A stretch of DNA of 64,000 bases from an uncultured Candidatus Peregrinibacteria bacterium (GTDB lineage Bacteria > Patescibacteriota > Gracilibacteria > Peribacterales > Peribacteraceae): positions 1 through 64,000 of the forward strand of contig CAINVY010000005.1 in assembly GCA_903854335.1 (NCBI GenBank), read 5' to 3'. Below are positions 1 through 64,000 of the stretch, piece by piece. How positions within the stretch are numbered: the stretch's first letter is position 1; every line of letters starts with the position of its first letter. Position numbers and translations under genes: made by a program. The notes under the pieces are model-generated. The model ran no database searches. It was not told the origin of the DNA and saw only the letters and a program-made list of their open reading frames with translations.

Positions 1-2
1 AC

Positions 3-3000
3 AACATCACGGTGAGTTACGGGACGACGGCGGTGACGGGAAGTGCCGTTGGCACCTACCCCATCACGGCAACGCTGAGTGATCCGGGGAGCAAGCTTTC
101 CAACTACACGGTGACGAATGCCGGGGGGACGCTGACGGTGACGAAGGCTTCCACATCCATGACGCTCACTTCATCCGCCGCTCTCGCGACCTTCCACGCC
201 CCCGTCACATTTACCGTTGCACTGAACACAGCTGCAACGGGAACAGTCACGTTCATGGATAGCGGAACAGTCCTCGGTTCTCCCGTGACCCTCGCAGGCG
301 GCAGCGGCTCTCTCACGACATCCGCGCTGAGCGTCGGAACACACAGCATCACTGCGACGTATGCGGGTGACGGAAACTTCAACTCAATGACATCCGGTGT
401 CCTCTCACAAACCATTCTCAACTTTCTGTCCGGGCATGTGTACGCTTCGGATCGCACGACTCCGCTCGCAGGAAAGAAGATCGCGATGAGCCTCGACGGT
501 GGCGTCGCACAAACTGCGACAACGGATGCGCAGGGTGTCTACGTCATCAATAACCCCACCCTCGCCAACGGGACCATCATCACATTGTGGATAGACGGAG
601 AAACCGAAAAGGCCGTCACGGTCATCCAGTCTGCAGGCGTCACCATGAGCGATGCCGATCTCTATCAGAATCATATGACGGTGGAGAGTGGACTGAGCTC
701 CTCCGTGACAAACGGGATGCTCGCAACCGCGCGCGCCAGCAACGGCGGCGATGCGGATATCAGCGCTCTGCTTTCCTCCGCATCGAATGGAAGCGTAACG
801 CTGGCACCCTCGAGCACACTCTACGTCAAAGGTTTACACGCCTTCGCGCCGGGAGGTGCGATCACAGTCGGAAACATTCTCATCGCGGGGGATCTCGCGG
901 AAGGCAGCAACGACATCACGGTGAACGGAACACTCACACAGTCAGCCGGCTCCTTCACCTCCACGACCGGCACACTGACAATCGGCAACAGCTTCACGCG
1001 CACGGGCGGAACGTTTGACGACGGCATCGGCACGGTGCAACTCTTGGCCAAGACCAATTACACCGTCACTCCCGGCCCCTCCGCCACATTCGGAAACCTC
1101 CTCTTCGACAACCCCCAAGCAGCGAACGGATACACGATTCTCTGGAACGACGATGCCACTGTCAGGGGCAACCTCACCATGCAGAGTAGCAATGCATCCG
1201 CGAAATCGTATTTCCTGTACGGAGCGTATCACAAGAAACCGACACTCTCGGTGGGCGGGACATTCCTCCTTTCAGCATCGGCCCAAGGTGGTGCCGTCCT
1301 CTTCGGCAGCAACGATGATGCGTACAACCTCACACTACAATCCGCGGGTGATATCACGATGAATAATGAGCACGGCACCTTCCTCGCGGATCTTGTCTTG
1401 AACGGAACGAACGATCAGCATATCTCCCAATCCGCGACCGCACTCGTGCAAAGTCCGACGTGGAGTAATGCCAAGACCAATGGAACCGTCACGCTGGCGA
1501 CGCCCATCAATGCTCCGACGACGCAACTCATGATCGATGAAGGCACGCTGACTCTGGCAGGAACTTCCACTGCGGCCTTCGGAGGATTCGAACAATCGGA
1601 CGGCGCCTTTAGCGCTCCTGCGGGAATTCTCTCCTTTGCCGGCGACTTCACGAGAACAAACGGATCGTTCGATGGAACGGCGGGAACCCAGGAATTCCTT
1701 GCAGTCGCGAACACAAACATTGCCGCTGGAAATACCGCAACCTTCGGGAATGTCATCATTGATAATGCGGGCACAAAAGTGGACGGCAATACCCTCACTC
1801 TTCTCGATGATATCGACATCAGCGGAAATCTCACGATTGCGGATTCGACGACATACGACTACGGAATCAACGGAGACGCGAGCGTGACGGCAACAGTCGG
1901 CGGCAATCTTCTCCTTCCTGATTCCACCGGTGCAACCGGGACCGTCACCTTCGGTGACAGCGATGCGCTGAACAGCCCGACGATCGACCTTGCAGGAAAC
2001 TTCACTGCCACCAACGCCAAAGCCATGTCGTACGCAAACATTACCTTCACGGGAACGGGAAATCAGTCGATCTCGCAGGGAGGCACGACTATCGGAGCGG
2101 GCGCGTGGACGATCGATCGCCCCGCAGAACAAGCCGGGACATCCGTGCAATTCGCACAGAGTTTCAATGCACTCCCGATCACCATCGCTGCGGGCACACT
2201 CGACCTAAACGGATTCGACTACCCCAACGCGGCTACGGTGCAGAGCGGTGCAACGCTGCGACTCCAGGGGAACGAAACGACCAACACCCCGTCTCTTCAG
2301 AACGGATCAAAAGTACTCTATGAAGGAACGCATCCCTCGTACACGCTCAAGAACTGGCCGTACAAGAATCTCGTCATCGCAGGAGGAAGCTCGGCATCGT
2401 ACCTTCTCCCGAGCTCGAGCATGACCGTCAGCGGGAATCTCACGCTCGCGGGAGGAACACTGCAGATGAGCAGCGCGCAGAAACTCAACGTGTCGGGATC
2501 GTGGACAGCGAACGGCGGCACCTTCGCTGCGAGCACCAGCACGGTGACACTCACCGGAACCAATCAAACCATCAGCGGCAATACTACGTTCTACAAACTC
2601 TCGAAACTCGTGAGCGCCAATCAAACACTCACGTTCGCCGCGGGATCGCAGCAACGCATCTCCAACACGCTTATGCTCGCCGCAGTCAGCGGAAAACATC
2701 TGCAGTTGCGTAGCACGATTCCCAATTCTCCCGCAAAGCTCACGTTACTGAGCAGCGGGAGCAGCACCTTGCGCTACCTCGACGTGCAGGATGTCGACGG
2801 CTCCCTGGGAAAGCTCCTCGTCTGTCTCCAGACCACGTATCAATGTCAGGATTCCGGAGACAACATCAACTGGGACTTCGATCCGCCGTACAACATCACG
2901 GGAAACGCTCTCGCAGCCGATCTCGGCTCGACGCTTGGAAATCGTACGGTTGCCGTATCGCTGAACGGAGAAACGATGCACACGACGACAACGGATGGGA

Positions 3001-4544
3001 ACGGCACATATACCTTCAGCAACCTCTTCATGACGGGAGGTACGGTCGTGAGCGTCTGGCTGCGCGGTGCGACGGAAAAGGCACTAACCGTCTATAAGCC
3101 ATCGGGATCTCTGCCGGATCACTCAACAATCACGATCAATATGATTCAGAATCGTGTCACGCTGCAGAGTGACTCCGAAGAGGGACCGCTATCCGATGCT
3201 TCCCTGGCCGTGGCGCGCTCGGCAAATGGCGGAGTGGATCCTGACATCATGGATCTCCTGCCCGCCGCCACCCCCTCGAGCGTGACGCTCAGCGATGCCA
3301 GTACACTTAGCATTCTCGGCGCTGATTCCTTCGAGCCGCAAGGAAACGTTACGGCGGGGAATATCCTCGTCGCGGGCGACTTCACGGGAGGAAGTGACGA
3401 TCTCGAAATTCACGGAAACTTCACGCAGACCTCAGGATCATTCGCAGCTCCTTCGGGAACAACGATGCTCTCGGGTAACTTCAATCGATCGGGTGGCGTG
3501 TTCGATGCCAACCATGGAACCGTCACGCTTACCGGCACCCATCAAACACTCTCCGGCTCCACCGTGTTCTGGAATCTCTCGAAGAACGGATCCCCATCGG
3601 ATACGTTGACATTGGCAGCACACACAACACAAACCATCAACAGCGTGCTCTCGCTGCAGGGAGCCTCTGCGGATCACCCCCTCTCCATTCGCTCCACGTC
3701 ATCCGGCTCTCCCGCACTTCTCACGCTTTCCCCATCAGGCACATCCTTGCTCGCCTTCCTCGATGTCGCGGATAACGACGCATCGCTCGGAAAGGAATTG
3801 TCGTGCTACGTTTCAAACGGCTGTAAAAATTCAGGAAATACCTTGCACTGGCAATTCATAGAACCCGTCGCGACTTCGACGTCCTCATCACCATCGAACA
3901 CCACCGTCGGACAGGATAATGGAGGCACAAGAGGCAACAACCTCAACAACGTCATCCACAACGCGGCAGGGAGTGCGCCCGGCAAGCAAATGTCCGGCAA
4001 TGCCGTCAATCTATCAGGCAATGGAGCCTCCATGACGGCGGCATGCTTCAGCGAAATTCCACAAACAATCGCCAAGAATAACAGCAGCCCCACCGCGCAA
4101 GGTTGGTTCACACAGGCTGCGAATACCATGAGTCATGCAACCAGCTACGTACGCAATGCGTTCGGTGCCACATGGAGTGCGATTGCCAACCGCAACAACG
4201 TTGTGCTCTCGCTCTCAAAGGCAAGCTACCGCGCCCTGTATTACCAAAGGAACAGCAAAATCTATCTACAGACCGCAACGTTGCAAGTCGTAGGTTCGGA
4301 TGGCAAGCCGAGATCACATCTTTCCGTCGAGCTCTTCCCCTCCGGACAAACCATCAAGACCGACGCGCATGGCATGCTGCAATTCAGTAATGTCCCGATC
4401 GGAAACCTGATATTCGAATTCCATTTGGATAAGAACGTCATCATTCGCAAAGAGCTCTCGCTTTCAAAGCCCTGCGGGCTGAGCGGCGAAACGAAAAGTC
4501 GTACAAATGCCGTAATCCCCGTCATCCTTGTCACTCTGCCTTGA
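3..4544 (+). CDS. Large secreted/surface repeat protein (MBG/Ig-like repeats, carboxypeptidase-regulatory-like modules); 5' end outside window
   Basis: Frame is open to the window edge (N-I-T-V-S-Y-G before the first listed start). Motifs such as GTYPITATLSDPGSKLSNYTVTNAGGTLTVTKA and THSITATYAGDGNFN are typical of bacterial Ig-like/MBG repeats. Confidence 0.85.
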   Translation, partial: NITVSYGTTAVTGSAVGTYPITATLSDPGSKLSNYTVTNAGGTLTVTKASTSMTLTSSAALATFHAPVTFTVALNTAATGTVTFMDSGTVLGSPVTLAGGSGSLTTSALSVGTHSITATYAGDGNFNSMTSGVLSQTILNFLSGHVYASDRTTPLAGKKIAMSLDGGVAQTATTDAQGVYVINNPTLANGTIITLWIDGETEKAVTVIQSAGVTMSDADLYQNHMTVESGLSSSVTNGMLATARASNGGDADISALLSSASNGSVTLAPSSTLYVKGLHAFAPGGAITVGNILIAGDLAEGSNDITVNGTLTQSAGSFTSTTGTLTIGNSFTRTGGTFDDGIGTVQLLAKTNYTVTPGPSATFGNLLFDNPQAANGYTILWNDDATVRGNLTMQSSNASAKSYFLYGAYHKKPTLSVGGTFLLSASAQGGAVLFGSNDDAYNLTLQSAGDITMNNEHGTFLADLVLNGTNDQHISQSATALVQSPTWSNAKTNGTVTLATPINAPTTQLMIDEGTLTLAGTSTAAFGGFEQSDGAFSAPAGILSFAGDFTRTNGSFDGTAGTQEFLAVANTNIAAGNTATFGNVIIDNAGTKVDGNTLTLLDDIDISGNLTIADSTTYDYGINGDASVTATVGGNLLLPDSTGATGTVTFGDSDALNSPTIDLAGNFTATNAKAMSYANITFTGTGNQSISQGGTTIGAGAWTIDRPAEQAGTSVQFAQSFNALPITIAAGTLDLNGFDYPNAATVQSGATLRLQGNETTNTPSLQNGSKVLYEGTHPSYTLKNWPYKNLVIAGGSSASYLLPSSSMTVSGNLTLAGGTLQMSSAQKLNVSGSWTANGGTFAASTSTVTLTGTNQTISGNTTFYKLSKLVSANQTLTFAAGSQQRISNTLMLAAVSGKHLQLRSTIPNSPAKLTLLSSGSSTLRYLDVQDVDGSLGKLLVCLQTTYQCQDSGDNINWDFDPPYNITGNALAADLGSTLGNRTVAVSLNGETMHTTTTDGNGTYTFSNLFMTGGTVVSVWLRGATEKALTVYKPSGSLPDHSTITINMIQNRVTLQSDSEEGPLSDASLAVARSANGGVDPDIMDLLPAATPSSVTLSDASTLSILGADSFEPQGNVTAGNILVAGDFTGGSDDLEIHGNFTQTSGSFAAPSGTTMLSGNFNRSGGVFDANHGTVTLTGTHQTLSGSTVFWNLSKNGSPSDTLTLAAHTTQTINSVLSLQGASADHPLSIRSTSSGSPALLTLSPSGTSLLAFLDVADNDASLGKELSCYVSNGCKNSGNTLHWQFIEPVATSTSSSPSNTTVGQDNGGTRGNNLNNVIHNAAGSAPGKQMSGNAVNLSGNGASMTAACFSEIPQTIAKNNSSPTAQGWFTQAANTMSHATSYVRNAFGATWSAIANRNNVVLSLSKASYRALYYQRNSKIYLQTATLQVVGSDGKPRSHLSVELFPSGQTIKTDAHGMLQFSNVPIGNLIFEFHLDKNVIIRKELSLSKPCGLSGETKSRTNAVIPVILVTLP

Positions 4545-4614
4545 GCACTCTTCGGAAAGAAAACACTTGCCCATGGATTTGCCACAGATGCGACTCATGC
4601 CGTAGCCTTTTCCT

Positions 4615-5004
4615 GTGGCACTCCTCTCACCCGTCACCTTCACTGCTCACATCATCGGCGGAGCGGCGAGGGGACGACAAATCGGTTCGCCGACGCTGAA
4701 CGCGGATTTGAGCGATGTTCCCCAAGCGCTTGGCGAAGGGATTTACGCATGCTTCATCTCCATGGATGAACAAACGGAACGCTTCCCCGCCGTCATGCAC
4801 TACGGTCCGCGCCCCGTCTTCGCAGATTCCCTCACCTGCGAGATCCATGTTCTCGATCGACAGATTCTTTCCCCTCCCACACTACTGACCGTCGACGTCG
4901 TGGCCTACATCCGCAGTGTTTCGAATTTTCCATCAACGGAAGCTCTCCAGGCGCAAATTCAATCCGATATCAAAGCGGCACGTGGTATCCTGAATCTTCC
5001 GTGA
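4615..5004 (+). CDS. Riboflavin kinase domain, stand-alone (no FAD synthetase domain)
   Basis: GGAARGRQIGSPTLNADLS...GEGIYACF matches the flavokinase GxGRxLGxPTxN motif; only 129 aa; GTG start. Confidence 0.75.
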   Translation: MALLSPVTFTAHIIGGAARGRQIGSPTLNADLSDVPQALGEGIYACFISMDEQTERFPAVMHYGPRPVFADSLTCEIHVLDRQILSPPTLLTVDVVAYIRSVSNFPSTEALQAQIQSDIKAARGILNLP

Positions 5005-6296
5005 CCTTGCTCAATTCCATGAAAAGGCTCGTTCCCGTGCGAAGTCCTATTCGCCTCTTCTGGCACCGACTTCGGGCATTCGTCGCGGCGCTACTCTTCG
5101 GTTTCCCCGCACGGCGTCTGACGATCATCGGCATCACCGGAACGGACGGCAAGACGACGACCGTGAGCATGGCGGCGCACATTCTGACAATGAACGAGGT
5201 GAAGTGCGGAGCACTCTCGACAGCATTCCTGCGCATCGACGGTGAGGTGATCTGGAACGCGACGCAGAAAACGTCTCCATCCCCTTTCCTGACACAGAAG
5301 TTTTTGCGCCGCCTCGTGCGCAGCGGTTGCACCCACGCCGTGCTCGAGTACTCCTCGCACGGGCTCGTGCAGGGACGGGGTGATTGGACATGGCCGGCCG
5401 TCGCCGCGCTCACCAACACCTCACGCGAACACCTCGATTACCACGGGACCATGGAACAGTACCGTCAGGACAAAGCGAAGCTCTTCACCATGTTACGATA
5501 CAGCGGAACGAAGGTACTCAATTGCGATGATGAGACGTTCGCATCGTATCGATCGCTCCCGCGAGGGAAGACTCTCAGCTACGGACTTTCCTCTCCAAAC
5601 AGCCAAGAAGACGCTCTCTGGACTTCGGATATTGTCGAAGCACTCTTCGCCTCCAAGACGCAGGTGTACCATCGTTGCGGTACAAAAGAACAGACTGCCC
5701 CGCTCTCACTTATGATCCCCGGCGTCTTCAACATCCAGAACGCACTCTGCGCCATCGGCTGCGCACTCGCCTGCAACGTTTCCCTCGATGCCGCCGTCGA
5801 CGCTCTCGGAAGCTTCCGCGGCGTCCCGGGGCGCATGGAGAGAATCGAAAGCATTAAACCCTTTTCGGTCTTCGTGGATTTCACGGTCACGCCGGTGTCC
5901 TACGAGAAGACTCTGCAGACACTCCGCTCCACCCTCCCACCAGGCAATCGCCTGCTCGTACTGACCGGAAGCTGCGGCGACCGCATGCGCGAGAAGCGAG
6001 AAGAGGTGGGGAGGATCGTGAGTCGATTCGCAGACGTCGCCGTTGTTTCGAACGAGGATCCGTACGGTGAAGATCCGCTGAAAATCATTGACGAGGTCTG
6101 GGCGGGCATGGACAAAACGAAGGCAACCTACAAGATTCCCGACCGTCTCGAGGCCATTCGTTTCCTCTTCGCACACGCGAAGCCGGGCGATGTGGTCGTG
6201 CTCTGCGGCAAGGGAAGCGATACAACGATGATGACACACGGCGGACAAATTCCCTGGAACGAACGCGAGATCGCGCGGGATCTGCTGCGAGCTTAA
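5001..6296 (+). CDS. Mur ligase family protein (MurE-like)
   Basis: GITGTDGKTTTV P-loop, TNTSREHLDYHGTMEQYRQDKAKLF, NIQNALCAIG, GRMERIE. 4-nt overlap with the preceding gene. Confidence 0.85.
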   Translation: MTLLNSMKRLVPVRSPIRLFWHRLRAFVAALLFGFPARRLTIIGITGTDGKTTTVSMAAHILTMNEVKCGALSTAFLRIDGEVIWNATQKTSPSPFLTQKFLRRLVRSGCTHAVLEYSSHGLVQGRGDWTWPAVAALTNTSREHLDYHGTMEQYRQDKAKLFTMLRYSGTKVLNCDDETFASYRSLPRGKTLSYGLSSPNSQEDALWTSDIVEALFASKTQVYHRCGTKEQTAPLSLMIPGVFNIQNALCAIGCALACNVSLDAAVDALGSFRGVPGRMERIESIKPFSVFVDFTVTPVSYEKTLQTLRSTLPPGNRLLVLTGSCGDRMREKREEVGRIVSRFADVAVVSNEDPYGEDPLKIIDEVWAGMDKTKATYKIPDRLEAIRFLFAHAKPGDVVVLCGKGSDTTMMTHGGQIPWNEREIARDLLRA

Positions 6297-6324
6297 CGCT
6301 ACGACATACTTTCCATCTCCTCCG

Positions 6325-7029
6325 ATGCCCGATCCCTTGTCGGTACAAACAATCATCGCCGGCATCGACGAAGCGGGAAGAGGAGCACTCGCGGGGCCGG
6401 TCGTGGCCGGGGCATGTGTCCTTCCCTTCTCGCTCTTTCGACGGAAGTCCGCGTCGCCGCAGTGGTCACCGAACAAGAACGCATGTCCCGACGATTGCCT
6501 CATCGCAGACAGCAAGAAGCTTTCCTCTGAGCAGCGGGAAAGGGCCTACCAGTGGATCACCGCCTCGTGCCACTACGGGATCGGCATCGCATCACACGCC
6601 ATGATCGAGAAAGAAGGCATTCTTGCGGCGACGGAGCACGCCATGCAGCGGGCGTTACTCTTACTTCAACGCACATGCGCTCCCACGTTCCTGCTCATCG
6701 ACGGTCGTGATCACTTCTGGTTCGATCTCCCCCACTCTTCCGTCATCCGCGGTGACGCGATCGAGCCTTGCATCGCCGCAGCATCCATCCTCGCCAAAGT
6801 GACACGCGATCGCCTGATGTGCATGCATGACCGTCTCACCTCGCTCTACGGATTCGCCGAACACAAGGGCTACGGCACCGCCGCGCATATCCATGCCATT
6901 CGCACTCGGGGTCCGAGCTCCATCCACCGAATGTCCTTCCTCAGCCGCATTCTCCCCTCTCAGGAAGCAGTCGTCCGTGGGACGAAGAACCACACGCATA
7001 AGCCGAAAAGGAAAAGCGGAATCGTGTAG
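6325..7029 (+). CDS. rnhB: Ribonuclease HII
   Basis: IAGIDEAGRGALAGPVVAGACVLP, DSKKLSSEQRE, AAASILAKVTRDRLM, YGFAEHKGYGT. Confidence 0.95.
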   Translation: MPDPLSVQTIIAGIDEAGRGALAGPVVAGACVLPFSLFRRKSASPQWSPNKNACPDDCLIADSKKLSSEQRERAYQWITASCHYGIGIASHAMIEKEGILAATEHAMQRALLLLQRTCAPTFLLIDGRDHFWFDLPHSSVIRGDAIEPCIAAASILAKVTRDRLMCMHDRLTSLYGFAEHKGYGTAAHIHAIRTRGPSSIHRMSFLSRILPSQEAVVRGTKNHTHKPKRKSGIV

Positions 7030-7742
7030 AGCTGCCCGTGTGTGAGAACGATGTTTCCGAACACGAAGAGCGAATACTGCTGCTCGCGAAAATACTCGAG
7101 GAAGAATCTTCCGACGGCATAGAGCATGAGGAAGATCGTGCCTATACGACCGTAGCGCGTCCGGGAATACTTCAACAGAAGGAAACAGATGACGGCGGTG
7201 GCCAGATCCCAAAGACATTCATACACTTGCGTGGGGTGGCGAAGGCCGACCACGCCCGGAATGGAAATCCCCCACGGTAACGTCGTCACCGTTCCGTAGA
7301 GTTCCTGATTGATGACGTTTCCGATTCTGCCGAGTGCAAGACCGATACCTGCCGGAACGGTCGTGACATCTGCAAGCGACCAGAAGTTGACCTTCTCTCT
7401 GCGCACCCAGAGAAACAACACGAGGATGACGGCAACAAATCCCCCATGCGACGCCATCCCCCCCTGCCACACAAAGAATATTTCCAGAGGATGAGAAAGA
7501 TAATAGGAGGGATTGTAGAGGAAAACGAAGCCGAGCCTCCCGCCAACGAGAACGCCCACCACCAGCCACGATACAAGTGAGAGCCACTGATCGTACGAAA
7601 GATGAAGGCCGCGCAACTTCCCCAGCCTCGGGAGAAGCTGAATCGCAAAAAGAAACGCAAGCACGTACATGATGCCGTACCAATGGATCTGCAGTCCGAA
7701 GAGATCCACGGCAACCGTGCGCGATGGAAAGATGGAGAACAT
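6960..7742 (-). CDS. lgt: Prolipoprotein diacylglyceryl transferase
   Basis: IHWYGIMYVLAF, GGRLGFVFLYNP, WQGGMASHGGF, ALGRIGNVINQELYG. Start at MFSIFPSRT (the tracked ORF extends spuriously upstream). Confidence 0.93.
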   Translation of the reverse strand: MFSIFPSRTVAVDLFGLQIHWYGIMYVLAFLFAIQLLPRLGKLRGLHLSYDQWLSLVSWLVVGVLVGGRLGFVFLYNPSYYLSHPLEIFFVWQGGMASHGGFVAVILVLFLWVRREKVNFWSLADVTTVPAGIGLALGRIGNVINQELYGTVTTLPWGISIPGVVGLRHPTQVYECLWDLATAVICFLLLKYSRTRYGRIGTIFLMLYAVGRFFLEYFREQQYSLFVFGNIVLTHGQLYTIPLFLFGLCVWFFVPRTTAS

Positions 7743-7805
7743 GGAGAGAGAGTAGCGGTGAGGGGGTATTAATGGAATCCTACAACTCTGTATACTCTCA
7801 ACCTC

Positions 7806-8843
7806 ATGCTCATCCTGGGAATCGAAACATCGTGCGATGAAACGTCCGCCGCGGTCGTGGAGGACGGACGCCATGTTCTCAGCAATGTGATCTCCAGCTC
7901 GAAAGAACTCTTCGCCAAACTCGCAGGTGTGATCCCCGAAGAAGCGGCGCGCAAGCAGGTGGAATGTATGATCCCCGTCATTGACCAAGCCCTGAAGGAT
8001 GCGAAGATCGATCGATCGAAGCTGCAGGCGATCGCCGTGACGCGGGGGCCCGGCCTGCTCGGTTCGCTGCTCGTCGGCACCGTCACGGGACGCACACTCG
8101 CACGGATCTGGAACCTGCCGTGCATCGGCGTGCATCACAGCATCGGCCACCTCACCTCCCCCTGGCTCGTCCCCACAGGCAAGACGGGCGAAGACATCCG
8201 ATTTCCCATTCTCACACTCTCGGCTTCCGGCGGTCACACGGATTTGTGGCTTCGCAAAGGGCACATGCAAAATTTCCTCCTCGGTCGCACGCGCGACGAT
8301 GCATCGGGTGAAGCCTTCGATAAAGGTGCATATCTTCTCTCACTCCCCTACCCCGGCGGACCCGAGATCTCGAAAGCAGCGGAGAGAGGTGATGTTTCCG
8401 TTTATGCGTTTTCCCATCCGCTTTCCGGAAGTGAAACGCTTGATTTCAGCTTCTCCGGACTCAAGACCGAACTCAAGTATTTGCTCAGAGATCATCCCGA
8501 AGCGCGCGATGACCTGCGAAACGTCTGCGCCTCCTACCAGCACGCGATCGTGCGACATCTCCTCGATCGCATCGGCCTCGCGCTCAAGCAGCACGATGTC
8601 CGTGAGCTGCATCTCGTCGGTGGCGTCTCCGCAAACACCTACCTGCGTCAACAGGCGGCCATCCTTTGTGCTCAACACTCCATCACCTTGCGCACGCCGC
8701 TCACGATCGCCTATTGCACCGACAACGCAGCCATGATCGCCGCAGCGGGTCAGTTCATGTTTGAGGAAAATCCGAACGAAGCCAAGCGCGCGTTCCTGAC
8801 GGAAGCGTCTCTGGCACTCGCATCGACGAAGGAGGGGGCCTAG
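7806..8843 (+). CDS. tsaD: tRNA N6-adenosine threonylcarbamoyltransferase
   Basis: LGIETSCDETSAAVVEDG, VTRGPGLLGSLLVG, GVHHSIGHL, SGGHTDL, GGVSANTYLR. Confidence 0.96.
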   Translation: MLILGIETSCDETSAAVVEDGRHVLSNVISSSKELFAKLAGVIPEEAARKQVECMIPVIDQALKDAKIDRSKLQAIAVTRGPGLLGSLLVGTVTGRTLARIWNLPCIGVHHSIGHLTSPWLVPTGKTGEDIRFPILTLSASGGHTDLWLRKGHMQNFLLGRTRDDASGEAFDKGAYLLSLPYPGGPEISKAAERGDVSVYAFSHPLSGSETLDFSFSGLKTELKYLLRDHPEARDDLRNVCASYQHAIVRHLLDRIGLALKQHDVRELHLVGGVSANTYLRQQAAILCAQHSITLRTPLTIAYCTDNAAMIAAAGQFMFEENPNEAKRAFLTEASLALASTKEGA

Positions 8844-8922
8844 CGGAGCAACGATGGCAGAATCGCCCCGAGGACGACGGCGATAATGCCAACAATGGCA
8901 GCGGTGCGGATGGTGGATTTTT

Positions 8923-10977
8923 TCATGGGGTGACGGTAATGGTAATACTCTTGGAATCAGTGTACCCGTTCTTGTTTTTGAGCGTCAGAGTAACCGTGTA
9001 CGTTCCCACCTTGTCGAAGACATGAACGTAGCTCGCGTCCGCACTCTGCTCGATCACGGTCGCGGGGTCATCCACCGAGCGCACATCCCACAAAATGCTC
9101 GTGAGGTCTCCCGTCGAACAGGAGGAATCGAATGCGACCGCCTTCCCTGCCGTCACCGTCGTACGACTTGCGGTGAGACACGCGGCGTTCGTCGGAGGCA
9201 GTACCACGATCGTCCGCTGTGTCGAATACTCCTTCCCCTTCACCGTCACGATCGTCATCGTCACCTTGTACTCCCCTTCCTTGGCGTACGTATGATCCGT
9301 CTTCGATCCGCCCAAATTCACCGTCTGCCCCTGCGGCTCATCACCGAATTCCCACTTGAATCCCGCAATATCCTCTCCCGGCGGAACGAATGCATCCGAC
9401 GCGTCGAACTGCACGCGAAGCGGAGCGGAGCCGCTCTCGGGCTTCATACTGAATGCGGATTCCGTTCCGGGAGCATTGACGATGATCTTCAACGGGAGAC
9501 GCAGAGAATTCCCGTCTGGCCCCTGCGCAACGAGCGTTACCGTGTACGTTCCCGCCTCGCGGTAGACGGCCTGGAATGTGGATCCCGCAATCGTTGCGGT
9601 TTCCTGATTGGGCGCTTCCCAGAAATACTGAACGAGCGGTTGCGACGACACGGGTTTCAGCTGCACCGCCAACGGCGTATCACCCGTCACGGTATTGTTG
9701 CTCACTGTCGTTCCCTCGAAGTGCAGATCGCTCAGCGAAAGCTTGTTGGTCGAACGCACGATGACCGTGAGATCGGCAAGAGAACCGCTGAGAGAACGCG
9801 CCTGGACTTCCACCGCGTAGATGCCGGGCGTCTCGAAAGAGTGTCCTATTCTCTTGAGTTCCGCACCTTCCTCCTGCTTCCCGTCCCCGAATGACCAGAG
9901 CACATCCTTCAATGATTCCTTCGTCTGCAACGTAAAGAGGACGCCAAAGGGTGATGGACCCATGAGATTTTCCGGATCCGTCTGGAGCGTGATCGGGAAC
10001 GGCAACGGAGCGGGATTCACCACTTCAACATCGCGCTTAAACGTCTTCTGCGTATTGTTCGTGAGCTGCATGATCGCGGTCACGTGATAGGTGCCCGTCG
10101 CATAATACGTGTGCATGATCTCCGGCTTCGTTGCCTCTTCCGTTTTTCCGTTTCCATCGAAATCCCACTGAACGCTCTTGAGAAGCTTGGGGTCTGCCAG
10201 GAGTTCTGAAATAGAGAACCGCGCGGGCGTTTCCACGATGGGTTTGATGGGTTTCACGGAAAAGACTTCGCTGCCGATGACAATGCGCAAGGTCACGAGC
10301 CTCGAGGCTCCCGAGTCCAACATGATCCTCACCGCTGCGTTATACACACCGGCGCGATCGTAGACCGCCGTTTCCGTCGGGACGACGGTCCTATCATTCT
10401 CCTTCCCATCGCCATTCGTATCCCAAATGTACTGAATGGGATGCAAACCAAGATTCTTGAGAGTGGCAACCGCCTTCTCGACGCTGAGGGTCAGCGAAAG
10501 TGGAGCGACGAATGTCCGGGGGTCCGACGGCACCGTCTGAATGGAGAATGGCGGCTCTCGAAGAATCATAAAGGGAACAAGCGCGCAGACGGCGATGCCC
10601 GGGACGAGAGTGACGACGAGTCTCATGAGGCTGCGCTGGCGCGTCGCGATGGGAACATCAGCTTTCGCAATGCGCTGCAAGAGCAGGAGTCCCACGATGA
10701 TGAACACCGCCGCGCCCGTCAGAGACGTGAGCAAACCGATGCTTACGAGACTGCGCATTTCTCCCGTGGGACTGGGCAACATCATTATCAGCGCGAAACA
10801 CCAGATCATCAGGATCGTATAGAGAATCGATCCCACGATGATGAGGAACTTCTTCGCGGATCGAACGACCGCATCTTCCTTCTTCTGCGGGGCTGGGACT
10901 GAACCGGTTGTCACACCATCCACCGGCCTGTCGGATGCAACCACGTTCTCTTCGGATGTGTTCGATGGAGGAGGCAT
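8923..10977 (-). CDS. PKD-domain repeat protein with N-terminal transmembrane helices
   Basis: Repeated PKD motifs (W(E/S)FGDG.., HTYAKEGEYKVTMTI, YREAGTYTVTLVA); hydrophobic N-terminal segments. Confidence 0.85.
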   Translation of the reverse strand: MPPPSNTSEENVVASDRPVDGVTTGSVPAPQKKEDAVVRSAKKFLIIVGSILYTILMIWCFALIMMLPSPTGEMRSLVSIGLLTSLTGAAVFIIVGLLLLQRIAKADVPIATRQRSLMRLVVTLVPGIAVCALVPFMILREPPFSIQTVPSDPRTFVAPLSLTLSVEKAVATLKNLGLHPIQYIWDTNGDGKENDRTVVPTETAVYDRAGVYNAAVRIMLDSGASRLVTLRIVIGSEVFSVKPIKPIVETPARFSISELLADPKLLKSVQWDFDGNGKTEEATKPEIMHTYYATGTYHVTAIMQLTNNTQKTFKRDVEVVNPAPLPFPITLQTDPENLMGPSPFGVLFTLQTKESLKDVLWSFGDGKQEEGAELKRIGHSFETPGIYAVEVQARSLSGSLADLTVIVRSTNKLSLSDLHFEGTTVSNNTVTGDTPLAVQLKPVSSQPLVQYFWEAPNQETATIAGSTFQAVYREAGTYTVTLVAQGPDGNSLRLPLKIIVNAPGTESAFSMKPESGSAPLRVQFDASDAFVPPGEDIAGFKWEFGDEPQGQTVNLGGSKTDHTYAKEGEYKVTMTIVTVKGKEYSTQRTIVVLPPTNAACLTASRTTVTAGKAVAFDSSCSTGDLTSILWDVRSVDDPATVIEQSADASYVHVFDKVGTYTVTLTLKNKNGYTDSKSITITVTP

Positions 10978-10986
10978 GGTGGAGAT

Positions 10987-11952
10987 TTAAGGAAGGAAGG
11001 GAGCGGAAGGATTGGCGGATGAGAAGTGATCACTCGCGCTGTCGAGAGAAAGCATAGCGGAGAACGCGGATGCAAGGTGAGCGGCAACGTCCGGAGAAAG
11101 CACCTGCACGTTCTGCGGGAGCACAATATCCGGTGCTCTGTCGAGATCACTCATATCGATTTGCAACCGCGTCGACCATGCGTGCGCTTCGCGTGGATCC
11201 CTGGGAACGATCGACCATGAAATTCGACGAATGAAAAATGTGTGAGTGTCAATCCAAATCTCCCCCTTCGCCGCATAGCGCTGGAGCAGCGCCTGCGTTT
11301 TCGCGGCATCGAACGCCTCGCCACTCCGCTCCGCCGAAGCCATCAGGCTCTCCAGCACATGTGCCGTATCGAATCGCACGTCGTAGTGGTACGTCGAAAC
11401 ACCTTGGAGATCGCCGACCCCGCGATCCCGCACGATATGTATCGCCTGCGCTTGCAACTGCATCAAGCGCGTATCATCCACAACCGTCGTTGCAACCGTA
11501 CCCCCTCCATGCATCGGCAGCCGCCACCAAGATCCCAAGAGTCCTTGCACATCGGATCCTGAGGATGCAACGCCCGAAGAAAAGGAAAGATCGCTGGGTC
11601 GGATGTCATACTCTTGTCCGTCGATCGCCGTGACTTCCGTCACGATGTGACTCTTTTGAAACGCGCCGGATCCTCCGTTTCCATCCTCACGAAGAAGAAA
11701 CGACCAAATATTGCCACCATCGCGCAACACGCCATTCTCGAAGACGAGATGCAACGACTGTCCGCTCCCCGAGAGCATCGCACTCGCCGAAAACCGCGCG
11801 GACGACAAATGCTGCATCGCGAGATTGGCTCGCCGAAGGACCTCCGGTGGCTCAAGAGTCACTGGCATCTTCGCACAGGAAGAGAGGAGAAACAGCGTCG
11901 CGCAACCGAGAACCAACCGGCGCATACCAAGAGTGGAAAGGCCGGAAGTCAT
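10987..11952 (-). CDS. Putative lipoprotein
   Basis: Signal plus lipobox MRRLVLGCATLFLLSSC; same strand and adjacent to the PKD protein. Confidence 0.7.
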   Translation of the reverse strand: MTSGLSTLGMRRLVLGCATLFLLSSCAKMPVTLEPPEVLRRANLAMQHLSSARFSASAMLSGSGQSLHLVFENGVLRDGGNIWSFLLREDGNGGSGAFQKSHIVTEVTAIDGQEYDIRPSDLSFSSGVASSGSDVQGLLGSWWRLPMHGGGTVATTVVDDTRLMQLQAQAIHIVRDRGVGDLQGVSTYHYDVRFDTAHVLESLMASAERSGEAFDAAKTQALLQRYAAKGEIWIDTHTFFIRRISWSIVPRDPREAHAWSTRLQIDMSDLDRAPDIVLPQNVQVLSPDVAAHLASAFSAMLSLDSASDHFSSANPSAPFLP

Positions 11953-11982
11953 AGTGCCTGAAACGAAGACGCGCTGCCAGTC

Positions 11983-12861
11983 TCACCATCCCCCACTCGC
12001 GCCTCCCCCGCCAAAAGACCCGCCTCCAAAACCTCCGCCCCCGCCACCCCCGCCGAATCCGCCACCGATGCCGCTTCCTCCGATCCAGGGACCGCCGCGC
12101 CGTCCTCTGCCGGAAGGTGGAAATTTGGAAACGATGAAATCAAATATCAATCCGAGAATGACGAGAAGAGGAACAATCAGCCACCATCCGAAGAGAACTG
12201 TGAGAATAATGCCGAAGACCCCACCGAGCACCCCGCCCAGCCACCACGACTTCGATCGAGCGAGGAAAGAGGACAGGAAGCTGATGGCCATAAAAAAGAG
12301 GAAAGCAAAAAACGGAAAAAAGAACGAGCCGGAATTCGGCTTGTAACGATCCGCGGTGTACTCGCCACCGATGTGCTTTTCGAGCGCCACGATGCCCGCT
12401 TGAATCCCCTCGAAATACTTTCCGTTGCGAAACTGCGGCGTGATGTCCGTGTCGATGACGCCCTTCGCGACGATGTCCGGCACTGCGCCTTCGAGCCCAT
12501 ATCCGGTCTGAATCGAGATGCGCCTGTCCTCGAGAGAGATCAGCATCAGGATGCCGTTATTCTTCTGCTTGTCCCCCACTCCCCACGCACGACCGACCTG
12601 CACACCGATCTGATCTATGTCCGATCCGCTGAGCGTTTGCATGATGAGCACCGCGATTTCGTTGCTCGTCTTCTGTTGGTAATCGCGAAGCGTCGTGTCG
12701 AGTTGCGTCTTCTGATCGGCCGTGAGCACATTTGCCATGTCCGTGACGAATCCGTCATTGGGCGGCACGGCAAAATCCGCAAGTGCGGTGGGCAAGAGCA
12801 ACCCGCAACCGAAGAGGAGTGCACAGAGCCGGAGGGAGAGGCGGGAAGAAGTCATCATCAA
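11983..12861 (-). CDS. TPM domain (YgcG-like) protein with Gly-rich C-terminus
   Basis: FVTDMANVLTADQKTQLDTTLRDYQQKTSNEIAVLIMQTLSG; C-terminal GGGFGGGGGGGGFGGGSFGGGGASGGW. Confidence 0.9.
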   Translation of the reverse strand: MMMTSSRLSLRLCALLFGCGLLLPTALADFAVPPNDGFVTDMANVLTADQKTQLDTTLRDYQQKTSNEIAVLIMQTLSGSDIDQIGVQVGRAWGVGDKQKNNGILMLISLEDRRISIQTGYGLEGAVPDIVAKGVIDTDITPQFRNGKYFEGIQAGIVALEKHIGGEYTADRYKPNSGSFFFPFFAFLFFMAISFLSSFLARSKSWWLGGVLGGVFGIILTVLFGWWLIVPLLVILGLIFDFIVSKFPPSGRGRRGGPWIGGSGIGGGFGGGGGGGGFGGGSFGGGGASGGW

Positions 12862-13424
12862 TTGCCGAAGTTCACCGTCGGAACCTTCGCTGCACCCTGA
12901 TCGGCTTGGAAGAAGTTCTGTGATGCGAAGCCGAAGAGATGTGCGAGGATGACTCCGGGGAAGCGAACCACGCGGACGTTGTAGCTGCCGACCGCATCAT
13001 TGAAATCGCGACGCGCCACCGAGATGCGATTCTCCGTTCCCTCGAGCTCCGTCGTGAGATCGCGGAAGGACTGCGTGGACTGCAACTGCGGATACGCCTC
13101 GACCGTCACGAGCAGACGCGACAAAGATGAGTCGAAGTTCTGGGCCGCCGTGACTTTGTCGTTGATGGACCCCGCGCTCATCCACTTCGTACGCGCCTCC
13201 GTAACCGCGAGGAGCGTGGACTTCTCAAAATTTGCCGACCCTTTCACCGTGCTGACGATATTCGGTATCAGATCCATACGGCGCTGATAATCCGTCTCCA
13301 CCTGACCCCATGCGTTCTTCACACCCATCTGCGCCGTAATGAGACCGTTGTAGCCGGTCCAGACCCACGCGATGAGGATAACCAAAACTCCGAGCCAGAT
13401 ATACAGAGTGGTACGAGATTTCAT
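12858..13424 (-). CDS. LemA family protein
   Basis: GYNGLITAQMGVKNAWGQVETDYQRRMDLIPNIVSTVKG...; 4-nt overlap with the TPM gene. Confidence 0.93.
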   Translation of the reverse strand: MKSRTTLYIWLGVLVILIAWVWTGYNGLITAQMGVKNAWGQVETDYQRRMDLIPNIVSTVKGSANFEKSTLLAVTEARTKWMSAGSINDKVTAAQNFDSSLSRLLVTVEAYPQLQSTQSFRDLTTELEGTENRISVARRDFNDAVGSYNVRVVRFPGVILAHLFGFASQNFFQADQGAAKVPTVNFGN

Positions 13425-13539
13425 GGAATGGAGAGGAAGAATGGATTCATTCTAGCAAGCTCCCGGTTCTGCGCAATCTCAGCATCGTCAATTTCACGTA
13501 TTCCCCTTCCCACCCGAAGTGAGTAAGATGCGTGGGCTT

Positions 13540-13567
13540 CGGGGCGTAGCTCAGTTGGAAGCGCAGT
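13540..13567 (+). pseudogene. Truncated 5'-half copy of tRNA-Pro
   Basis: CGGGGCGTAGCTCAGTTGG..AGCGCA matches the first ~28 nt of the intact tRNA 100 bp downstream; no matching 3' half. Confidence 0.75.
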
Positions 13568-13639
13568 CCAGCGCTAGCGGGAATGCGCAGAAAATTCGCA
13601 CGTGCGCTCCCCATCCAGATTCCTTAACATCATCGACAT

Positions 13640-13716
13640 CGGGGCGTAGCTCAGTTGGCTAGAGCGCACGGTTCGGGACCGTGAGGTCGAAGGTTCGAGT
13701 CCTTTCGCCCCGACCA
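13640..13716 (+). tRNA. tRNA-Pro (anticodon CGG), CCA encoded
   Basis: CGGGGCG/CGCCCCG acceptor, CACGG-TTCGGGA-CCGTG anticodon arm, GGTTCGAGTCC T arm, terminal CCA. Confidence 0.95.
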
Positions 13717-13750
13717 TTCATCCCGCAGAGACAAGACTCGTGGTAAACCA

Positions 13751-14419
13751 CTATTTGGCTCTCTGTTTTGCGCTGAACCTCTCCTTCCACTGACTCACGA
13801 GCATAGGAAGATTCTCAAATATCTTTTGATTGTGACTGAGATTCGCCAGCACCTGACCGATAAGGAATACGCCATAGTTGTCCCGATTATTCGCATCATG
13901 ATTTGCTCCGATGTTGGCATTATTTTGGAATCCCATAGCATGAAGTTTCTCAATAATCTGTGTCCGATTGATGTGAAAATGAACGGCATCTTTTTCGTCT
14001 GAAACAATAAAAGGAAGAAGACCGCACAGCCAATCGAGCACCGCTTCGAGATCCAAGGGGCTCAACGCGTCCAGCCTCTCCATCATCTGCATCGCTCTGC
14101 TCGACCACGGTCCAAATTCCTGATCTCCCATTACTACAGCTTTGATCGCTTTCTTACATCCTATTCTTTCACGAAACGCCTCGAGCTCCGCTTCCTGCGA
14201 CGCTGCCGATGGCACAATCCGTGTAACGGCTTCCGCTGGAAGCAACGTCCCTTGCCTGAAGCGCATCGCAGTCCCCGATGGAAAATCCGGCGTCTCCAAC
14301 ATGGCAGTGATCGAAACGTACAGAACTTGTATAGATTTGTCTCTCATGACAGTCAATATTCTCACGCGCTCACTCGCATGGGTCTTCAGCGCTTCTTCCG
14401 AAGCGTCTTTTCCATTCAT
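13751..14419 (-). CDS. Hypothetical protein, paralog family member 3
   Basis: 222 aa ORF; C-terminus (GVFLIGQVLANL...NLPMLVSQWKERF) resembles 14370..14900. Confidence 0.7.
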   Translation of the reverse strand: MNGKDASEEALKTHASERVRILTVMRDKSIQVLYVSITAMLETPDFPSGTAMRFRQGTLLPAEAVTRIVPSAASQEAELEAFRERIGCKKAIKAVVMGDQEFGPWSSRAMQMMERLDALSPLDLEAVLDWLCGLLPFIVSDEKDAVHFHINRTQIIEKLHAMGFQNNANIGANHDANNRDNYGVFLIGQVLANLSHNQKIFENLPMLVSQWKERFSAKQRAK

Positions 14420-14900
14420 TCACCATGGACGGAAATGAGACGAAGAAATTTGCCCCCTTCTTGAGTTCCGTCAACGCCTGACCTACGAGGAACCCGGCAT
14501 CATTTTCCGCATTGTGCTCAAGATAGTCTCCATCGATGGTGTTGGCATTCGCACGGAATCCTTTCTCCTCGAGAATCGCAACAATATCATCGAAGTCTAT
14601 GGTACCTGTCCTCGAAAAATACATTTCTTGAAGCTCAAGCAGGCAATCAAGTACTTCTTCGAAATCTGATGGACTCGTGTTCTGCAATTGTGCTGTAAGG
14701 AGACCCCGCAACTCCAATTCCAGATTCCTCGCCGGTTTCAATTCCTCCCTCATCCTTTCGGCAATTTCCTCACGCGTCTTTCTCACCTGCTTTTGTGATT
14801 TTCCATTCGTCGCTGCATCTGCTCGCTCCGGGGAATCCGAACGAGACTTGAAAATGTATCGAGGCCGACACTCTTCACCAAAAAAACTGATATTGCTCAT
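14370..14900 (-). CDS. Hypothetical protein, paralog family member 2
   Basis: 176 aa ORF; AGFLVGQALTEL...SFPSMVNEWKRRF; preceded by TTGACC-N17-TATAAC-N7-ATG. Confidence 0.75.
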   Translation of the reverse strand: MSNISFFGEECRPRYIFKSRSDSPERADAATNGKSQKQVRKTREEIAERMREELKPARNLELELRGLLTAQLQNTSPSDFEEVLDCLLELQEMYFSRTGTIDFDDIVAILEEKGFRANANTIDGDYLEHNAENDAGFLVGQALTELKKGANFFVSFPSMVNEWKRRFGRSAEDPCE

Positions 14901-14930
14901 TAGTTATGTTATACACAATGTTTAATGAAT

Positions 14931-14986
14931 GGTCAATGATCTTCATACGAGCTCTGCCAAGCCCAAATCCTCATCCCAAGCTCTTT
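14931..14986. repeat. Diverged direct repeat, copy B (promoter region plus ppc-tail remnant)
   Basis: ggtcaatgatcttcatacgagctctgccaagcccaaatcctcatcccaagctcttt aligns with 15621..15675. Confidence 0.85.
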
Positions 14987-14995
14987 ATGCCGTAG

Positions 14996-15571
14996 TTAAA
15001 TGGACATCAATGTATTATAGCGAGTCACCAAAGCCTTATATTTGCTCTGCACACACCCACTGATTTCTATCTCTCTTAACCGCCCACAAATGAGATAGCG
15101 TGAAATTGAATCGGAATCATGCGATGTTGCTTCCAAGGCAACTGGCATTAAACCATGCTCCGCGAAGATCTGAAGAATCCCCTCTTGAGGGAATCGAGAT
15201 GTTTTCGTTCCTTCCAGAGATCCGATCGCCGTGCCAAGATCATCCAGCCACGTCATCACTTCTGCTAAATCACTGAAATTCAATTGACGCAATTTTGCCA
15301 TGTGCCCGGTAACAATAGTCCGTCCATTATTTTCTCTCCTCTGAAAAGCAGGATCCCACGGAGCTTCCGTCTGACCTAAGAATCTCGCGTGAGCTTCCGT
15401 AAGCGCTTCATCCTCAGACTTGCCCCCTGCCACGAGTTTCACAATCAACGCTAATGTAGCTTTCAAGTTGAATGCAATCGTCTGTTCTCCTGAGTCATCC
15501 TCTCTCCGTTCCGTTTGCCGGTCACCTTCAGGCAGCGACATCTCGTCTTTTCCTTCGTTCGGGTTTGGCAT
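14996..15571 (-). CDS. Hypothetical protein, probable distant paralog family member 1
   Basis: 191 aa ORF; NFSDLAEVMTWLDDL...ILQIFAEHGLMP parallels (D)F/LEEVLDxL...GF; promoter TTGACC-N16-TAGAAT. Confidence 0.7.
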   Translation of the reverse strand: MPNPNEGKDEMSLPEGDRQTERREDDSGEQTIAFNLKATLALIVKLVAGGKSEDEALTEAHARFLGQTEAPWDPAFQRRENNGRTIVTGHMAKLRQLNFSDLAEVMTWLDDLGTAIGSLEGTKTSRFPQEGILQIFAEHGLMPVALEATSHDSDSISRYLICGRLREIEISGCVQSKYKALVTRYNTLMSI

Positions 15572-15620
15572 CGCTATCTGGGGGGTAAGGACTATGACAT
15601 TCTAAACTTTTATATATATT

Positions 15621-15675
15621 GGTCAATATCCTTCAGAGCGCTCTGCCAAGCCTAAATCCTCATCCGAGGCTCCTT
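15621..15675. repeat. Diverged direct repeat, copy A (overlaps the 3' end of the PEP carboxylase gene)
   Basis: ggtcaatatccttcagagcgctctgccaagcctaaatcctcatccgaggctcctt. Confidence 0.85.
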
Positions 15676-17186
15676 CGTATCACTCCCGCTTCCACGATAT
15701 CCCTCGTGATCGCGGCGGAGTCGGGAGTCGCGAGACGATGAAGGATGGTGGAGGTGATATTGCGATGGATGACGTGGTGGGGTTTGACCGGACCGAGCGT
15801 GATCCCGAGGATTTCCTCGATCCCTGCGATGTCTTCTTTGATCTCTTCGAAGGCCGGATACTGCGCGGCGAGGAGCGAAAGATTCTCCGCATTGAAATAT
15901 TTTCCGGCGTGGACGATGTCCTCCCGCAGCGCCGGGTAGTGAGAGTCGAGGAGTGGCATCAGTTTCGCTTTCGCAGCGGCGCGAAGTCCGCGACCGGTGG
16001 CAATCAATTCCGGAGGGACGCCGAGCGAGTAGAGCGCAGCAGTAAAGACTATGGCGCGCGGGAGCTTCACGGCACCCACTCCCCTGCTGTATCCGAAGAG
16101 CCCGATGTGGAGGAGGCGCTCGCGTCGCGAGGGAACGAACGCGGCAATCTGATTGATGATGGGCGCAATGGACTCAATGGAAGATCCCCACGCGGCAACG
16201 AAGAGCTCCGCGAGATCACGCACCTTGGCGCGCTCGTGATCGGTCATCGGCGTTCCCTTCCTCATCGGCACCTCCCGATGCATGAGCTCGAGCGCCGATC
16301 GCACATCTGCGAGCGGGTAGTCGTAGCGGAAGGCCGACTGGATGGAATACGTGCTGGTACCGGCGTACTGGTTGAGGAACGTTTCGGTGTAGGTGGGATT
16401 CACGCTCCCACGGAACGGCAGCGACCCCGTCCCGAGAATCGGAAAGACGTCGAATCCAAGACACCCACCGACCTCGTGCGCTTTCGCGAGCGCGGCGCGC
16501 ACGGCGAGCACGGCGGGGACGAGGCCCGAGTTCATCGCGGGGTCCGATCGCGCGAGGAAGATACGCTGACCATGAGAACGATCCGCCGACGTATCGCGCA
16601 AAAGCTCCTTCCAATACGGCTCGACGATGTTCTCGATCGAGAAGAGCGAGTCGATGTCCTCCACGAGCGGCGTCACGCGCACAAGCGAGAGGAGATCTCG
16701 TTCCTTACTGACGGACGAGTGGAAAACCGTACGATGGTACTCGGCGACTTCGAGAAAAGCCTGTCTCGCAGCGAGGGGCTGCTTGGCTGTGGTGGTGAGC
16801 GGGAGAAACATCTCCGTGACCGGCGGAGCATCGAGGCCGATTTCCTGCGCAAGATCGGCGAGCGACAAAATATTCATGAACGCCCGTGCGGAACGATGCG
16901 TTCTGTTCTCTTCCCATGCGGGAATGCGGTACGTGAGATGATGATCACTGCCGAGGGGATGCGCGGCAAAGAAATCCTTCGCACGAGAGAAGAGCTTCTC
17001 GCCCACAGCCTCATCCACGTACTTCCCCTCCCAATCCCACATGTACTCATCGATCGGAAGCTCGCGGAAGAGCGTGAGAAGTTCGGTGATCTCGTCTTGC
17101 GTGGAGATGTACGGATCTTTTCCCCACCACGGCGCACTCGCATTGTCGGGATGCTGCGTCGCCATGGTGACCGGCGGCCAAATCAT
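15660..17186 (-). CDS. ppcA: Phosphoenolpyruvate carboxylase, archaeal type
   Basis: MATQHPDNASAPWWGKDPYISTQDEITEL, VSLFPILGTGSLPFRGSVNP-type motif (FDVFPILGTGSLPFRG). Start proposed at MIWPPVTMATQHPDN. Confidence 0.88.
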   Translation of the reverse strand: MIWPPVTMATQHPDNASAPWWGKDPYISTQDEITELLTLFRELPIDEYMWDWEGKYVDEAVGEKLFSRAKDFFAAHPLGSDHHLTYRIPAWEENRTHRSARAFMNILSLADLAQEIGLDAPPVTEMFLPLTTTAKQPLAARQAFLEVAEYHRTVFHSSVSKERDLLSLVRVTPLVEDIDSLFSIENIVEPYWKELLRDTSADRSHGQRIFLARSDPAMNSGLVPAVLAVRAALAKAHEVGGCLGFDVFPILGTGSLPFRGSVNPTYTETFLNQYAGTSTYSIQSAFRYDYPLADVRSALELMHREVPMRKGTPMTDHERAKVRDLAELFVAAWGSSIESIAPIINQIAAFVPSRRERLLHIGLFGYSRGVGAVKLPRAIVFTAALYSLGVPPELIATGRGLRAAAKAKLMPLLDSHYPALREDIVHAGKYFNAENLSLLAAQYPAFEEIKEDIAGIEEILGITLGPVKPHHVIHRNITSTILHRLATPDSAAITRDIVEAGVIRRSLG

Positions 17187-17231
17187 GTGTCCATGGTACG
17201 TCTGTTCCCGTTGCGATTCCACTCTCGGCAA

Positions 17232-17261
17232 TTGTCCTCAACGTAGCGCCAAGGATAGAAT
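17232..17261 (+). promoter_or_regulatory. Predicted sigma70-type promoter TTGTCC-N18-TAGAAT
   Basis: Hexamers at 17232-17237 and 17256-17261; 6 nt before the proposed AUC start at 17268. Confidence 0.5.
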
Positions 17262-17267
17262 CGCCCC

Positions 17268-18410
17268 ATCGCCCTCCCCCCGCTACCCAAGGCACCCCAG
17301 GACCCCATCTTCCTCGTCGCCGAGGAAGCCAGGAAGGCCGGCGATCAAGCGATCAATGCATCGATCGGCATGATTCTCGATGAGAAAGGTACACCGCTCC
17401 TGCTTCCCTCCGTACGCTCTGCGACCGAGCAGTGGGCTTCCGAGGCGCTGTTGAATGGATTCCCCTATCCTCCGCTTCTCGGCCTGCCCGCATTTCGCAG
17501 TTCCGTCAGCCGTCTCATCTTCGGTGAGGAACAGCTCATCGCATCGATCGCCGCTACGGGCGGAACCGGAGCACTCGCGCTCAATGTGAAATTGTTGAAG
17601 TTGATGGGAATACGGCGCGTCGTCCTCCCGGTTCCGTCATGGCCCAATCATCTGCGCATGCTCCGTGCGAACGACATGGAAGTGATCGACGTCCCCTTCC
17701 TCGAGGACGGCGAGCCTTCTATTGCAGCGCTCCTCGACGTTGCGGAGAAAGCAGATCACCCTCTGGGGTTTCTCCTTCAGGAGAACTGCCACAATCCCAC
17801 GGGCAAGAAGTGGCAAGCATCCGATCTGGAACATCTTGCGGATGCCCTCAGGCGAAAGAACCACATCGTTCTCGTCGACTGCGCGTACCAGGGACTGGGC
17901 GAGGGCGTGGAAGAGGACATCTCGATGATTTCGATGTTGCGCGCTGCATCCGTCGGGCTGCTCGTGTCTTGGTCTGCATCGAAGAACCATACGATGTACG
18001 GACTGCGGACGGGGCTCGCAGCCGCGTGTGCGCAGAATGAGGATGAGAAAGAAACGATCGAAGGGCACTACCGGATCCTGACGCGCGAGATGCATTCGGC
18101 TTCTCCCACTCCCGGACAGCACATCGTCTCCCTCGTGCAGGAGAACTTCGCCGAGGACTGGCGCCATGACCTCGCGACTCTCCGACGAGATCTGCATCGA
18201 AGACGTACGCATCTCATCGAAACATTCCCGCAATGGCAAAAATGTCTGGAAGGGGTGGGACTGTACGCGGTGCTTCCGATCGAACCCCACTCCATCCGTG
18301 CGCTCCGCGAAAAACACATCTTTCTGACGGACGACGGGAGGGTGAACCTCGCGGGCATTCCGCTTTGCCGACTCGAAGAATTCACGGAAGCGCTGCACAT
18401 CTTGGCGTAA
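17268..18410 (+). CDS. Class I/II aminotransferase (aspartate/aromatic type); proposed start upstream of the first ATG (17370)
   Basis: LLGLPAFRSSVSRLIFG, ENCHNPTGKKW, DCAYQGLGEG, SWSASKNHTMYGLRTG. The region before the first ATG encodes PKAPQDPIFLVAEEARKAGDQAINASIG, matching the N-terminus of this family. Confidence 0.85.
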   Translation: MALPPLPKAPQDPIFLVAEEARKAGDQAINASIGMILDEKGTPLLLPSVRSATEQWASEALLNGFPYPPLLGLPAFRSSVSRLIFGEEQLIASIAATGGTGALALNVKLLKLMGIRRVVLPVPSWPNHLRMLRANDMEVIDVPFLEDGEPSIAALLDVAEKADHPLGFLLQENCHNPTGKKWQASDLEHLADALRRKNHIVLVDCAYQGLGEGVEEDISMISMLRAASVGLLVSWSASKNHTMYGLRTGLAAACAQNEDEKETIEGHYRILTREMHSASPTPGQHIVSLVQENFAEDWRHDLATLRRDLHRRRTHLIETFPQWQKCLEGVGLYAVLPIEPHSIRALREKHIFLTDDGRVNLAGIPLCRLEEFTEALHILA

Positions 18411-18539
18411 ACCAAATGAACGGAAGTTTGAAAACTCTGCCAATTTTGCCAGTCGTCATGCATATATTTGACTAACTATTGATTCTTTGTTTTTGTATTT
18501 TTGCTTTTTGAAATTTTCTGTACACATTTTTTATTCATC

Positions 18540-18707
18540 ATGTCGAAGTACCATCAAAAATCCCCCCTCCAATTTGATGCTTTAAACACCTTTCTCTCAC
18601 CCCTATGTAATATAATGAATAATATTTTTCAACTGTCAAACACTACTAGACATACTCACGGGTACCAGTACACTCCCGCTCCTCCATCGGAGGATTATTA
18701 TGTTTGA
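18540..18707 (+). CDS. Possible small ORF (55 aa)
   Basis: MSKYHQKSPLQFDALNTFLS...EDYYV*; overlaps the next ORF start by 8 nt; inside an AT-rich patch. Confidence 0.35.
   Translation: MSKYHQKSPLQFDALNTFLSPLCNIMNNIFQLSNTTRHTHGYQYTPAPPSEDYYV
18680..18694 (+). promoter_or_regulatory. Hairpin TCCTCC-ATC-GGAGGA sequestering a Shine-Dalgarno sequence
   Basis: Perfect 6-bp inverted repeat whose 3' arm is the GGAGG 6 nt before ATG 18700. Confidence 0.6.
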
Positions 18708-18816
18708 CGTGAAGCTCTTCACACACCGTGCTTCACTCCATTGCGTGCTTATGCACGCATTGCTCATCACCTTTCTGGCGATAAACATGGTGATGACGCT
18801 TCCGGCTCTCAGCTAG
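18700..18816 (+). CDS. Small hydrophobic protein (38 aa)
   Basis: MFDVKLFTHRASLHCVLMHALLITFLAINMVMTLPALS*; strong SD GGAGGA with 5-nt spacing. Confidence 0.5.
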   Translation: MFDVKLFTHRASLHCVLMHALLITFLAINMVMTLPALS

Positions 18817-19036
18817 GAAAGGAGTGAATATCTGTGCATCATCGCCGTTGAAACGCTCGGAAACAATGCGATGAACTCACTGCTCTTCCCTCGCCTCGGC
18901 GACGGGAGGAATTTTGAAATATATTTTCCCCACTCTCTCCGGTTGGAAGTTCCAAAAGCGTGGGGATGCTGTCGGGTGAACGGACCGAGAGAGGACTTTT
19001 GACACGCTGCGGATAATGTCGTATCAAACGATGCGA

Positions 19037-20974
19037 TTACCAGAGGACTCCCGGGGTTCTCGCCGTGAACTCACCGCGAACCTGCTTCGCATGTGACTGC
19101 ACTGCGGCATTTTCAGCCTTGATCCGCGTAGCGTCAGCCGGATAGAGATGCTCCAAGTACTTCGAGAGAACATCGAATCCTTCCACGTTCGTCGAGAGCG
19201 CGATGAAATGCGTATTGGCAAGAATCGCCTTCCGGAATTCCTCGAACGTCTGCAGGACGAGATCATGATCTTTCTGGATCGTGTTCGTCTTCCCCATGCG
19301 GAGATACGCAGCGAGGTAATTCGTGGTGATGGAAACATCGTTGAATCTGCCGAGAAGGAACGCTTCCTCCGCGTCACGCAGAGCATCGCTGGGATTGAAC
19401 ATCGATGCCTCGATGTCGGCGAGCCTCGACCAGGCACGTGCATCTTCCGCGTTGCGAGCGATGTACGACTCCACGGCATTCTTCGCATCGGGATAGAACG
19501 TCTGCGATTCCAGAAGGGAAGCACGACTCAATTCCAGATCGCGGGAGAACCACTCTCCCCGCGCCTGGCCATACCACGAAAGCGCCGCCTGCGTGTTCTT
19601 CGCCGCTTCCGCACGACGCCCGAGAGAAGAGAGAACCAACATGCGCCCCTCGAAGAGAACAACGATCAAGATGGAGCAAGCGATGATCGCTTCCGTCCAC
19701 CGCATCACGCGCCGCATCGTCAGCGGAACGGGACAGAGCGACGGAGATGCCAACACCCCAAGCAGCAACATGAACGGAAGAACAATGGCGACGAACTGCA
19801 GATTGTAATCGATGAGGTTATGGAGCAGCACGCCGACCGACGAGACGAAGAGCGCGATAACGACGGGCTTCGAGTGCGATGGGGAGCGCCAGGCAACCCA
19901 GAACACGTACGCGATGATGAAGAGGAAGAACAGGGCTGATGGAACACCGCGCTCCATCATGAGCTTGAGGAACACATTGTGCGGATGATCCGATGTCGCA
20001 AGGACGCTCTCCTCGAGACGCGGCTGGACGAACCGGAAGCTGTACGGCCCCCACCCGAAGAGCGGCCGCATCGCGCCGAGCATAAAGGATTGTCGGAAGA
20101 ATCCGAAACGTTCGGTAAGTGAGGATGTGCCTTCGTCCGCCGTAAAGGTCGCCTTGCGAGCCACGGACTCGACCTCGTGAAACTGTCCACGCGCCGCGTT
20201 GCAGGAAACAAATGTGACAAGCGCGAGTGCAGCGACGAGGATGAACGACCGCAGAGTCGACTTCACTTCGAGCTTCTTCCCCGCCGCAATCCACTGAAGA
20301 GCTCCGAGCAATATACACTGGATCACAAAGACGAGGAACCCGCCGCGGGAGAACGAGAGCAAGAGACATCCGATGACAAACCCCAGCACGAAATCACGCG
20401 CGATGCGCGAGCGAGGAGTCTTCGAAACCTGCGACCATCGATAGACGAAGGGCCATGTCATCAGCAACATCTCGGCCCATGCGTTGGGCCAGTAGTCGGT
20501 CACATGTCCGATGAAAAAGAACGTCCCCACGAAGCGACTGACCGGCTGTAAGACGTACACGAAAACGCCGATGACGCAGCCGACGATCGTGAGGATGACG
20601 AGGAGCTGAATCAAACGCATCGCAAACTTCGACGAGCTGTCTGCGCCGCTCCTGCGCATCATCCAGAAGAAGAGCAAGAAAAGTGTCCCGTCTCGCAGCA
20701 CCTCGTCGAGTCCGTAGTTCTGCGTGAGCGACAAGACGTAACTGATGATCGTCCAGAGGAGAAAGAGCATAACCGCGCTCCAGAGCTCCGGGGGGACGTC
20801 CTTGCCATTCGACATGCGGCGCTCATGCCAAAGTGTCGCAATCACGAGGATGGCTCCGACCGCACCAAGGAGCCACGTCGCCTCGATCCCCTTCCCGCCG
20901 CGCCAGAAGAAAGCGAAGGCGAGGACACAGAGAAGGAGGAATTGGAACGCTTGAGAGAGGGATGGGATCTTCAT
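19037..20974 (-). CDS. O-antigen ligase/Wzy-like multi-pass membrane protein with C-terminal TPR-like region
   Basis: Multiple TM segments, FGWGPYSFRFVQPRLEESVLATSDHPHNVFLKLMMERG (typical O-antigen ligase loop); start at MKIPSLSQAF. Confidence 0.8.
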   Translation of the reverse strand: MKIPSLSQAFQFLLLCVLAFAFFWRGGKGIEATWLLGAVGAILVIATLWHERRMSNGKDVPPELWSAVMLFLLWTIISYVLSLTQNYGLDEVLRDGTLFLLFFWMMRRSGADSSSKFAMRLIQLLVILTIVGCVIGVFVYVLQPVSRFVGTFFFIGHVTDYWPNAWAEMLLMTWPFVYRWSQVSKTPRSRIARDFVLGFVIGCLLLSFSRGGFLVFVIQCILLGALQWIAAGKKLEVKSTLRSFILVAALALVTFVSCNAARGQFHEVESVARKATFTADEGTSSLTERFGFFRQSFMLGAMRPLFGWGPYSFRFVQPRLEESVLATSDHPHNVFLKLMMERGVPSALFFLFIIAYVFWVAWRSPSHSKPVVIALFVSSVGVLLHNLIDYNLQFVAIVLPFMLLLGVLASPSLCPVPLTMRRVMRWTEAIIACSILIVVLFEGRMLVLSSLGRRAEAAKNTQAALSWYGQARGEWFSRDLELSRASLLESQTFYPDAKNAVESYIARNAEDARAWSRLADIEASMFNPSDALRDAEEAFLLGRFNDVSITTNYLAAYLRMGKTNTIQKDHDLVLQTFEEFRKAILANTHFIALSTNVEGFDVLSKYLEHLYPADATRIKAENAAVQSHAKQVRGEFTARTPGVLW

Positions 20975-21036
20975 GGCAACATGATTGCATATTTTCACGT
21001 CGTGATGCACTCTCGTTTTCGTTACAATGGACGTAA

Positions 21037-21086
21037 GCCCAGGTGGCGAAATGGCAGACCTGCCTGCCGGTAGGCAGGCGCGCACG
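21037..21086 (+). pseudogene. Truncated 5'-half copy of tRNA-Leu, interrupted by a palindromic insert
   Basis: GCCCAGGTGGCGAAATGGCAGAC + palindrome + GCGCACG, then diverges; the intact gene is 93 bp downstream. Confidence 0.85.
21059..21078. repeat. 20-nt palindromic insert CCTGCCTGCCGGTAGGCAGG
   Basis: Absent from the intact tRNA-Leu copy at the homologous position; near-identical unit at 30344..30363. Confidence 0.85.
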
Positions 21087-21129
21087 TGGTACCATAGGAA
21101 TGCTTACTGAAATAACTGAGTTCATCATT

Positions 21130-21215
21130 GCCCAGGTGGCGAAATGGCAGACGCGCACGCTTCAGGAGCGTGTGGGAGCAATCCCTTGGAGGTTCAAGTC
21201 CTCTCCTGGGCACCA
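21130..21215 (+). tRNA. tRNA-Leu (anticodon CAG), CCA encoded
   Basis: GCCCAGG/CCTGGGC acceptor, CACGC-TTCAGGA-GCGTG, variable arm, GGTTCAAGTCC, terminal CCA. Confidence 0.95.
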
Positions 21216-21317
21216 GCAATCGCGAGGCGGATGCTGGTGCTTGCATGAAAACCAACGCCGAGACCGCCAGCACACTATTTACTTTGGTCTGCGTTCGCTG
21301 AACAATGACCCTCCTGT

Positions 21318-21848
21318 ATGCAAAACGAAAAACCGCGCGGCAATGGTACGTCCAAAGAGCACTCTCTCATCATCCTCAAATCCGATGCCGTCGAGCAGGA
21401 AATTTGTCTCGAAGTTCTCAGGCGAATCGTGGAAGAAACCAGCTGCAGGATCGTTGCGATGAAAATTGCCAGACTCACATCACCCATTTTGCGAGAACAT
21501 TACGCGCACATCGCGGATAAGCCGTTCTTCCCGGAGATTGAAAAATATATGATGAAGACTGAGGTTTGGATCGCCATTCTGGAAGGAAGAAACGGTTGTA
21601 TCGAGAAGATTCGAAATATCCTTGGCGCAACGAATCCCAATGATGCCGCAGACGGAACGATTCGCGCGGAGTACGGAAAAGCTGAGGGGAAGAATATTTT
21701 CAACGTAGCTCATGCCTCTGACTCGACGGAAGCCGCTCGCAGAGAAATTCCCATTTTCTTCCGTGAGGATGAAGTCTCAAGCCTCATGCCGGATCTTGCC
21801 AGACGTATTTGGACGGATGCGACGGAGATGCAAACACAGAACTCATGA
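21318..21848 (+). CDS. ndk: Nucleoside diphosphate kinase
   Basis: SLIILKSDAVEQ, MKIARLT, GATNPNDAADGTIRAEYG, NVAHASDSTEAARREIPIFF. Confidence 0.92.
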   Translation: MQNEKPRGNGTSKEHSLIILKSDAVEQEICLEVLRRIVEETSCRIVAMKIARLTSPILREHYAHIADKPFFPEIEKYMMKTEVWIAILEGRNGCIEKIRNILGATNPNDAADGTIRAEYGKAEGKNIFNVAHASDSTEAARREIPIFFREDEVSSLMPDLARRIWTDATEMQTQNS

Positions 21849-21889
21849 AAGAGATGAAAGAGTTCGAGTCTCTCTATCGGCTTCTTTAT

Positions 21890-22870
21890 CTAGCGCTTGA
21901 ATTCTCTAGTGAGAGCAGTGGGAACGATTTCAATGAGGGATATTTTGCAATCCGGGTGCTCTGCATTCCATTGTGAGACATTGAACGTATGAACTGCTCC
22001 GAAGACCACAACACCAAAGTCTCCTCCATCTTTGATCATCAGATTCAATGCCATGTCTTCACGATTCTTAAACACCAATGGATTATCCTTGAAACTCCTC
22101 CCTTCCTTTAATGATTTGAATACTACTTCCCCTGCGTCTTGGCAGGAGGTGTACGTTTCAGCAGGCAAGAGCTTAAATGTATCTCTATACTTCCGTGCGA
22201 CACGGAGCGCCCCCATCCGTTCATTGTCTTTCTGTTGCCTTTTTCTATTCTCATTCTGAACGGCTGTGTAATAAGACTCAGCATCGCCGGTTTCCAAGTA
22301 GTGCAATTCGGCTCGATATTGAGGCAACTGAGGCGCATGTCCTCCTCTGTCCTTCCTCTCAATATTCTCTAAATCTTCAACGATTTTCCGGAGTTCCTCA
22401 ATCTTTTGCGGCGTTCTTTCGGGCAACTGTCTTATGAATGAATTCATATCCTGTGTCACATTGGCATTCATGTATACATCAACAACTTTCGGATCACAGA
22501 TGGACTCAAGGTAGCAACTTCGCAACTGAACATTCGGCTGCGTCACAAGTTCGCTGAGAATACATTCAATGTCATTTTGCGTTTCTAGCGCACGAGGCGT
22601 CATTCCAACATCAATTCTTTCGTGCTCCTGCAATACATGAACCAAACAATAGCGTGCTCCAGGCGTGCAGTGCTTTTTGATTTGGCCCGCTCCATTCAGC
22701 GTCTCGGGAAAATTACAGAGAAATTTATTCGCCGGAGTGTCCGGCGTGAGGACATGTTCCATCCTCTTGATGGCATATCCTCCCAGGAGTGCAATCGCTG
22801 TCGCCCCCGCTCCTGCAATCCACTTCCGTCTCGACATACTCCCTTCTTTGGATTCTTCAGGCTGTTTCAT
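21890..22870 (-). CDS. Hypothetical protein with Tat-like signal/anchor
   Basis: MSRRKWIAGAGATAIALLGGYA; C-terminal FGVVVFGAVHTFNVSQW. Preceded by TATAAT 9 nt upstream. Confidence 0.7.
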   Translation of the reverse strand: MKQPEESKEGSMSRRKWIAGAGATAIALLGGYAIKRMEHVLTPDTPANKFLCNFPETLNGAGQIKKHCTPGARYCLVHVLQEHERIDVGMTPRALETQNDIECILSELVTQPNVQLRSCYLESICDPKVVDVYMNANVTQDMNSFIRQLPERTPQKIEELRKIVEDLENIERKDRGGHAPQLPQYRAELHYLETGDAESYYTAVQNENRKRQQKDNERMGALRVARKYRDTFKLLPAETYTSCQDAGEVVFKSLKEGRSFKDNPLVFKNREDMALNLMIKDGGDFGVVVFGAVHTFNVSQWNAEHPDCKISLIEIVPTALTREFKR

Positions 22871-23024
22871 GGCTCTAATATTATATCATATCATGTATAT
22901 TTTGTCATTGTTCCTCTCCATGAAGAAATGCGTCGTTTTCAGCTCATTTCATAAAATGTAAATGTCTTCCTCCCTCCGACGCTCTACACCAGCATCCTCA
23001 GAGATATGACGTATACTAATGCGG

Positions 23025-24698
23025 ATGAAGAGAGACTGTCGCCAATGCCGGCACCCATTTGATACCGCAGAGCGCGATCTCGCGTTCCTGGAAAAGGTTT
23101 CGCCCGTGTTTGCAGAAAAGGTGGAATTGATTTCGCCGCCGTCGCTTTGTCCTCGCTGTCGCATGCAGAGGAGATTTTCCTATCGCAATGAGCGTGCGCT
23201 GTACCGGCGCACATGCGATCAGACCGGCAACCCCCTCATCTCCTTCTATCGATCCGATGCGCCGTTCAAAGTGTACGAGAAAGATGCGTGGTGGAGTGAT
23301 GCGTGGGACGCGCTTTCGTACGGCCGAGAGGTGAATCTCTCGCAATCGTTCTTCGATCAGATTGCGAACCTCCGAACCGTCGTCCCCCGCCTCGGCATGC
23401 TCCTCTCTCCGGATGAGGGCAGCGCGTACTCGCCCTACTGCATGTACACGAAGCGCTGCTACATGTGTGTCTCGTGCGTCGTGAATGAGGACTCGCTCTA
23501 CTGCTATCAGGCGAATGATGCGAAGGACTGTGCGGACTGCAACAGCGTCACGCGATGCGAGCGCTGCTACGAGTGCGTGTACTGCTTCGGCTTGCAAACC
23601 TCAGCATTCTGCAAAGACTGCGAAAACGGGAGCGGCCTCTTCTTCTGCCAAGACTGCAAAGGCTGCACGGACTGCATCGGGTGCAAGAACCTCGTGAACA
23701 AGAAACTTCATGTCTTCAACAAGCCAGTGAGCGCGGAGACATTCGCCGCGCTACGCGCTCAACTCTCCTCACAATCGACACTCGCAGACATCGCCGAGAA
23801 ATGCCGAGCCCTCTCGCTCACACTGCCGACCCGATCAACGCATATCGTCGGCTGCGAAAACTGCACGGGAGATCACCTGCGCAACTGCAAGAACGTTTCG
23901 GCGTGCTTCGATGCCATGCATCTGGAAGATTGCAGCTTCGTCTGCCCCTGCCCGCAGCCGACCAAGGACACACATGACGCGCACTACTCGCCGCAATCGG
24001 AGCTGATCTACGACTGCATGAGCGCCGTCCGGTCATCACGCATGCGCTTCTCGCTGCACTCCTGGGACTGTGATGACCTCTCCTACTGCGACGAATGCTA
24101 CAACTGTAAGCACCTCTTCGGATGCATCGGACTGCGCCACAAGGAGTACTGCATCCTGAACAAGCAGTACACGAAGGAAGAATACGAACACCTCGTGCCG
24201 CTGATCATCGCGCACATGCGTGAGGCACAGGAATGGGGAGAGTATTTCCCGATCGCAAATAGCCCCTTCGCCTACAACGAAACCATCGCGCAGGACGAAT
24301 TCCCCCTCGCGAAGGAAGAAGTGCTCGCGCGCGGATGGCAATGGCAGGAGAAGACGGACGATATGCCGAAGGTGACGAAGATCATCCCCGCAATGCAGTT
24401 GCCCGACTCCATCGACGCCATTCCCGATGACGTGTGCAACTGGGCCATCGAGTGCGCGGTCACCAAACGCCCCTTCAAGATCATCAAGCAGGAATTGGAT
24501 TTCTACCGATCGATGCGTCTCCCCGTCGCGCGCCTGCACCCCGACGAGCGGCATCACAGGAGAATGACGCTGCGCAATCCCCGCAATCTCTGGCGACGCC
24601 CCTGCGCGACGTGCGGAAAGGAAATGCAAACGACGTACGCGCCTGAACGACCGGAGATCGTCTGCTGTGAGGAGTGCTACCTCAAAGAGGTGTATTGA
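23025..24698 (+). CDS. Large Cys-rich (multiple CxxC) zinc-ribbon-like protein of unknown function
   Basis: About 45 Cys in ~557 aa, repeated CxxC such as CKDCENGSGLFFCQDCKGCTDCIGC. TATACT 7 nt upstream of ATG 23025. Confidence 0.9.
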   Translation: MKRDCRQCRHPFDTAERDLAFLEKVSPVFAEKVELISPPSLCPRCRMQRRFSYRNERALYRRTCDQTGNPLISFYRSDAPFKVYEKDAWWSDAWDALSYGREVNLSQSFFDQIANLRTVVPRLGMLLSPDEGSAYSPYCMYTKRCYMCVSCVVNEDSLYCYQANDAKDCADCNSVTRCERCYECVYCFGLQTSAFCKDCENGSGLFFCQDCKGCTDCIGCKNLVNKKLHVFNKPVSAETFAALRAQLSSQSTLADIAEKCRALSLTLPTRSTHIVGCENCTGDHLRNCKNVSACFDAMHLEDCSFVCPCPQPTKDTHDAHYSPQSELIYDCMSAVRSSRMRFSLHSWDCDDLSYCDECYNCKHLFGCIGLRHKEYCILNKQYTKEEYEHLVPLIIAHMREAQEWGEYFPIANSPFAYNETIAQDEFPLAKEEVLARGWQWQEKTDDMPKVTKIIPAMQLPDSIDAIPDDVCNWAIECAVTKRPFKIIKQELDFYRSMRLPVARLHPDERHHRRMTLRNPRNLWRRPCATCGKEMQTTYAPERPEIVCCEECYLKEVY

Positions 24699-24708
24699 TG
24701 CGAAGCGC

Positions 24709-25212
24709 TCATACGTGACAGGAGCCAAGCCCCCTCTTCTCGAGGTACCGCTGATGATAATCCTCGGCGCGGTAAAAGGTCTGAGCGGGTTCAATCTGCG
24801 TCACGATCGGGCTCTTCCACTTTCCGGACTTCTCGAGAGCGGTTTTCGATGCTTCCGCGAGCCGCCGCTGATCGTCCGAGTGCGTGAAGATCACGGAGCG
24901 ATACTGCGTGCCGACGTCCGGCCCCTGACGATTGTGTTGCGTCGGATCGTGATTGGCCCAGAACGTCTCGAGGAGCTTCTCGTAGGAAACGACTACGGGA
25001 TCGAACATCACCTGCACGACCTCCGCGTGGCCGGTGCGATCGGTGCACACATCTTCGTAGTTCGGATGCTCCGTCATCCCCCCTTCGTATCCGGACACGG
25101 CATCCAAGACGCCGGGGACAGCGTGAAACGTTTCCTCTACTCCCCAGAAACATCCGGCACCAAAGGTCGCCAACGTTGCCGATGATGATGCGCGGGTTTC
25201 CATGGTCATCAT
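24709..25212 (-). CDS. msrA: Peptide-methionine (S)-S-oxide reductase
   Basis: [59 protein letters not shown]. Confidence 0.97.
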
Positions 25213-25604
25213 GAGACATCCTTCACGAACTCGAGTGCGACCGAGTTGAGACAGTATCTCTTCCCGGACAAAAGCGGGCCGTCATCGAAGACGTGCCCGA
25301 GGTGCGCGTCGCACTGCGCGCAGAGAATTTCCGTGCGATGCATGCCGAAGGCATGATCAGGATGCTCTTCTATGTGGCCTTCGATGGGCTGCGTGAAGCT
25401 GGGCCACCCCGTTCCCGATTCAAACTTCGCCTGGGACGCAAAGAGCGGGAGTCCGCAACACACGCAGACGTACGTTCCCGTATCCTTCTGATGCAGGAGC
25501 GCTCCGCAGAACGCGGGCTCCGTCCCCTTCCCTCTCGTGACCTCGTACTGCTCGGGGGTCAGCTGCTCTCGCCACTGCGCGTCGGTTTTGAAGATTTTTT
25601 CCAT
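25209..25604 (-). CDS. msrB: Peptide-methionine (R)-S-oxide reductase
   Basis: [46 protein letters not shown]; overlaps msrA by 4 nt. Confidence 0.97.
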
Positions 25605-25702
25605 GAGAGGGATGAACTTTAATTCTATGACTGCCTCCGCTCCCGCTCAAGGAGAATCCCTTCAAATTGCAGGAAAACAAAAGCAGGGTAGGATGCACGC
25701 AC

Positions 25703-26323
25703 ATGCGAAAGATGTTCCTCGCGGCCGCGGCGATGGCGCTCGGCCTGATGCCCGCGATCGCGAACGCCGATGCCGCCTGCACGAAGGTCATCACGGACTA
25801 CACGCCGCGCATCAATGTGCAGCGCGTGCAGCAGACGTGGCTCCTGTGGATTAACCGGGTGCGTAGTAAAGAAGGACTTCCGCCATACACACTCAATCCA
25901 TTTCTGAACGCCTCGGCGACGAATTGGTCCGCGTACTCCGTGAAGCGCGACACGATCAATCACAAGCGCTCTGCGTCCAGTCCCTACTACGACTACAGTG
26001 CAATCGAGAAGTGGTTTCAAAATCGTGGAATCGCATTCGCGAATGTCGAGAGCAAAACGTTCTCGGAAAATATCGGATGGGGGCCGTTTCACTGCGATGC
26101 GAAGGATTGCACTCCCTCGCTCATCGCCGCTACCCGTACGACACTCGATTTCTTCCTCTCCGAAAAGAACAAGTCCTATCGGCCGCATTACAACAGTGTC
26201 ATGAGCAAATATTTCAAAGAAATCGGTGTCGGCGTTTCATACAGCAACAAGCAAGACCGTTACTACATCACCGTGCACTACGCGACGGCCATCACTTCCG
26301 CCCCGCCACCGATTTGTAAGTGA
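25703..26323 (+). CDS. CAP/SCP-PR1 domain secreted protein
   Basis: Signal peptide MRKMFLAAAAMALGLMPAIANA; WINRVRSKEGLPPYTLNPFLNASATNWS, SENIGWG, HYNSVMSKYFKEIGVGV. Confidence 0.85.
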   Translation: MRKMFLAAAAMALGLMPAIANADAACTKVITDYTPRINVQRVQQTWLLWINRVRSKEGLPPYTLNPFLNASATNWSAYSVKRDTINHKRSASSPYYDYSAIEKWFQNRGIAFANVESKTFSENIGWGPFHCDAKDCTPSLIAATRTTLDFFLSEKNKSYRPHYNSVMSKYFKEIGVGVSYSNKQDRYYITVHYATAITSAPPPICK

Positions 26324-26327
26324 ATAT

Positions 26328-26753
26328 CGCCTTTCTTTCTCAGGGCAAGAAAGAAAGGCGGAACGAAAGTGCTCGCGCAACAATGCTTCGTCTTCCACCG
26401 CCCTGTTCCCGTATGGACTCTCGAGAAGATCTCTTCCTCTTCCTGCTATTCCACCCCGTGTTGCGCGCTCCGGCTATGTAGGTGTGTGTTGTTTCTGTGA
26501 AAGGGAACACAGAACAACCTTCATGGTCGCGCGCCGTTGCTTATCACACGAGAACGAGTTCTTGAAGATGGAAGCGAGGCTCTGTGCCACGGCGTTCTAA
26601 AACGCCGTGGCATTCCGCCGACGCGACGGCTGCGAAACCTTGGAGCAGCCGGAGCAAAGGCGCAGAGCCAGATAATGAGCTTCGGCGCGCCAGCGTTTTC
26701 TTTCTCTCTTTCTTTGTCGCACCTGACAAAGAAAGAGAGAACCCCTAAGAAAG
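26328..26753 (+). repeat. ~420-bp multi-hairpin repeat element, copy 1
   Basis: Shares long near-identical blocks and the same inverted repeats with 30014..30427. Confidence 0.92.
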
Positions 26754-26781
26754 TAGAACTCAGAGAACGAATTTTTTCAAA

Positions 26782-27708
26782 TCAAAACGTATTGAGGTCC
26801 GTTCCAAAACTCCTCCACGGAGACTTCAGAATGCACGCAGAGAACGGAGTACTTCCCCCGATGATGGTGCTGCCTAAGATCACGCCCTTTCCACAGGAGA
26901 GCTCACCACTGAAGAATGCATCAACGAGACTCAAGCGGCCTCCCCCACTCGCAATCACACCCGAGGAAGTCGCCGCGGGCGCGTACCCAAGCGGAGAAGA
27001 GGCGCTCGACGACGAATAGGAAGGATAGAAGTACGAGGAAGAGGAAGACGACTGGTACAGTTGAAGCCCCTGAAGATATTGGGCATTGCTCCAAGACGTT
27101 CCCGCATTCGACGTTCCGTAATTCCCCACAGTCGGCATCGGTTGCTCGGCACCCAGATACGGCTCGACTTGAATCTGCGGACAGAGCGAATACGGGGGCG
27201 GTGCCTGCCGGCTGCAATCGAAAGCGGGATCATTGGGGTCGAGAATTTCTTCGCCATTCGGACCGAGTCTCTGCACGCACCACGAAGGAACCGTTGCAAC
27301 GGGAGCTTGCAGCTGCGCGCATGTCGGACACGACGGAGAGGAACTCGATGAGAAAACGGGATACGTCACGGGGACGTACACGGAGGAAGAGGAGACGAAG
27401 AAGGAAAAGGAAGAAGAGGAGGAAGAGGAGGAGAAAGAGGAGGATGACGAGGAAGATGAAGAGCTGAAGTCGTATTGGGGGGAGACGATGATGGACGAGC
27501 TCCCCGACTCACTCATCGGAAAAGAAAAGGAATCCGAAGAACTGGAATCGAGTGCAGGGGCGGGACCGGTTGAGAGAACCACATCGGTAATCATTCCGCT
27601 TCCCGTTCCATTCGAACCCGTGTTCTTTGAGCACGAGGCGAGAAGGAGCCCCGAAAGAAGAATGGCCGTCGTTGTTTTTCGCAAATCCATAGCAAATGGT
27701 AATACCAT
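26782..27708 (-). CDS. Ser-rich lipoprotein with poly-serine tracts
   Basis: Lipobox ILLSGLLLASC; SSSSSSSSSSFSSSSSSSSFSFF tract. Confidence 0.8.
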   Translation of the reverse strand: MVLPFAMDLRKTTTAILLSGLLLASCSKNTGSNGTGSGMITDVVLSTGPAPALDSSSSDSFSFPMSESGSSSIIVSPQYDFSSSSSSSSSSFSSSSSSSSFSFFVSSSSVYVPVTYPVFSSSSSPSCPTCAQLQAPVATVPSWCVQRLGPNGEEILDPNDPAFDCSRQAPPPYSLCPQIQVEPYLGAEQPMPTVGNYGTSNAGTSWSNAQYLQGLQLYQSSSSSSYFYPSYSSSSASSPLGYAPAATSSGVIASGGGRLSLVDAFFSGELSCGKGVILGSTIIGGSTPFSACILKSPWRSFGTDLNTF

Positions 27709-27801
27709 TTCTTTTGTGTTTTGGCAATCATTTCTTCTCTGATCATTCTCACGAAAGCAATGAGGAGCTGCCGCGAATGCCGCATTGAATAGGGCACAAT
27801 C

Positions 27802-27829
27802 TTGACTTCGGGAATTAGCACTCTAAAAT
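27802..27829 (+). promoter_or_regulatory. Predicted groESL promoter TTGACT-N16-TAAAAT
   Basis: Hexamers at 27802-27807 and 27824-27829, overlapping the CIRCE element. Confidence 0.75.
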
Positions 27830-27841
27830 GGAGACTGCTAG
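27815..27841 (+). promoter_or_regulatory. CIRCE-like operator (HrcA site)
   Basis: TTAGCACTC-N9-GACTGCTAG; consensus TTAGCACTC-N9-GAGTGCTAA with two mismatches. Confidence 0.88.
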
Positions 27842-27898
27842 CGAGCATGGTCCGTTGATCTCGCATCCTTTTATCTGCGTTTTCTTTCCCCTTCCTCT

Positions 27899-28237
27899 AT
27901 GTCCACTCCGAAGAGACCGAAACTCAAGGTCACGATCGAACCGATCGGCGACCGCGTCATCGTCCTTCCGCTTGAGAAGGAGACCACCACCGCCTCCGGC
28001 ATCGTCATCCCCGACACCGCCTCCAAGGAGAAACCCCAGGAAGGCGTGATCCTGGCCGTCGGCAAAGGCGGCGCGGGCAAAGACTCTCCCGATCCCAGCC
28101 AATTCGTCAGCGTCGGCGACACCGTCCTCTTCGGTAAGTACGCCGGCGACGACGTGAAGTTGAAGGACGCCGACGGAAAAGACGTCGAAGTGAAAATCCT
28201 CCATCTCGAATCCGTCCTCGGCATCGTCCGCTCCTAA
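27899..28237 (+). CDS. groES: Co-chaperonin GroES
   Basis: IEPIGDRVIVLPLEKETTTASGIVIPDTA, VGDTVLFGKYAGDDVK. Confidence 0.97.
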   Translation: MSTPKRPKLKVTIEPIGDRVIVLPLEKETTTASGIVIPDTASKEKPQEGVILAVGKGGAGKDSPDPSQFVSVGDTVLFGKYAGDDVKLKDADGKDVEVKILHLESVLGIVRS

Positions 28238-28253
28238 TTCCACTCTTCTCTGA

Positions 28254-29933
<1,680 letters not shown>

Positions 29934-29946
29934 GATTGCAAGGAAG

Positions 29947-29976
29947 AAAGCCCCTGCGCGAGTGGGGGCTTTTTTT
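29947..29976 (+). terminator. Rho-independent terminator after groEL
   Basis: AAAGCCCC...GGGGGCTTTTTTT. Confidence 0.9.
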
Positions 29977-30013
29977 GTTCATTCTTGTCCTTCTTTCTCA
30001 AGATGAGATGTTT

Positions 30014-30427
30014 CGCCTTTCTTTCTCAGGGCAAGAAAGAAAGGCGGAAAGAAAGTGCTCGCGCAACAATGCTTCGTAGAATGTTTCCTCTGAAAAACTA
30101 TCCCACCCCGTGTTGCGCGCTCCGGCTTTCTTGGTGTGTGTTGTTTTTTGAGTAATGGAACATGGAATAACCTTCATGGTCGCGCGCCGTTGCCTCATCT
30201 GCGCAAGAGTTCTTAAAATTTGAGGCGAGGCTTTGTGCCACGGCGTTCGAAACGCCGTGGCATTCCGCCGACGCGACGGCTGCGAAACCTTGGAGCAGCC
30301 GGAGCAAAGGCGCAGAGCCAGAGGATGAGCTTCGGCGCGCCAGCCTGCCTGCCGGCAGGCAGGCGTTTTTCTTTCTCTCTTTCTTTGTCGCGCTTACAAA
30401 GAAAGAGAGGAACCAAGTTAAAGAAAG
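30014..30427 (+). repeat. ~420-bp multi-hairpin repeat element, copy 2 (with palindromic insert)
   Basis: Same blocks as 26328..26753 plus a 20-nt palindrome at 30344..30363. Confidence 0.92.
30344..30363. repeat. 20-nt perfect palindrome CCTGCCTGCCGGCAGGCAGG inserted in repeat copy 2
   Basis: Copy 1 reads gcgccag-cgttttc, copy 2 gcgccag-[palindrome]-cgttttt. Confidence 0.92.
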
Positions 30428-30519
30428 ACAATTCCGTTGCCCAGACAAAAGAAATGCCCAAGAAAGGTCTATTTTTCACAATTCTTGCCCACTTTACATC
30501 CGCGAATCACGGTAATAGC

Positions 30520-31611
30520 ATGACCCCCATTTCCCCCATCCCCATTATGTCGGAACACGCTCAACCTTCATTCGAAGAAGCCGTCGATCGGCTCAACGAT
30601 CCCAATACCCAACAGCACTTTCTCGCGATGGATCAGAGCGAAAGCACCCATCAGAAACACTTCAAACAGTTCGGCATTCCCATCGAAGGACCGGAGGACT
30701 TCGCTCTCAAGAGCACACAGATTCGTACCCTGTTGGCAACGGCTCCGTTCCTTGCGGAATCCTTCACCGGCGCCATCGTCCACGATGATTTGTTCCATGT
30801 GCCAGCCCACGGCGGGAGAATGCTCCAAGAGGCATTCGAGGAGAAAGGCGTGATCGTCATCGGGAAGAAATTGGGACTCGACAATAGCACGGGACTGGCG
30901 ACGGAATTGGATACTCTGGGTGCAGAGATGAAGGGATTGACCAAGCGAGGAGTCCACGTGGTGAAGACCCGCACGACATTCAAGCAAGGCATGGATGATG
31001 CGACACTCAGGACCGCCTCCGATCAGATGGTACGAGTACAGGTGGAAGCCGCAAGAAACGGAAACATCGCAGCCGTACTGGAACCGGAGCTCTCGCTGAA
31101 GAGTACGGGAAATCTCGTAGAAAATACGCGTTTGATGACCCAAGTCCTGGGAAGGATAATTATGGGCATTGAGAGGGCGGGGGTGAAAGATCATCCCTAC
31201 TTCATTAAGACGAGCTTCCCCACACCGGGAAGTGAGAGCGGCGAGCAAGTCGATGTCCATGCTTCGGCGGAAGCCTTCGCAAGAATCGTTGAAAATGCAG
31301 AAATCCCCGAGGATATTCTCATCGTCTTCCTCTCCGGCGGACACTCACCCGAGACTTCCCGACTCCTTCTGCAGGAAATGGCGAAGATGCGAAAGAAAGT
31401 AGTCGGCTCCTCCTTCTCCCGCGCGAATCTCGAAGAGCCGTACAAGGAAGCTTTTAAAAACGGAGCGGTCGATTTCTCCGCAGGACAGGAAGCAATTCGC
31501 TGGGAGGGGATCAAGAACAAAATGGCTATGGCTCGTGAATATACTCCGGAGTTGGAGAAGGTCCCTGCGCAGGAAGGCATCGCGAACTGGCTGGAGAGAA
31601 GGAAAAAATAG
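30520..31611 (+). CDS. Fructose-bisphosphate aldolase class I
   Basis: ATAPFLAESFTGAIVHDDLF, AAVLEPELSLK, PYFIKTSFPTPG, VFLSGGHSPETSRLLL. Tracked ORF is extended into the repeat; start proposed at 30520 or 30547. Confidence 0.85.
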   Translation: MTPISPIPIMSEHAQPSFEEAVDRLNDPNTQQHFLAMDQSESTHQKHFKQFGIPIEGPEDFALKSTQIRTLLATAPFLAESFTGAIVHDDLFHVPAHGGRMLQEAFEEKGVIVIGKKLGLDNSTGLATELDTLGAEMKGLTKRGVHVVKTRTTFKQGMDDATLRTASDQMVRVQVEAARNGNIAAVLEPELSLKSTGNLVENTRLMTQVLGRIIMGIERAGVKDHPYFIKTSFPTPGSESGEQVDVHASAEAFARIVENAEIPEDILIVFLSGGHSPETSRLLLQEMAKMRKKVVGSSFSRANLEEPYKEAFKNGAVDFSAGQEAIRWEGIKNKMAMAREYTPELEKVPAQEGIANWLERRKK

Positions 31612-31640
31612 GGACTCTTCTTCGATGGAAGAACCCTACG

Positions 31641-31674
31641 AAAAAACCGCCCCGCAGTCGCAGGACGGTTTTTT
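31641..31674. terminator. Bidirectional terminator hairpin
   Basis: AAAAAACCG...CGGTTTTTT between convergent genes. Confidence 0.8.
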
Positions 31675-31681
31675 CTTTCAC

Positions 31682-31879
31682 TCACTTACTCACTTTCATC
31701 GCGTACTCGATCAATGCGATAACCCCCGCGAGTCCGACGAGGTCATACACAATTCTCACGAGCGTCGGCCAGGAACCAAGAAGCCACACGACGAGGTCGA
31801 AGTTCCAGAGACCAACGAGACCCCAATTGAGACCGCCGATGATGAGCAATATCGCTACGAGATGCTTCAGCACGTTCAT
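31682..31879 (-). CDS. DUF378 family membrane protein
   Basis: HLVAILLIIGGLNWGLVGLWNFDLVVWLLG...LVGLAGVIAL. Confidence 0.9.
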   Translation of the reverse strand: MNVLKHLVAILLIIGGLNWGLVGLWNFDLVVWLLGSWPTLVRIVYDLVGLAGVIALIEYAMKVSK

Positions 31880-32047
31880 AGGAAGGAAGGGGGGAAGGAT
31901 TTCCTATGATTTTCCACGCACTTCGCAATAGAGACAAGTCGACTGCGTCATCGAATCTCATCCAGACAAGCCCAGTCCAAGGACGAACCGCAAAGAATTT
32001 AAGACGCATTTTCTCGGGAAGAACACGAGCATCTGCTACCATCACCA

Positions 32048-34618
32048 ATGATTTCCCCTCCTCGTTCTATGCGTTCATTTGCGAAGAATACGGCCCTCGC
32101 CGCAGGTCTCGCCCTCTCGCTCCTCACTCCCGCTCTTGCGGCACGTGGCGCATTCAGCGACATCAGCTCTACCACGCCGTACGCCCGCGCCATCGCCGAT
32201 CTGAAAGGTAAGGGCATTCTCGCGGGATACAGCGACGGAACGTTTCGGCCGAACACTTCCATCAATCGCGCGGAATTCCTGAAGATCGTCCTGACCGGCC
32301 GCGGGAGCGGCAGTACGATCGAGAGCGGAAACTGTTTCCCCGATGTGACGAATCAGTGGTTCGCACCGTATGTGTGCCGTGCGAAGGCGGAGGGAATCGT
32401 TTCCGGTTACGACAATGGTCTCTTTCGTCCCGAGCAGCCCGTGACCTTCGCGGAAGCCGGCAAGATCCTCGCACTCGCATTCAAGCAGAACATCCAAAAT
32501 TCCTACGGCGGTGAGTGGTACGAACCCTACGCACTCGCGCTCGAGAGCGCGAAGGCGATTCCCCCGAGCGCGTCGGGGCTCTCCGAACATCTGACGCGCG
32601 GCGAAATGGCCGAGATGCTCTGGCGTCTCACGATGCACGTCACCGATCAACCGACGAAGGCCTACCTCAACGTCAAGTATCCCTCCCTCTCCATCAACCT
32701 CGCATCGGATACGGTGCAGCACGCACAAAATTGCGGCGATCTGCAGGTCTTCATGCAAGAAGCGCAGACGCAGGGAGGAGGAAATATGATGAGAGGAGGC
32801 GGCATCATGATGGAAAATATGGCCGTGCCTCCCACGGCTGCGGTTCCCACCGGAGCTGCAACCAACGCCGCCGATCACTCGACGACGAACGTGCAGGTGA
32901 GCGGCGTGGACGAAGGCGACATCGTGAAGACGGACGGAACGAACCTCTACGCCGTCACCGGCAACACCGTGCGCATCGTCCGAGCGATGCCTTCGACCGG
33001 CATGCAACTCCTCGGCTCTCTCACCGACACGGGATCCTCTTTCACTCCGAGCGAACTCTACATCGTCGGCACTCGTCTCATCGTCATCGGGCAGCGCGGC
33101 GGATGGGGAGGAGGACCCATACGCGTCATGGGCATTGCGAACACCTCGATCGTGTCGCCCTATCCCTCCTATCAAACCCCTCTCGCAGAGGCGCGCATCT
33201 TCAATGTATCGAATCCGGCGCATCCTCTGCTCGAACGCAAAGTGTCCTTCGATGGCTCGACCGTCTCGACACGCATGATCGGCAATGTCCTCTACCTCAT
33301 CGTCAATCAACCCATGCCATGGTTCGCTTCGCCTCTGGCGAAGCCCGCTGTCAGCAACGTCCTCCCCTCCTTCCAGGATTCGAAAACAGGATCGACGTCA
33401 CAGCCGATCGCACAGTGTGGTGACATCGCCATCCTCCCGCACGTTCCTTTCCCGCAGTACCTGACCGTCGGCGCCATCGACGTCTCGAACCCCCAGAGCG
33501 ACGTCGCGCGCCAAGTCGTCCTCGGACGAGCGGACGATATCTACGCATCGCTCGATAACCTCTACGTTGCAACGAATCAGTGGACCTACCATTGGGATGT
33601 GCGCTTCCCGACGGGCGAAGAGAAGACTCTTCTCTATCGTTTCGCTTTCACGAAAGACGGAATCGATCTTCAGGCGCAGGGCTCGGTGCCGGGTCACATC
33701 CTCAATCAATTCTCGATGGATGAACAGGGCGCCACCTTCCGCATCGCCACAACAACGCAAACGGGAACGGATGTCCCGCAAACCGCAAATAATCTCTATG
33801 TGCTCGGCAAGGATCTCTCCGTCGTGGGGAAGCTCGAAGACATCGCGCTGGGGGAATCGATCTACGCCGTGCGCTTCATCGGCACGAGAGCGTACATGGT
33901 GACGTTCCAATCGATCGATCCCCTCTTCGTCATCGATCTCTCGAGCCCCCGCAGTCCCAAAGTCCTCGGCGAACTGTCGATTCCCGGCTACAGCAACTAC
34001 CTCCAGCCGTACGACGCCACGCACCTCATCGGGTTCGGCAACGAAGTGGATGCGTCGATCGACAAGGACAAAGTCCACACGCCCGGCGCGGTGTACTACA
34101 CCGCCGTGCAGGGACTCAAACTCGCGCTCTTCGATGTATCCGATGTCACGCATCCGGTGGAGATGGCGAAGACCGTGATCGGTGACCGCGGCTCGACGAG
34201 TCCGCTTCTGACCGACCACCACGCGCTGCTCTTCGAGAAGGACACGGGTCTCCTCGCCTTCCCCGTCCTCGTCTACCAAAACACGCCCGGACAGGCCGCA
34301 GATCAGCAAGGCCGACCCGTCTTCCAGGGTGCGTACGTGTACAACGTAAGCCTCCAGGGCGGCTTCAAATTCCGAGGGCAGATCTCACAGTACGACAGCG
34401 ACGCGTACGTCAAAGCCGGAAATTATTGGTTCGACCAAGGGAAGGATGTCCAGAGGATCGTCCGCATCTCCGATGCGCTCTTCACGGTCAGTGACGGCGA
34501 AGTGATGAGCTCTGATCTCTCGACGCTTGCGAAGGAGAACACCGTTGCTTTCCCCGCTTCCCACTCTCCCAGCCCCTGCGGAGATTTTGCACCTTGCCCC
34601 ATGCCGCTCGCTCAGTAA
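32048..34618 (+). CDS. SLH-domain protein with C-terminal secreted beta-propeller
   Basis: SLH: FSDISSTTPYARAIADLKGKGILAGYSDGTFRPNTSINRAEFLKIV; propeller: VQVSGVDEGDIVKTDGTNLYAVTGNTVRIV. Confidence 0.92.
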   Translation: MISPPRSMRSFAKNTALAAGLALSLLTPALAARGAFSDISSTTPYARAIADLKGKGILAGYSDGTFRPNTSINRAEFLKIVLTGRGSGSTIESGNCFPDVTNQWFAPYVCRAKAEGIVSGYDNGLFRPEQPVTFAEAGKILALAFKQNIQNSYGGEWYEPYALALESAKAIPPSASGLSEHLTRGEMAEMLWRLTMHVTDQPTKAYLNVKYPSLSINLASDTVQHAQNCGDLQVFMQEAQTQGGGNMMRGGGIMMENMAVPPTAAVPTGAATNAADHSTTNVQVSGVDEGDIVKTDGTNLYAVTGNTVRIVRAMPSTGMQLLGSLTDTGSSFTPSELYIVGTRLIVIGQRGGWGGGPIRVMGIANTSIVSPYPSYQTPLAEARIFNVSNPAHPLLERKVSFDGSTVSTRMIGNVLYLIVNQPMPWFASPLAKPAVSNVLPSFQDSKTGSTSQPIAQCGDIAILPHVPFPQYLTVGAIDVSNPQSDVARQVVLGRADDIYASLDNLYVATNQWTYHWDVRFPTGEEKTLLYRFAFTKDGIDLQAQGSVPGHILNQFSMDEQGATFRIATTTQTGTDVPQTANNLYVLGKDLSVVGKLEDIALGESIYAVRFIGTRAYMVTFQSIDPLFVIDLSSPRSPKVLGELSIPGYSNYLQPYDATHLIGFGNEVDASIDKDKVHTPGAVYYTAVQGLKLALFDVSDVTHPVEMAKTVIGDRGSTSPLLTDHHALLFEKDTGLLAFPVLVYQNTPGQAADQQGRPVFQGAYVYNVSLQGGFKFRGQISQYDSDAYVKAGNYWFDQGKDVQRIVRISDALFTVSDGEVMSSDLSTLAKENTVAFPASHSPSPCGDFAPCPMPLAQ

Positions 34619-34630
34619 CATCACGTAGTC

Positions 34631-35221
34631 ATGAAAGGAATGTTCATCGTCATCGAAGGCCCGGACGGCGCCGGCACTACGCTCCACGCTCGCCTCCTCT
34701 CGGAAAAAATCCGCTCTACCGGACGCGACGTGTTGGTGACAGCGGAGCCGACGAACAGCATGATCGGGACTCTGATTCGCGCATGCCTCAAAGGCAAGGA
34801 ACCGATCCCTTCCTCCGCACTCCAACTCCTCTTCTCCGCCGATCGCGCCTGGCACGTCGAACAGGTAATTTTGCCGGCGCTCTCAAGCGGCACGGTGGTT
34901 ATTTCCGACCGGTATATCGCGTCGACTATTGCGTATGGTGTCTCTCTTGGTTTGGACGAGCAGTGGCTGAAAGATTTGAACAAAACTTTTCTTCAACCGG
35001 ACCTGGAACTCTTTACGCTCCCTCCGATTGCAATCTGCATGGAACGAATTTTGCGCCGCGACAAAACCGATATCTTGGAAGAGCGAAGCCTCCAGGAGAA
35101 GATCCATGCCACGTATCATCGTCTGGCGAAAGACCATCCTTCCATCGTCGTCATCGATACGAGCGGCGAGAAGAAAGACTCGGCGGAGAAGATTTGGTCG
35201 AGTGTCTCGCAGAAGTTCTGA
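34631..35221 (+). CDS. tmk: Thymidylate kinase
   Basis: FIVIEGPDGAGTTLHARLL, VTAEPTNSMIG, LLFSADRAWH, SDRYIASTIAYG. Confidence 0.93.
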   Translation: MKGMFIVIEGPDGAGTTLHARLLSEKIRSTGRDVLVTAEPTNSMIGTLIRACLKGKEPIPSSALQLLFSADRAWHVEQVILPALSSGTVVISDRYIASTIAYGVSLGLDEQWLKDLNKTFLQPDLELFTLPPIAICMERILRRDKTDILEERSLQEKIHATYHRLAKDHPSIVVIDTSGEKKDSAEKIWSSVSQKF

Positions 35222-35328
35222 ATTCTTTAGTAATTATCAACTGGAAACAAAACATAAACAACATACAGGTGGGATCCGCGCGCGGCGGGGGTGAGGGGGC
35301 GTGCGGAGCGGGCTCGCGCGCGGAGCGC

Positions 35329-35410
35329 TTTCTTTCTCTCTTTCTTTGCCCGCCCGATCCGAACGATTCGCGGATCGTTCGGGCAGGTCGCCCTGACAAA
35401 GAAAGAGAAA
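35329..35410 (+). repeat. Third copy of the repeat-terminal CTTTCTTTCTCTCTTTCTTTG/CAAAGAAAGAGA hairpin, with a different palindrome in its loop
   Basis: CTTTCTTTCTCTCTTTCTTTG...CTGACAAAGAAAGAGAAA; loop contains CCGAACGATTCGCGGATCGTTCGG. Confidence 0.8.
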
Positions 35411-35682
35411 TCTACACACATCTCAAAACCAGAATAGCTTCAGAACACTGTTCTATTCGACTACATCAAAACGCCATGAAGTTTCCCGTGCACGTCATTT
35501 CTGCCTCTGTCGATTTTCGATGCAGTTCTCTTCCGGATCTCCGCAATCTCCCGCTCATCCTTCTCGCTCCATTCCCAAACGATCGGCGGCTGACGTCTCT
35601 CCGAGGAGGAATTTGTTGTTTTTTCCACTAAATTATTATAACATTTTTTTGTATTTAGGTCAATATCCTGTATGATGCATCT

Positions 35683-36525
35683 ATGTCCGCTCGTCTGCTC
35701 TCGGGAAAAGAAGCCGCCTCCGCTCTGCTGGCAGAGCTCAAGCCCAAGGTGAAGCAGCTCGATCCCCTGCTCTGCATCGTGCAGGTAGGCGATGATCCCG
35801 CGAGCGAGAGCTACATCCGACAGAAGGTCCGCAGTGCGCAGGAAGTGGGCATGCGTTACGAACATCGGCACCTTCCGGAGAAGACGACAAAGGAAGAGCT
35901 CTTTGCTGTCATCGACGATCTCAATCATGACGACCGCGTGACGGGGTTTATCGTGCAAGTGCCGTTGCCCGGCCCTCTCGCTTCCGCCACCGCCGACGTC
36001 ACTCGCGCCATCGATCCCCGCAAGGATATCGACGGCTTCACGTCCGCGAATCTTGGCGAAACGTTCCTTGGCTTGTCATTCGAACATCTCCCCCCTGCCA
36101 CACCCGCCGGCATCATCGCGCTCCTCGAGCACTACGCAATCTCTCCGAAGGGAAAGCACGTCGTCATCGTCGGTCGATCGAACACGGTCGGCAAACCTCT
36201 TTCCGTCATGCTCCTCAATCGGGACGCCACCGTCACCATCTGCCACAGCGGTACGAAGGACTTGGCCGCGATGACACGCCAGGCCGACATCCTCATCGTC
36301 GCCGTTGGCAGAGCGAAGATGATCACCGCAAGTATGGTGAAGCCGGGCGCCGTCGTCATCGACGTCGGCATGAACCGAGTGGACGGCAAACTCTGCGGAG
36401 ATGTCGACTTTGAAGCCGTGCAGAAGGTGGCCTCCGCCATCACCCCCGTCCCGGGCGGGGTGGGGCCGATGACCGTCACCGCGCTCATCCGAAACTGCGT
36501 TCAGGCAGCCGAGCACAAAGATTGA
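35683..36525 (+). CDS. folD: Methylenetetrahydrofolate dehydrogenase/cyclohydrolase
   Basis: GDDPASESYIRQK, GFIVQVPLPG, PRKDIDGF, PATPAGIIALLEHY, VVIVGRSNTVGKPLSVMLL, PGGVGPMTVTALI. Confidence 0.97.
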   Translation: MSARLLSGKEAASALLAELKPKVKQLDPLLCIVQVGDDPASESYIRQKVRSAQEVGMRYEHRHLPEKTTKEELFAVIDDLNHDDRVTGFIVQVPLPGPLASATADVTRAIDPRKDIDGFTSANLGETFLGLSFEHLPPATPAGIIALLEHYAISPKGKHVVIVGRSNTVGKPLSVMLLNRDATVTICHSGTKDLAAMTRQADILIVAVGRAKMITASMVKPGAVVIDVGMNRVDGKLCGDVDFEAVQKVASAITPVPGGVGPMTVTALIRNCVQAAEHKD

Positions 36526-36571
36526 GCGCTGGAATCCTTGCGCATTTGTCGGTTCTCTCTACAATACATAC

Positions 36572-36664
36572 ATGGAGCATCCCTCCTGGGTATTTTCGGC
36601 CTTCTCCTCTCGGGGGCAGGCCATGTTCGTCGTTCCCCTACGTCCTCATTCCTCTTCCCGCTAA
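36572..36664 (+). CDS. Possible 30-aa leader ORF upstream of purF
   Basis: TACAAT-N6-ATG; MEHPSWVFSAFSSRGQAMFVVPLRPHSSSR*, stop 8 nt before the purF ATG. Confidence 0.35.
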   Translation: MEHPSWVFSAFSSRGQAMFVVPLRPHSSSR

Positions 36665-36672
36665 CCGCTCCT

Positions 36673-38178
36673 ATGTGTGGCATCATTGCAGTTTCCGGCT
36701 TCCGCGATGCGATTCAGGATCTCTATGACGGCCTGATCGTTCTGCAACATCGTGGACAGGATGCGGCCGGTATCGTGACGTTCGACGACCAGTTCCATTT
36801 GAAGAAGGCGAACGGCATGGTGCGGGATGTCTTCCATGCGCAATCGCTCTCCAGACTTCGCGGCCCGATGGGCATCGGTCACGTGCGCTACCCAACGGCC
36901 GGTTGCTCGAGCGAGTTCGAAGCGCAGCCATTCTTCGTGAATTCCCCCTTCGGCATCGCCCTCGCGCACAACGGAAATCTCACGAACAGCAAAGCTCTCG
37001 CACATGAGCTTCTGCACTCGGATTTTCGTCACCTGAACACCACCTCCGACTCCGAAGTCCTGCTCAATGTTTTCGCTCTCGCACTCCAACGCCAACGTCC
37101 GATCAAGCTCAAGCCCGAACATGTCTTCCGCGCCGTGCGCACCGTGCATCGACGTTGTCAGGGGAGCTACTCCGCAGTCGCGCTCATCGGCGGACAGGGT
37201 GTCCTCGCGTTCCGCGATCCGTTCGGCATCCGCCCGCTCGCGTTTGGCAAGCGCAAGTACGGCATGAAAGAGGAGTACATCCTCTGTTCCGAGAGTACCT
37301 GCATGAAACCGCTCGGCTACGAATTCGTACGCGATCTGAGGCCCGGCGAGGCGATCTTCATCGACACGAAGAATCGTGTGCATTCCCGCATCTGTAAGAA
37401 AGGAGAGCTCTCCCCGTGCGCGTTCGAGTGGGTGTATTTGGCAGCTCCGGATTCCGTCATCGACGACGTGTCGGTGTACAAGGCACGTCTGCGCATGGGC
37501 GAATCGCTTGCGAAGCAAATCAAAGCGTCCGGCATCCAGATTGATTCCGTCATTCCGATTCCGGACTCCTCGCGCGCTGCGGCTGCCGGTCTCGCCGACA
37601 AACTGAAGGTGCGTTACCGCGAGGGATTTGTGAAGAATCGCTACATCGGTCGCACGTTCATCATGCCGGGACAAGCCATCCGGCAACGCAGTCTTCACTT
37701 CAAGATTCACCCCATCGAACTCGAATTCATCGGCAACAATGTTCTGCTCGTCGATGATTCCATCGTCCGAGGGAACACCTCTCGCAAGATCGTCGAAATG
37801 GCGCGGGAAGCGGGAGCGAAGAAGGTGTTCTTCACCGCGGCCTCTCCACCGATCACGGGTCCCTGTCCGTACGGCGTCGACATTCCGACGACCGACGAAC
37901 TCATCGCCTCGCACCATACCACCGAAGATATCCGCAAGATGATCGGAGCAGATGCCCTCTTCTATGCGAAAACGGAAGACATGGTGAAGGCGATCCGCAC
38001 CGGCAATCGCCGACTGCAACACCTCTGTACCGGTTGCTTCAACGGTCGCTATCCGACGCCCGAAATCACGAAGAAGCTCCTCCTGGAATTGGGAACGAGC
38101 CGCAACGTGATTCGCAGTGAGCAGAATCTCTCGAGCGACGAAGAGGGAGAAGCGTATAAGGCGATGACGCTTATCTAG
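36673..38178 (+). CDS. purF: Amidophosphoribosyltransferase
   Basis: MCGIIAVSGF Ntn start, GIGHVRYPTAG, LAHNGNLTN, NVLLVDDSIVRGNTSRKIVEMAREAGAKKV. Confidence 0.97.
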   Translation: MCGIIAVSGFRDAIQDLYDGLIVLQHRGQDAAGIVTFDDQFHLKKANGMVRDVFHAQSLSRLRGPMGIGHVRYPTAGCSSEFEAQPFFVNSPFGIALAHNGNLTNSKALAHELLHSDFRHLNTTSDSEVLLNVFALALQRQRPIKLKPEHVFRAVRTVHRRCQGSYSAVALIGGQGVLAFRDPFGIRPLAFGKRKYGMKEEYILCSESTCMKPLGYEFVRDLRPGEAIFIDTKNRVHSRICKKGELSPCAFEWVYLAAPDSVIDDVSVYKARLRMGESLAKQIKASGIQIDSVIPIPDSSRAAAAGLADKLKVRYREGFVKNRYIGRTFIMPGQAIRQRSLHFKIHPIELEFIGNNVLLVDDSIVRGNTSRKIVEMAREAGAKKVFFTAASPPITGPCPYGVDIPTTDELIASHHTTEDIRKMIGADALFYAKTEDMVKAIRTGNRRLQHLCTGCFNGRYPTPEITKKLLLELGTSRNVIRSEQNLSSDEEGEAYKAMTLI

Positions 38179-38207
38179 GATTCCCACTCATACGCTATTA
38201 TCCATTC

Positions 38208-39563
38208 ATGAAAATTCTCCTCCTCGCCTCGTCCGCCCGCGAGCACGCCATCGCCTCCGCGCTCTCACGCAGCCGACACAAGCCCGAGATCATCGCGCTC
38301 TGCACCTCCCTCAATCCCGGAATTCGTGCCCTCTCTACCGAACAGGTCGTCATGGACATCATGAATTTTGAGCAGGTAGCGGAGATCGCGAAACGAACGA
38401 AACCGGACTTCGCGATCGTCGGTCCGGATGATCCCATTGGAGGAGGCGCTGCGGACATGCTCGCCGCACTTGGGATCCCAAGCGTCGCGCCGAAAAAAAA
38501 CCTTGCACGGATCGAGAGTCGCAAGAGCTTTGCCAGAGATATCCTCAAGAAATATGAGATACATGCCTCGCCAAAATTCAAGGTTTTTTCGCGAGATGTA
38601 AATTCCATTGGAGCCCTTATGGAAGAGAAAAAGTCATTGTTCAACTATCTTGATCAGTACCTCCATGGCGAGTACGTCGTGAAGTACGACGCACTCAAGG
38701 GAGGCAAGGGCGTGAAAGTGAGCGGTGAACACCTCGCGACAATCGAGGACGGCGTGGACTACGCGATCGACTGTCTCAACGAATGCGGGCGCGTCGTAAT
38801 AGAAGAAAAACTCACCGGCGTGGAATTCAGCCTCCTCTCGTTCGTGTCCGGCACGCAGGTCGTGGATATGCCGGCCGTGCAGGATCACAAACGGGCCTTC
38901 GACGGAGACACGGGGCCCAACACCGGCGGGATGGGCACGTACACCGACGCCAATCACTCGTTGCCTTTTCTCACAACGAACGATCTCGCGCTCGCGAAGG
39001 ATTTGAATCGCCGCGTCGCCGCGGCTCTTCTAGAAGAATGCAACGAACCGTACCGCGGCATTCTGTACGGCGGCTTCATGGCGGTGCGCGACGGCATCCG
39101 CATCATCGAATTCAACGCACGCTTCGGCGACCCCGAAGCCCTAAACATTCTTCCCCTCCTCTCCTCGGACTTCGTCGATATCTGTCTCGCGATTATCCAC
39201 GGAGAACTGAGAGAGAACCTCGTCTCGTTCGAGAAGAAGGCGACCGTCTGCAAGTACATCACACCCCGCAGTTACCCGACGGCGAAAGAAGAAAAGGGGC
39301 AGATCGTCACGTTTCCCGAGCTTAGAAAAGACGTGCGGATCTTCTACGGAGACATCGCGCAGGATGATGACGGCTCACTGCGCCTCGGCGGCTCGCGCAC
39401 TGCGGGAATCGTGGGCATCGGAGACTCAATCGCCGAAGCGGAGCGAATCGCCGAAGAAGCGTGCGAAGGAGTGCGCGGCCCCGTTCGTTTCCGCCGAGAT
39501 ATCGGCACGCAGAAACTTATCGCAAAGAGGTCGGAGATGATGCAAGCCCTCCGCGGTCATTAA
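38208..39563 (+). CDS. purD: Phosphoribosylamine--glycine ligase
   Basis: ILLLASSAREHAIA, VVKYDALKGGKGVKVS, QDHKRAFDGDTGPNTGGMGTY, GGFMAVRDGIRIIEFNARFGDPEA. Confidence 0.97.
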   Translation: MKILLLASSAREHAIASALSRSRHKPEIIALCTSLNPGIRALSTEQVVMDIMNFEQVAEIAKRTKPDFAIVGPDDPIGGGAADMLAALGIPSVAPKKNLARIESRKSFARDILKKYEIHASPKFKVFSRDVNSIGALMEEKKSLFNYLDQYLHGEYVVKYDALKGGKGVKVSGEHLATIEDGVDYAIDCLNECGRVVIEEKLTGVEFSLLSFVSGTQVVDMPAVQDHKRAFDGDTGPNTGGMGTYTDANHSLPFLTTNDLALAKDLNRRVAAALLEECNEPYRGILYGGFMAVRDGIRIIEFNARFGDPEALNILPLLSSDFVDICLAIIHGELRENLVSFEKKATVCKYITPRSYPTAKEEKGQIVTFPELRKDVRIFYGDIAQDDDGSLRLGGSRTAGIVGIGDSIAEAERIAEEACEGVRGPVRFRRDIGTQKLIAKRSEMMQALRGH

Positions 39564-39585
39564 CCCTTCCTAACTCTGAGAGACC

Positions 39586-39957
39586 TTGACACTTTCTCCC
39601 TTCTTCACTTCAATGTTTCATATGCCAGTGGAAAGTTTTCCTTCGAGAGAGCAAGTTTCCAGAGCTGTCCAGGAAGCCGTTTTCCAAACGGCTCAATCCA
39701 TCGACCACGGAAGTATCCGAGGCGATTCGAAATTGGGAGGAGATCTCTGTTTCGATTCCTTAGATATGGTTGTCCTTGCGCAGGAAATCGGATCCGGTGT
39801 GCGCACACTCCTCTCATCCCTTAGCAAAGAAATTGTTCTCCCGGATTTGCTGGAGGACAAAGGACCAAACGCTATCTCGTCGAATATGACCGTGGATCAA
39901 TTGGGCGCTTCGGTTTGCAATGCCATCCAGATCGCCTTAGAAACACAGCAAGCTTAA
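39586..39957 (+). CDS. Acyl-carrier-protein-like protein
   Basis: GDSKLGGDLCFDSLDMVVLAQEIG resembles the ACP 4'-phosphopantetheine DSL(D/E) motif. Confidence 0.6.
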   Translation: MTLSPFFTSMFHMPVESFPSREQVSRAVQEAVFQTAQSIDHGSIRGDSKLGGDLCFDSLDMVVLAQEIGSGVRTLLSSLSKEIVLPDLLEDKGPNAISSNMTVDQLGASVCNAIQIALETQQA

Positions 39958-41018
39958 CGATCCTTAAGCGATGAGAGGCGCGCCTCTCGATCCGCCTCCC
40001 GCATTGCGGTGATGATGTCTTGAATGTTGCCCTCCATGATGCTTGGAAGATTGCTGAAGTTGCGACCGATGCGGTGGTCCGTCACACGATCTTGGGGAAA
40101 ATTGTAGGTGCGAATTTTCTCGCTGCGATCAGCCGATCCGACCTGCCCCGCTCGCATCTCTCCCCGTTCCTTCGCCAGACGCTCCCGCTCACTGGCGTAG
40201 AGACGGGTACGCAGCATCTTCATCGCCAACGTCCGGTTCTGCAATTGGCTTCGTTCGCTCTGGCAGGCGACGACCGTGTTAGTCGGCATGTGCGTGATAC
40301 GGACAGCCGTCTCGACTTTGTTGACGTTCTGTCCTCCCGCGCCGCCGCTGCGATACGTGTCGATCCGCAGATCCTCCGTACGAATGACGATGTCCACGTC
40401 CTCCGCTTCCGGGAGAATGGCGACGGTCGCCGTAGACGTGTGGACGCGCCCCTTGGCTTCGGTGGACGGAATGCGTTGAACGCGATGCACGCCCGATTCG
40501 AATTTCAACTCGCCGAAAACGCCCGCTCCCTCGATCTTGCACGACGCCTCCTTGATACCTCCGCCCTCGGCATCGGACTTGGAAAGGATCTGTGTTTTCC
40601 ACTTTCGGATTTCACTGAACCGCAGATACATCCGCAGGAGTTGGCTGGCGAAGAGCGCCGCCTCCTCACCACCCGCTCCGGCGCGCACTTCCAAAATGAC
40701 GCTGCGATTGTCGTCGGGATCGCGCGGAAGAAGGAAGGCACGCATCTCCTGCTCCAGGATTCCTCTTCGCTCGCGCGCAGAATGCGCCTGCTGCTCGGCG
40801 AGTGTGTGCAATTCTGGGTAGACCAACGATTCCTCAGCCTCATCGAGCGCCAGACCGAGACGATCGTACTCGTCGAGCTTTGAGACGAGCGGTTCGAGCT
40901 CCGCCATGCGCTTCCCGATACTCGCCAGTTGCTTCGGATCGCCGTGCACGGAAGGATCCTCCAGGGAATGCTGAAGCTCCCGATACTCCTTCGCCAACGA
41001 GCGGATGCGGTCGAGCAT
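39954..41018 (-). CDS. prfA: Peptide chain release factor 1
   Basis: MLDRIRSLAKEY, ESGVHRVQRIPSTEAKGRVHTSTATVAILPE, GGAGGQNVNKVETAVRITHMPTN. TATCAT 6 nt before ATG 41018. Confidence 0.92.
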   Translation of the reverse strand: MLDRIRSLAKEYRELQHSLEDPSVHGDPKQLASIGKRMAELEPLVSKLDEYDRLGLALDEAEESLVYPELHTLAEQQAHSARERRGILEQEMRAFLLPRDPDDNRSVILEVRAGAGGEEAALFASQLLRMYLRFSEIRKWKTQILSKSDAEGGGIKEASCKIEGAGVFGELKFESGVHRVQRIPSTEAKGRVHTSTATVAILPEAEDVDIVIRTEDLRIDTYRSGGAGGQNVNKVETAVRITHMPTNTVVACQSERSQLQNRTLAMKMLRTRLYASERERLAKERGEMRAGQVGSADRSEKIRTYNFPQDRVTDHRIGRNFSNLPSIMEGNIQDIITAMREADREARLSSLKDR

Positions 41019-41154
41019 GGGGAAATGATAGCGGAGGATGCCGAAGATTCCGAGAATGCCTACGAAACCAATGAAGAACGGGCTGCATGTCCTCGGATTC
41101 TTCAAATCCCCGATTTCTTCGGTATCTTCATTTTTCCATCGGTATACTCCTCCG

Positions 41155-42240
41155 GTGAAAATTCTCCTCGCCATGTCCGGCGGTGTCGATTCCAGCGTCT
41201 GCGCCTTCCTGCTGAAGGAAGCAGGACACGACGTGATCGGCGTACGCTTCGCACTGTGGAACGATCCGCTCGCGCCCGCGCACGCGCAGATCCTCCCGAA
41301 CAAGTGCTGCACCACGGAAGCCGCGTTTCGGACGCAACAGGTCGCTTCTTCACTCGGCATTCCCCTGCACGTCGTCAACCTCGAACGGGATTTCAAGCGC
41401 ATCGTCGTCGATCGCTATCTGAAGGAATTACGCTTGGGTCTCACACCGAATCCATGCGTCAACTGCAACAGAGATCTCAAGTTCTCCTCTCTCCTCGCAC
41501 TCGCGAAGAAACTCCACTGTGACGGTGTGGCAACCGGACACTACGCGCGTATCGCGAAGAGAACCGTGGAAGGAAAACCCGTATTCCGCCTCCTTCAGGC
41601 AAAGGACAAAACGAAAGACCAGAGCTACTACCTCTACCGACTCGGGCAGAACGCCCTTTCGAAAATTCTCTTCCCGCTCGGCGCGCTTGAGAAGAAAAAT
41701 GTTCTGTCACTCGCGCGGCACTTCGGTGTTCCAATCGACGAGCAGTACCGCGAAAGCCAAGATCTCTGTTTCTTCCCGGAAAAATCTCCGCAGGCGTTCT
41801 ATGGTCGTTACTTGAAGAAGGAACTGCGGGAGGGATCGATCGTGCACAGGGACGGCACGAAAGTCGGCACACACCGAGGTCTCCCCCTCTACACGATCGG
41901 CCAGAGGCGCGGACTTGGAATCGGAGGATTGAAGATCCCGCTGGAAGTCGTCGGGAAAGACATGCGTCGGTGTCGTCTGATCGTCGCGGAGCGAGATACG
42001 GAACAGGCAAAGACGATCCGCGTGAAAGACCTCACGTGGACATCCGCTCCTCCCGCGAATCGTGCGATCCTCACCTGCCGCACCCGTTCGCTCTCAAAGA
42101 AGATCCGAGGATCATTGACCTTCCGAGGAAAAGCGGGGGTCTTCACGCCCATCCGTCCCCTCCCCCTTCAATCTCCCGGCCAATCCCTCGTCCTCTATAG
42201 AGGAGAGGAAGTCGTAGGAGGAGGATTCATTGCTCCGTAA
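41155..42240 (+). CDS. mnmA: tRNA-specific 2-thiouridylase
   Basis: KILLAMSGGVDSSVCAFLLKEAGHDVIGV, GLTPNPCVNCNRDLKF, VATGHYARI, DQSYYLYRLGQ. GTG start. Confidence 0.95.
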   Translation: MKILLAMSGGVDSSVCAFLLKEAGHDVIGVRFALWNDPLAPAHAQILPNKCCTTEAAFRTQQVASSLGIPLHVVNLERDFKRIVVDRYLKELRLGLTPNPCVNCNRDLKFSSLLALAKKLHCDGVATGHYARIAKRTVEGKPVFRLLQAKDKTKDQSYYLYRLGQNALSKILFPLGALEKKNVLSLARHFGVPIDEQYRESQDLCFFPEKSPQAFYGRYLKKELREGSIVHRDGTKVGTHRGLPLYTIGQRRGLGIGGLKIPLEVVGKDMRRCRLIVAERDTEQAKTIRVKDLTWTSAPPANRAILTCRTRSLSKKIRGSLTFRGKAGVFTPIRPLPLQSPGQSLVLYRGEEVVGGGFIAP

Positions 42241-42318
42241 GCGTCTTTTGCGGCAATGGCCCAATCGGGATACACTCTGCCTCCGCATGCTTTTTACGGA
42301 GATTTATGCTACAATAGT

Positions 42319-43548
42319 ATGATTCCAATGCGCAAAAATCCCCACCAGGCATCCTACGACGAGAATGGCGACATCGTTCTCCCCAGTGTCGGCGGTGCAC
42401 GAGAGCCCTCAAGAGAACTACAGGCAGAGTGTCTCTGGCCAATGGAGAGCGAGGAACCGCCGCTTCCTGAGGAGATTTTGAATGCGAAGAACGGAGAAGA
42501 ACTCATTGCCTTTCTCTCAGGCAAGAATCAACAACACGTCGGTGAAAAGGTGCTGTCCGTTCGCTCACACATTGCCAAAGATGTATTGGAAGAGGGACTG
42601 CGCCAGTACCGCGAGAGTCTGGCAGGGGCGAGGCCGATGCTCAGCGATCTGGGCGAAGAGACGACCTCCTCGCTCTCCAGACTGTGGAACTTTCTCACGC
42701 AACCCGTGTGGTTCCCGGGAAAGGGACGCACGGTGAAGAAACGCAGTCGCGGCTCGCTCTTCATGCTCGACATTCTCCGCTTCGGCGGGACCTTCGCCGG
42801 TATTTTTCTCGTCCTTTTCGTCTCCCTCAACTACCAGAGCTTCTGGGAGATCGGCCAGGCACGCGTCGAGACCTTCATGGCTCCTCCCTCGGTCGGCTCC
42901 GCCGCCGATCCTCTGCAGGATTCGCTCCAACAGCAACTCAAACTCGTTCCTTCCCTCGCAACAGCCGGTGGCATGCAGGGAAATCTCGTAAGTTTCCTCC
43001 CGGATGTCGGCCCCCCGGATAACCGGCTCATCATTCCGAAACTCGACCTCAATGCGCCGATTGTGAATCCCTCGTATCAAGCGCTCCTCAAGGGAGATTG
43101 GGCGCAGGTGGAGAAAGACATTCAGACGTCGCTGCAGGACGGCGTCGTGCACTATCCCGGAACGGCGAATCCGGGGCAGGCGGGAAATTTCTTCGTGACG
43201 GGTCACAGCTCCTTCTACCCGTGGGCACCGGGCCATTTCAAAACGATCTTCTCGCGCCTCGGCGAACTCTCCGTGGGCGACGAACTCTGGATCTACTACA
43301 ACGGCGACAAACACCGCTACGTCATCCGGACGAAGAAAGAAGTGGTGCCATCGGATATCTCAGTGCTGAATCAACCATCGGACCAACGCCTGACAACGCT
43401 CATGACCTGCACGCCGGTCGGAACGACGCTTCGCCGTCTCATCATTGTCGCGGAAGAAGTGGATCCGTCGACTGGTACAGTGATGAAGGTCGGTCAGCAG
43501 CCGGTGAAAACCGCGCCCACGGTTGTGCCGGACGCGTTATCGATTTAA
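42319..43548 (+). CDS. Sortase family protein
   Basis: RLIIPKLDLNAPI, VHYPGTANPGQAGNFFVTGHSS, LTTLMTCTPVGTTLRRLIIVAE; TM helix upstream. Confidence 0.88.
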   Translation: MIPMRKNPHQASYDENGDIVLPSVGGAREPSRELQAECLWPMESEEPPLPEEILNAKNGEELIAFLSGKNQQHVGEKVLSVRSHIAKDVLEEGLRQYRESLAGARPMLSDLGEETTSSLSRLWNFLTQPVWFPGKGRTVKKRSRGSLFMLDILRFGGTFAGIFLVLFVSLNYQSFWEIGQARVETFMAPPSVGSAADPLQDSLQQQLKLVPSLATAGGMQGNLVSFLPDVGPPDNRLIIPKLDLNAPIVNPSYQALLKGDWAQVEKDIQTSLQDGVVHYPGTANPGQAGNFFVTGHSSFYPWAPGHFKTIFSRLGELSVGDELWIYYNGDKHRYVIRTKKEVVPSDISVLNQPSDQRLTTLMTCTPVGTTLRRLIIVAEEVDPSTGTVMKVGQQPVKTAPTVVPDALSI

Positions 43549-43550
43549 AG

Positions 43551-43583
43551 CGTGGAAGGCAAACCTACGGTTTTCCTTCCACG
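43551..43583. terminator. Long hairpin after the sortase gene (possible terminator)
   Basis: CGTGGAAGG...CCTTCCACG with an inner AAACC/GGTTT; no clear T tract. Confidence 0.5.
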
Positions 43584-43613
43584 AACCATCCTTTCCCTCC
43601 GTGGGGTCGCTTC

Positions 43614-43639
43614 AGCGCGGGGCCCACGAGACCCGCGCT
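43614..43639. other. Second hairpin AGCGCGGG...CCCGCGCT
   Basis: 8-bp inverted repeat upstream of tRNA-Leu. Confidence 0.5.
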
Positions 43640-43698
43640 TCGCGAGATATCAAAAATGATGACATGCGAACAATTGATATATACTGAATCTGTTCTTT

Positions 43699-43788
43699 GC
43701 CGCTGTGGTGGAACGGTAGACACGAGGGACTTAAAATCCCTTGCCCGTGTAAGCGGGCGTGCTGGTTCGATTCCAGCCGGCGGCACCA
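43699..43788 (+). tRNA. tRNA-Leu (anticodon TAA), CCA encoded
   Basis: GCCGCTG/CGGCGGC acceptor, AGGGA-CTTAAAA-TCCCT, long variable arm, GGTTCGATTCC, CCA. Confidence 0.95.
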
Positions 43789-43854
43789 CTACGAGTATCG
43801 ACTCTGAATCCCTGATACATTTACTCCTCTCTTGGCAATCGTTACCATGCAAGT

Positions 43855-45273
43855 ATGAACAAGATCATGAAACTCTGGTTCTTGCTTTCACTGAACCTTC
43901 TGGTTGCATTTTTGGGATGGCTCATGACGCGCCTGGGATCCATCTGGGGAGAATTTGTTCTCTACATCGGAGGGGCGACTCTCCTCGTCATGATAATCTT
44001 CAAAATTCGAATGCGAAGAAAATACGCAAATTTTGCTTCATTTGCGCTCGTTGCCTCGCTCCTCCTCGGTACAATCGCGGGAGTGTGCAATGTGGGAAAT
44101 ATCAACGAATGGATGGGAGGATCCTGGACCTATTTGAAAATCATGATTCACCCTATTGAGGTCTTCGATGCCAAAACAGGACCGATGCCACTGAGCACAG
44201 CGAAACGAGTGGAACTGGAGAACGTCTACGCACAATTGCATGTGTACGACCACTCAGTCGCACAGAAGATCCTCGTCGCCTTCGATAATTTCGGACTCGC
44301 AATCATCGATCACCAGAACGTCATACCCATCACTGACGAAGTCATTATTCCCTCCGTTGTCCTTCCGGATAATTCCATCATCTACTACAACCGCAGTGGC
44401 GAGCCACAAACACTCACACGAGCAAGAATTCAGGGCAATGAACTCATTCGTATGTGGGAGGAAGAAGTTCCCAATCTGACCGTGCAGCACTGGGGAGATG
44501 CGTGGCAGGGAAAACTGTACCAACCGGCTCGTTCCTTCTTCAATCTTCCAAGCCCCCTCTGGTCGGATGTCTATCCGGCCTTTCAGAAATGTCGCATGAC
44601 GAACGCGGTGGATGAAATGATACGCATCTTCGATATCAATACGGGAAAATACGAGAGAGAGATCCGGCTGCTTCCCATTATTGCCGCTCTGGAACAAGAG
44701 CCCGGTGTCCCCAAGCTTATCCATCCTTCGTGTCAACGAGAGATTTTTCACCTCAACGCCGTGGAAGTCATCAAGACGCAGCATCAAGCGGATGAATTTC
44801 CCAACGGAAAGATCGGAGACATGCTCGTTTCCATGAAGAATATCAATACCATCGCTCTTCTTGACCGTGATACATTCCAGGTGAAGTGGCATGTGGAAAA
44901 TCTCTTCAAGCTCCAACATGATCCGACGATTACCGATTGGGGAACCGTTATTGTCTTCGATAATTTTGGCTCCAACGCGGCAAATGGACAATCAAGAGTC
45001 GTGGAAATCTCCATCGCTACTCGCAAAGTCATCGGTGAGTACGAGGCGACAGGACAGGAGTATTTCCAGAGCGATGTGCGGGGGAGAATTATCCTCACAG
45101 ATATGCCACACAAGATCATTGTGTCTGAGGAACATACCGATCATAAAGACTCGATGTTCGTTCTCGATTGCGGAGACGGCCCCGTATCGAATTCCTGCAA
45201 GAAGACATGGATTTTCCAGGGAAGCGGTCACCGTTTCGATTTCATGTTCTCCGCACTCCTCCCGGAAAATTAA
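43855..45273 (+). CDS. Membrane-anchored arylsulfotransferase-like beta-propeller protein
   Basis: N-terminal TM helices; FHLNAVEVI...GDMLVSMKNINTIALLDRDTFQVKWHVE...QHDPTITDWGTVIVFDNFG. Confidence 0.75.
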   Translation: MNKIMKLWFLLSLNLLVAFLGWLMTRLGSIWGEFVLYIGGATLLVMIIFKIRMRRKYANFASFALVASLLLGTIAGVCNVGNINEWMGGSWTYLKIMIHPIEVFDAKTGPMPLSTAKRVELENVYAQLHVYDHSVAQKILVAFDNFGLAIIDHQNVIPITDEVIIPSVVLPDNSIIYYNRSGEPQTLTRARIQGNELIRMWEEEVPNLTVQHWGDAWQGKLYQPARSFFNLPSPLWSDVYPAFQKCRMTNAVDEMIRIFDINTGKYEREIRLLPIIAALEQEPGVPKLIHPSCQREIFHLNAVEVIKTQHQADEFPNGKIGDMLVSMKNINTIALLDRDTFQVKWHVENLFKLQHDPTITDWGTVIVFDNFGSNAANGQSRVVEISIATRKVIGEYEATGQEYFQSDVRGRIILTDMPHKIIVSEEHTDHKDSMFVLDCGDGPVSNSCKKTWIFQGSGHRFDFMFSALLPEN

Positions 45274-45297
45274 CGGGACATGGAGTACACTACCCCT

Positions 45298-45651
45298 ATG
45301 GTACATCTCCTCCGTCAAAGCGTCGGCAATGCGTGGAGGGGTCTTACATTCGTCTGGAACGGAGAACGTAATTTTCGTCTTGAGGTCGCATCTGCCGTCT
45401 TCGTGCTCCTCGTCGCGATGCTCCTGCATTTCACGTACGTGGAATTCTGCATTGTGGTGGCGTGTATCGCCGGTGTCCTCACCGCCGAGGTGATCAATAC
45501 CATCGTCGAAGAGCTCCTCGACATTATCGCGCCCTCCTATTCTGAACACGTGCGAAGGCTAAAGGATGCCACCGCAGGAGCTGTTTTGCTGCTTTCCTTG
45601 GCTTCCCTTGCTGCAGGCATTGCGACCGTCGTGCACCATTTCATGCTTTGA
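45298..45651 (+). CDS. dgkA: Diacylglycerol kinase family (DgkA-type)
   Basis: SVGNAWRGLTFVWNGERNFRLEVASAVFVLL, AEVINTIVEELLDII, RLKDATAGAVLL. Confidence 0.9.
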   Translation: MVHLLRQSVGNAWRGLTFVWNGERNFRLEVASAVFVLLVAMLLHFTYVEFCIVVACIAGVLTAEVINTIVEELLDIIAPSYSEHVRRLKDATAGAVLLLSLASLAAGIATVVHHFML

Positions 45652-45659
45652 GAATGCGA

Positions 45660-45688
45660 TTGCTCCCGGAGAGGAAATTTGGTATAAT
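45660..45688 (+). promoter_or_regulatory. Predicted promoter TTGCTC-N17-TATAAT
   Basis: 6 nt before ATG 45695. Confidence 0.75.
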
Positions 45689-45694
45689 AGGGAC

Positions 45695-46072
45695 ATGCCA
45701 AAAGCAACAATACTCTTCGCTGAAGATGACGAGGTCCTCCGCGGAATTTATATGAAGAAGTTCACGGGAGCTGATTACGCCGTCGTACCGGCAACCAATG
45801 GCGAGGAAGCGATCAGCCTGATCGAGAAGAGCCCGCCGGATCTCCTGGTTCTGGATATCAACATGCCGAAAGTCGATGGGTTCCAGGTGCTGGAACACTT
45901 CCCGAAGGAAAACAGAAAGTATCCCATCATTCTCCTTACGAACTACGACAGCGACGAGATTCGCACGCGCGGCAAGGAGCTGGGGGCGGATGACTTCTTC
46001 GTGAAAAAGGACATGACGATCAAGTCGCTCATCGAAATGACCGAGAATCTGCTGAAGAAGAATCAGGCGTAA
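45695..46072 (+). CDS. Response regulator receiver domain protein
   Basis: ILFAEDDEVLRGIY, PDLLVLDINMPKVDGFQVLE, PIILLTNYD, GADDFFVKKD. Confidence 0.93.
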   Translation: MPKATILFAEDDEVLRGIYMKKFTGADYAVVPATNGEEAISLIEKSPPDLLVLDINMPKVDGFQVLEHFPKENRKYPIILLTNYDSDEIRTRGKELGADDFFVKKDMTIKSLIEMTENLLKKNQA

Positions 46073-46123
46073 GGAGCCAACAACGCAGGAGTTCAGACGT
46101 GGACCCACTCTTTGTGGTATCTA

Positions 46124-47278
46124 TCAGAGCTTCAGCCAAGCCAACCAACTGCTGAACCAAGCGAGCGCGGGTGGAGAATGAAGGGGACGGCATATTTCAA
46201 TATCGTCTTTGATGGCATCTTCCAGTTTCATGAACGCAGCGCTTTCCCTCTTCTCCAGAAGCACATTCACTTCCCCCATTGTATCGAGGGAACTCGAAAT
46301 AAGATTCGCGGATCCCAGAAACGCGCGGCGATGATCGATGAGGATAATCTTGCCGTGAATCATGCGCGGATAGAGGAGAATCTGCATGTGCTTCGGAGAT
46401 CCTTCCGTGATCAGGCGCGTGATGGATTTCATATTGCTGTTCTGATGGATATCGGTCTGCGTGGGAAGAATGATGCTCACCATAACGCCATCCAGACTTC
46501 TTTGAATCAAGGATTGAATCACCTTCGGATCGGAAAGGTAACTCTGCTCAATCACAATCGACCGTTTCGCCGTCTGAAGAAGCTCGGAAACCACGGGTCG
46601 AATCTCCATCCTCACCTCGGTATTCATCACAAGACGCACCTGTTCGGATGCGACATCGCCGCTTCGACGCGTAAGATACTGTTGCACGAAACGACTGCCG
46701 TGCAATTCCACGAGGTAATCGTGCCAACTCTCGTGATATTCGTTGGCGATATTCATCCCCGTGAGTAGCAGAATATGGTCATCGATAATGTACACCTTGG
46801 CGTGGTCGCCCTGCGTAGCGTGAGAAATATGAATATTCTCGTGGTTCCAGAAGCGATGCCACACCCCCTCCGCCGCATCGCGCGTCGCAAAGAAATCGCC
46901 TCTAACCTCAAAGACGTCGCCCACGCCCTCCTTCGTGATGTAGACGCGCACTCCGCGATCGGCCGCTTCCGTCAAAATCTTCGCCATCGAACGACCCAAC
47001 TCATCGTCCATCCAAATGAACATCTGAATAATGATCGTATGCCTTGCACGCGCGATGAGCTTGCGGATGCGAGGAAACGCCTCCCGATCCACCCAGAGTC
47101 GCACGCTCGTTCGCGAGAATTTCTGGGCGAATCCCGTCGCCATCACCATCAACAAACGCAATCGATAGAAGAGCCTCCAGCGACGTATCGTCAGCCTGCG
47201 GCGTTTCACGAACACGTACTTCCATGCACCCCGCAGCAGCGCTCGAAGTGACCGGCGATTGAACCAATGTTTAATCAT
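46124..47278 (-). CDS. Phospholipase D/cardiolipin synthase family protein
   Basis: Two HKD motifs: HAKVYIIDDHILLLTGMN and HGKIILIDHRRAFLGSAN. Confidence 0.9.
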   Translation of the reverse strand: MIKHWFNRRSLRALLRGAWKYVFVKRRRLTIRRWRLFYRLRLLMVMATGFAQKFSRTSVRLWVDREAFPRIRKLIARARHTIIIQMFIWMDDELGRSMAKILTEAADRGVRVYITKEGVGDVFEVRGDFFATRDAAEGVWHRFWNHENIHISHATQGDHAKVYIIDDHILLLTGMNIANEYHESWHDYLVELHGSRFVQQYLTRRSGDVASEQVRLVMNTEVRMEIRPVVSELLQTAKRSIVIEQSYLSDPKVIQSLIQRSLDGVMVSIILPTQTDIHQNSNMKSITRLITEGSPKHMQILLYPRMIHGKIILIDHRRAFLGSANLISSSLDTMGEVNVLLEKRESAAFMKLEDAIKDDIEICRPLHSPPALAWFSSWLAWLKL

Positions 47279-47352
47279 AGCCCTTGAACGGCAAAGGGTA
47301 GCAGATAACTTGGCCGTGCGCGAATTGTCTCTCGTGGTACCATACCGGCGTC

Positions 47353-49827
47353 GTGCAGCTCCTGATCCTCCTCGGCCTCGTCCTTCTCATCATCCTCTTG
47401 GGATGGGGAGCGCTGGAAGTGTGGCACTGGCAAGAAGATCTGAAACGCGAAAAAGAGCTCGTGTTTTTGCAGCTGCTCATGCCGAAGAAAGAGAGCAAGG
47501 AAGATAAGGAGGTCGAATCCGAACAGTTCTCCACAGGCAAGGATTTCAAGACGGTAATCGGGATTATGGATCATCTCTTCCAATCGCTCCACAGCGTCTA
47601 CAACACGCGCCTCAGTCGCTACGTCCACGGACAGCCGTTCTTCTCCGTGGAGTACGCGGCGCTTGCGGGAGAGATCCTCTTCTTCATCGCCTGCCCCCGC
47701 CGCATCGCACACCTGATCGAAAAGCAAATCACATCCTTCTATCCCGACGCCATCGTCGATCAGGTGGAGGATTACAACATCTTTACGCAGCAATCCGTCG
47801 TGGAGGCGGACATTCTCCTGCCTCGCCAATCCTCGGTTTTCTCGTTCAAGACGTACCAGAATCTCAAGAGCGATCCGCTGAATAACATCACGAATGCCTT
47901 CTCGAAACTGAAGGTCGACGAAGGAGCGGCGATCCAATTCGTCCTCCGCCCCGTCGCGCAGGGGTGGCAGAAACACGTACATGCCAAGGCACAACAGGTG
48001 ATCAACCCGAAGAAGAACAAGCAATGGGCGTGGTGGAATCCCCTGAGCTGGATCTCCGCCATCTTCGACCTGCTGACCTCGAACGCCACCCCCTCGATGG
48101 ACAAGCCGAACAGCGAACGCGTCTCGCAAGCCAGCGAGGAGTACAGCAAGACGCTTGCCGAGAAATCTTCAAACCCCGGCTTTCACTGCATCATTCGCAT
48201 TCTCGCTTCGACCCGCACCCCCGATCACTCGAACACGACCCTGGGAGAGATCTCCGCCGCATTCATGCAGTTCAACGACATCCACGGCAACAGTTTCTAC
48301 CGCCCGCACTTCAAGAACCGACGAAACATCCTCCATCGCTTCATCCGCCGCAGTCCGCGCCGGACGCTGATCCAGGCGCTGACGAGCAAGCGCATGCTGC
48401 TGGGCACATCGGAGCTCGCCACCCTCTTCCATCTGCCGAACATCAAGTACAACAAGGTGGAGACGATCAAGTGGCAGAATTTCAAGCTCGCTCCCGCGCC
48501 CAAGAATATTCCCGAGGATGGGCTTTTCCTCGGCATCAATACCTTCCGCGGCGAGAAGAAGAAGATCTTCATCAATAACGAGGATCGTTTCCGTCACTTC
48601 TACATCATCGGACAGACCGGCACGGGAAAATCTTCGATCATCCAGATCATGGCGCGGCAGGACTTCAATGCCGGGCGCGGCGTCTGCATCGTCGATCCGC
48701 ACGGATCGCTGATCGAGGACCTCATGCCCTACATCCCCCGTTCTCGCGCCGACGACGTCATCTACTTCAACCCCGCCGATACGGAACGTCCGTTGGGATT
48801 GAACCTGCTCGAAGGCAAAACGCCGGAAGAGCGGGACCTCATCGCGCTCGACGCGATGAACATGATGGTGAAGATGTTCGGCGAGGAGATCTTCGGCCCG
48901 CGCATCCAGGACTACTTCCGCAACGGCTGTCTCACGTTGATGGAAGACGAGGAAGAGGGCGGGGCGATCACGGATCTCGTGCGTCTCTTCACCGACGATG
49001 AGTGGCAGCAGTACAAAGTCAGCAAGGTGAAGAATCCGATCGTGAAATCCTTCTGGGACAAGCAGATGGCCGCGACCGGCCAGCGTGAGAAGCAGGAGAT
49101 GATCCCCTACTTCGCCGCGAAGTTCGGCCAGTTCACGACCAACAACCTCATTCGCAATATCGTCGGCCAGACGAAGAGTGCCTTCGATATTTCCGAAGTC
49201 ATGAACACGAACAAGATCCTCCTCATGAATCTCTCCAAAGGTCTCATCGGCGACATCAACTCGAACCTCCTCGGCTTGACCGTCGTGAACAAGATTCAGG
49301 TGGCCGCAATGAGGCGACAACGAGAAACCGCCGGCAATCGCCAAGATTTCTTCCTCTACATCGACGAATTCCAGAACTTCGTCACGCAGTCGATCGAGTC
49401 CATTCTCTCCGAAGCCAGAAAGTACCGCCTCGGCCTGATTCTCGCCCACCAGTACCTCGGACAATTGGAGAAAGAGAGCAAGATCGCCGGCAACGTCTCA
49501 CTCAAGGGCGCCGTATTCGGAAACATCGGAACAATGATGTTCTACAAGATCGGCCCCCAGGACGCGGAAACCTGCGTGAAGGAAATGAAACCCGTCTTTT
49601 CCGAACAGGACCTCGTGAACATGGACGCGTTCAAGGGCGCGATGAAACTCTCGATCGAGGGACAACCTTCCCGCCCCTTCTCCATTGACGTCCCGCGCCC
49701 CTGGCTTGACACGACCTACACGAAAGACGTGCAAGCCGCGGAAGCCTTCAAGCAACTCTCACGCCTGAAGTACGGACGATCGAAGGAATTCGTGGACCGC
49801 GAAATCGTGAGGAGAATCGGCGCCTGA
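47353..49827 (+). CDS. Type IV secretion/conjugation coupling-type ATPase (VirD4/TraD/HerA-like)
   Basis: FYIIGQTGTGKSSIIQIMARQD Walker A, GVCIVDPHGSLIEDL, FLYIDEFQNFVTQSIESILSEARKYRLGLILAHQYLGQL; N-terminal TM. Confidence 0.88.
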   Translation: MQLLILLGLVLLIILLGWGALEVWHWQEDLKREKELVFLQLLMPKKESKEDKEVESEQFSTGKDFKTVIGIMDHLFQSLHSVYNTRLSRYVHGQPFFSVEYAALAGEILFFIACPRRIAHLIEKQITSFYPDAIVDQVEDYNIFTQQSVVEADILLPRQSSVFSFKTYQNLKSDPLNNITNAFSKLKVDEGAAIQFVLRPVAQGWQKHVHAKAQQVINPKKNKQWAWWNPLSWISAIFDLLTSNATPSMDKPNSERVSQASEEYSKTLAEKSSNPGFHCIIRILASTRTPDHSNTTLGEISAAFMQFNDIHGNSFYRPHFKNRRNILHRFIRRSPRRTLIQALTSKRMLLGTSELATLFHLPNIKYNKVETIKWQNFKLAPAPKNIPEDGLFLGINTFRGEKKKIFINNEDRFRHFYIIGQTGTGKSSIIQIMARQDFNAGRGVCIVDPHGSLIEDLMPYIPRSRADDVIYFNPADTERPLGLNLLEGKTPEERDLIALDAMNMMVKMFGEEIFGPRIQDYFRNGCLTLMEDEEEGGAITDLVRLFTDDEWQQYKVSKVKNPIVKSFWDKQMAATGQREKQEMIPYFAAKFGQFTTNNLIRNIVGQTKSAFDISEVMNTNKILLMNLSKGLIGDINSNLLGLTVVNKIQVAAMRRQRETAGNRQDFFLYIDEFQNFVTQSIESILSEARKYRLGLILAHQYLGQLEKESKIAGNVSLKGAVFGNIGTMMFYKIGPQDAETCVKEMKPVFSEQDLVNMDAFKGAMKLSIEGQPSRPFSIDVPRPWLDTTYTKDVQAAEAFKQLSRLKYGRSKEFVDREIVRRIGA

Positions 49828-49843
49828 TTGTTCTCTCCTCCGC

Positions 49844-50950
49844 CTACTCATTCACGGGCAACGCGTGGACGAGGTAACGCTTCGAAATCGAGTCCGGCGG
49901 CCAGCACGTGTAAAGAATCAGCTCTTCGCCGTCTCCGGAAAACGGCTGCATGTCATCGACGGATACCGTCTCTTTGAAAGAGACTTGATAGGTGTAGAGC
50001 TTCCCCTGGTACGTGACGTACACCAAGTCCCCCTGCTTGAGCGCGTTAACCTTGCGGAAGATTTTCGTGTACTTGGAAACGTCCCAAGGATATCCGCTCG
50101 AGTGTCCGTAGATCATGATCTTGCCGCCGCCGCCTGGATAGCCGAAGAGCTGCCCCACGCCGTCACGAAGAGGAGCAAGGAGGCCGTCGCTGCTCAGGGG
50201 ATCGCTCGGATGGGTAACGGTCAGATCTGCAATGCCAAGTGCGGGAATCGTGATCGCGAACGGTTTTGACGACGGCACGATACCGGACGGATTCGTGGGG
50301 AGAGCGACGAGAGAGGAGGGCAGAGACGGACCGGTCGACGGATCGGAGAACGCGACGAGGTTCCCACGCGTCACGACATCGAGACGATACGCCATATCAA
50401 AAAACTGCCCCCGCGTCAGAGGCACGCCAAGATACAACTGTTCTTTGGAGGAGATGAGATTCTTCGTAAATGCCATGGAGACATACGATTGATACCACGT
50501 AGCCCCTCCATTCGCCGTACCCACTCCGTACGATCGAAGCAGCAAAACGATTGCCTCCTCGGCGGCGATAGGAGAGGAAGGACGAAAGGTGTGATCGGCA
50601 TGTCCGGTAACGAGCCCGGCCTCGTACGTCGTCTCAAGGTACGGCGCGTACCACGACGATTGATCAACATCGGTAAAAAGTGCAATCGGCGGCATGTGTT
50701 GAACAAACCATTGCAATCTCGATGCGTAGCCCGGATGGAGCGCGACGATCACCTTCAGCGCTTCGGCGCGCGTCAGTGGCGCATCGGGCTGTCCCATTTG
50801 GTTAATCCCGCTGATCACTCCCCTCTCAGAAAGATACGAAAACGCCGACGCGTATCGCGTATTGGTGACGTCTGCAAATTGCTGCGCACTTGAGAGGGAG
50901 GGCGCGAGGAGCAGAAGGACGATGAAAACTGCGTGGAATCGAACGCGCAT
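49844..50950 (-). CDS. SLH-repeat / sortase fusion protein
   Basis: SLH: FADVTNTRYASAFSYLSERGVISG, LFTDVDQSSWYAPYLETTYEAGLVTGHADHTFRPSSPI; sortase: IPALGIADLTV, IMIYGHSSG, LILYTCWPPDSISKRYLV. Confidence 0.85.
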   Translation of the reverse strand: MRVRFHAVFIVLLLLAPSLSSAQQFADVTNTRYASAFSYLSERGVISGINQMGQPDAPLTRAEALKVIVALHPGYASRLQWFVQHMPPIALFTDVDQSSWYAPYLETTYEAGLVTGHADHTFRPSSPIAAEEAIVLLLRSYGVGTANGGATWYQSYVSMAFTKNLISSKEQLYLGVPLTRGQFFDMAYRLDVVTRGNLVAFSDPSTGPSLPSSLVALPTNPSGIVPSSKPFAITIPALGIADLTVTHPSDPLSSDGLLAPLRDGVGQLFGYPGGGGKIMIYGHSSGYPWDVSKYTKIFRKVNALKQGDLVYVTYQGKLYTYQVSFKETVSVDDMQPFSGDGEELILYTCWPPDSISKRYLVHALPVNE

Positions 50951-51062
50951 GGTATCAAAAGTATTACATAAATTGAGTATTTGTCAATCATTTATCGGGG
51001 AAGTTGCGATCCTCGCTGCACCGCTTCATTCTTCCCGCATCATCCTGCATACTGCCAACGAC

Positions 51063-52157
51063 ATGGCTATGCAAATAGGAATCGTCGGCCTTCCCAATGT
51101 CGGAAAATCCACGCTGTTCAACGCACTCACGCGCACCAAGGGAGCGACGGCCGCGAACTATCCCTTCTGCACGATCGATCCCAATGTCGGCATCGTGGAG
51201 GTACCGGATGCGAGGCTCGCCGCGCTCGCCGCCATTTGCCATCCCAAGAAGATCATTCCCGCGGTCGTGGAATTCCTGGATATCGCCGGGCTCGTGAAAG
51301 GGGCAAGTAAAGGAGAGGGGCTCGGCAATGCCTTCCTCAGTCACATCCGCGAAGTCGATGCGATCTGCCATGTTGTGCGCGTCTTCGATGGGACCGACAT
51401 CATTCACGTCGAATCCACCATCGAGCCGAAGCGTGACCGCGAGACGATCGAAATGGAACTCATCCTCTCGGATCTCATGGGTATCGAGAAACGCATAGAC
51501 AAAGCAACGCCCGCCGCCCGCACAGGAGACAAGGAAAAGATTCTGGAGCTTGCCCTCCTCAAGAAGATTCACGCCGCACTCCAAAATGGCCAACCCGCCT
51601 CGCAGATTGCCGTGACACTGGAAGAGAAAGCCATAGCGAAGGGACTGCAGCTCCTGACCACGAAGCCGATGATCTACGCGCTCAATGCATCTGAGGAGCA
51701 ACTGCGCACCCTCTCGGAAGACGAAGCCCGCGCCAAGCTCGGTCTGCCGCCCGACGCGCAAATCGTCATCATCTGCGCGAAAGTGGAAGAGGATCTTCAG
51801 GATCTCTCTCCGGACGAAGTTAAGGAGTATTTGAAAGAACTTTCCCTGGAAGCCGCGGGGCTCGATCGTCTGATCCACGCCGCGTACGCCGCGCTGGGAT
51901 ACATCACGTTTCTCACCGCGGGACCCGATGAAGTGCGAGCCTGGACAATCACGAACGGCATGAGCGCTCCGCAGGCCGCAGGCGTGATCCACACCGATTT
52001 CCAGAGAGGATTCATCTGCGCCGAAACCATCGCCTTCGAGGATTACATTCGTTTGAACGGCGAGCACGGCGCCAAAGAGGCGGGCAAAATGCGACAGGAA
52101 GGAAAGAGCTACATCGTGAAAGACGGAGACATCTTCAACTTCCGCTTCAACGTCTGA
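51063..52157 (+). CDS. ychF: Redox-regulated ATPase YchF
   Basis: IGIVGLPNVGKSTLFNALTRTKGATAANYPFCTIDPNVGIVEVPD, GLGNAFLSHIREVDAI, TDFQRGFICAE. Confidence 0.97.
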   Translation: MAMQIGIVGLPNVGKSTLFNALTRTKGATAANYPFCTIDPNVGIVEVPDARLAALAAICHPKKIIPAVVEFLDIAGLVKGASKGEGLGNAFLSHIREVDAICHVVRVFDGTDIIHVESTIEPKRDRETIEMELILSDLMGIEKRIDKATPAARTGDKEKILELALLKKIHAALQNGQPASQIAVTLEEKAIAKGLQLLTTKPMIYALNASEEQLRTLSEDEARAKLGLPPDAQIVIICAKVEEDLQDLSPDEVKEYLKELSLEAAGLDRLIHAAYAALGYITFLTAGPDEVRAWTITNGMSAPQAAGVIHTDFQRGFICAETIAFEDYIRLNGEHGAKEAGKMRQEGKSYIVKDGDIFNFRFNV

Positions 52158-52161
52158 TCGT

Positions 52162-52470
52162 ATGCCCTTCGTCGCACGCCAAGAACCGTTTGCCTGCGAA
52201 CACTGTGGCAAGCAGGTGATGCCTCTGCCGCGCGGCAGCTATCGCAATCACTGTCCCCACTGCCTCTGGAGCAAACACGTGGACGAAGCGGGCCCGGGCG
52301 ACCGCGCCTCCCTCTGCAAAGGGCTCATGGAGCCTCAGGCCATCGACCAAGAATCATCCAAGGGCTGGGTCATCATTCATCGCTGTATCGTCTGTAGAAA
52401 AGAGTCCAGAAACAAAGCGGCGCCGGACGATGATATGGATGCGATTTCCAAGGCTTCTTCGATTCATTGA
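52162..52470 (+). CDS. RNHCP domain protein
   Basis: FACEHCGKQVMPLPRGSYRNHCPHCLWSKHVDEAGPGDR. Confidence 0.92.
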   Translation: MPFVARQEPFACEHCGKQVMPLPRGSYRNHCPHCLWSKHVDEAGPGDRASLCKGLMEPQAIDQESSKGWVIIHRCIVCRKESRNKAAPDDDMDAISKASSIH

Positions 52471-52551
52471 TCTCATTTTTTGTTCTTCTATTTTGTTTTT
52501 TAGAAGGGATGATCGATTATTTTCAGTATATATTTTTTTTGTATACAAATT

Positions 52552-53001
52552 TTATTCAGATTTTCGAAGTTGCGATGAAAACTGCTGCGAGAGTGACGGC
52601 TTGATCGGAAGCTTCTCCTGCACATTTCCTTCGGGGACAATGACGAGCTGATCAATGTGAGAATTCGGGTGTGCGGAAACCGAGAGGGAGAAATTCCCTT
52701 TCTCGATGGCATTTTTCGCCTCCTTCGAGACGACCGCATCCTCCAATACATTCTCCACCCCCTTCTCTTTCAGCGCCTCTTCGACTTTCTTCTTCAGCGC
52801 TTCGTGGTAGTGCGGATCACTCTCCAACGCGAAATGCATTTCTGCCATCGCGTCGTTCTTCTCCATCTCGCGTTCCAGATCCTCGGGCCCCTTCACGCGT
52901 TCGCGCAACTTCTCATAGGCCTCGGGGCTGCGCATGCGGCGGCGAATCTTCTCGCGCTCCTGCGAGGGGACATGATCGAGGTAGGAATCGGACATGAGCA
53001 C
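52552..53001 (-). CDS. Hypothetical protein
   Basis: 149 aa ORF with SDSYLDHVPSQEREKIRRRMRSPEAYEKLRERVKGPE. Confidence 0.65.
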   Translation of the reverse strand: MLMSDSYLDHVPSQEREKIRRRMRSPEAYEKLRERVKGPEDLEREMEKNDAMAEMHFALESDPHYHEALKKKVEEALKEKGVENVLEDAVVSKEAKNAIEKGNFSLSVSAHPNSHIDQLVIVPEGNVQEKLPIKPSLSQQFSSQLRKSE

Positions 53002-53042
53002 AGTATCTAGTATTCAGAATTGCGTATCCAGTGAAGAATTTC

Positions 53043-56000
53043 CTAACTACATCCCGAAGTCGCCCCGCAATCCAGGCACACTTCGCAGCTGCCGTTTCGC
53101 TTCATGCGCATGCTGCCGCACCCCGTGCACTGCGATCCCGTGAATCCCTGAAGCTTCGCCTGAGCGGTCTTCTCGGTGCTGAGATCGATCTGTTCGACGG
53201 CCGCTTCGATCTCCTTCTTCGTCTTGAGATCCACGAGCGTGCCGAGATCCGTCTGCGCGAGCGGCGATCCTTCGTCGACAACGGGCAGGCGCATGGCAAA
53301 GGCGGATTTGCTTTTTGAGCCTTCGGTGTAGGCTTTCTCCACGAGTTCAGAATTGTGAAAGCGCTTGGCTTTGTCCTTCGTGAGAAATTTGAGCGCGAGC
53401 CAGCGACCCATATAATCCATGATGCTCTTCACCATCGGAATCTCCTTGTTGCCCGTCATGCCCATGGGCTCGAAGCGCGTATTCACGAGCTTCTCGCAAA
53501 GCACATCGAGCGGCACGCCGTACTGCAAGTTCATCGAGAGACTGAGTGCGAGCGTGTCCATTACACCGGAGAGCATCGATCCCTCCTTCGCCATTTTGAT
53601 AAAGATCTCGCCCGGAGCGCCGTCCTCGTACATGCCGACGTGGATGTAGCCTTCATGTCCCGCGATCGAGAACTTGTGAGCAATCGCCATGCGTTCGTCG
53701 GGCAGCTTTCTCCTGCGCGGCACTTCCTTGATCACGATTTTCTCCACGATCTTCGTCTCGACGACCTTCTCCGCCGACTCATCTTTCGCGTCGGATTTGT
53801 TGCCGAGGGGCTGGGAGAGTTTGCTGCCGTCCCTGTAAAGCGCATTCGCCTTGAGGGAGAGTTTCCAACCGAGGAAGTAGGCGTTCTTAATATCCTCGAT
53901 CGTCGCTTCATTGGGAAGATTGATCGTCTTCGAGATGGCCCCTGAGATGAACGGCTGCGCCGCCGCCATCATACGGATGTGCCCCTCCGCCGAAATGTAC
54001 CGCTTGCCGATTTTGCCGCACTTGCTCGCGCAATCGAAGACCGGCAAATGCGCCGGTTTCAAATGAGGCGCGCCCTCCACGGTCATATGACCGCAGACCA
54101 CAACGTTCGCCTCTTCGATCTGCTCCCTGGTAAATCCAAGGGCTCGCAGAAGATTAAATGACGGATCGTCCGTTTGCGACGTTTCGAAGCCGAGACGCTT
54201 CATCGTCTCCTCACCCAGCGCCCACTTATTGAAGGCGAAGGAAAGCTCGAACACCTGCGGCAGCGTCTTCTCTACCTTCGCGATATCTTCCGCCGAAAAT
54301 CCTTTCTCCATAAGCGTCGTGCGATTAATGTGCGGTGAACCGGAGAGACTGAGACTCCCCAGCACGTAGCGCATGATTTCCTGGACCTCCGTATCCGCGT
54401 AGCCGAGCATCGTGAGCGCGGGCGCGATGGATTGATTGGCAATCTTCATATAACCGCCGCCGGCAAGCTTCTTGAATTTCACGAGCGCGAAGTCCGGCTC
54501 GACGCCCGTCGTGTCGCAATCCATCAGGAGTCCGATTGTCCCCGTAGGAGCGATCACCGTCACCTGGGCATTGCGGTAGCCGTACCTCTCGCCTTCCTGC
54601 AGCGCCCTGTCCCAGCATTCCTTGGCCGCGCGAAGGAGGGGCGAAGGACACACCTCTTGATCGAGACCCACCGGGATGACATGCAATTCCTCGTACTCGC
54701 CGGGCGCAGCCGCGTAGGCCGCGCGACGGTGGTTGCGGATGACATGCAACATCGCATCACGGTTTTTGGAAAATCCCGCGAACGATCCAAGCCCTTTCGC
54801 CATCTCCGCCGACGTCGCGTACGACTCGCCCGTCAAGATTGCCGTGATGGAAGCGGCGATCGCCCTCCCCACCTCGGAGTCGTAGGGAATGCCCATGCGC
54901 ATGAGCATGGCACCGAGGTTCGCATACCCGAGTCCGAGCGTGCGGAATTCGAAGCTCCTGCGTGCGATCTCGCGGCTCGGGAATTGCGCCATGAGAACGG
55001 AGAGCTCAAGCACCACCGTCCACAGCCGCACCGCATGCTGGAAGTTCTCGATCTCGAACGTGCCGTGTTCCTGGTCGAAGAATTTCAGGAGATTGAGCGA
55101 CGCCAGGTTGCACGCCGTGTCGTCGAGAAACATGTATTCGCTGCAGGGATTGGACGCATTGATCCTCCCGTCCGCCGGACACGTATGCCAATCGTTGATC
55201 GTCGTATCGTACTGGATGCCGGGATCGGCGCAGGCCCAAGCTGCAAAACCGATCTGATCCCACAGCGCCCTCGCCTTAATCGTCTTGCACGGAATCGGTG
55301 CCCGGCCCTCCGCCGCCGCCTTGCGCAGCTCCGTTCTCCAGTAAAGCTTCCAATCGGAATCTTTTTCGACCTCCTCAAAGAAGGAGTGCTGTGCGCGAAT
55401 GGAATTGTTGCTGTTTTGTCCGGAGACCGTCAGGTATGCCTCGCCGTTGTAATCCGTTTCGTATCCTCCCTTCGCAAGAACCGCGACTTTCTTCTCTTCA
55501 TTCACTTTCCAATTAATGAAGTCCTCGATGTCCGGATGATCGAGATCGAGACACACCATCTTCGCCGCCCTACGCGTGGTTCCTCCGGATTTGATGGCTC
55601 CCGCAGCACGATCCCCAATCTTCAGAAAGCTCATGAGGCCGGAGCTCTTCCCGCCGCCCGAGAGTGGCTCGTTCATCCCGCGAAGCGCGGAGAAGTTCGT
55701 TCCCGTACCGGACCCGAACTTGAAGAGGCGTGCCTCGCGCGTCCAGAGATCCATAATCCCGCCCTCGTTCACCATGTCATCCTTCACGGATTGAATGAAG
55801 CACGCGTGCGGTTGCGGGTGCGTGTACGCGTCTTCGCTCTTGCGCACTTCCCCCGTCTTCGGATCGCAGTAGAAGTGACCTTGCGACGGTCCCGTGATGC
55901 CGTAGGCAAAATGCAATCCCGTGTTGAACCACTGCGGACTGTTGGGAGCCGCCATCTGATGCACGAGCATGTACGAAAGTTCATCCTCGAATGCCTGCGC

Positions 56001-56462
56001 ATCTTGCGCGGTTTCAAAGTATCCCTCAGCCGCACCCCAGTGTCTCCAACAGCCGACGAGACGTCGCACCACTTGGCGGACACTGCGCTCCGGACCTTTG
56101 ATCACTTCTCCGTGGTCATCCATAAGCACATTTCCTTTCTCGTCATACTGAGGAACGCCCGCCTTGCGGAAGTACTTGCTCACCATGATATCGGTGGCCA
56201 CCTGACTCCACTCGGCAGGAACTTCCGCCCCCTGCATTTCGAACACCACCGAACCGTCGGTATTCACGATCTTGCTCGTGCGACTCTCGTAGCGAACTTC
56301 TTCCAGAGGATCACTTCCCGGCGTCGTGAAGACGCGCGGAATCGACAGACCTTTCTTCTTGCGATTCCCTCTCATCTCCTCACGTTCAAGCGGCGTGGCG
56401 GGGGGGATCGCCTCTTCTTTCATGGGGGTCGAACGTGATAAAGAGGAGGAAGAAGGATTCAT
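53043..56462 (-). CDS. nrdJ: Adenosylcobalamin-dependent (class II) ribonucleotide reductase
   Basis: NPCSEYMFLDDTACNLASLNL, NSPQWFNTGLHFAYGI, PTGTIGLLMDCDTTGVEPDFAL; C-terminal CxxC zinc region. Confidence 0.95.
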   Translation of the reverse strand: MNPSSSSLSRSTPMKEEAIPPATPLEREEMRGNRKKKGLSIPRVFTTPGSDPLEEVRYESRTSKIVNTDGSVVFEMQGAEVPAEWSQVATDIMVSKYFRKAGVPQYDEKGNVLMDDHGEVIKGPERSVRQVVRRLVGCWRHWGAAEGYFETAQDAQAFEDELSYMLVHQMAAPNSPQWFNTGLHFAYGITGPSQGHFYCDPKTGEVRKSEDAYTHPQPHACFIQSVKDDMVNEGGIMDLWTREARLFKFGSGTGTNFSALRGMNEPLSGGGKSSGLMSFLKIGDRAAGAIKSGGTTRRAAKMVCLDLDHPDIEDFINWKVNEEKKVAVLAKGGYETDYNGEAYLTVSGQNSNNSIRAQHSFFEEVEKDSDWKLYWRTELRKAAAEGRAPIPCKTIKARALWDQIGFAAWACADPGIQYDTTINDWHTCPADGRINASNPCSEYMFLDDTACNLASLNLLKFFDQEHGTFEIENFQHAVRLWTVVLELSVLMAQFPSREIARRSFEFRTLGLGYANLGAMLMRMGIPYDSEVGRAIAASITAILTGESYATSAEMAKGLGSFAGFSKNRDAMLHVIRNHRRAAYAAAPGEYEELHVIPVGLDQEVCPSPLLRAAKECWDRALQEGERYGYRNAQVTVIAPTGTIGLLMDCDTTGVEPDFALVKFKKLAGGGYMKIANQSIAPALTMLGYADTEVQEIMRYVLGSLSLSGSPHINRTTLMEKGFSAEDIAKVEKTLPQVFELSFAFNKWALGEETMKRLGFETSQTDDPSFNLLRALGFTREQIEEANVVVCGHMTVEGAPHLKPAHLPVFDCASKCGKIGKRYISAEGHIRMMAAAQPFISGAISKTINLPNEATIEDIKNAYFLGWKLSLKANALYRDGSKLSQPLGNKSDAKDESAEKVVETKIVEKIVIKEVPRRRKLPDERMAIAHKFSIAGHEGYIHVGMYEDGAPGEIFIKMAKEGSMLSGVMDTLALSLSMNLQYGVPLDVLCEKLVNTRFEPMGMTGNKEIPMVKSIMDYMGRWLALKFLTKDKAKRFHNSELVEKAYTEGSKSKSAFAMRLPVVDEGSPLAQTDLGTLVDLKTKKEIEAAVEQIDLSTEKTAQAKLQGFTGSQCTGCGSMRMKRNGSCEVCLDCGATSGCS

Positions 56463-56654
56463 GAGAGGGGGATGAAGAACACAACATGTCGCCCCAAAGA
56501 AGCGACAACCACACTAGATATTGTTCTTGCTCACAAAGTCGGTCAAGCATTTTCCCCGAAGCGAAGTGAAGAAAAGGATGTGGCTGCCCGGCAAGTAAAA
56601 CCTAAATTTTCCACAAGACTTCGACACAGATTTCTGGACTTCGCAAAGGGAAAG

Positions 56655-57677
56655 TTATGCCCCGATCAGGACAACATTCTCATCCATGCATCCGGCCTCT
56701 TGGAAACTCTTCCACGTCCGATCCCCTCCCTCGACTAGAATGCTTGAGATGCCATGGAAATCTCCGTTGGGCTCCGCGAGACGATGCAAAAGATCGCCAA
56801 GAATAAATGTTCCGTTCTCAAAAGGAACCCGCAATATAGAGACCCCGCGACTTTGCAGCTCATCGCACACGCGATCACGGTCCGATGGCAAAGTATCCGA
56901 AATGATCACCATCGTATCTTTGGGACGATCCGTCAGGACTTTCGAAGACGCAGGAATACGAAGAGAAGGATCAAGAATTATACGTAGTGGTTGATAGTAT
57001 TTCGCTTCCAGTTGTGAATTATTCTGAACAAATCTTGTGTCCAATAAAGGATTATCTTGAACAACTGTCTCCACACCGACAAGAATCACATCGTGACGAG
57101 AACGGAGATAAGTATGAGACCATTGATCCTGTGAAGCGTTCGTAATTTTAAGGGACAATCCATCGCTTGAAGCAGTCCTGCCGTCACTTGTCCTCGCTTG
57201 TTTGATCGTGACCCATGGTCGACCTTTCGATCGGAGCGAAACAAATCCGCGATTGAAATACTCACAACGTGCACGTGCCACCGGGCCGATGACCTTCACT
57301 CCCGCTGATTTCAATACCTCTATCCCTTTCCCTGCATTACGTCTATCCGGATCAGTCATACCGTAGCACACGCGCCTTATTCCGCGTTCGATGATCGCGT
57401 CCGTGCAGGGTGGTGTCTTTCCTTTGTGGCAACACGGTTCAAGATTCACATACAGAATGTCACTTGGCTGTATCTCTTCCTTGTAGAGATGAAGCAGCCG
57501 AGCCTCTGCATGATCAGCGCCAAATTCCCTATGCCAATCTTGAGCAATAATTTTGTTCTCTCTTACGAGTAGAGCACCAACCATAGCTCCATTTCCTACC
57601 TTTCTTCTTCCGTTCGAAGCGAGGTCCATGCACTGGATTATCAATGTCTCGTGGATGGAATCATCGGATAAATACAT
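56655..57677 (-). CDS. ribD: Riboflavin biosynthesis protein RibD (deaminase/reductase)
   Basis: HAEARLL, VNLEPCCHKGKTPPCTDAIIERGI, PWVTIKQARTSDGRTA, ILVGVETVVQDNPLL. Confidence 0.93.
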   Translation of the reverse strand: MYLSDDSIHETLIIQCMDLASNGRRKVGNGAMVGALLVRENKIIAQDWHREFGADHAEARLLHLYKEEIQPSDILYVNLEPCCHKGKTPPCTDAIIERGIRRVCYGMTDPDRRNAGKGIEVLKSAGVKVIGPVARARCEYFNRGFVSLRSKGRPWVTIKQARTSDGRTASSDGLSLKITNASQDQWSHTYLRSRHDVILVGVETVVQDNPLLDTRFVQNNSQLEAKYYQPLRIILDPSLRIPASSKVLTDRPKDTMVIISDTLPSDRDRVCDELQSRGVSILRVPFENGTFILGDLLHRLAEPNGDFHGISSILVEGGDRTWKSFQEAGCMDENVVLIGA

Positions 57678-57684
57678 AGAAGAA

Positions 57685-58098
57685 TTAGTGTCTCTGAAGA
57701 TATTTTTTCAAGAGCAGTGACCCCGAGCTTTCCTTTCTATCTTGGTCTGAAGTCAAATCCGTACTACCGGATTTTTTGTGGATTCTGTGGTGTCGGTGCG
57801 TGTGAAGCACTTTTCTATACCCACCGCTACCGTTCTCAATAAACCTCGCCACGCGAGTGACGGTTGTGGTGCTCGCACCGGTGTTCGCGGCCACCTGACG
57901 GTAGCTCATTCCAAGCGCAATTTGCTTCGCAACTTCCAATCGTTCACCCCACGCTTGCAGCTCCGAAAGCGTCCCAATGTCTCGAAGAAAATTCGCGAGA
58001 TCCTCTTCTGTTTTGCAGAGAAGCAAAGCGTCACAGAGAGAGCGAAACCACGGTTCCTTTCTGAAGCAGTCGTCCGTGAATCGTTTCTTCGTGGGCAT
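57685..58098 (-). CDS. TrpR/YerC-like helix-turn-helix protein
   Basis: IGTLSELQAWGERLEVAKQIALGMSYRQVAANTGASTTTVTRVARFI. Confidence 0.85.
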   Translation of the reverse strand: MPTKKRFTDDCFRKEPWFRSLCDALLLCKTEEDLANFLRDIGTLSELQAWGERLEVAKQIALGMSYRQVAANTGASTTTVTRVARFIENGSGGYRKVLHTHRHHRIHKKSGSTDLTSDQDRKESSGSLLLKKYLQRH

Positions 58099-58191
58099 GA
58101 AGAAGGAGAAATAGAGGTGCCACTGTTGTAGCACAGAAGAACAGGCGAAAGATAGCAGGATCTCCCTATAAAACGATGACTACAACTCGGA

Positions 58192-60291
58192 TTACTTGCC
58201 GCCTGTTCTCTCCGCAATGACCTCTTCCGCTTTATGCTTGGGCACCTTGGCGTAGTGGCTCGGCTCCATGGAGTAACTGGCACGCCCCTGCGTCATCGAA
58301 CGCATATCCGTGACGTAACCGAACATTTCGGAGAGAGGGACATCCGCCGCGATAACCTTGGCGGTGCCGCGATCGCTCGTCGAGAGGATGAGGCCGCGTC
58401 GAGAGTTGATATCACCCATGATGTCACCGAAGAACTGCTCCGGCGTGACGACTTCGACCTTCATGACCGGCTCGAGAATGACCGGATCGGCTCTCCTTGC
58501 GGCTGCCTGAAATCCGATCGAAGCGGCCATTTTGAAAGCGAATTCGTTGGAGTCGACGTCATGGTAGGAACCGTCGGTGAGCTCCACTTCCACATCGACC
58601 ACCGGATATCCCGCTTGAATACCGCGACTCATGCCTTCCTGGAATCCTTTGTCACAGGCCGGAATAAATTCCCTCGGAATACGACCGGAGACGATGCTGT
58701 TGGTGAAGACGTACCCCTTGCCCGATTCGAGCGGTCTGATGGTGAAGACGACGTGACCGTACTGGCCGCGTCCTCCCGATTGCTTGATGTACTTCTCCTC
58801 GTGTTCGAGCTCTTTCTGAATCGTCTCACGGTACGCGACTTGGGGCTTGCCGATATTGCACTCCACTTTGAACTCGCGCTTCATACGATCGATAATGATA
58901 TCGAGGTGAAGCTCTCCCATACCGAAGAGAATGGTCTGACTCGTTTCGTCATCCGTTTTGACTCTCAACGTCGGATCTTCTTCGACAAGTTTCTGCAGTG
59001 CGATACCCATCTTCTCCTGATCGGCCTTCGTCTTGGGCTCCACCGCAATCTGGATGACCGGTTCGGCGAAAGTGATGGCTTCGAGACGAATGGGATTCGC
59101 ATCGTCGCAGATCGTGTCGCCGGTGCGGGTTTCCTTGAGACCAATGACCGCGCCGATATCCCCCGCTTCGATCTGCTGGATCTCCTGACGGGAATTCGCA
59201 TGCATGCGCACGAGGCGTCCGATGCGCTCCTTGTTGCCGGAGCGACTGTTCGTGACGTAGCTGCCGGACTTAAGCACGCCGGAATACACGCGAACGAAGG
59301 TGAGTTTCCCGACGAAAGGATCGGTAGCAATCTTGAAGGCGAGAGCCGTCATAGGCTCGTCATTGTTCGGACCGCGCAGCTCCTCCTGCTCCGTCTTCGT
59401 GCTGATGCCTTTGACGGGCGGAAGCTCAATCGGCGACGGCAGGTAACGGACGACGGCATCGAGCACGAGCTGGACTCCCATGTTCTGCAGCGAGGAGCCG
59501 CAGAGGACGGGATAGAGCTTGGTGTGCACAGTTGCGAAACGCAAACCCGCTTTGATCTGATCGTCCGTGAGTGCGTTGTTTTGGAGAAAGGCGTCGAGGA
59601 GATCGTCCGTGGAATTCTCCGCAACTTTCTCCATGAGAATAAGACGATACTCGAGCACCTGGCCCTTCATGTCCTCGGGAATCGGAATTTCTTTCTGGAT
59701 TTCTCCGTTCTTACCTTCGTAGACGTAGGCTTTCTGATCGATAATGTCGATGATGCCCTTGAATTCGCTCTCCGCGCCGATGGGAAGCTGAATCGCCACC
59801 GCGTTCTTCGAGAGTCGATCGTAGATGCTATCGAGGGACATGAAGAAGTTTCCTCCGATCTTGTCCATCTTGTTGACGAAGGCGAGACGCGGAACCTGAT
59901 ACTTGTCCGCCTGACGCCAAACCGTCTCGCTCTGGGGCTCCACGCCCTGCGAACCGTCAAAGACAACGACGCCGCCATCGAGAACGCGCAAGCTGCGCTC
60001 CACCTCCGCGGTGAAGTCCACGTGCCCCGGCGTATCGATGATGTTGATGGTCGTATCGAGATCGGTGCCGTCCTTCTGCTTCGTCTTCCACATGCATTGC
60101 GTCGCAGCGGACGTGATCGTGATGCCGCGCTCGCGCTCCTGTTCCATCCAGTCCATCGTCGCTGCACCTTCGTGCACCTCTCCGATCTTGTGAACGCGAC
60201 CGGTGTAATAGAGGAAGCGTTCGGTCGTGGTTGTCTTGCCCGCATCGATGTGGGCGATGATTCCGATGTTTCGAACGTTATTCAGGTCCAT
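58192..60291 (-). CDS. fusA: Elongation factor G
   Basis: [54 protein letters not shown]. Confidence 0.98.
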
Positions 60292-60378
60292 GGTGGAGGG
60301 AAGGAAGGCGTGAAGGTGAACGAGACTCTATCGAAAGAAGGCATCCTTACAAGGGGATGCTACTGCATCCGTTCGTCG

Positions 60379-60786
60379 CTAGCGTAGAGGATTCGCTTTC
60401 GATCCGCAAACGTAATTGCCGTCGTTTTGCCTATCCGATTCATCGTACGAGGCGCCGGCAACCAACGATGGAACGGAAGAAACGGGAATGGAAAGAATGA
60501 CGGAAGACATGACGGGGCGAAGCAAATCATCCAGGCGCACCTGACCTTCCTCCGTGATAAAGAGATCGCCATTACTCCTCGAGACCGTGCCCGTCCCAGT
60601 ACAAAGCGAGAAGAGAAGATCGGCAATGATCTCACCGCGCCGATGCACGATGCGATTCGCAATCAATGGATCAAGACTTTCGCAGGCCTGATCAAATGCA
60701 AGATCCACGGCTTGTCGAAGTTCGCTTCGCTCGAACTGATAAACCGGCAGGTCATCGCAAGAAAACGGAGAAAATTCTATGTGCAT
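60379..60786 (-). CDS. Hypothetical protein between fusA and rpsG
   Basis: 135 aa ORF, same strand as its neighbours; no recognised motif. Confidence 0.55.
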   Translation of the reverse strand: MHIEFSPFSCDDLPVYQFERSELRQAVDLAFDQACESLDPLIANRIVHRRGEIIADLLFSLCTGTGTVSRSNGDLFITEEGQVRLDDLLRPVMSSVILSIPVSSVPSLVAGASYDESDRQNDGNYVCGSKANPLR

Positions 60787-60959
60787 GGTGTGTGTGGGTG
60801 AAAAATTAGTGCGAACATTATACTGATTTCATAGAGAAAGTCAATGCTCTAAGGGCCGCGAATTCTTCGGGCACGAGCGAAAAAGATTGATTCATACAAA
60901 CACAAATGCACTCTGCGTCCGCAGTGAAAGTACATCAGACCCACGCAGAGATTGCAGCC

Positions 60960-61412
60960 TTACTTCGCGAGATGAGCGAACGCCTTGTTGGCCTGGGCCA
61001 TCTTCAGGACATCCTGCTTCTTCTTCACGGCGGATCCCTGGTCGGCAGAGGCATCGAGGAGCTCGAGCGCGAGCTTGTGCGCCATGGGCACGCCCTTGCG
61101 ATCGCGAGCCGCACCCAGAATCCAACGGATGGAGAGCGTCTGCTGGCGCTTGGGCGGGACTTCCACCGGCACTTGATAGACCGAACCGGCAACACGCTTG
61201 GGACGAACCTCAACGATCGGAGTCACATTGAGAAGGGCTTTGCTGAAAACCTCCATGGGCGGTTCTTTTGTGCGCGTCTTGATCATCTCGAGCGCATCGG
61301 CGAAGATCCGTCGCGCCGTCGACTTCTTCCCCCGCTTCATGAGACAGCAGATGAATTTTTCGATGAGAGGATCGGAGCCTTGTGGAATGTAGGGTTTGAT
61401 GGGCTTAGCCAT
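60960..61412 (-). CDS. rpsG: 30S ribosomal protein S7
   Basis: PLIEKFICCLMKRGKKSTARRIFADALEMI, VTPIVEVRPKRVAGSVYQVPVEV. Confidence 0.97.
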   Translation of the reverse strand: MAKPIKPYIPQGSDPLIEKFICCLMKRGKKSTARRIFADALEMIKTRTKEPPMEVFSKALLNVTPIVEVRPKRVAGSVYQVPVEVPPKRQQTLSIRWILGAARDRKGVPMAHKLALELLDASADQGSAVKKKQDVLKMAQANKAFAHLAK

Positions 61413-61426
61413 GACAGAGGGGGAAT

Positions 61427-61843
61427 TTACTTGGGCCGTTTGGCACCGTAAATGGAACGTCCTTGCTTGCGATCACGCACGCCTTCCGTATCGAGAACTC
61501 CGCGAACGATGTGATAACGCACACCCGGAAGATCTTTCACGCGGCCGCCGCGCACGAGAACCACGGAGTGCTCCTGAAGGTTGTGCCCCTCTCCCATGAT
61601 ATACGCCTTCACTTCGTAACCGTTTGTAAGGCGGACGCGCGCAATCTTGCGGAGAGCGGAGTTCGGTTTCTTCGGCGTCATCGTCGTGACTTTCACGCAG
61701 ACACCGCGCTTGAAGGGAGAACCGTGCGGCAATTTGACATCACGCATCTTGAGGGCGTTCCAGGTGGTGAGGAGAGCGGGCGCTTTGGACTTGTGCCGCT
61801 TCTTCCTGCGGGGCCGACGGACCAATTGATTGACGGTAGGCAT
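61427..61843 (-). CDS. rpsL: 30S ribosomal protein S12
   Basis: [48 protein letters not shown]. Confidence 0.98.
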
Positions 61844-61915
61844 TGAGGACTGAGGGATGAGGATTGAAAGCCGAGGGAGAGTAGAAGGAAGGAAGGAGAA
61901 TGTAAAGGGAATTGG

Positions 61916-64000
61916 CTATTCCCTGCCCGTTTCCGCACTCCCCTCTTCATCTTCCAATTGAAGGTAGCGCTTGCGATACACCTCGCCGGTGGGGATCAGG
62001 CGTCCGATGATGACGTTCTCCTTGAGGCCCTGGAGCATATCGACCCGGCGCGTCGTGGAGGCTTCCACGAGGACACGAATCGTCTCCTGGAAGGAGGCTC
62101 CCGCGAGCCAGGAATCCGTAGCGAGTGCCACACGGGTGATCCCGAGGAGGAGCTGTTCGTAGGTCGCATCTTTCGCGGTCTTCGACTTCTCCTTCAGCGT
62201 TTCCACCTCGTACTGCAATTCGCCGATATCGACTGTCTCGCCGGGGAGGAATCGTGTGTCGCCGGCATCGATGATACGCACCTTCGAGAACATCTTCTTC
62301 ACGATGATCTCCAAGTGCTTGTCGTTAATCGTCTGACCTTGCGACGCGTAGATGTGCTGCACTTCCTGCACGATGTACTTCTGCACGGCGTAGGCCCCCT
62401 TCTTCTCCAGAAGCTCTTGCAGATTGTAGTGACCGACGTTGAGCGCCTCTCCCGCTTCCACCGCCTGCCCCGTCTTCACGAGGAGCGATTCGCGCGGGCC
62501 GAACTCGTACGAGCGTTCCTGACTCTCCGCATGACGGATCTTCACGATACCGCGATCGATCGAGGAGATTTTTCCGGCGATGGTGACCTTGACCGTCGAC
62601 TTATCGGAGAGCGAGCGCGCAATGACGGAGCGTTCCTTGAGCTCTTCTCCTTTCTTCACCACCACTTCGTAACCGGAAGGAACGTAGTAGGTATCCTCAC
62701 CCGGCTCCTCGGCGATCACTTGGACCGTCGTCTTGCCGCCCTGGTGCGTGACCTTCACGCGACCGGCGATATCGGAGAGCGTGGCCGGCGTGCGCGGGCT
62801 TCTCGCTTCGAACAATTCTTCCACGCGTGTGAGACCCTGCGTGATGTCTGCGGTATCGGCGACTCCTCCCATGTGGAAGGTGCGCATCGTGAGCTGTGTT
62901 CCCGGCTCTCCGATGGACTGCGCGGCGATGATGCCGATCGGTGTTCCGATCTGGACGGTCTTGTTGTTTCCAAGATCTCTGCCGTAGCATCCCTGACAAA
63001 TTCCTCCGCGTGTGCGACACGTCATGATGGATCGCAGTGCGACCTCGTCGATGTGCAACTCCTGAATGAGTGCGAGGAGCGCGTTGTCGATCTCTTTGTC
63101 GCGCTTCGCGATCGTCTTGCCGTTGACGACGATGTCTTCCGCAAGGGTGCGACCGAAGATGCGCGCCTCGTACTTCTCACCGATCTCGTCCGATTCCTTG
63201 CGCGTCACGCGGTGGGAATACTTCGAGCCGCAATCCTCGTTGCGAATGATGACATCCTGAACGGCGTCGACGAGACGGCGCGTGAGGTATCCGGCTTCCG
63301 CGGTCTTGAGAGCGGTGTCGGATTTTCCTTTGCGTCCTCCGTGCGTGGCGATGAAGTATTCGAGAACGGAGAATCCTTCTTTGAGGTTGGATTGAACGGG
63401 CAGCTCGATCGTGCGGCCGGACGGGTTGGCCACGAGACCTTTCATACCGGCGAGCTGCGTCACCTGTCCCCAGTTTCCACGAGCGCCGGAGTCGATGACG
63501 TACGTGATGTCGTTCTCCTCATGCTTGAGGAATTCGTGCACCATGGCATTCGTCACTTCGTTCTTCGTCTGGCTCCAGATGCGGATGGCGTGGTTGTAGC
63601 GTTCGTCCGCGGTCACGAGACCCTTCCAGTAGAAGTTATTGATCTTGCGGATCTTCTCGTTGGCATCTTCAAGAAGTTTCTTGCGCTCCTCGGGAATGAC
63701 AATGTCGTCGGAACCGATGGAGATACCCGAAAGCGTGGCGTAGGTGAAGCCGAGATCCTTGATACGATCCGCCAGGGCAACGGTCTCCACTCTCCCGCAA
63801 ATTTCGAGCGCGTTGGCGATCAAATCCGAGAGGTCTTTCTTCTTCATCGTCTTGTTGATGAGACCCATCTGTGGAGGAACGACCTCCTGAAACTTCAAGC
63901 GACCGACGGATGTCTCGATGATCTCGGTCTTGCCCTCGGCAACGCTGACACGCACCTTGATCTTCGCCTGCAAATCGATGACGGCGTGGTCGTAGGCCAT
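61916..64000 (-). CDS. rpoC: RNA polymerase subunit beta', C-terminal part (5' end outside window)
   Basis: DSGARGNWGQVTQLAGMKGLVANPSG, CRTRGGICQGCYGRDL, AAQSIGEPGTQLTMRTFHMGG. Confidence 0.98.
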   Translation of the reverse strand: MAYDHAVIDLQAKIKVRVSVAEGKTEIIETSVGRLKFQEVVPPQMGLINKTMKKKDLSDLIANALEICGRVETVALADRIKDLGFTYATLSGISIGSDDIVIPEERKKLLEDANEKIRKINNFYWKGLVTADERYNHAIRIWSQTKNEVTNAMVHEFLKHEENDITYVIDSGARGNWGQVTQLAGMKGLVANPSGRTIELPVQSNLKEGFSVLEYFIATHGGRKGKSDTALKTAEAGYLTRRLVDAVQDVIIRNEDCGSKYSHRVTRKESDEIGEKYEARIFGRTLAEDIVVNGKTIAKRDKEIDNALLALIQELHIDEVALRSIMTCRTRGGICQGCYGRDLGNNKTVQIGTPIGIIAAQSIGEPGTQLTMRTFHMGGVADTADITQGLTRVEELFEARSPRTPATLSDIAGRVKVTHQGGKTTVQVIAEEPGEDTYYVPSGYEVVVKKGEELKERSVIARSLSDKSTVKVTIAGKISSIDRGIVKIRHAESQERSYEFGPRESLLVKTGQAVEAGEALNVGHYNLQELLEKKGAYAVQKYIVQEVQHIYASQGQTINDKHLEIIVKKMFSKVRIIDAGDTRFLPGETVDIGELQYEVETLKEKSKTAKDATYEQLLLGITRVALATDSWLAGASFQETIRVLVEASTTRRVDMLQGLKENVIIGRLIPTGEVYRKRYLQLEDEEGSAETGRE

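Follow-up and report, generated by a model that had tools for sequence, protein, structure and literature searches.

Probable AUC start codons on two apparently leaderless mRNAs, for an aminotransferase and SufB, in a Peribacteraceae bacterium

RESULTS AND DISCUSSION

An aminotransferase gene without an ordinary start codon

Comparison with a sister species indicates that two genes in a 1.17-Mb genome, one for an aminotransferase and one for SufB, probably have leaderless mRNAs that begin at AUC, with this codon read by the ordinary initiator tRNA. The aminotransferase gene lies in the window, the whole 64,000-nucleotide stretch of DNA analyzed here, which is part of contig C5; relatives of the genome are named Candidatus Peribacteraceae or Peregrinibacteria. 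The features of the locus are as follows.

15660 to 17186, minus strand: divergent archaeal-type phosphoenolpyruvate carboxylase (TIGR02751, 441 bits versus a cut-off of 146)
17232 to 17237, plus strand: -35-like hexamer TTGTCC, read from the sequence and identical in the sister species
17256 to 17261, plus strand: -10-like hexamer TAGAAT, TATGAT in the sister, at the genome-wide N6 spacing peak
17268 to 17270, plus strand: ATC, proposed start codon at or adjoining the mRNA 5′ end, kept in the sister; selection on the frame begins here
17268 to 18410, plus strand: aspartate/aromatic-type (class I) aminotransferase coding sequence, 380 amino acids, stop TAA (PF00155 and structure alignments)
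17271 to 17369, plus strand: coding segment ahead of the first NTG (dN/dS about 0.22; ortholog alignments)
17276 to 17281, plus strand: C6 run, at which an ancestor common to the sister probably underwent a net −1 base change (out-of-frame MIVPSPF relic in the sister, at homologous spacing)
17370 to 17372, plus strand: first in-frame NTG, an ATG, internal (V/I/M at this position in orthologs)

The sequence-only reading had placed ATC 17268 in the layout TTGTCC-N18-TAGAAT-N6-ATC, and we re-read the same coordinates, with a spacer of 18 bases between the two hexamers and CGCCCC as the six bases before ATC. The last in-frame stop, TAG 17256-17258, lies inside the -10-like hexamer; the frame opens after it (17259-18410), and no in-frame ATG, GTG, or TTG was found between it and 17370, as had also been claimed. 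A start at 17370 would cut 34 residues from the protein. The match to PF00155 scores 138.9 bits, and the best NCBIfam match is PRK09257 at 225.6 bits, under its cut-off of 377. The alignment with solved AspATs runs from residue 5-7, and the PLP lysine motif is present, with WSASKNHTMYGLRTG aligning with the AspAT SxSKN. The N-terminus ahead of 17370, which the earlier reading had taken to be conserved, aligns with family orthologs as well as with the solved AspATs, and the ortholog-conserved pattern in this segment is xLPxPAPxDPIFxxxxEAxxAGxxxIxxxxG. The protein resembles class I aspartate/aromatic aminotransferases over its full length, from the N-terminus, in alignments to AspAT/TyrB structures, and the sole difference is the unusual start codon.

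Conservation of ATC and of the reading frame in a sister species

The sister species (CAIJNU010000113.1, isolate AlinenLipids_bin-9222) encodes an aminotransferase 84% identical at the protein level, and its gene reads TTGTCC-N18-TATGAT-N6-ATC GCC CTT, free of indels relative to the window. The C6 run is equal in length in the sister, which reads CCCTTCCCCCTC. Whether an ATG, a GTG, or a homopolymer indel stands here had been raised as a check on the ATC; the sister assembly has ATC and no indel. The sister shares the ATC and the -35/-10 layout with no length difference, which makes a homopolymer error highly improbable.

Codons 2 to 34 of the aminotransferase (after ATC, to 17369) differ from those of the sister with a dN of 0.087 and a dS of 0.40, and the relation of dN to dS is reversed in the remaining two frames of 17271-17369. 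Within the first six codons after ATC there are three differences, all of them synonymous, whereas codons -20 to -1 carry 7 nonsynonymous and 2 synonymous differences and are not protein-like. This pattern of substitutions supports translation of the segment between ATC and 17370 in the ATC frame.

A genome-wide leaderless layout and a second case, sufB

A survey of the distance from a TANNNT box to the start codon in 807 crude gene calls gave 101 cases of TANNNT-N6-ATG versus about 15 when the gap was shorter (and 59 and 53 for gaps of 7 and 8), and 31 cases of TANNNT-N6-GTG versus about 5. The ATC of the aminotransferase, which had been said to sit at the leaderless spacing, is indeed at N6, the genome-wide peak for ATG and GTG starts. 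No spacing peak was found among these gene calls for TTG, CTG, ATC, ATT, or ATA. General leaderless use of ATC, ATT, ATA, or CTG was rejected on this lack of enrichment at N6, and ATC would therefore be a rare exception and not a general rule.

We then scanned the whole genome for TANNNT-N6 sites at which a stop is reached in frame before any NTG, the next NTG is 8 or more codons away, and the open reading frame spans 150 codons or more. Coding-like sequence ahead of the next NTG was present at 4 of the 201 sites returned, and two of these four have ATC, namely, the aminotransferase and sufB, the only ATC examples in the genome. In a comparison covering about half of the sister genome, the start codons at conserved -10 sites were ATG in both species at 50 sites, GTG in both at 6, mixed ATG-GTG at 6, and ATC in both at 2, again the aminotransferase and sufB.

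Contig C6 (L070), 10478 to 10492, ATC at 10490: sufB start region, TAGGAT-TTCCCC-ATC GCC CGT

The identity of SufB is firm (TIGR01980, 679 bits), and it belongs to the same family as the SUF Fe-S assembly protein SufB. One copy was found in the genome, so its start must work. No NTG occurs for 27 codons after the -10-N6-ATC. The sister reads TACGAT-CCACCC-ATC GCA CGC. Among the relatives compared, mostly ATG and in some cases GTG or TTG stands in the exact ATC column, 6 to 10 bases past a -10-like box, in contrast to the ATC of this lineage; a few start two or so codons later or are extended, and the congeneric G002 carries ATG. The 26 codons after ATC have a dN/dS of about 0.27 against the sister, reversed in the other frames, whereas codons -20 to -1 have 12 nonsynonymous and no synonymous differences. 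Since the substitution sits in place, sufB is the cleaner of the two cases, and it adds weight to the AUC reading.

The aminotransferase has the -10 box about 6 to 8 bases before the start that characterizes leaderless genes (TAGAAT-N6-ATC), but in both species ATC replaces the 5′ AUG or GUG, a usual though not strictly defining trait of such genes; we therefore call its layout leaderless-like and its start codon atypical. As in other non-NTG (AUH) starts, no in-frame NTG precedes the conserved coding sequence, and orthologs have ATG or GTG in the column, exactly so for sufB and within a few codons for the aminotransferase.

Translation could instead begin at the internal NTGs (ATG 17370 and the GTG/ATG at sufB codon 28), leaving the upstream stretches untranslated. 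These are the first canonical codons in both genes, and an NTG stands at each place in both species. However, the stretches ahead of them are under in-frame purifying selection and hold the conserved N-terminal motifs of both families, orthologs do not begin there, and the residue at 17370 varies among V, I, and M, which makes such starts improbable. Loss of the start codons through assembly or sequencing error deserves mention since the assemblies of the sister and the named relatives come from metagenomes, as that of the window genome probably does too. It would, however, have to recur in two genes and in two species with many nearby differences, ATC being present in 4 of 4 sequences, and we regard it as extremely unlikely.

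History of the aminotransferase start

An alignment-based contig search gave 17 loci. None of the family orthologs inspected begins at the equivalent of 17370, which answers the question of whether orthologs might start there. Besides the sister and one unclear case, L005, each carries an ATG or GTG in frame no more than about 8 codons away from the equivalent of 17268, and most begin a few codons upstream of it. As to whether the codon is ATG in orthologs, the sister has ATC, and the ATG or GTG of the others mostly lies a few codons further upstream. Many relatives start with M-x-P-S-P-F-x-x-L-P-x-A-P-x-D-P or near it. The exception, L005 (G046, reverse strand), has no nearby NTG; TATACC-N6-ATA CCA TCA TTC could be an AUA start there, and the closest ATG in its frame lies some 17 codons further upstream, within the region opposite the divergent carboxylase gene.

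The sister has ATG ATC GTT CCA TCG CCC TTC (MIVPSPF) in another frame, at the homologous distance from L-P-K-A-P, and PSPF occurs in sister DNA at a frequency of about 3 in 100,000 positions. As the sister retains this rare out-of-frame sequence at homologous spacing, the C run probably became one base shorter, on balance, in an ancestor common to both species, and the original start would thereby have been displaced. In the window genome, the old-frame ATG is now AGA and the old Phe codon is TCC, as expected if the old frame is no longer read.

The same relic could be taken as a start still in use for the aminotransferase, in the other frame and followed by a −1 shift on the C run, as its spacing matches that of MTPSPF in relatives and PSPF is rare. 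Against this, the window has AGA for the ATG and TCC for the TTC; the differences in 17271-17285 (CTC/CTT, CCG/CCT, and CTA/CTG) are all silent in the ATC frame, whereas in the other frame each changes the amino acid; the sister's out-of-frame ATG overlaps the -10 box; and sufB has no such pattern. We therefore consider a frameshift of this kind unlikely.

A model for initiation at AUC

The earlier reading of an AUC start on an apparently leaderless aminotransferase mRNA is supported, with leaderless transcription and AUC initiation deduced from sequence. According to the model we favor, the 5′ end of the aminotransferase mRNA would be at or adjoining 17268, and translation would begin from the 5′-terminal AUC, as it would for sufB. 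Initiation would most likely involve a 70S ribosome and the single ordinary initiator tRNA (CAU) carrying fMet, with the C-C mismatch at the third codon position tolerated, like AUU at E. coli infC. We infer the position of the transcription start site and the fMet decoding by the initiator tRNA, as well as low or IF3-sensitive expression from AUC. In sufB, an ancestral AUG or GUG would have been replaced in place by AUC; in the aminotransferase, the one-base loss in the C run would have moved the old start into another frame, leaving its role to the AUC that lies six bases past the -10 box.

Natural bacterial starts of the AUH or other non-NTG type are known for infC genes, with AUU or a different non-NTG codon, and for pcnB of E. 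coli, with AUU. An AUC start has been reported for the Myxococcus IF3 gene, and AUC starts are rare but known elsewhere. The present cases resemble the infC and pcnB starts in that the mismatch is at the third base only, but those genes are transcribed with leaders, and infC regulates its own expression, whereas the two genes here are metabolic and their mRNAs seem to lack leaders. With leaderless genes of the Mycobacterium/Streptomyces/Deinococcus type, they share the -10 box 6 to 8 bases before the start and the lack of a leader; the known efficient starts of that type are AUG or GUG (PMC9031893), in contrast to the AUC here.

Some published findings count against the AUC reading, as do the lack of ATC enrichment at N6 and the failure to find a change in the initiation machinery. 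Leaderless translation mostly needs AUG (PMC9031893, PMC5622118), and pairs mismatched at the third base give very low yields in vitro (PMC10158994). A survey of 61,358 ancestral AUG starts, based on annotated starts, found switches to GUG, UUG, CUG, and AUU and none to AUC (PMC5622118). Under current initiation rules, a 5′-terminal AUC should hardly work, and yet both genes lack ordinary start codons. For leaderless mRNAs of metabolic genes, a 5′-terminal AUC start would, if true, be new. Two conserved AUC starts, one of them on the single-copy sufB, would show that 5′-end initiation accepts a third-base mismatch in nature. They would also give gene finders a concrete cause of misplaced starts in CPR genomes and provide two natural mRNAs for laboratory tests of the effects of the codon, the initiator tRNA, and IF3.

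Initiation machinery

The genome has a single initiator tRNA, with anticodon CAU and C1-A72.

Contig C12, 23121 to 23197: initiator tRNA, anticodon stem AGG/CCU, not GGG/CCC (A29-U41)

No initiator-like tRNA with anticodon GAU or an otherwise changed anticodon was found among the 45 tRNAs of this 96.6% complete genome, and an initiator tRNA with an altered anticodon was rejected as the cause on this basis. Starts from an upstream non-NTG codon, TAG readthrough, or an altered tRNA reading AUC would gain some appeal from sufB, which has an in-frame ATG CCC ATG CGC TAG immediately upstream and whose frame is open in the sister up to an ATG further upstream. The codons upstream of ATC are not conserved as protein, however, the aminotransferase has two in-frame TAGs, and the tRNA set holds no GAU initiator-like member, so that we judge such signals very unlikely.

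Of 74 family genomes, 65 carry the A29-U41 form of the initiator tRNA, and one was found to carry the canonical form; the incomplete assembly of the sister yielded no initiator tRNA. A trait that is nearly family-wide does not explain one confined to two species, and a lineage-specific stem change was rejected as the cause. The pair replaced here by A29-U41, the first GC pair of the initiator tRNA anticodon stem, is highly conserved (PMC7949028), and in E. coli the discrimination between start codons is affected when this stem is altered (PMC11497404); the A29-U41 tRNA may therefore be a permissive background for AUC starts. More tentatively, it is possible that AUC is a working start only on leaderless mRNAs here, perhaps serving a few metabolic genes as a weak start sensitive to IF3, with the shared CC-AUC-GC context and the A29-U41 tRNA helping. 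IF3 is present, intact, and not divergent, and an IF3 change was rejected as the cause, none being obvious. The 16S stretch CATGAAG, which we take to be that of G1338-A1339, looks normal.

Two minor observations concern the same machinery. A tRNA-Ile with anticodon UAU is present at contig C2, 45765-45841, and a third CAU tRNA was not found in the genome, which suggests that reading of AUA does not involve a lysidine-modified tRNA-Ile(CAU). The infC gene (contig C10, 143185-142591, minus strand) has no NTG before codon 47, as is also the case in G001, G003, G023, G024, and G041, and IF3 seems to start at a conserved CUG, the CTG (TTG in G041) in the family-conserved CTG CGA CAA CGT.
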